A program made the translations under genes and the position numbers. DNA of 23,007 nucleotides. It comes from a virus. Below, one piece after another: positions 1 to 23,007 of the stretch; within the stretch, counting starts at the first letter, position 1; every line of letters starts with the position of its first letter. The notes below the pieces were generated by a model, which was given only the letters and a program-made list of their open reading frames with translations, did not search any database and was not told where the DNA came from. The DNA lies in IMG/VR virus record IMGVR_UViG_3300034518_000399, positions 1 through 23,007 of that record; one strand, 5' to 3'.

Positions 1-437
1 ACTTCTTCTTTAGCTTTAGCAACTTCTTCCTTAACTTCTTCTTTAACTTCCTCTACTTCTTCTTTAGCTTTAGCTACTTCTTCATCAGCTTTAGCTTTAG
101 CTACTTCAGAAACAGATTTAGCAAATGCTTCAAGAGTTTCTTTTAGCTCATCAAAACTTGTAGACAAACACTCAGTCATAGCTTTCTTTACCTCATCTAT
201 ACTAATCCCTGAAGTGTCTACTTTTCCACGAGCCTCTTCATCTGTTTTTATTTTACTCTCTAATTCTAAAGATGTTTTAAGAAAATCAAGTGCACCCCTA
301 AGTGCATTAACTTGAACTTCTTTATCTTCAGTACTTAAAGCATCTTCTACAGATGAAATAAGAATTTCAATTTGATGAACATCTTTCTTTATGTTATCAT
401 CTTTACTTTTCTTTATCTTCTTTTCCTTAGTAGACAT
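1..437 (-). CDS. Nested in-frame scaffolding protein (3' end beyond window)
   Basis: Inside the protease reading frame an ATG at 437 (codon 285 of the long protein) is preceded by a perfect AAGGAG at 444-449 with a six-base gap, one of the best ribosome binding sites in the window. Starting here gives a protein beginning MSTKEKKIKKSKDD that lacks the protease domain and consists of charged, helical, repeat-rich sequence. This is the layout of lambda C/Nu3, where an internal start inside the protease gene makes free scaffold. The internal start is seen directly; separate production of the short form is inferred. The end lies outside the window. Confidence 0.6.
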   Translation of the reverse strand, partial: MSTKEKKIKKSKDDNIKKDVHQIEILISSVEDALSTEDKEVQVNALRGALDFLKTSLELESKIKTDEEARGKVDTSGISIDEVKKAMTECLSTSFDELKETLEAFAKSVSEVAKAKADEEVAKAKEEVEEVKEEVKEEVAKAKEE

Positions 438-1289
438 ACTATTCTCCTTATTAAATTGTTTACCTAACGACTTTTCAACATACCATGCTAACGTTCTAGA
501 AGACGGATCTGCTGGAACTGTTACCAAAGATGTTTCAAATAACCTTATTTGGTTTACATATTGAACTACTTTATCTAAACCTTTAATAAATTTCTCTGTA
601 AAATCTAAAGCAGTGCCACTTACACTAAACTTATTAAGAACACCTTCTTTGATTTTCTGCCAAATATCTGGAACTGTTTTAGAAATTAAAGCTTTTATCC
701 ATAAAGCTCTTTCTTCAGGTATATATTTAACTTCTAATATTCTACCTATTTCTTTATCTCTGTCATGATTATATAAAAGAGTTGTATACTTTTTAAGATC
801 ATTTTCAGCACCGATTAAAGCACTTTCTGATATATATAAATCATCGACATCTAAATCTGCAGTTGTTGCAATACCTTCTATTATATTCTTACCATCTTCT
901 TCTGCATATCTTTTTATTTCCAATAAAGAACTAAAATCAACCCCTTTGATACTACCAATACTACCTAACTTTTCCTGTTTAGAAATTTCCTTTTTTGAAT
1001 CATCTTCACTATCTCCTATGCTTCTATCTAATTCTACTAAATAGGTTCTACCCCTAGCTTCAAATTCTTTTACAATTTCAGCATATTTCTTTTCTAAATC
1101 AGATTTACTAAATCCGTAAACAGGTTTACCAGTTCTTACAACTATCTCATAAAAGGATTTAACTATTGACTCTCTAAAAAGTAGATCTTCATCACTTAAA
1201 GTACTAAGTTCAATATTTGTACTTAAATCAAATGTTTCAGGTCTATCATCAATACCTTCTTCCTTTGAAAAACTTTTTTTTATTCCCAT
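1..1289 (-). CDS. Prohead serine protease fused to scaffold domain (3' end beyond window)
   Basis: The frame is open from ATG at 1289 (AGAGGA seven bases upstream) to the window edge, at least 429 codons. Residues about 118-265 resemble the HK97/XkdF-type prohead proteases: the LLYNHDRDKEIGRI stretch places the probable catalytic His at 175, FSVSG at 221-225 carries the probable nucleophile Ser222, and FETSLVTVPADP at 251-262 is the usual trailing motif. Such enzymes cleave scaffold and capsid precursors inside the assembling prohead. From residue 285 the protein becomes Lys/Glu rich. Its visible end repeats EVAKAKEEVEEVKEE-like units predicted to be helical or coiled coil, typical of scaffolding protein. 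It lies downstream of portal and the PP-loop gene, where a protease/scaffold is expected. The first ~115 residues are not recognised. Family assignment is from motifs only. Confidence 0.82.
   Translation of the reverse strand, partial: MGIKKSFSKEEGIDDRPETFDLSTNIELSTLSDEDLLFRESIVKSFYEIVVRTGKPVYGFSKSDLEKKYAEIVKEFEARGRTYLVELDRSIGDSEDDSKKEISKQEKLGSIGSIKGVDFSSLLEIKRYAEEDGKNIIEGIATTADLDVDDLYISESALIGAENDLKKYTTLLYNHDRDKEIGRILEVKYIPEERALWIKALISKTVPDIWQKIKEGVLNKFSVSGTALDFTEKFIKGLDKVVQYVNQIRLFETSLVTVPADPSSRTLAWYVEKSLGKQFNKENSMSTKEKKIKKSKDDNIKKDVHQIEILISSVEDALSTEDKEVQVNALRGALDFLKTSLELESKIKTDEEARGKVDTSGISIDEVKKAMTECLSTSFDELKETLEAFAKSVSEVAKAKADEEVAKAKEEVEEVKEEVKEEVAKAKEE
444..449 (-). promoter_or_regulatory. 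Internal Shine-Dalgarno for nested scaffold
   Basis: AAGGAG on the minus strand lies six bases before the in-frame ATG at 437. It falls within codons for Asn-Lys-Glu-Asn-Ser of the protease linker, just after the last conserved protease motif. Confidence 0.6.
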
Positions 1290-1312
1290 AATTATTTCCT
1301 CTTTCTTTTGTT

Positions 1313-2197
1313 TTAAACCTTTTTTGGTTCTACTGGAACTTTTATATATTCCAGAATTTCTTTCATACCCAAACCTTTCATACAATACTTATAAAGTTTT
1401 GGGTGTGTTTTATACATAATTTGAAATTTATTTTCAACAGGTGGTTTGTCTAAATGTGCTCCAAATGCACAAAATATACAACCAGTTCTACTAAATCCCT
1501 TATCATAAATCTTAGAATATGGTAAATTTTCTCTTTTTATATATTCCCATATATCAGTTCCTAACCAAAACATTAAAGGTCTAGACTGTTTACCATTAGG
1601 TTTATTACAACCATCTTTTGTATAACTTTGTTGTCTTAAAAGTGATTCTTCTGCCATAACACCAATAAAAGGTGTTTTACCATTTTTCTCATAAATCTTA
1701 AAAGGTCTTTTTTTCATAACCTCACAACATTTATCAGATATTTTAAATGGGGCATCAATTAAATATTGCCACTTCTTACTAATTACTCCAGACCTATTAC
1801 CATTTATACCATGTAAACGTCTTTCTATACCATCTTCACAAACACCACGTTGAATTTCACCTATAAATTGAGCTTGTTCTTTAGAAATAACAGGATACCC
1901 GTATCTTTCTAATACCATTTTAAAATTCATCTTTGGTTTAATCCACTCAATATTGGGAACAGTTTTTACAAATTCTTTTATTTCTGGAAATTCTAATCCT
2001 GTATCACAAAATACACCTTGTACGTCTGGATATAAAGACCTTACTAAATGTAATAAAACTGTGCTATCTTTACCACCAGAAAAAGCCACATAAACTTTAC
2101 CATGACATTTTTTATAATATTCACTTATTCTTACTTTTGACAAAGATATTTTTAAATTAAGTGGATATCTTTGTCTTGTTCTTAAATCAAAAGACAT
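1313..2197 (-). CDS. PP-loop enzyme of the PAPS-reductase-like phage family
   Basis: The protein has 294 residues. SGGKDS at 40-45 is the PP-loop that binds ATP to adenylate a substrate. FCDTGLEFPE at about 63-72 is typical of the PAPS reductase/sulfurtransferase branch. Two cysteine groups, Cys157-Cys158 and CIFC at 240-243, could bind metal or an Fe-S cluster, as in tRNA-thiolating PP-loop enzymes. I do not see the C-terminal ECG(I/L)H cysteine motif of true PAPS reductases, so reduction of PAPS is doubtful; nucleic acid or metabolite sulfur modification is possible but inferred. It starts ten bases after a small Cys-rich gene and lies between portal and prohead protease, an odd place for a metabolic enzyme. 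The ribosome site before ATG 2197 is weak, suggesting coupling to the upstream gene. Confidence 0.75.
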   Translation of the reverse strand: MSFDLRTRQRYPLNLKISLSKVRISEYYKKCHGKVYVAFSGGKDSTVLLHLVRSLYPDVQGVFCDTGLEFPEIKEFVKTVPNIEWIKPKMNFKMVLERYGYPVISKEQAQFIGEIQRGVCEDGIERRLHGINGNRSGVISKKWQYLIDAPFKISDKCCEVMKKRPFKIYEKNGKTPFIGVMAEESLLRQQSYTKDGCNKPNGKQSRPLMFWLGTDIWEYIKRENLPYSKIYDKGFSRTGCIFCAFGAHLDKPPVENKFQIMYKTHPKLYKYCMKGLGMKEILEYIKVPVEPKKV

Positions 2198-2207
2198 AAA
2201 TTAACTT

Positions 2208-2381
2208 TTATCCAATAAGATTTACATTCCCATATTTAAACGCAGAATCTTTCTCTTTATCATATTCTTTTTTTCTATCATCCCATGCTTGAAGTATATG
2301 TACTATCATATCTATTCTATCATGATTACATGTACCAACTACTTTAGCACATACAGAACAATAAATATCTTTTATTTTCAT
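2208..2381 (-). CDS. Small Cys/His protein, 57 aa, unknown
   Basis: The start ATG overlaps the portal stop codon (ATGA arrangement, 2378-2381), and the frame runs 57 codons to TAA at 2208. The product begins MKIKDIYCSVCAKVVGTC and continues with NHDRIDMIVHILQAW, so it has Cys-x2-Cys followed by Cys-x-His, compatible with one zinc site. The C-terminal half is a charged helix. It fills the gap between portal and the PP-loop gene exactly, which supports it as a real coupled gene. No family recognised. Confidence 0.65.
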   Translation of the reverse strand: MKIKDIYCSVCAKVVGTCNHDRIDMIVHILQAWDDRKKEYDKEKDSAFKYGNVNLIG

Positions 2382-3895
2382 ACATTAACTTTCTTTTTAG
2401 GTTTCTTTTTAGGTTTCTTTTTATCTGGTTTTTCAATTTCATCAACATTATCTGTTATATCATCACTACTTTCATCAGATATATTATTATCTTCTAATGC
2501 TGTAGGTTCTGTATTAGATATCTCATTATTAGAAATACCAGTAGGAACACCACCATCATCATCTAATACAAGATATTGATTTCCTACTCTTACAGCTAAT
2601 CTATCCCCACCAGGAACTGGATCAAAATTTAATGCTTTTCTTGCTTCATTTTTAGTTATAATACCTGCATCAGACATCTCACGAGCTGTACTTGCATCAA
2701 CTACAGGTTCTAATACAAAACTTAATTTTGCATTAGGTGATATTTCACTAATTAATTCTTTATTTAATTTATTTGCAATTAAATTAACAAGAGGCCTAAA
2801 TAATTTAGATCTTCCAGTTTTATATAACCTATCTACTGTAGCACGTGTCAAACCTTGAGCATCACCTAAATCAGCTGAACTAACACCAAAATTCTTATTT
2901 ACCATTTGTTCTATTATCAATGTAAGCTCTGCTAATTGCATCTCTCTAAAAGGTCTAGTAAACGATACCCAACCAGCACTTCCAACATTATCTATAACAT
3001 TAATTCTCTTTTTACCAGATTCACCACGATTAGCCTCAAATTGAGCTTTTGCTCTTTCATAAGCTTTTCTACCTATTGTTTCTAAATGTAAAATACCAGG
3101 TGGTATTTCATCATCAACAAAATATTTAGCTATAGATTTAGAAGCGAACATTAAAGCTGATACTTCATCTATAATAGTTTCTATTATTGGAGTACCATAA
3201 CTAGAATAGCTTCTAGGAAACTGTCTAACCCAAATTAAATCATCTACATCATGAGATATAGATGATTTCACTCTACCTGCTTTATCAACTAAATCCTGCT
3301 TAAAATAACATATATAAGAACGCGAAGAATCTAGCATAGGTCTAAATTGTGAAGCATCTCTTACATAAATCTCTACTATATCACCATTCATATTTCTTAC
3401 TTTTTCAATAATAGCTTGATCTAGTACTAATAGATCAATAAGAAATGAATGAAATAAAGTTGGCCAAGTTTCTTTTGATATATTGGGCCTATTTATAAAA
3501 TCTTCTACTCTAGCTTTACCACGACCTTCTATTTTTATAGGTAAATGTGCTATTTCTTTAACTATACTATCAATAGCAGGTCTTACATGAGAAGATCTAC
3601 GATATATTTCTCTTAAAGTATCAAAAGATAATAAAGAATCCCTTTTTATATCACTAGGAGAATATGTCCAAGAGTCTGAACTGGAAGCATGGTCATCTCT
3701 CCAGCCTCGTTTAACTGAAAACCCATTACCATCTATTAATTTTTCAGATAATCGTATTGTTTTATCACCTATAACTTCCGCTGAATAATTTTTTACAGCC
3801 TCAAGTGCTTCCCCAAAATCCATTGGAATTTCTTTACCATCATAATCTAAAACATGAAAACCATTATTATTTTCTTTTTTATTTTTTCTTGCCAT
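2378..3895 (-). CDS. Phage portal protein
   Basis: The protein has 505 residues and resembles HK97-type portal proteins that form the dodecameric DNA entry ring at one capsid vertex. The central part reads as portal: REIYRRSSHVRPAIDSIV near 90-110, DDLIWVRQFPRSYSSYGTPIIE near 215-235, then EQMVNKNFGVSSADLGD near 330 with the 'TRATVD' stretch, and the closing NEARKALNFDPVPGGD motif near 415. The tail is acidic and then basic, ending in KKKP repeats encoded by tandem copies of a 12-bp unit. The start ATG 3895 has AAGGA seven bases upstream. It follows the large terminase directly, the usual order, and its stop overlaps the next small gene. Confidence 0.9.
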   Translation of the reverse strand: MARKNKKENNNGFHVLDYDGKEIPMDFGEALEAVKNYSAEVIGDKTIRLSEKLIDGNGFSVKRGWRDDHASSSDSWTYSPSDIKRDSLLSFDTLREIYRRSSHVRPAIDSIVKEIAHLPIKIEGRGKARVEDFINRPNISKETWPTLFHSFLIDLLVLDQAIIEKVRNMNGDIVEIYVRDASQFRPMLDSSRSYICYFKQDLVDKAGRVKSSISHDVDDLIWVRQFPRSYSSYGTPIIETIIDEVSALMFASKSIAKYFVDDEIPPGILHLETIGRKAYERAKAQFEANRGESGKKRINVIDNVGSAGWVSFTRPFREMQLAELTLIIEQMVNKNFGVSSADLGDAQGLTRATVDRLYKTGRSKLFRPLVNLIANKLNKELISEISPNAKLSFVLEPVVDASTAREMSDAGIITKNEARKALNFDPVPGGDRLAVRVGNQYLVLDDDGGVPTGISNNEISNTEPTALEDNNISDESSDDITDNVDEIEKPDKKKPKKKPKKKVNV

Positions 3896-3908
3896 GTATA
3901 ATTCCTTT

Positions 3909-5393
3909 TTAACCTATAGACCAACTAGCAAAACCACCTCTGCTATTGATACCTTCACTTGAATATTTTTTACTTCCCTGTACTGCCAAATAACATGCTA
4001 GAACTGTATCAGAATATGTACCATATGGATATTGTAATAGTTCTTCTATCCAAATACAAATAGAACAACCGCAACCTTTTTCTAATTCCCAATCAAATTC
4101 ATTATCTTCCATAGGAATCATCCATCTACCATTCTGAAAGTCTGTAGCCATAGCAGGTACACCAAAATCTAAACTTCTTTTTTGTTGTGCGCCTGTTGTA
4201 AATGGCTCAATATTCATATCAACACCTTCTAGGTCTTCTAACCAATCTATAATAGCTTGTTGATAAAAATTATTTTCTACCACAGCAGCTATAGGCTTTA
4301 TATCATTATACATCTCTATTAGTTCTCTTGCTGTATCTGGTGAAGAAAATTTACCTCTTCTTATTTCAACAGGATAGCGTCTTTTCTTTTCTTCATCAAA
4401 AGCTAAACAGAACAATACAGTGTACTTATTACCACTTTTTTGACCTATAGCTAAATCGACACCTATATATTTTTCTTTATCATCATGATAAGGAATCTCA
4501 TCTCTAGAAAAACAACAAGCACGAATATGTTCTTTATTAAATGTTTTGTCAAATTCAGACATCATCAATCCACGAAATGCTGGATTAAAATACATTTCAC
4601 CCCTAAACTTAAATTCCTCTATTAAAGCTTCTTTTGGCCACCTTTCAGGCCATACAGGTGTAAATTTTTCATCTATAGCATATCTATATGATTTAACTTT
4701 AGGTGTCTTTAATAACTTTGCAGTTAAATCATCTTTATGCCAGGGTGTTGCTACATATATAATTCTAGACTCAGGACCACTACGTATATCCATCCAATTA
4801 CCAAAAAATGCATCTATTACTTGTTGTCTCATACTAGGGTTGAGTATAGCATTTTTAAAACTTACAACATCATCAAAGATGACTAGATCAGCTTTACCAC
4901 CAGTAGCAGATGCTAATACACCACAAGCTTCTACAGATGAATCTTTACGAATTTTAGACCCAGCCAGTCGAATTTTTGATGATGACCATAATAAAGCACC
5001 TTCATCTGTTATATCTGGAAATATATCATGGTACTTACCACCTTCTTTAGATATATGACCCTTAATCTCTGATAATATTTTACATGATAAATCATCAGAA
5101 TGGCTTATAATTTTTATTCTTAAATCCCTATTATTACCTAATTCCCACAAACATCTTTCTACTGAAATAGAAGTAGTTTTACGGTGGTCTTTAGGCGATG
5201 TTATAACAACAAACCTATTTTTTGTTATCTTATCATGCCAATCTTTGTGCATTGTAGATAGAGGAAACTCAAAATCAGTAGACATATACTGAGAAAAAAC
5301 AAAAGGATCTTTTATAGCAGATTTTTTAATCTTTTCCAGGTTCAATAAGAGCAATTGCTCTTGTTGTTTCCTCAATTCGTTTTGATAATTCAT
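3909..5393 (-). CDS. terL: Terminase large subunit (packaging ATPase-nuclease)
   Basis: The protein has 494 residues. The ATPase half has a deviant Walker A (TSPKDHRKTTS, 65-75), Walker B LVIFDD (170-175) and the coupling motif YVATPWHKDD (213-222). The RNaseH-like nuclease half has the acidic residues Asp313 (YIGVDLAIG), Glu373 (AAVVENNF) and Asp462 (YGTYSDTV). It translocates DNA into proheads and cuts concatemers, working with the small subunit and portal. It starts inside the small terminase gene, overlapping by 68 bases, which implies translational coupling; the ribosome site (AGAAG) is modest. Shorter starts are possible, but ATG 5393 keeps the whole N-terminal adaptor helix. Confidence 0.93.
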   Translation of the reverse strand: MNYQNELRKQQEQLLLLNLEKIKKSAIKDPFVFSQYMSTDFEFPLSTMHKDWHDKITKNRFVVITSPKDHRKTTSISVERCLWELGNNRDLRIKIISHSDDLSCKILSEIKGHISKEGGKYHDIFPDITDEGALLWSSSKIRLAGSKIRKDSSVEACGVLASATGGKADLVIFDDVVSFKNAILNPSMRQQVIDAFFGNWMDIRSGPESRIIYVATPWHKDDLTAKLLKTPKVKSYRYAIDEKFTPVWPERWPKEALIEEFKFRGEMYFNPAFRGLMMSEFDKTFNKEHIRACCFSRDEIPYHDDKEKYIGVDLAIGQKSGNKYTVLFCLAFDEEKKRRYPVEIRRGKFSSPDTARELIEMYNDIKPIAAVVENNFYQQAIIDWLEDLEGVDMNIEPFTTGAQQKRSLDFGVPAMATDFQNGRWMIPMEDNEFDWELEKGCGCSICIWIEELLQYPYGTYSDTVLACYLAVQGSKKYSSEGINSRGGFASWSIG

Positions 5394-5820
5394 TATCTTC
5401 TAAACCTTGTACCTCTACACTAACAGTTTTTTCAGTTCTTATAGTAGGTTGCCCCAAAAGTAAACGTTTTTGTTCAGTTGTAAATCTTAAAGTACTTATT
5501 ATTTCATTCCAAGTAGTCGGTTCTATTTCACCTGTATATACCTTTTCTACTACTATATTTTCAAGTTCTTTTAACATACCTAAAGTTACTTCATCTTTTT
5601 CCATCAAAGCTGTATTTTCAGAAGTTTCTTTAAGTGTAAGTTTTGTTTTTAATAGATTTTGAAGTTGAAGTAACTTATCATCCCACTCATCTTCTTTTTT
5701 CCATACTGTGACTAATGATGGAGATACCCCCACTTCTTCTGCAACTTTACTTAAATTACTATGTTGACGGTAAAGTTTAAATGCAAGCTTTCTTTTTTCT
5801 ACTTGTTTAGGTCTACTCAT
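5326..5820 (-). CDS. terS: Terminase small subunit
   Basis: The protein has 164 residues from ATG 5820 and begins MSRPKQVEKRKLAFKLYRQ. Residues about 20-50 (SKVAEEVGVSPSLVTVWKKEDEWDDKL) form a helix-turn-helix of the terminase small subunit type, followed by a long helical oligomerisation region. It recognises the packaging site and regulates the large subunit, whose gene overlaps its 3' end. A TTG at 5829 would add three residues. No Shine-Dalgarno is visible before ATG 5820. Instead a promoter -10 box ends nine bases upstream, so the mRNA may be nearly leaderless. It is the first gene after the terminator that closes the recA block. Confidence 0.82.
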   Translation of the reverse strand: MSRPKQVEKRKLAFKLYRQHSNLSKVAEEVGVSPSLVTVWKKEDEWDDKLLQLQNLLKTKLTLKETSENTALMEKDEVTLGMLKELENIVVEKVYTGEIEPTTWNEIISTLRFTTEQKRLLLGQPTIRTEKTVSVEVQGLEDNELSKRIEETTRAIALIEPGKD

Positions 5821-5829
5821 ATTATGCAA

Positions 5830-5858
5830 AATGTAACATAAATAAATTTATATGTCAA
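5830..5858 (-). promoter_or_regulatory. Promoter for the packaging/head operon
   Basis: On the minus strand TTGACA (5853-5858) is followed after exactly 17 bases by TACATT (5830-5835), with a TGn extension just before the -10. Predicted initiation lies about 2-5 bases before the terS ATG at 5820. It sits immediately downstream of the recA-side terminator. Confidence 0.65.
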
Positions 5859-5882
5859 CAAGTATTTCCTCACTCAGAACAT

Positions 5883-5923
5883 AAAAAAACCCTACAATAC
5901 TAAAACAACTAATATTGTAGGGT
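5883..5923 (-). terminator. Rho-independent terminator after recA
   Basis: An 11-bp perfect stem, ACCCTACAATA (5889-5899 on plus) with TATTGTAGGGT (5913-5923), closes a 13-base loop. Read on the minus strand it is followed by a run of seven T. It lies 66 bases past the recA stop and separates replication from packaging genes. Confidence 0.9.
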
Positions 5924-5988
5924 CTCGGAGGATACTTAAATAAAATTAATAAAGTATAAAAGTAAAACAAAAATAAAGAAGTCTAAAA

Positions 5989-6984
5989 CTACTCAGTATC
6001 CCCACTATGAAAGCTCTCAACTAAAGAGCCATCTTCAATTTGTTTCTTAAATTTTTCACCAAACTTTGTAAGTCTATACTTTTCACCTTTATATTCGTAG
6101 AATCCACCTTTATGAAACATAACCTTTTCTAACTTAATACCTAACATTACAGTATCTTTAATATTATCAAATCCTTTAGAATATAAAACATCTACTTCAA
6201 CAGGACCTCTTGGTTGAGACATTTTGTTTTTAATTACAGATAATCTACATTCCATGCCTATAGGATCATCTTTTACAACATTTTTAGGATATATAAACCC
6301 TTTATTATGTGTCTTAATTCTAACACATGAATAAAACTTAATAGAGTTCCCATAAGGAGTTGTTTCTGGATTACCAAACATTACACCAATTTTCTCTCTT
6401 ATCTGAGAAACTAATACGAGTGCAACTTTACTATCCCATATTATCTTGTTAATTTTTCTTAATGCTTTAGATACTATTCTTGCTTCTTCACCTAATGCTT
6501 TTGTATCTTCAATTTTTTCTGATTCTAATTGAGATTTACTAGGTAATACTGAAATTGAATCTACAACTAAACACGCTTGTATTTTCTTACTTTTAGCAAA
6601 CTCACATGCTGTAATTATTTTATCAAAAGCATCTTCCAGATATTTTGAACTCAATATTAAAAGTTTTGAATCATCTAAACCTAAAGTTGTAGCCCAACCT
6701 GATAATAAAGAATTTTCTGTATCTAACATTATGGCAAGTCCACCCTTCTTCTGACAACTTGCAAGAAGATTTGCAGCTAGGATGGACTTGCCGGAACTTT
6801 GCCACCCAAATATCTCTGTTAATCTCCCATAAGGAACACCACCACCTAATGACCAATCTAAAGTCATAGAACCAGTACTAAGAAAACCTAATTTATGCTC
6901 TGGTAATGGTTTATCCTTTAAAGTACAAGCGTCTTTACCAAAACTGGCTAATAAATCATTAAATATGTTCTCATTTTTACTCAT
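5989..6984 (-). CDS. recA: RecA/UvsX-family recombinase
   Basis: The protein has 331 residues from ATG 6984; the GTG at 6990 lies within the AAAGGTG ribosome site and is a less likely start. Walker A is GWQSSGKS (60-67) and Walker B is ACLVVDSIS near 140. The DNA-binding loop 2 region GNPETTPYGNSIKFYSCVRI closely follows the RecA pattern. It would form filaments on single-stranded DNA and carry out strand exchange for recombination-dependent replication and repair. It works with the nearby gp32-like protein and perhaps the UvsY-like gene. It is followed by a strong terminator. The spacer in front of its ribosome site is made of three 13-bp direct repeats also found before the primase gene. 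Confidence 0.93.
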   Translation of the reverse strand: MSKNENIFNDLLASFGKDACTLKDKPLPEHKLGFLSTGSMTLDWSLGGGVPYGRLTEIFGWQSSGKSILAANLLASCQKKGGLAIMLDTENSLLSGWATTLGLDDSKLLILSSKYLEDAFDKIITACEFAKSKKIQACLVVDSISVLPSKSQLESEKIEDTKALGEEARIVSKALRKINKIIWDSKVALVLVSQIREKIGVMFGNPETTPYGNSIKFYSCVRIKTHNKGFIYPKNVVKDDPIGMECRLSVIKNKMSQPRGPVEVDVLYSKGFDNIKDTVMLGIKLEKVMFHKGGFYEYKGEKYRLTKFGEKFKKQIEDGSLVESFHSGDTE

Positions 6985-6997
6985 ATACACCTTTCGT

Positions 6998-7036
6998 ACA
7001 GATATTTTGCACAGATATTTTGCACAGATATTTTAC
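6998..7036. repeat. Three tandem 13-bp repeats before recA
   Basis: Units ACAGATATTTTGC (6998-7010), ACAGATATTTTGC (7011-7023) and ACAGATATTTTAC (7024-7036) abut without spacers and fill the space between the stop of a 30-aa gene (7039) and the recA ribosome site. The same unit is triplicated at 14590-14628 before primase. They may be binding sites for a phage replication or regulatory protein. Confidence 0.9.
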
Positions 7037-7038
7037 AA

Positions 7039-7131
7039 CTATTCCCACCATAAAATTGACCATAATCCAATAGGAAAAAAACACACACAAATAATAATAA
7101 TAATTACTCTTCTTTTTGTCCAACAATCCAT
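7039..7131 (-). CDS. Tiny membrane protein, 30 aa
   Basis: ATG 7131 is preceded by AAAAGGGG (7138-7145) at a six-base gap, and the frame runs 30 codons to TAG at 7039. The product starts MDCWTKRRV, then has five Ile, CVCFF, a Pro-Ile-Gly break and a Trp-rich end (LWSILWWE). Two or three positive residues before a hydrophobic stretch suggest one membrane segment with the N-terminus inside. It sits between the ssDNA-binding protein gene and the repeat array before recA. Function unknown; the ribosome site and fit between neighbours are the main support. Confidence 0.55.
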   Translation of the reverse strand: MDCWTKRRVIIIIICVCFFPIGLWSILWWE

Positions 7132-7143
7132 AATATTCCCCTT

Positions 7144-7932
7144 TTAACTAATTAAACTTTCTATTTCCTTAAGAAGATTTTCTTTTGATTTATCATCACT
7201 TTCTGTATCTACAGATGCTGGTGCTTCAATAGCAAGGGTCTCTGTTTCATCAACAACAGTTTCCATTTTTTTACCATGAATATTACTAACAACATTCTGT
7301 AATTCAATCGGATCTCTAAAAGAAGCAATATCTTTATCCAAATCAAACATAGTATCAAGCCATTTTGCAACTATAGTTTTATCAGCATGTAATGGTGAAG
7401 TATTAGCAGCAGGTTTTAAAGTATATTTAGTATCTTCTTTAGTTGTACCTACCCTTTCTATGACCATATCTCTACCTTCAACTATATCTGTTATATCACC
7501 ATAATCCTCATCATATAAATAACTTAATATATTCTCATATAACAATATACCTGATCTCATTATCTGAACACCTTTATCTTCTTCACCTCTTACTACAATA
7601 TTGTAGTAAACACTTTTAGATGGATATAATGTTGATGCCAATTCTCTATTACCAGTTCTTTTAAGCTCACTAGCAAATTCACAAATCGGGCATTCTTTAT
7701 TAACAACTCTTAAACAATTATACATACTATCATTTGGTGGAACTTTCCAATGTGATCTACATTCAAAAGCTATATCACCTGCTTCACTCCAAGGTGGCAA
7801 TATTCTAATTTTAGTTGAACCCTGTGGTATCTTCCACATAGGTAAACCACCTCTTTGAGATTCTTCTTCTAATCTCTGTTTAGACTGTTTTGCTCTTTCC
7901 TTATCTACTTTAAAAATCTTTCTTGTTGCCAT
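7144..7932 (-). CDS. gp32-like single-stranded DNA-binding protein
   Basis: The protein has 262 residues. The N-terminus is basic (KIFKVDKERAKQSKQR), as in the self-association region of T4 gp32. His61, Cys73, Cys81 and Cys84 (HWKVPPND..C..CPIC) match the gp32 order of one His followed by three Cys that bind zinc. The middle (SKSVYYNIVVRGEEDKG, about 110-126) reads as the OB-fold core, and the C-terminal part is acidic, as expected for a partner-recruiting tail. It would coat single-stranded DNA at forks and hand it to the recombinase encoded downstream. The start ATG 7932 has AAAGGA close upstream. Assignment rests on motif order and genome position. Confidence 0.78.
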   Translation of the reverse strand: MATRKIFKVDKERAKQSKQRLEEESQRGGLPMWKIPQGSTKIRILPPWSEAGDIAFECRSHWKVPPNDSMYNCLRVVNKECPICEFASELKRTGNRELASTLYPSKSVYYNIVVRGEEDKGVQIMRSGILLYENILSYLYDEDYGDITDIVEGRDMVIERVGTTKEDTKYTLKPAANTSPLHADKTIVAKWLDTMFDLDKDIASFRDPIELQNVVSNIHGKKMETVVDETETLAIEAPASVDTESDDKSKENLLKEIESLIS

Positions 7933-7972
7933 AATCCTTTCCCCCTAATTATCCTATTAAATAAATTAAAAA

Positions 7973-8023
7973 TTACCAATAATAAATTAAAAATGTAGTT
8001 ATAACAATAGCTGAAATAATCAT
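7973..8023 (-). CDS. Possible 16-aa hydrophobic peptide
   Basis: A strong ribosome site (AAAGGGGG, 8028-8035) is placed four bases before ATG 8023, followed by MIISAIVITTFLIYYW and TAA. This site has no other start to serve, because the gp32-like gene has its own AAAGGA further on. The peptide is almost wholly hydrophobic. It may be a real micro-gene, or the remnant of a longer one. An approximate direct repeat of AATAAATTAAAAAT lies at its 3' end. Confidence 0.35.
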   Translation of the reverse strand: MIISAIVITTFLIYYW

Positions 8024-8036
8024 TTTACCCCCTTTC

Positions 8037-8438
8037 TTATGAATTATCTGTAACTTCTGAGTCCACTTTACGATTAAATCCTATACTCTTTAACATATCT
8101 TTTTTCATTACAACTGTATCTCTATTACTTTTATAAAGTTCCCATTTACGTACACTATCTATATATGCTTTTTTATATTTAATCACATTTGGACTAATAT
8201 TAACTACCTCTTTACATTTATTATCTGTACTACCTTCACTTTTTGCATCTAGAAAAACTTGTGAAGAGATTCTTTTTAATTCCTCTTTTGCTGTTAATGA
8301 ATCTGCATATGATTCTGATGTCAACCTAGAAAATATATAAAATGATTTAACTACTTTTATATACTCACCTTCTAAATCGTCTGGATTAATATTATATAAA
8401 TCTTCCACATATTTTTCAAATTCTTTATTTAAATTCAT
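8037..8438 (-). CDS. Unknown helical protein, possible UvsY-like recombination mediator
   Basis: The 133-residue product is charged and predicted helical, without transmembrane segments. Its length is close to T4 UvsY (137 residues). Its C-terminal portion, YIDSVRKWELYKSN followed by KKDMLKSIGF, resembles the Trp/aromatic helix and 'IKSRGF' ending of UvsY. It lies next to the gp32-like gene and two genes from the RecA gene, the proteins that UvsY bridges in T4. The similarity is by eye and weak, so the call is inference from size, position and a short motif. A promoter -10 box ends six bases before ATG 8438 and no Shine-Dalgarno is present, so its message may be leaderless. Confidence 0.4.
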   Translation of the reverse strand: MNLNKEFEKYVEDLYNINPDDLEGEYIKVVKSFYIFSRLTSESYADSLTAKEELKRISSQVFLDAKSEGSTDNKCKEVVNISPNVIKYKKAYIDSVRKWELYKSNRDTVVMKKDMLKSIGFNRKVDSEVTDNS

Positions 8439-8444
8439 AATCTC

Positions 8445-8473
8445 ATTATACCCTATTTCATAAAAAAAGTCAA
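8445..8473 (-). promoter_or_regulatory. Strong promoter giving a predicted leaderless mRNA
   Basis: On the minus strand TTGACT (8468-8473), a 17-base spacer and a perfect TATAAT (8445-8450) precede ATG 8438 by six bases. The expected start of transcription coincides with the start codon. The -35 begins two bases after the stop of the upstream gene. It would drive 8438 through recA to the terminator at 5923. Confidence 0.8.
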
Positions 8474-8475
8474 GT

Positions 8476-8841
8476 TTATTTATTAGAATTATTTTTACTT
8501 GATATATCGTACTTTTTCTTTAATCTCATTAATGCAACTATTTCTCTTTGTTCTGGTGGTAAATACCAATATATGTAATTAGAACTATTTTCTGGATAAC
8601 ATTTTAATAACTCTTTAACATCTTTATGACAAACTAAAATATACTTTCTTTCTGTATCATTTAATTCGGTGTAATAAAACTTATATAAATCTTTTCTTTT
8701 TTTATTACACAATTCACACCTATCAATTAAATTTCCATCTATATAAATACCATTTTTATAAGAATCATAAGTATATCTTCTTTCATAACAATAATGTCCA
8801 TTTGGAGTTTCATTATCATTCATAATATGTATACCTTTCAT
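8476..8841 (-). CDS. Unknown Cys-x2-Cys protein, paralogue of its upstream neighbour
   Basis: The 121-residue protein contains IDGNLIDRCELCNKK near 35-48, then YKFYYTEL, KYILVCHKDVKELLKCY and YWYLPPEQREIVALMRLKKKY. The same series occurs in the gene at 8854-9363, so the two are tandem duplicates. The Cys-x2-Cys followed by a later Cys-His could bind zinc; this CELC...VCH layout is reminiscent of small HNH or zinc-ribbon proteins, but no catalytic set is evident. The start ATG 8841 is preceded by AAGGA; ATG 8823 is an alternative. Function unknown. Confidence 0.75.
   Translation of the reverse strand: MKGIHIMNDNETPNGHYCYERRYTYDSYKNGIYIDGNLIDRCELCNKKRKDLYKFYYTELNDTERKYILVCHKDVKELLKCYPENSSNYIYWYLPPEQREIVALMRLKKKYDISSKNNSNK
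8699..8743. repeat. 45-bp direct repeat, copy 1
   Basis: Identical to 9095-9139. It encodes the GNLIDRCELCNKK region of the downstream paralogue. Confidence 0.9.
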
Positions 8842-8853
8842 AGTATTATTTCC

Positions 8854-9363
8854 TTATCTAGATGTATAAAGTTGATTATACTTTTTTCTCAAACTTATTA
8901 CTGCCAATAATTCTTTTTGGTCTGGTGGTAAATATGCGAATATATTTCCTTTTAATTTATTATCTAGTTCTTCATAACATTCTAATAATTCACTAATATC
9001 TTGATGACAAACTAAAATATATATTTTTCCCTTAATAGTTTTTTTCTTTGATTTACCTAATTCTTTATAATAAAATCTATATAACTCATTGCTCTTTTTA
9101 TTACACAATTCACACCTATCAATTAAATTTCCATCTATAGTATGTCTTTTTCCAGTTCTCCAACTCTCTCCATTTTTATATACCTTATCCTCTGGTATAT
9201 CATTACCCCCTGCATATTCTATATCAGCAATTTTTTCCTTATAAAGAGTATAATGGTCTTTATAACAAGAAAAATAATTCTTATTTAATGTTTCCATTTT
9301 AACAGAAAAATTTGCAATATGCGGTTCAGAATTATACTCATTAGTACCTTTAATTTTTTTCAT
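8854..9363 (-). CDS. Unknown Cys-x2-Cys protein with N-terminal extension, paralogue of 8476-8841
   Basis: The 169-residue product shares IDGNLIDRCELCNKK, YRFYYKEL, YILVCHQDISELLECY and AYLPPDQKELLAVISLRKKY with the next gene, but has about 50 extra N-terminal residues (ANFSVKMETLNKNYFSCYKD). A 45-base identical DNA stretch (9095-9139 here, 8699-8743 in the partner) covers the CELC region, so the copies are recent or kept similar by gene conversion. ATG 9363 has GGGGAG nine bases upstream, inside the end of the polymerase gene. Possible zinc binding; function unknown. Confidence 0.75.
   Translation of the reverse strand: MKKIKGTNEYNSEPHIANFSVKMETLNKNYFSCYKDHYTLYKEKIADIEYAGGNDIPEDKVYKNGESWRTGKRHTIDGNLIDRCELCNKKSNELYRFYYKELGKSKKKTIKGKIYILVCHQDISELLECYEELDNKLKGNIFAYLPPDQKELLAVISLRKKYNQLYTSR
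9095..9139. repeat. 45-bp direct repeat, copy 2
   Basis: Identical to 8699-8743, 396 bases away in the same orientation, within the paired paralogous gene. Confidence 0.9.
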
Positions 9364-9364
9364 A

Positions 9365-11719
9365 TTAACATTCTCCCCATGATTTACCTATTTTTATATC
9401 AACAAAAACATCACCTATTAAAGTGTCTTTTTCTAGTATAAGTTTAATTTTTTCAATTAAATACTCTTCATCATTATGTATAATAAAATATACAGCATCA
9501 TGTTTTGTATGTATAATTTTACTCTTTTTATCTTTTAAGAAATCATGAACTAATAAAACTTTAGACCAAAATATTGCTGAACTACCAGATTGTATAGGAA
9601 AATTAACAGACTGTCTTGTAATATCATGATCTATATCATATATTTTATACTGTGATGTTATAAATCTCCTAGTTCTACCAACCATATCAGTAATATAACC
9701 ATAATTTAAACCAAAATCACTATATTTATCTAATAAATTTTTTACTTTAGGAAACTTTCTAAAGAAATCCTTTTTTAATTCTACTGCATAATCTACAGAA
9801 ATACCAAATTCTTCACATATACTTTTAGAACCTCTACCATATAAAGTACCATAAACAACACCTTTAACTTGTGCCCATATCTCTTCATCATACTCTATAC
9901 CAGCAATTATCTTAGTTAACTGTTCTTTGGCATTTGAAGAATCTAATATTTTAATTAATTTCTTATCTTTTGATAAATATGCAGCTATTCTAAGTTCAAA
10001 CTGTTTATAGTCCATACCTACAAATTTATAATCTTTTGGTGCTATATAACAATCTCTAAATCCACCTTCTCTTGGAATTGTATGTAAAGATGAAGCTAAA
10101 CGACCACTTATTGTACCATTAAGATTATTCTCATTATGTATTTTATTATCATCTTGTAACATACAAAATAAATCATTACTAAAATCAGGTTTATAAGAAT
10201 CTAAATCTTTTAATAAAGATAATAATTGTAATTCATTATTTAATGATGTATATTTTGATATATTATCTTCAGAAATTGTCTTTGGAACTTTAATATCAAA
10301 TTTAATCTCTTTCATCAAATACGTACCTAAACTCTTAACAAGTGCTCTTGAAGTATGTAATAAATTAGGTGCTTTATGTTTAGACTTTAAAGATTTTAAT
10401 ACCTTTTCATCTGTACTATACCCACCTGATGCTGTTTTCTTATCAGATTGTAGTCCTAAAACATTAAATAATACATCACCAACCTGTTTAGGCGATTGCC
10501 AATTTATATCAGCTATATCAGTCAATTCACGCTTAATCTTAACAAGTTCCAAATTCTTATTGATATTTAATAATTTTAATTTATTAATATCAATAAGAAT
10601 TCCTTCTCGCTCTATATCTATTAACATCTGATTTACTGGCATAACAGTATTAAAAAATAACTTTGCAAAACCTTCATCTATTATTTTATTATAAAAAAGT
10701 TTATATAATCTATAAGTTACATCAGCATCAACATTATTATATTTGGCAACAACCTCCCTATCCATATCTTGCATAGATATTTTAGAAGATAAATTATAAT
10801 AAGAAACATCAGTATATAGAGAAGCTAAAGACTTCAACCCATATGAAATATTATCATTTAATATACCTATAGCAGCATACGTATCAAAGAACCAATTATT
10901 TGTATCAATATTATATCTTACTTTAAGAAATTTACAATCAAATTTTGAATGTGTAATCTTTTTAGCTGGTAGAGAAAATATCTTTTTATAATGTTCTAAT
11001 GAAAATGGTACACATATAGCAACACCCTCTTTAAATGAAAACGAACATGTTATTATATCACTTCTATATGGGTTAAGTCCTGTTGTTTCTATATCAAATG
11101 CAAATTCATCTACACTTTTTAATAATTCATATACTCTATCTATATCTTCTGTGAACAGATATTTTGTAGGTATTTGAGTATATTTACCAGATGCAACTTT
11201 AAAACCTTTATTTATATCAGATTGCATAGCATATAAATTCTTTATCACACTTAAAGATGCTTTTGGAGCAAAAGTAGGAATTACACTATATTTATCTTTT
11301 TTAAATACATACCCTCTAACATCAGATAACTTAATACTACCTAAAAAATACTTTGCTGCCATAGCACCTAAAGCAACAATAACTTTAGGTTTTATTACTT
11401 CTATCTCTTTTTCTAATAACTTAGAACATATATTTATTTCAGTTGTTTTAGGATTTACCCCACCTTTAGTATTACATTTAACTAACATTGTAGTATAAAC
11501 ATCACTTCTTTTATAACCGGCTTTTTCTATACATTCATTTAATAATGAACCTACATTACCAGAAAACGAATTACCAAATATAGAATCATTTTGACTTATA
11601 AAATCACCAACAAACATAATATTATTATTTATATTACCATTACCAGTAATACAATGTTCTCTACCTTTATTTCTATTATATTCACCTAAATTACATAAAT
11701 CACATTGTTTTTCAATCAA
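9365..11719 (-). CDS. Family A DNA polymerase with Fe-S UDG-like and 3'-5' exonuclease domains
   Basis: The protein has about 784 residues. Residues 1-175 resemble family 4 uracil-DNA glycosylases, including four cysteines placed for a 4Fe-4S cluster (Cys6, Cys9, Cys82, Cys98) and PKVIVALGAMAAKYFLG. However, the GEAPG and HP catalytic motifs are replaced (VGDFISQND, TFAPKAS). Next comes a DnaQ-like proofreading exonuclease: FDIETTG (208-214), HSKFDCKF, DADVTYRLY. The polymerase has motif A DYKQFELR (Asp570), motif B K619-x3-YG and motif C HD at about 740. In motif B a Trp occupies the place of the usual Arg four residues before the Lys. The start is taken as TTG 11719, because GGGAGG lies nine bases upstream and the upstream gene ends at the same spot. 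It is probably the replicative polymerase. Confidence 0.92.
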   Translation of the reverse strand: MIEKQCDLCNLGEYNRNKGREHCITGNGNINNNIMFVGDFISQNDSIFGNSFSGNVGSLLNECIEKAGYKRSDVYTTMLVKCNTKGGVNPKTTEINICSKLLEKEIEVIKPKVIVALGAMAAKYFLGSIKLSDVRGYVFKKDKYSVIPTFAPKASLSVIKNLYAMQSDINKGFKVASGKYTQIPTKYLFTEDIDRVYELLKSVDEFAFDIETTGLNPYRSDIITCSFSFKEGVAICVPFSLEHYKKIFSLPAKKITHSKFDCKFLKVRYNIDTNNWFFDTYAAIGILNDNISYGLKSLASLYTDVSYYNLSSKISMQDMDREVVAKYNNVDADVTYRLYKLFYNKIIDEGFAKLFFNTVMPVNQMLIDIEREGILIDINKLKLLNINKNLELVKIKRELTDIADINWQSPKQVGDVLFNVLGLQSDKKTASGGYSTDEKVLKSLKSKHKAPNLLHTSRALVKSLGTYLMKEIKFDIKVPKTISEDNISKYTSLNNELQLLSLLKDLDSYKPDFSNDLFCMLQDDNKIHNENNLNGTISGRLASSLHTIPREGGFRDCYIAPKDYKFVGMDYKQFELRIAAYLSKDKKLIKILDSSNAKEQLTKIIAGIEYDEEIWAQVKGVVYGTLYGRGSKSICEEFGISVDYAVELKKDFFRKFPKVKNLLDKYSDFGLNYGYITDMVGRTRRFITSQYKIYDIDHDITRQSVNFPIQSGSSAIFWSKVLLVHDFLKDKKSKIIHTKHDAVYFIIHNDEEYLIEKIKLILEKDTLIGDVFVDIKIGKSWGEC

Positions 11720-11999
11720 AATCAGTATCCTCCCAATAACTCTTAGGTAAAGTTTCATCTTCATCATCTAAATAAGCTCCACCAATTTTTACCTTTTGAA
11801 TCCATGCTCCATAGTATTCATCAACTGGTGTTTTATCTGAATCGCCTATTACATATTTAGCTACCAATCCACGACTATCTTTCATATGTAATTTCCAACG
11901 CTTATGTAATAACTTTATACATTCAGATTTTGTTTTACCTACTGTCATCCATTGATAATGTTCTGTATTCATAGTTAATACATAAAATGTTTTACACAT
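11712..11999 (-). CDS. Unknown 95-aa protein
   Basis: ATG 11999 follows GGGGGG by five bases, and the product begins MCKTFYVLTMNTEHYQWMTVG. It has a KTKSECIKLLHKRW helix, and an acidic end (DDEDETLPKSYWEDTDFD). Compact, soluble, no motif recognised. Its stop overlaps the TTG start of the polymerase by eight bases, so the two are translationally coupled. A longer reading frame from 12023 would overlap the previous gene and lacks this ribosome site. Confidence 0.7.
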   Translation of the reverse strand: MCKTFYVLTMNTEHYQWMTVGKTKSECIKLLHKRWKLHMKDSRGLVAKYVIGDSDKTPVDEYYGAWIQKVKIGGAYLDDEDETLPKSYWEDTDFD

Positions 12000-12009
12000 A
12001 TTTACCCCC

Positions 12010-12258
12010 CTAATGAAACTCATAATTTTCTGGAAGTGTTATAGTATATCTATAACCTGCAACATCAATACATTGAACTTTCATTGACGCTGTTTCAGCT
12101 TTATTACCACAATAAATATCTATTATAGGATATTCTTCATTTAACTCTTTACTATTAGCATCATACGCCCAGGGAACTGTATAACCTTCTTCCCCTATTT
12201 CCATATCCTTTATTTTCTTTTCTATTTTTAGTTCACCTATAATTTTTACATTACTCAT
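12010..12258 (-). CDS. Unknown 82-aa protein
   Basis: Begins MSNVKIIGELKIEKKIKDME and has a beta-rich look (EEGYTVPWAYD, YRYTITLPENYEFH). GGGAG precedes ATG 12258, and the start overlaps the end of the upstream gene by eight bases. It belongs to a run of small genes leading into the polymerase. No family recognised. Confidence 0.7.
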   Translation of the reverse strand: MSNVKIIGELKIEKKIKDMEIGEEGYTVPWAYDANSKELNEEYPIIDIYCGNKAETASMKVQCIDVAGYRYTITLPENYEFH

Positions 12259-12547
12259 TTTTCTCCCACCAATTTTTTATAACTATTTCTTTTATTTTTA
12301 CCCATTCAGGATTACAAGTATTACCTTTTATTCTTTTATAAAGAAAAAATTTGTAATCCTTAAACTGTTCAGAATTAAAATTCTTTTTCATATGTTTTAT
12401 AATCCTTTCTTCTGTATATCCTTTACTTACACGCATACAACCTAACCAATCTTCTGGTGATTCCCAACCATATTTTTGTACTTTAACACTTAATAAATCA
12501 TCACTTCCACCACCATTTTCAACAGGATCATTACAACCTTTAGCCAT
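12251..12547 (-). CDS. Unknown 98-aa protein
   Basis: From ATG 12547, with GTGGGG nine bases upstream, it begins MAKGCNDPVENGGGSDDLL. The body is basic and helical (ERIIKHMKKNFNSEQFKDYKFFLYKRI) and ends in NWWEKNE. The in-frame GTG at 12562 is part of the ribosome site and was not chosen. No recognisable domain. An accessory role is possible but unproven. Confidence 0.7.
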   Translation of the reverse strand: MAKGCNDPVENGGGSDDLLSVKVQKYGWESPEDWLGCMRVSKGYTEERIIKHMKKNFNSEQFKDYKFFLYKRIKGNTCNPEWVKIKEIVIKNWWEKNE

Positions 12548-12570
12548 AATAGTTTTCCCCACTAAAAATA

Positions 12571-12930
12571 TTAAAAATATCTGTTGTTATTTACTGGAAC
12601 ACAACATGTTACTTTATGCCTATGTCTAGATGACATTACATTATTTTCATAATTACAACTTTGACATAATCTATTTTGTATACCGTAACTTGTAAATTGT
12701 CTACCACATTTTAAACAAACTCTATTTTTAATAGAAATATTAAATATATTTTTAGTATATAAATTAGATTCAATTTTTCTAACACCAAACTTTCTAGCGT
12801 GTTTACGACAATATTTTTTACTTGGTGCTCTAGTATATAATATCTTATCACAACCTTCATACATACAAGGTTTTTTAATAATCTTTCTTTTTAAAAACAT
12901 CTTTCTTCTTCTTTTATACAACTCGTTCAA
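12571..12930 (-). CDS. Small zinc-ribbon protein, 119 aa
   Basis: It contains two Cys clusters. The first is CMYEGCDKILYT with a later CRKH. The second is CLKCGRQFTSYGIQNRLCQSC, a Cys-x2-Cys...Cys-x2-Cys zinc ribbon of the kind common in phage genomes. The N-terminus is very basic (YKRRRKMFLKRKIIKK), suggesting nucleic acid binding. The preferred start is TTG 12930, because GAGGGGGG lies four bases upstream; ATG 12900 is an alternative without a clear ribosome site. It is the first gene after the non-coding island and a candidate promoter/operator, so it may head this transcript and may be regulatory. Function inferred only from composition. Confidence 0.65.
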   Translation of the reverse strand: MNELYKRRRKMFLKRKIIKKPCMYEGCDKILYTRAPSKKYCRKHARKFGVRKIESNLYTKNIFNISIKNRVCLKCGRQFTSYGIQNRLCQSCNYENNVMSSRHRHKVTCCVPVNNNRYF

Positions 12931-12952
12931 TATACCCCCCTCAATAAAATAA

Positions 12953-12981
12953 ATTAAATACTTGATATTTAAATCAAGCAA
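12953..12981 (-). promoter_or_regulatory. Candidate minus-strand promoter
   Basis: TTGCTT (12976-12981) and TTTAAT (12953-12958) are separated by 17 bases on the minus strand, about 20 bases ahead of the TTG start at 12930. The -10 is good and the -35 weak. A palindrome overlaps the spacer. Confidence 0.35.
12961..12978. promoter_or_regulatory. Palindrome CTTGAT-N6-ATCAAG, candidate operator
   Basis: Two perfect 6-bp half-sites flank an AT-rich hexamer, 18 bp in all, the size of a dimeric repressor site. It lies across the spacer and -35 of the candidate promoter at 12953-12981. Confidence 0.4.
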
Positions 12982-13057
12982 AAATTATTAAATTTAAACA
13001 AATATTTTTTATCATAAGTATTACTATAACAAAGATTTAAAAAAAATTTAAAAAAAC

Positions 13058-13087
13058 TTGACTTTTTAACTAAAAATATGTTATAAT
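13058..13087 (+). promoter_or_regulatory. Strong plus-strand promoter
   Basis: TTGACT (13058-13063), an 18-base spacer and a perfect TATAAT (13082-13087) with TG at 13079-13080 form an extended -10 promoter. The predicted start is near 13094. The AACTTGACTTTTT block matches that of the promoter at 8445-8473, yet this copy points against all confident genes in the window. Confidence 0.75.
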
Positions 13088-13098
13088 AGGTAGAAATA

Positions 13099-13182
13099 TT
13101 TTTCTTTCACGAAAGAAAAAACATTCAAAGAATGTTATTTTGTTTTTTCTTGAGTGTTTTTTTGCGTAGCAAAAAAAATCAC
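13099..13182 (+). ncRNA. Hairpin-rich leader or small RNA downstream of the plus-strand promoter
   Basis: Three tight hairpins follow one another: 13099-13108 with 13111-13120 (10 bp), 13120-13126 with 13130-13136 (7 bp, loop AAA), and 13157-13165 with 13169-13177 (9 bp, loop GTA). An alternative 10-bp pairing of 13113-13122 with 13142-13151 excludes the first and encloses the second, so the transcript could switch between two folds. This resembles an attenuator or a small structured RNA. On the minus strand the second hairpin runs into T-rich sequence and could end transcription of the gene at 13265-13600. No known RNA family recognised. Confidence 0.45.
13120..13136 (-). terminator. Weak minus-strand terminator candidate
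   Basis: The stem AACATTC/GAATGTT with loop TTT runs directly into four further T then C-TTT on the minus strand. The AT-rich stem makes it weak. It would end the transcript carrying the gene at 13265-13600. Confidence 0.35.
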
Positions 13183-13296
13183 CTTTTACTATGCTATTAC
13201 TTTTACACCAAACATGTACTTTATGCTTTGCGATTTGCGTTGGGTTTCCCTTTCATTTTTCAAATTAAAAACTATCAACATTGTCCTTTTCAGTAA
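13132..13296 (+). CDS. Doubtful 54-aa plus-strand ORF
   Basis: The first ATG of the predicted plus-strand transcript (13132) opens 54 codons to TAA at 13294. The product begins MLFCFFLSVFLRSKKNHLLL and is hydrophobic and basic. No good ribosome site is visible, and the first codons lie within the hairpins. Its 3' end overlaps the convergent minus-strand gene by 32 bases. Base composition around 13200-13255 (GCTTTGCGATTTGCG, TGGGTTTCCC) is unlike the rest of the window. It could equally be untranslated. Confidence 0.15.
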   Translation: MLFCFFLSVFLRSKKNHLLLCYYFYTKHVLYALRFALGFPFIFQIKNYQHCPFQ

Positions 13297-13600
13297 GTAT
13301 ACAATATTTATCAGTTGTTTTATTATAAAGCAATTTTGCATTACCATTACATCTGAATAAATTATATGAAATTAATGACTCCAGCTTTGAACCATACCAT
13401 AGCATAATATAATGTTCATCATTCTCCTCATCCCAGTTGTGTTTATCAAATTCTGTTTCTTCTTTAACTACAGTATATTTTTCTTTATTTAAAAAATAAT
13501 TACTCTCTGTAGCAGTAATATATAAATAATTTTTAATATCGTCTGCTGTAAGCAAATTACGGATCCAGGAATCAGATTGATAGTCCATTAAATCTTTCAT
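13265..13600 (-). CDS. Unknown 111-aa protein
   Basis: ATG 13600 has AGGAGA seven bases upstream. The product begins MKDLMDYQSDSWIRNLLTAD and is acidic, with several aromatic residues (HYIMLWYGSKLESLISYNLF). No domain or membrane segment recognised. It is the last gene before the non-coding island, and the plus-strand promoter in that island would make RNA antisense to its 3' end. Confidence 0.7.
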   Translation of the reverse strand: MKDLMDYQSDSWIRNLLTADDIKNYLYITATESNYFLNKEKYTVVKEETEFDKHNWDEENDEHYIMLWYGSKLESLISYNLFRCNGNAKLLYNKTTDKYCILTEKDNVDSF

Positions 13601-13649
13601 TTAATTTCTCCTTTTAATAATTATTTTAATTTACTTATAATAATTAAAA

Positions 13650-13805
13650 TCATTCCCCATATTCGTTTACTATTTGTTGGCAAATTTCTAATAGTGAAAT
13701 CTGTGCCTCTTTTTCTTCATAACTAAGTTCTTCATCCCAATTTGAGTAGCAATCTTGCAAATCAGTTAATGTATTTTGAAATCTACAATATCCCATATTA
13801 GACAT
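13650..13805 (-). CDS. Small conserved phage-type protein, 51 aa
   Basis: ATG 13805 lies eight bases inside the end of the primase gene and is served by AAAGGGGG eight bases upstream. The product begins MSNMGYCRFQNTLTDLQDCY, continues SNWDEELSYEEKEAQISL and ends near NEYGE. This 'GYCRF.NT..DLQDC' opening followed by an acidic helix is, from memory, a recurrent small protein of phage replication regions; its function is not known. Too short for most gene callers, but the ribosome site, overlap and familiar sequence make it convincing. Confidence 0.75.
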   Translation of the reverse strand: MSNMGYCRFQNTLTDLQDCYSNWDEELSYEEKEAQISLLEICQQIVNEYGE

Positions 13806-14583
13806 TTTTTATACCCCCTTTACAAAGTTCTAAAATTTCTATTTGTGATAAATCGCCAGGATCTCCAGAATCAATAAAAATAGGGACCATATTAAAATAT
13901 TCAGATAATTCATCACAAATTTTTAATGTATATTCTTTAGCATCACTATCAAGCATAACAAATATTGTCTTTACATGTAAAAAAGCTGTAAATAATCTTA
14001 TTTGTTCTTTACTTATTCTTTTACCGAGTATTGCAATCCCGTAATCTGGTATTTTAAGTATGTCAAATATACCCTCAAATAATATTATAAAATTATAATA
14101 ATCATCTAAACTTTTTAAAGAAAAAACACCTAAATTTTTCTTACCATAAGTTAAATATTTGGGTGTTTTATCAAAAACTGTTCTACCTTGCCAACCAATA
14201 ATTGTATCATTAACCTTAACAGGAAAAACTATTCTTCCAGATAACACACCAGTCTGTGTATAATAACCTTGTAATTTGATACAAGAATCAACAGTTATAT
14301 TCCTATTTTTAAGGTATTTTATAGCCTGATGTTCATTTGATAAATCTGTTAATTTAATAAATTCTTTAGTATTTATTAAACTCCCCTTTGTTTCAGGTTT
14401 TTTAATTACCTTAACTGGTTTAATAGTTTTTAATAAATTTAAAATATCTTTATTATTTACTATTTTACCACCCCAATCGCATTTCCAACAATGAAAAACA
14501 CCTTTCTTAACATTGATGCTAAGATGGTCTGTTTCATCATCGCAACTAGGATTTATGCAAGTTGTTGTTATCTCTACTGTCAT
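13798..14583 (-). CDS. DNA primase (CHC2 zinc finger plus TOPRIM)
   Basis: The protein has 261 residues. Cys9, Cys14, Cys32 and Cys35 (TTTCINPSC...FHCWKC) form the N-terminal zinc-binding domain that reads template. The catalytic TOPRIM fold shows FIILFEG with Glu170, the metal-binding MLDSDA with Asp212 and Asp214, and GDPGD at 240-244. It would make RNA primers for the DnaB-like helicase/polymerase replisome encoded nearby. It resembles the primase half of T7 gp4 without the helicase, which is supplied by the separate gene at 15726-16961. There is no Shine-Dalgarno before ATG 14583. The whole spacer is 13-bp repeats, and a three-codon ATG-CCA-AAA-TGA mini-frame overlaps the start, so initiation may be unusual. 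Confidence 0.88.
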   Translation of the reverse strand: MTVEITTTCINPSCDDETDHLSINVKKGVFHCWKCDWGGKIVNNKDILNLLKTIKPVKVIKKPETKGSLINTKEFIKLTDLSNEHQAIKYLKNRNITVDSCIKLQGYYTQTGVLSGRIVFPVKVNDTIIGWQGRTVFDKTPKYLTYGKKNLGVFSLKSLDDYYNFIILFEGIFDILKIPDYGIAILGKRISKEQIRLFTAFLHVKTIFVMLDSDAKEYTLKICDELSEYFNMVPIFIDSGDPGDLSQIEILELCKGGIKNV

Positions 14584-14589
14584 TTTGGC

Positions 14590-14628
14590 ATAGATATTTT
14601 GTACAGATATTTTGTACAGATATTTTAT
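14590..14628. repeat. Three tandem 13-bp repeats before primase
   Basis: Units ATAGATATTTTGT (14590-14602), ACAGATATTTTGT (14603-14615) and ACAGATATTTTAT (14616-14628) abut and fill the gap between the HNH gene stop and the primase start. They are the same unit and orientation as at 6998-7036. Confidence 0.9.
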
Positions 14629-15164
14629 TAATTATTACTTTTTATACAAATTTCATCATCATCATGAATATTATCTTTAATTAATTTTAAATCATTTTTT
14701 AATGTTTTATTATTATTATTATCAATTCTCTTTTGTATTAATGCTGATTCTTTATTTAATCGTTTAATTAATTCTTCTTTTGTATCACAATCAGGTAAAA
14801 TTCTATTATAAACAGTATAAAATGAAAGATTATATTTATCTCTCATTTCATTTATTGTCATACCATACTTTCTTTTAATCTTAGATGTTTTCTTAGTACC
14901 ACAACATAATGAGCATTTAATCTCTAAATTACTTATTCTATGGTCATTTATATCACCATTTTTATGTCTAGCTATTAATACTACAATATCACCATCTGCA
15001 CCACACTCCTCACATTTGTTACCTACTTGTTTTAATTTTTCTGTTCTATTAAGTTTAAGTTGATAATGATTTTTATAATATGAACCTTTACCACCACTCC
15101 ATCTACTATTATTTTTACCAGCATTATAGCTATTTCTTTTTTTCTTTACATTATCATTTTCCAT
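14628..15164 (-). CDS. HNH endonuclease, probably free-standing homing type
   Basis: The 178-residue product has a basic N-terminal part with RWSGGKGSYYKNHY. An HNH core follows: CEEC (51-54), RHKNGD (His67), DHRISNLEIKC with His75 and Asn79, and a second CSLCC cysteine pair. The region after 98 (YGMTINEMRDKYNLSFYTVYNRIL) reads as a helix-turn-helix DNA-binding domain. Such genes usually encode site-specific nucleases that spread by cutting phages lacking them. It lies between the helicase side and the primase and has its own strong AAAGGAGA site. The tail is an Asn/Lys/Asp-rich helix. It could be an insertion into the replication operon. Confidence 0.8.
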   Translation of the reverse strand: MENDNVKKKRNSYNAGKNNSRWSGGKGSYYKNHYQLKLNRTEKLKQVGNKCEECGADGDIVVLIARHKNGDINDHRISNLEIKCSLCCGTKKTSKIKRKYGMTINEMRDKYNLSFYTVYNRILPDCDTKEELIKRLNKESALIQKRIDNNNNKTLKNDLKLIKDNIHDDDEICIKSNN

Positions 15165-15177
15165 AAATTAATCTCCT

Positions 15178-15384
15178 TTAATATTCTGTTCTTTCTAAAG
15201 TTTCACTTTTATTTAACCAACTAACAATAAGATTTGCATGATGAAATAATCGTTCAGATCTTTCCCAACTATGTATACCTTTAGAATCAAATGTATCACC
15301 TAAATATATATCATAGTCAGTACCTTCTATACTACCCAATAAGTGTGCCTCAGTGCCAGTTTTTCTTGCTTCACATTTCCACAT
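15178..15384 (-). CDS. Unknown 68-aa protein
   Basis: ATG 15384, four bases after AAAGGGGG, gives MWKCEARKTGTEAHLLGSIE, then a GTDYDIYLGDTFDSKG stretch and SWERSERLFHHANLIVSWLN. The longer open frame to 15465 overlaps the previous gene deeply and lacks a ribosome site. Mixed strand/helix character, no motif recognised. Confidence 0.65.
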   Translation of the reverse strand: MWKCEARKTGTEAHLLGSIEGTDYDIYLGDTFDSKGIHSWERSERLFHHANLIVSWLNKSETLERTEY

Positions 15385-15385
15385 T

Positions 15386-15700
15386 TTACCCCCTTTCCAT
15401 AAAAAGTCTAACATTAATAATTTGTCCTTGAACGGTATCATATTGCCAATTAAAAACTCTACCATCCATTAATTCATGGCAATCACTTTCAGTAATATCA
15501 AGTTCAAGATCATTTTGTACTTTTCCATCTAATAACCATTTCAAAGCCTCTGCTTGACCTTGTAAAATTAACATATCATCAGTAATGGTATTACCATTTA
15601 ATTCTTCTGATAATTCATAAGTGCCATCTTTATAACCATATTCTTCTATAGTTTTTAATACATCTTCATACTCATCCATTACTTCTTTTCTAAATCGCAT
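15386..15700 (-). CDS. Unknown 104-aa acidic protein
   Basis: Begins MRFRKEVMDEYEDVLKTIEE and is acidic, with ITDDMLILQGQAEALKWLLD and ITESDCHELMDGRVFNWQYD. AAAGGG precedes ATG 15700. It follows the helicase gene closely. No recognised domain, membrane segment or signal. Confidence 0.7.
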   Translation of the reverse strand: MRFRKEVMDEYEDVLKTIEEYGYKDGTYELSEELNGNTITDDMLILQGQAEALKWLLDGKVQNDLELDITESDCHELMDGRVFNWQYDTVQGQIINVRLFMERG

Positions 15701-15725
15701 TTTCTTACCCTTTCATCAATTACTA

Positions 15726-16961
15726 TTATAATATATTTGCATCCCATATTCTAACTTTAGCTAAATTGATATTACATGATATAACTCCACCTTTTGGGCC
15801 TGCTTTTTGTTTACTTACTAATAATCTTAATTTATTATTTTTTAATTCATCTTCTGTTTGACATACTGTTAATACTATATGTGCTATATGTACTTTGCCT
15901 TTACCACCATATGTATCTCTCAAACCAACAAATTCCTTTCCATAACTAGAAGCTGCTGTTTGAGAAGCTGTCCATATAGGAATATTAGTTTCATTTGCTA
16001 ATGTTTTTAATTCTCTTGCTGCATCTTCAACTTCTTGCCATCTACTATCTCTTTTTGAAACAGTTGCAATTTCATCTAAATAATCTAAAATAATAATATC
16101 TATATCTTTCATACTGGAAATTATAGAACTTAATTTAGAAACAGAAAAATTACCGTCTGTAAAATCTTTTATATATAAAAGATTTTTATGCTTTTCTACC
16201 TTTTTTAATAATGTTTTTGATTTATCAGGATCTTTTCTGAATATTATAAAATCAAGATTAGAAAATAAAGAATCAAATCTCTGCATAACTGTTTCTATTG
16301 AATCTTCTAATGTTACAAACAATACTTTTTTCTTATCCATAACAGCTCCCCAAGCAAAATTCAACAATAATGTTGATTTACAACCACCTGTTTGTGCATT
16401 AATTAAACCAAATTCTCCAGGTGCAATACCACCACTTAATTTATTATCTAAACTATTTATTTTTGTTGGTATAGGTAAAGGTCGTAATTTTCTATTATTT
16501 AAAGAAGATACATATTCAACTGGTTTATTATTATCTGGACTATATTTATTTATATTTTTTAAATCAGAAAGGATATTTTCCACCTTATTAATATCAAAAT
16601 CTTTTATTGCCTGTGATAATCTCTTTTTAAATTTTCGTGTTTTAATATGGCTACTTAATTCTTCTTTTATAAAATTAATATCATATTTAGTATTGAATAT
16701 TCCAGTTACATGTTCTGTTATAATAGATGATTCTTCTTTATGAAAGCCTTGACTATTTACTGTTTTATGTAATAAAAAAATAAAAGTATCATAAGGGATA
16801 ATATCTTTACATTTTTTGTGATATGTTTCAATTATAAAAAAGAAATACCTATAATATTGATTTTGAAATATATCATCATCAATATAAGATATTGATTCAT
16901 TTAAAAATTGTTTATCTTTTAATAGAGCAGATAATAGTAATTTTTCAAATTGTGTGTTCAA
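15726..16961 (-). CDS. DnaB-like replicative helicase
   Basis: The protein has 411 residues. The N-terminal ~140 are helical, as in DnaB-type partner domains. The RecA-like motor starts near 165 (KINSLDNKLSGGIAPGEFGLINAQTGG). The P-loop is AQTGGCKS (189-196), where Cys194 replaces the usual Gly before the catalytic Lys, an oddity. Walker B is IIILDYLDEI (Asp293). WTASQTAASSYGKE matches the DnaB Gln/sensor region. It would unwind the fork and recruit the primase encoded just downstream. Its start is TTG 16961, overlapping the previous stop (TTGA), with GAGGGGG about five bases upstream. Confidence 0.88.
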   Translation of the reverse strand: MNTQFEKLLLSALLKDKQFLNESISYIDDDIFQNQYYRYFFFIIETYHKKCKDIIPYDTFIFLLHKTVNSQGFHKEESSIITEHVTGIFNTKYDINFIKEELSSHIKTRKFKKRLSQAIKDFDINKVENILSDLKNINKYSPDNNKPVEYVSSLNNRKLRPLPIPTKINSLDNKLSGGIAPGEFGLINAQTGGCKSTLLLNFAWGAVMDKKKVLFVTLEDSIETVMQRFDSLFSNLDFIIFRKDPDKSKTLLKKVEKHKNLLYIKDFTDGNFSVSKLSSIISSMKDIDIIILDYLDEIATVSKRDSRWQEVEDAARELKTLANETNIPIWTASQTAASSYGKEFVGLRDTYGGKGKVHIAHIVLTVCQTEDELKNNKLRLLVSKQKAGPKGGVISCNINLAKVRIWDANIL

Positions 16962-17464
16962 TGTATCCCCCTCTTTACTATATTTTTAAGTTTAGGTGTT
17001 CTTTTTATTTCTTGTAAAACTTTAGTGTTCCATTCTTTAGGGTGATTTTTTAATTTCATACATCTAAAATAATAATAAAATATATCTATCCCTAAAGCTT
17101 CTTCAACTGTATAACCGTTTTCAATAAAACTTTTTAAATAACTTTCTTGTATTTCATGTATACCTTTTACATCAATAGAATTAGAATAGTTTTTAAATCT
17201 ATTTATTGCTTGTTTAGATATTAATTGATTTGGATAAGGTCTGTTACCCCTTTCTTCAAATTGTGAAATCATATATTCATATGGTGGAATATCAAGATTA
17301 ATTAAAATTGTTCTTAATTTCTTAAATGTTTTTTTAAAATTAATAAAATTTTTACTCTGTCTACTAATTTTATATTGTGGTATATGGTATTTTCTTACCA
17401 TCTCTTCATATAATATTAAAAGATCTAATGTCTTAAGCATTTTTATATTCACATTTATATTCAC
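16958..17464 (-). CDS. Unknown 168-aa basic protein before the helicase gene
   Basis: Basic and helical, with KNFINFKKTFKKLRTILINL, EERGNRPYPNQLISKQAINRF and a C-terminal MKLKNHPKEWNTKVLQEIKRT. It directly precedes and overlaps the helicase gene by four bases, a position sometimes held by helicase loaders, but no loader motif is recognised. The start is uncertain: GTG 17464 has AGGA four bases upstream, while GTG 17452 and ATG 17440 lie within a 12-bp tandem repeat; ATG 17440 overlaps the stop of the previous gene. Confidence 0.65.
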   Translation of the reverse strand: MNINVNIKMLKTLDLLILYEEMVRKYHIPQYKISRQSKNFINFKKTFKKLRTILINLDIPPYEYMISQFEERGNRPYPNQLISKQAINRFKNYSNSIDVKGIHEIQESYLKSFIENGYTVEEALGIDIFYYYFRCMKLKNHPKEWNTKVLQEIKRTPKLKNIVKRGIH

Positions 17465-17594
17465 AACTTCCTATTGTCATATCATAGGGTGGTGTCATAA
17501 AATAGGACTGATAATAGCTTTCTTTTGCTGTATATCTATAGCAATCTTCTCTAATAGGACAATTCTTACCACTACACATAGTTATATCTGGCAT
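17433..17594 (-). CDS. Small Cys-rich phage protein, 53 aa
   Basis: From ATG 17594, six bases after AGGGG, it begins MPDITMCSGKNCPIREDCYRYTA and continues with ESYYQSYFMTPPYD and SCEYKCEYK. The arrangement 'MCxGxxCPxxxxCYRY...QSYF..PP..' is, from memory, a widespread small phage protein, probably binding zinc or an Fe-S cluster; its role is unknown. The C-terminal CEYK-CEYK comes from a 12-bp tandem DNA duplication. Its ribosome site lies in the last codons of the helicase gene upstream, implying coupling. Confidence 0.75.
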   Translation of the reverse strand: MPDITMCSGKNCPIREDCYRYTAKESYYQSYFMTPPYDMTIGSCEYKCEYKNA

Positions 17595-17595
17595 G

Positions 17596-18912
17596 TCAAC
17601 CCCTTGTCCCATCAATATCTATATATTTAAATCCTTTATCATATATTTCAATATCATATCCTTCTTTAGTAAGTTCATCTACTCTTATTTTAGTATGCTG
17701 TTCAAAATACCTATTCCCCAGTTCTGCAAAACAAAATATATCAACTGAATCCTTACCTTTACAATTTCTTAATGCTCTACCTATTTTTTGTGTTAATCCA
17801 AAAGGACTTTTACCAGCCCATGCTAATATTAATGTTTTAATATTATTTAAATTAACACCAGTATCAAATATATTAGATGATAGCAATACTTTAATTTTAT
17901 TTTCTTTAAAGTCTTTTTTAATTTTATCTCTTTTAGATTTCGTATCATTACCATCTATATAAACAGAATTAGGTATTAAATTATGTAATATTTTTCCATG
18001 ATCTATTCTTCTAAATAATATCATAACTTCATTTCTATTTTTACATAAATTAGCAATTATTCTATTTCTTCCTTTATCATTTATTAACATATCCTCTGCT
18101 CTACTATATGATTTATTATCAATAAAATCTACTTTATAAGGTATTAAATAAATCTTTGGTTTAACAGATATACCCTTTTCTATTAATTTTGATTGTTCTA
18201 ATTTAATAATAGGTTTACCGACAGCTGCTTCTATATAATAATCTTTACCATCGCTACGTTTTGGTGTTGCACTAAAACCTAACCTTATATTAGCATTAAC
18301 ACAACTACTGACTATTTTATAAAATGTATTTGCTGCAACTGTTTGTACCTCATCAACTAAAACCCCATTAAATTGTGTTAAATCATATTTTTTAGCACTT
18401 TGAAATGTTGATAACTCATAATTTTGCATTGTTAAAAATTCATCAAATGTTTCCTGAAGTTCTGTTAATATATCTATTCTATGAGCTAATACAAGAAATT
18501 GTGATTGTGGAAATGCTGATATTATACCTGCTATACATCTAGATTTACCAGCATTTGCTGCAAGATTTATTATACCTAATCTATTTTTAATACCACATTT
18601 TATTGCATCAATTTGATAATCCCTTAAATTTGCTCTATCTAAATATTCTGTTAAATTATTAAGATTAACTTTAGGATAATTACCGATATATTCTATTTTT
18701 ACATCTTTACCTAATATTTTAGTTGCTCTTTGTAAAAAGCCAACAGGAAATTTATTATTTTTTAAAAATTTAACCCTCCCATCCCATACACCTGACTTAT
18801 AGGCAGGTGAAAACCAATAATTAGGTGATTTAAATGTTAAAGCCTTATTTAAAGAAGTAATATTGTAATTTCCAGATATTTCTGCTATATTACCTTTTAC
18901 TTTAATTATCAT
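17596..18912 (-). CDS. UvsW-like superfamily 2 DNA helicase
   Basis: The protein has 438 residues. Residues 1-90 carry the UvsW-type N-terminal domain (SPAYKSGVWDGRVKFL near 35-50). The motor has LRDYQ (96-100), P-loop AANAGKS (118-124), motif II DEVQ (187-190, Gln instead of the common His), SATP (214-217) and motif VI QKIGRALR (375-382). UvsW in T4 unwinds R-loops and branched DNA, moving the phage from origin-based to recombination-based replication. With RecA, SbcCD, a gp32-like protein and a resolvase-like nuclease, this fits a recombination-dependent replication strategy. ATG 18912 lies inside the last codons of a small zinc-type gene with no separate Shine-Dalgarno. Confidence 0.88.
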   Translation of the reverse strand: MIIKVKGNIAEISGNYNITSLNKALTFKSPNYWFSPAYKSGVWDGRVKFLKNNKFPVGFLQRATKILGKDVKIEYIGNYPKVNLNNLTEYLDRANLRDYQIDAIKCGIKNRLGIINLAANAGKSRCIAGIISAFPQSQFLVLAHRIDILTELQETFDEFLTMQNYELSTFQSAKKYDLTQFNGVLVDEVQTVAANTFYKIVSSCVNANIRLGFSATPKRSDGKDYYIEAAVGKPIIKLEQSKLIEKGISVKPKIYLIPYKVDFIDNKSYSRAEDMLINDKGRNRIIANLCKNRNEVMILFRRIDHGKILHNLIPNSVYIDGNDTKSKRDKIKKDFKENKIKVLLSSNIFDTGVNLNNIKTLILAWAGKSPFGLTQKIGRALRNCKGKDSVDIFCFAELGNRYFEQHTKIRVDELTKEGYDIEIYDKGFKYIDIDGTRG

Positions 18913-19102
18913 ATTGTTTAATTTTTAATTTTATATATTGTCTATATTGTTTTTTTGGTATATATGTAGGTATTTCAAATATAGGTAATTTATACCAACA
19001 ACTATAACACAGTATTCCTCTTAAACGAGTATAATAGCCTAGATCTCCATCAAGCTTTTTTTTACACCATAAACATTTTTTATTAGACTTTTCCATCTTC
19101 AT
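18902..19102 (-). CDS. Small zinc-type protein, paralogue B
   Basis: The 66-residue protein begins MKMEKSNKKCLWCKKKL, then GILCYSCWYKLPIFEIP and YIPKKQYRQYIKLKIKQYDN. Two Cys-x2-Cys pairs suggest one zinc site. It aligns along its length with the upstream neighbour (19083-19304) and starts within that gene's KQYE codons. The helicase start in turn lies within this gene's KQYD codons, so the overlap was duplicated along with the gene. Function unknown. Confidence 0.75.
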   Translation of the reverse strand: MKMEKSNKKCLWCKKKLDGDLGYYTRLRGILCYSCWYKLPIFEIPTYIPKKQYRQYIKLKIKQYDN

Positions 19103-19304
19103 ATTGTTTAAGTCTTAATTTTAGATATTGCCTATATTGTTCTTTTGGTATATATTGTGGTATACTTTTTAATTCAAATATTTTTAAAGGTAATTTAAGC
19201 CAACAATTATAACATATCATTTCTTTTATAAAACTAAAGTTATTTGGATCTCTTTTAGGTACATGCTTTTCACAATATACACATTGTTTAACAGATATTT
19301 CCAT
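19083..19304 (-). CDS. Small zinc-type protein, paralogue A
   Basis: The 73-residue protein begins MEISVKQCVYCEKHVPKRD, then MICYNCWLKLPLKIFEL and YIPKEQYRQYLKLRLKQYED. AAAGGA lies about six bases before ATG 19304. It shares the two Cys-x2-Cys pairs, the CWxKLP motif and the IPK-QYRQY-KL-KQY tail with 18902-19102, a clear tandem duplication. Its strong ribosome site suggests it feeds translation to the following coupled genes. Function unknown. Confidence 0.78.
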   Translation of the reverse strand: MEISVKQCVYCEKHVPKRDPNNFSFIKEMICYNCWLKLPLKIFELKSIPQYIPKEQYRQYLKLRLKQYEDGKV

Positions 19305-19578
19305 CTTTATCCTTTAATTTTTCTATACGTTTCCATCTTGTAATAGCTAATTTTGCTGCATTTTTACTTATACTATAATTCTTCATTAAAACATTTACAA
19401 GTTCAGTATAAGTAATAGTCCCATATAAAAGTTCAACTAAAGAATATTCAAACATATCTACATAAACACCAGACAACACTTTACAAGATATAAGCCATTT
19501 ACATTCATCTTTTGCACAGATATTTTCTGTAAATGTTTCACTATTACCATAACAATGAAATTTAATCTCTTTTTTCAT
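19288..19578 (-). CDS. Unknown 96-aa protein with Cys cluster
   Basis: From ATG 19578 it begins MKKEIKFHCYGNSETFTEN, followed by a CAKDECKWLISC cluster that resembles the Cys spacing of the 17433-17594 protein. The second half (YTELVNVLMKNYSISKNAAKLAITRWKRIEKL) looks like a winged helix or helix-turn-helix, suggesting DNA binding. The longer frame to 19629 is not supported by a ribosome site and overlaps another gene. It contains an isolated copy of the 13-bp repeat unit at 19516-19526. It overlaps both neighbours. Confidence 0.65.
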   Translation of the reverse strand: MKKEIKFHCYGNSETFTENICAKDECKWLISCKVLSGVYVDMFEYSLVELLYGTITYTELVNVLMKNYSISKNAAKLAITRWKRIEKLKDKDGNIC

Positions 19579-19770
19579 TAATTTTTTCGTTAATAAATTT
19601 TTCCCATATACTAGATTCAATATAACCATTTTTAATAAACTTTTCAGAAAATGGAGAACATCTATTATGTCTATGAAAATTAAATGGATATTTAATAGAT
19701 TTAGGTAACATCACACAATCTTTAGATATTATTTTCTCTTTACAAACATAACATATTGTTTTTTTTTCAT
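19562..19770 (-). pseudogene. Small Cys-rich gene split by an A9 run (frameshifted or slippage-expressed)
   Basis: ATG 19770 overlaps the SbcCD stop (ATGA) and is followed by nine A. In frame it stops after 13 codons. One base out of phase, a long frame continues to TAA at 19562, beginning TICYVCKEKIISKDCVMLPK and containing HRHNRCSPFSEKF. Joined through the A run, the product would start MKKKTICYVCKEK, with a Cys-x2-Cys opening like the two zinc-type paralogues downstream. The downstream frame has no good start of its own. Either an A was lost (mutation or sequencing error), or expression uses transcriptional slippage or -1 frameshifting on A-AAA-AAA. Confidence 0.6.
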
Positions 19771-22631
19771 TTAATTATTGTTTTATTAGATATTTTTTCA
19801 AGTTTAATACAATTAGTAAGATTATATAAAACATCAGTAAAATGTGATACTATAAATATTTGATTAAATCTATTTGATAAATTATATAATATCTTTAATA
19901 AGCGTAAAGCATTATTTTTATCTAAAGAATCAAAAGCCTCATCCATAAATAGTATTTTATAATTTCTATTAGTTCTTTGAGTCTGAAATATAGATAAACT
20001 TAATCTAATTAAAGATTTAAGCAACTTCTTTTCGCCACCTGAGAAATATTTAACATCACGCTTTTTAATCCCATCATCAATTATAAAACCAATAGTTTCT
20101 TTTATACTACCACTTTTTAGTTCTTCCTGTGTGGATATTTGTATACTATATTTACTAATATATTTAGTTAATATATTTAATATATCCTGTAACTGCGGAA
20201 GAGCTGAATTTATAATTAGTTGTGGTATACCATTATTACTAAATGCTGTTGATAGCACAGATATTTTAGAGATTTCTGTTGTTATTTCTTTTATTTGTGA
20301 TTCCAGTTCTAAAGATTCTAATATACCTTTTTTACAAAATTCTAGTTCTTTTTTAATTTCTGCTTGAGATATTTTATCCTGTGTAATTATATTTTTTACA
20401 ATATCTATTTTTTCATTTATATACCCCTTTTTTCTTGTATTTTGTAATTTAAGTTCAGAGAGCCTTAATCCTAATTTTGTATGTTCATTTTCATTAACAT
20501 TTGGGATAATAAATTCCTTTTTATCTTTTGATGATTGTTGTTTTATTCGTTTTAATTTCATTAAAATTTTATTTTCATCTTTTAACCATATAGACATTTC
20601 ATCTTTTAATTTTTTTATTTTATCTGTTGCTTCTAAAGCACTATTTATAAATTTACATTGTAATAAATCTTCTTTACATCCTACATCATTTAATTTAGTT
20701 TTTTCATTTTTTAATGATATAGTTGTATTATTATATTGTTCTATTTTTCTTTTTATTTTATTTTCTTGTTCATTATATTTTTTTATATGTAAATGTTCTT
20801 TATTAGTAATATCTAATAATTTAGACATTTTAACTGTTTTTTCTTTTAATTGTTTTGTTAATTTATCATATTTTTTTGTTTTATCATCTATTTCTTTATC
20901 ATGTTTATTAGAAATAGGCTTTTGTAAATCATTATTATATTTATGTAATTTATCTGTATTAGATTTAAGTTTTTTTGAAACTTCTATTAATTTATTTCTA
21001 GATATTTCAATATCATATTTAAGTGTATCTGTATTTTGCATATTAAGTCTATTAATAATAAATTCTTTTTTACCAACAGACTTATCTAATTTACTATCTA
21101 TTTTTTCTTTAATACCCAGTATATAATTTAATCCAAGCAGTTTATGAAAGATATTTTTTCTTTCTGATGGGTCTAAATCAACTATATCACCATAAGAAAA
21201 TTGTGTAGAAAATACAGAAGATAATAAAAGTTCTTCTGGGCCTATTAATGTTTCTATATATTTATTAACTTCACCTACTTTAGGACCTACTAATATTTTA
21301 TTACCATCATAAATAAATGCTGTATTTTTACCTTTATTTACTTTCCGTACAATTCTATATTTACCTGTATTTGTAATTAATGTTGTTTCTATTTTTCCAT
21401 TATCTGATATATTAGATATTTTTCCGTAAGATGGGAATTTACCATATAAAGCTGCAAACATTGATTCTAGTAAAATAGTTTTACCAGAAGCGTTTTCACC
21501 TGATATAGCAAGTATTGGATCTTCAAAATCTATATGTGTATTTTTATGTGGACCTATATTAGTTAAAGTTAAAGAATTAAATCTATTTAATGAACCTTGT
21601 GGTAGATAAGTATTATCTATATCTATATCTTTTAATACTTCTATTAATTCTTTAATATTTACTTCTATTTTCTTATCTTTTATATATTTCTTTAATAGTG
21701 TTTCTATATTATCTGTAATTGATGCATCTGTTCTTGATTTTATTGTTGCTATTTCTTTCTGTTTTTCAAATATATAATTATCAGGTAATTTCTTATTTGG
21801 TAATTGTTTACCTTTAATCTTTACATAATCTATTTTACGACATTTAAATTTATCTATGGATTTTACATCTATATTATAGTATTTAGCTGTATCTGGTATT
21901 TCTATAATCTCATCTTCAAGAATACCCTGTTTGTATATATCTATTATTCTTACGCTACCTGTTAAACTACTTTCACCAAAATCATGTTGCCAAGGTGTAC
22001 CTGTATAATACCCTTGTTGTTTATGTATATGCCCTAATGCAACAATATGAAAACCAAAAGAATCAATTTCATCTTTAGTAAAAGTAAAATCCCCACCAAA
22101 TACTACATGATTATTAGGAAGTTCTGTTCCTTCAACTTGACAATGTCCCAATAATACATTAAATCCATCTTTATTATTTTCTATTCTATTTTGTAATTCT
22201 TCTATTATTTCATCTTTATTTTCATACATAGATGGATACATCCAAGGCAAAGTAATTATATTTACACCATCACCTATACTATAACTCTGTATATTGTGAG
22301 ATACAAAAATTCTAGATTTATAATCAAAAGAAACTAAAGCATTTTTCTGATTATCATCAGTAGACATATCATGGTTTCCAGGGATCATAATAATTCTTCT
22401 TCTTTCATCTCTGTATAAAAAATCATGTAAAGGTGAACTTATAGAATCGAATACACTACCAAAACTTGATTCTTTACCACCTATATTAAAATCATGAAAT
22501 ATATCTCCTGAAATAAGCAAATATTGAACTTCTTTATCTTCTAATATATTAATTAAATTCTCCATACCTAATGAAGTATCTTTAATATTATCATGGCTTG
22601 CATGAATATCACCTATAACTGCTAATATCAT
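19767..22631 (-). CDS. SbcD-SbcC (Mre11-Rad50) fusion, gp47/gp46-like
   Basis: The protein has 954 residues. Residues 1-250 are a metallophosphoesterase nuclease: GDIH (7-10), GDIF (42-45), GNHD (85-88), GHC (162-164), GHIH (200-203). From about 350 comes an SMC-like ATPase: LTNIGPHKNTHIDF, Walker A GENASGKT (378-385), long coiled coils (about 520-780), signature FSGGEK (863-868), Walker B with D-loop FMDEAFDSLD (895-904) and switch His930. At the coil apex Cys652 and Cys659 (GCKEDLLQCKFI) replace the classical CxxC zinc hook by Cys-x6-Cys. It would process DNA ends for recombination-dependent replication. In most genomes these are two genes; here they form one chain. ATG 22631 has AAAGGA nine bases upstream. 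Confidence 0.92.
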   Translation of the reverse strand: MILAVIGDIHASHDNIKDTSLGMENLINILEDKEVQYLLISGDIFHDFNIGGKESSFGSVFDSISSPLHDFLYRDERRRIIMIPGNHDMSTDDNQKNALVSFDYKSRIFVSHNIQSYSIGDGVNIITLPWMYPSMYENKDEIIEELQNRIENNKDGFNVLLGHCQVEGTELPNNHVVFGGDFTFTKDEIDSFGFHIVALGHIHKQQGYYTGTPWQHDFGESSLTGSVRIIDIYKQGILEDEIIEIPDTAKYYNIDVKSIDKFKCRKIDYVKIKGKQLPNKKLPDNYIFEKQKEIATIKSRTDASITDNIETLLKKYIKDKKIEVNIKELIEVLKDIDIDNTYLPQGSLNRFNSLTLTNIGPHKNTHIDFEDPILAISGENASGKTILLESMFAALYGKFPSYGKISNISDNGKIETTLITNTGKYRIVRKVNKGKNTAFIYDGNKILVGPKVGEVNKYIETLIGPEELLLSSVFSTQFSYGDIVDLDPSERKNIFHKLLGLNYILGIKEKIDSKLDKSVGKKEFIINRLNMQNTDTLKYDIEISRNKLIEVSKKLKSNTDKLHKYNNDLQKPISNKHDKEIDDKTKKYDKLTKQLKEKTVKMSKLLDITNKEHLHIKKYNEQENKIKRKIEQYNNTTISLKNEKTKLNDVGCKEDLLQCKFINSALEATDKIKKLKDEMSIWLKDENKILMKLKRIKQQSSKDKKEFIIPNVNENEHTKLGLRLSELKLQNTRKKGYINEKIDIVKNIITQDKISQAEIKKELEFCKKGILESLELESQIKEITTEISKISVLSTAFSNNGIPQLIINSALPQLQDILNILTKYISKYSIQISTQEELKSGSIKETIGFIIDDGIKKRDVKYFSGGEKKLLKSLIRLSLSIFQTQRTNRNYKILFMDEAFDSLDKNNALRLLKILYNLSNRFNQIFIVSHFTDVLYNLTNCIKLEKISNKTIIK

Positions 22632-22644
22632 ATTTATTTTTCCT

Positions 22645-23007
22645 TTAAAATATATGTTTTGACTCTATAATTTGTTCATATAATTTAAAAAATACTTCAG
22701 CATCCATACTAATTATAGCTTTTTCATTGCTTTTTCTTGTTACTAATAACCAATCTGTATTTTCTTTTTGGTTGGCTTTTGCTTGTTCAATAGCTTTTGA
22801 TAAATTAATCTTTTCACATCTTTTTGATTCAACTGAAAATGGGAAAAGTTGTTGTGCTTCACCTATTAATTTAATATCAACTCCACTTTGTCCCATCTCT
22901 CTACTTTCAATTAATTCATCTTTACCACATTTAATATGGGTAATTTTTGAAATTTCACAAGCAACCCATTTTTGTAATTCTCTACCCTTTGCTTTTGCTG
23001 ACGATAT
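22645..23007 (-). CDS. PD-(D/E)XK nuclease, resolvase-like (5' end beyond window)
   Basis: The frame is open from the window edge to TAA at 22645, so the ATG at 22896 is internal, not the start. The visible part opens SSAKAKGRELQKWVACEIS, then GQSGVDIKLIGEAQQLFPFSVESKRCEKINL. The Gly-x-Asp followed about 15 residues later by Glu-Ser-Lys is the PD-(D/E)XK catalytic pattern. The flanking AKGRELQKW and AIEQAKANQ are familiar from phage Holliday-junction-resolvase-like or VRR-type nucleases. It sits 13 bases before SbcCD, fitting a recombination/resolution role. Substrate is inferred, and the N-terminus is missing. Confidence 0.72.
   Translation of the reverse strand: MSSAKAKGRELQKWVACEISKITHIKCGKDELIESREMGQSGVDIKLIGEAQQLFPFSVESKRCEKINLSKAIEQAKANQKENTDWLLVTRKSNEKAIISMDAEVFFKLYEQIIESKHIF

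What the first reader, a model, noticed from the sequence alone, without database searches (positions are those of the whole stretch)
13058..13182. Opposing strong promoter with a switchable hairpin leader
A near-consensus extended -10 promoter points against every confident gene and leads into hairpins at 13099-13120, 13120-13136 and 13157-13177. A 10-bp alternative stem (13113-13122 with 13142-13151) excludes the first hairpin. This could be a regulatory RNA, an attenuator, an antisense RNA to the gene at 13265-13600, or a primer transcript for an origin.
Basis: partly seen in the sequence, partly recalled or inferred. Interest (0 to 1): 0.7.

Follow-up and report, generated by a model that had tools for sequence, protein, structure and literature searches.

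The report
Conserved opposite-strand phage small RNA
A family of uncultured marine viruses of bacteria keeps, beside its DNA-copying genes, a very strong promoter that points the wrong way and appears to make a short folded RNA whose shape has been preserved by evolution although no gene lies in front of it.

Summary
The promoter (TTGACT-18-TGTTATAAT, 13058-13087, +) is the best sigma70-type site in the window and all confident genes lie on the other strand. All four stems exist at the stated coordinates. Across three related phages 10 of 27 pairs change on both sides and stay paired (0/500 shuffles). The early hairpins H1 and H2 persist too, so the refolding order is conserved. Four more distant lineages keep an opposing promoter at the same place, each followed within about 130 nt by a CGTAG, always on the promoter's strand (p 2e-8, unbiased 5-mer test). 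The neighbouring gene 13265-13600 is absent there, so antisense control of it is not the conserved role, and no plus-strand gene exists to attenuate. Best reading: a phage-encoded structured small RNA, comparable in layout to lambda OOP. An origin-linked transcript is the main rival; GC skew gives it no support. Rfam has no match. Transcription itself is untested, and the target is unknown.

The parts
13058..13087 (+). Extended -10 sigma70-type promoter TTGACT-18-TGTTATAAT
   Evidence: best site of the window, L034 and L035 contigs, tied best in 66.7-kb G001; both hexamers identical in L034 and L035
13039..13057 (+). A/T tract directly upstream of the promoter, UP-element-like (inference)
   Evidence: Sequence
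13094..13094 (+). Predicted transcription start (7 nt after the -10), inferred
   Evidence: Promoter geometry; not measured
13099..13120 (+). H1: early hairpin, excluded by P1
   Evidence: 9-bp equivalents in L034 and L035
13120..13136 (+). H2: AACATTC-AAA-GAATGTT followed by ATTTTGTTTTTT, weak terminator-like
   Evidence: one C-G to U-A compensatory change in L034
13108..13156 (+). P1: long stem 13108-13123/13141-13156 with a tandem G.A/A.G mismatch; followed by U7
13157..13177 (+). P2: TTTTTTTGC-GTA-GCAAAAAAA hairpin; its 5' arm is the U7 that follows P1
   Evidence: arms rewritten but paired in L034 and L035
13165..13169 (+). CGTAG, the only 5-mer shared at this significance downstream of the promoter in all lineages
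13179..13183 (+). TCACC directly after P2; TCAC follows the second stem in L034, L038, L045, L046 (not L035)
   Evidence: noted after the fact
12962..12981 (.). Dyad between the promoter and the next minus-strand gene, operator-like; role unknown
   Evidence: Conserved block in L034 and L035

Best explanation
The site is a gene for a short, structured, non-coding phage RNA. Host RNA polymerase with its housekeeping sigma factor starts near 13094 and reads rightward, against all phage genes. H1 and H2 form first; once the U-rich 3' arm is out, P1 replaces H1, and P2 can form next to it if transcription continues. The RNA probably ends in the U7 after P1 (about 70 nt) or shortly after P2 (about 90 nt). 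It most likely acts as a regulatory small RNA during infection, laid out like lambda OOP: short, opposite-strand, own promoter, beside the replication genes. Shown: promoter sequence, opposite orientation, compensatory changes, same position in seven lineages, shared CGTAG. Inferred: that it is transcribed, its ends, its refolding in the cell and its regulatory action. Not known: its target or partner.
For: Best promoter of the window, of the L034 and L035 contigs, and tied best of 66.7 kb in G001, each time pointing against the genes. Identical -35 and -10 at 77-88% nucleotide identity. 10 of 27 pairs compensatory, 0/500 shuffles, slid controls at most 3; RNAalifold recovers the same structure. 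A model built from W and L034 finds L035 at E 6e-9 with correct pairing. Plus-strand polarity: the tandem G.A/A.G in W and L035 becomes G-C/A-U in L034, favourable on this strand only; CGTAG lies on the promoter strand in 7 of 7. Distant lineages L038, L043, L045, L046 keep promoter, place and CGTAG. Promoter with at least 5/6 in -35, TGn-10 and CGTAG within 150 nt occurs only at this locus in the family and never in 1.7 Mb of other loci.
Against: No transcript data. Only three genomes align well enough for base-pair counting, and L035's row was fitted to the model. The model does not significantly find the four distant lineages (only a weak hit, E 6.6, at the right place in L038), and L045's fold is no better than shuffles (z +0.4). 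No convincing terminator: H2 has two G-C pairs and P1 is mostly A-U. No target found; GGTGA, which would pair with the TCACC tail, is not in the ribosome-binding sites of the window's genes.
Confidence: 0.55

Rival explanations
1. Origin-linked transcript: the RNA, or the act of transcription, opens or primes a replication origin in this intergenic region, as proposed historically for lambda OOP and known for T7 and T4 origins (general knowledge).
For: Lies among primase, helicase and polA genes; AT-rich (22% GC); the largest non-coding gap of the 42-kb relative G002 and among the larger ones in G001; hairpin-rich; kept when neighbouring genes change.
Against: No skew change at the site in G001 or G002; no iterons recognised; compensatory changes and GA mismatches point to the RNA itself; for lambda a review reports that OOP does not prime DNA synthesis (PMC12197685).
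Confidence: 0.2
2. Transcriptional interference or insulation: the opposing promoter and the hairpins, which can work in both directions, stop read-through from the upstream minus-strand operon into the polA cluster; the RNA product itself does nothing.
For: The two transcripts would be convergent; H2 read on the minus strand is followed by TTTTCTTTC; lambda pO lowers converging pR transcription (PMC3985674).
Against: Does not need P1 and P2 kept by paired changes with a strand-specific GA motif, nor CGTAG on one strand; the stems are weak terminators.
Confidence: 0.13
3. A small hydrophobic protein is encoded on the plus strand (54 aa, ATG at 13132 to about 13296), with the hairpins as its leader.
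For: ORFs of 54, 55 and 59 aa begin at similar places in W, L034 and L035; only 3% of shuffles give one of 51 aa or more in W.
Against: W and L034 differ by 2-, 1- and 7-nt indels inside it, so parts are read in different frames; the L035 peptide does not resemble the W one; no good ribosome-binding site; absent in L038, L043, L045, L046; T-rich strands give hydrophobic peptides by default.
Confidence: 0.07
4. Cis-antisense RNA against the gene 13265-13600.
For: Convergent orientation; read-through would overlap that gene's end.
Against: The gene is found only in W, L034 and L035, while the promoter is in all seven lineages; P1-P2 ends about 85 nt before the gene.
Confidence: 0.03

Closest known systems
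Lambda OOP RNA (promoter pO)
   Same: Short phage RNA from its own promoter, transcribed against the neighbouring genes, next to replication genes; once suspected to be a replication primer.
   Different: 52 bases of oop overlap the end of cII (PMC5869508); here the structured core overlaps no gene. No sequence relation was tested. No cII, O or P homologue was noted here.
P22 sar RNA, lambda aQ RNA, PAK_P4as antisense RNAs
   Same: Small phage opposite-strand RNAs (PMC12197685).
   Different: Those are tied to a named gene that they oppose; here the adjacent gene is not conserved.
HK022 put RNA (from general knowledge)
   Same: Two adjacent stem-loops right after a strong promoter.
   Different: put modifies polymerase for downstream genes on the same strand; none exist here. 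No sequence test was made.
Attenuator leaders
   Same: Mutually exclusive hairpins with a U-rich stretch.
   Different: No regulated gene downstream on the plus strand; the competing stem contains the U-rich stretch itself.

Membership tests
Phage-encoded structured small RNA | Own promoter in an intergenic region | tested here: met
   conserved in relatives
Phage-encoded structured small RNA | Secondary structure kept by compensatory changes | tested here: met
   10 pairs, 0/500 shuffles; three close genomes only
Phage-encoded structured small RNA | No conserved protein-coding frame | tested here: met
   Frame-shifting indels and no common ORF over seven lineages; a small ORF in the three close genomes is not fully excluded
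Phage-encoded structured small RNA | Discrete transcript with defined ends | not testable with these tools
   Needs RNA data
Lambda OOP-type antisense RNA | Overlap with a conserved target gene on the other strand | tested here: not met
   Core ends about 85 nt short of 13265-13600, which is missing in other lineages
Lambda OOP-type antisense RNA | Intrinsic terminator ending the RNA | tested here: inconclusive
   H2 and P1 are followed by T-rich stretches but are A-U-rich; the terminator scan lists none here
Attenuator or riboswitch leader | Regulated gene downstream on the same strand | tested here: not met
   No conserved plus-strand gene
Known Rfam family | Match above gathering score | tested here: not met
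   None in the window; chance-level scores only in the region
Replication origin with RNA primer | Replication starts here | not testable with these tools
   GC skew shows no change, which does not exclude it

The most novel reading that the evidence does not exclude
A previously undescribed phage RNA family, defined by an opposing extended -10 promoter, a refolding P1 stem and a CGUAG hairpin, that is needed for genome replication (origin activation or priming) across a whole family of marine phages.
Probability: 0.2. Interest if true: 0.7.

Novelty: new member of a known kind. Interest (0 to 1): 0.45.

Why it matters
Structured RNAs of uncultured marine phages are little charted. This one is kept at the same place while the protein genes around it change and diverge to about 54% identity, so it probably matters to the phage. 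If confirmed it gives a new RNA family to model and search, and a concrete site at which to ask how these phages control or start DNA replication.

Tried and rejected
Rfam at gathering and relaxed thresholds: nothing. Near-DNA match in annotated phages: none; the closest phage polymerases are below 30% identical. Genome contigs with the polymerase alignment: only distant hits at 20-32%, so the host stays unknown. Patterns for the promoter and for H2 across viral contigs brought unrelated contigs and no new member; a scan with the g8037 alignment gave no new lineage. Attenuator: rejected, nothing downstream. Antisense to 13265-13600: rejected as the conserved role. Pairing of the TCACC tail with ribosome-binding sites: no GGTGA there. 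Origin by skew: no signal. A covariance model for all seven lineages was not possible: the model from the close genomes does not reach the distant ones significantly.

Full report
WHERE IT IS. The window is a 23-kb fragment of an uncultured phage held as a virus record. All confident genes are on the minus strand: SbcCD-like (identified by eye), helicase, DnaB-like helicase, primase, a small gene 13265-13600, then the intergenic region 12931-13264, a small protein with zinc-binding-type cysteines (12571-12930), two small genes, a family-A DNA polymerase with an N-terminal uracil-DNA-glycosylase-type domain, a gp32-type single-strand binding protein, RecA (by eye), terminase and portal. Relatives come from viral contigs of metagenomes; that the habitat is marine, partly oxygen-poor, is recalled from the metagenome numbers, not tested. 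The host is unknown.

THE OBSERVATION. The promoter TTGACT-18-TGTTATAAT at 13058-13087 (+) is present and is the best site on either strand of the window. The 10-bp alternative stem is the centre of a 16-position stem, P1 (13108-13123 with 13141-13156), which has a tandem G.A/A.G mismatch near its base and is in the minimum-energy structure, with P2 (13157-13177) directly next to it.

CONSERVATION IN CLOSE RELATIVES. L034 (87.7% nucleotide identity) and L035 (77%) keep both promoter hexamers and the TG unchanged. The arms of P1 and P2 change but stay complementary. P1 is CACgaAAGAAAAAACA/TGTTTTTTCTTgaGTG in W, 17 unbroken pairs in L034, and CTTCgaAAGAAAAACA/TGTTTTTCTTgaGAAG in L035. P2 is TTTTTTTGC-GTA-GCAAAAAAA in W, TTTAAATTTGC-GTA-GCAAATTTAAA in L034, and CTAAuAAATTGC-GTA-GCAATTTTTAG in L035. 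On the alignment of three, 93.7% of cells pair and 10 of 27 pairs change on both sides; no shuffle of 500 reaches these values, and sliding the partners by 1-3 columns leaves at most 3 such pairs. RNAalifold, which predicts its own structure, returns the same two helices. The caveat is that L035 was aligned by the model built on the other two.

THE SWITCH. Folding growing prefixes shows the same order in all three genomes: H1, then H1+H2, then P1 once the 3' arm is out at 59-65 nt, then P2. So the mutually exclusive stems are kept, but as a folding order. P1 contains the U-rich stretch after H2, so it cannot act as a classical anti-terminator ahead of it. P1 itself is followed by U7 in W, and that U7 is the 5' arm of P2. 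I read this as a weak terminator with occasional or regular read-through; that step is inference.

DISTANT RELATIVES. Genomes whose polymerase is 54-58% identical (L038 with copies in six contigs, L043, L045, L046) also have an opposing promoter in the gap ahead of the same small-gene/polA cluster. In L038 it is a perfect TTGACA-17-TGTTATAAT. L043 aligns to W over 171 nt through promoter and stems (63%, E 7e-7), although its -35 is poor. L038 and L046 fold into a hairpin followed by a longer stem; the folding z-score is -2.8 for L046 and -3.0 for L043, only -1.6 for L038, and +0.4 for L045. An unbiased count of all 5-mers in the 150 nt after the promoter in five independent lineages gives CGTAG as the best by far (5 of 5, p 2.2e-8 before correction for 1024 words; the best of 60 random control sets reaches 1.6e-4). 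It is on the promoter's strand in all seven genomes. The combination of a good -35, TGn-10 and CGTAG within 150 nt is unique to this locus in the family and absent from 1.7 Mb of other loci, whose base composition differs. The model from the close genomes does not significantly find the distant ones, so I claim the same kind of element at the same place, not a proven single RNA family, for those four.

WHAT IT DOES. The adjacent gene 13265-13600 is found only in the close genomes; other lineages have other neighbours. Cis-antisense control of that gene is therefore not the conserved role. There is no gene on the plus strand to attenuate. A 54-59 aa ORF exists on the plus strand in the three close genomes but has frame-shifting indels between W and L034 and no counterpart elsewhere. 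The paired changes, the GA mismatches that are good only in plus-strand RNA, and the one-sided CGTAG all point to an RNA product. I therefore favour a small regulatory RNA. In layout it resembles lambda OOP, whose promoter also runs against the early genes beside the origin and affects replication by opposing pR (PMC3985674; PMC5869508). An origin-linked role is the main rival: the place fits, but GC skew shows no change there in the 66.7-kb and 42.4-kb relatives, which is weak evidence either way.

NOVELTY. Rfam has no match and the annotated phage collection has no similar DNA. Small opposite-strand phage RNAs are a known kind; this is a new one, supported by covariation and by position. Without transcript data it stays a strong candidate.

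Noticed in passing
window 8473-8445 (-); G001 58282, G002 19533, G004 4404: A second strong promoter TTGACT-16/17-TATAAT, in gene direction, ahead of the gene 8037-8438, kept in nearly all relatives; its 53 bp resemble the opposing promoter (76%).
   Followed up: partly
L045 about 4160-4080, L046 about 3950-3870, L038 about 4340-4290 (ncRNA strand): Shared block around GGTACACACTYATTTTATT, followed in L045 and L046 by TTAAGCAGACAAATCA, beyond the second stem (E 6e-8); not seen in the window.
   Followed up: partly
window 12962-12981; L038 and L043 at the same place: Dyads (ACTTGATATTTAARTCAAGY; TTGACAY..RTGTCAA) between the opposing promoter and the next gene, operator-like.
   Followed up: no
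L045 about 4220-4140 and 3560-3480: Tandem copies of AAATAAGAAGAAAG (about six) and a tRNA-like sequence next to the element.
   Followed up: no
window 9365-11767: Family-A DNA polymerase with a fused N-terminal uracil-DNA-glycosylase superfamily domain.
   Followed up: no
window 13265-13600: Small protein with a sub-threshold Pfam hit to the Card1 CARF domain (E 7e-4, below the gathering score), only in the close genomes.
   Followed up: no
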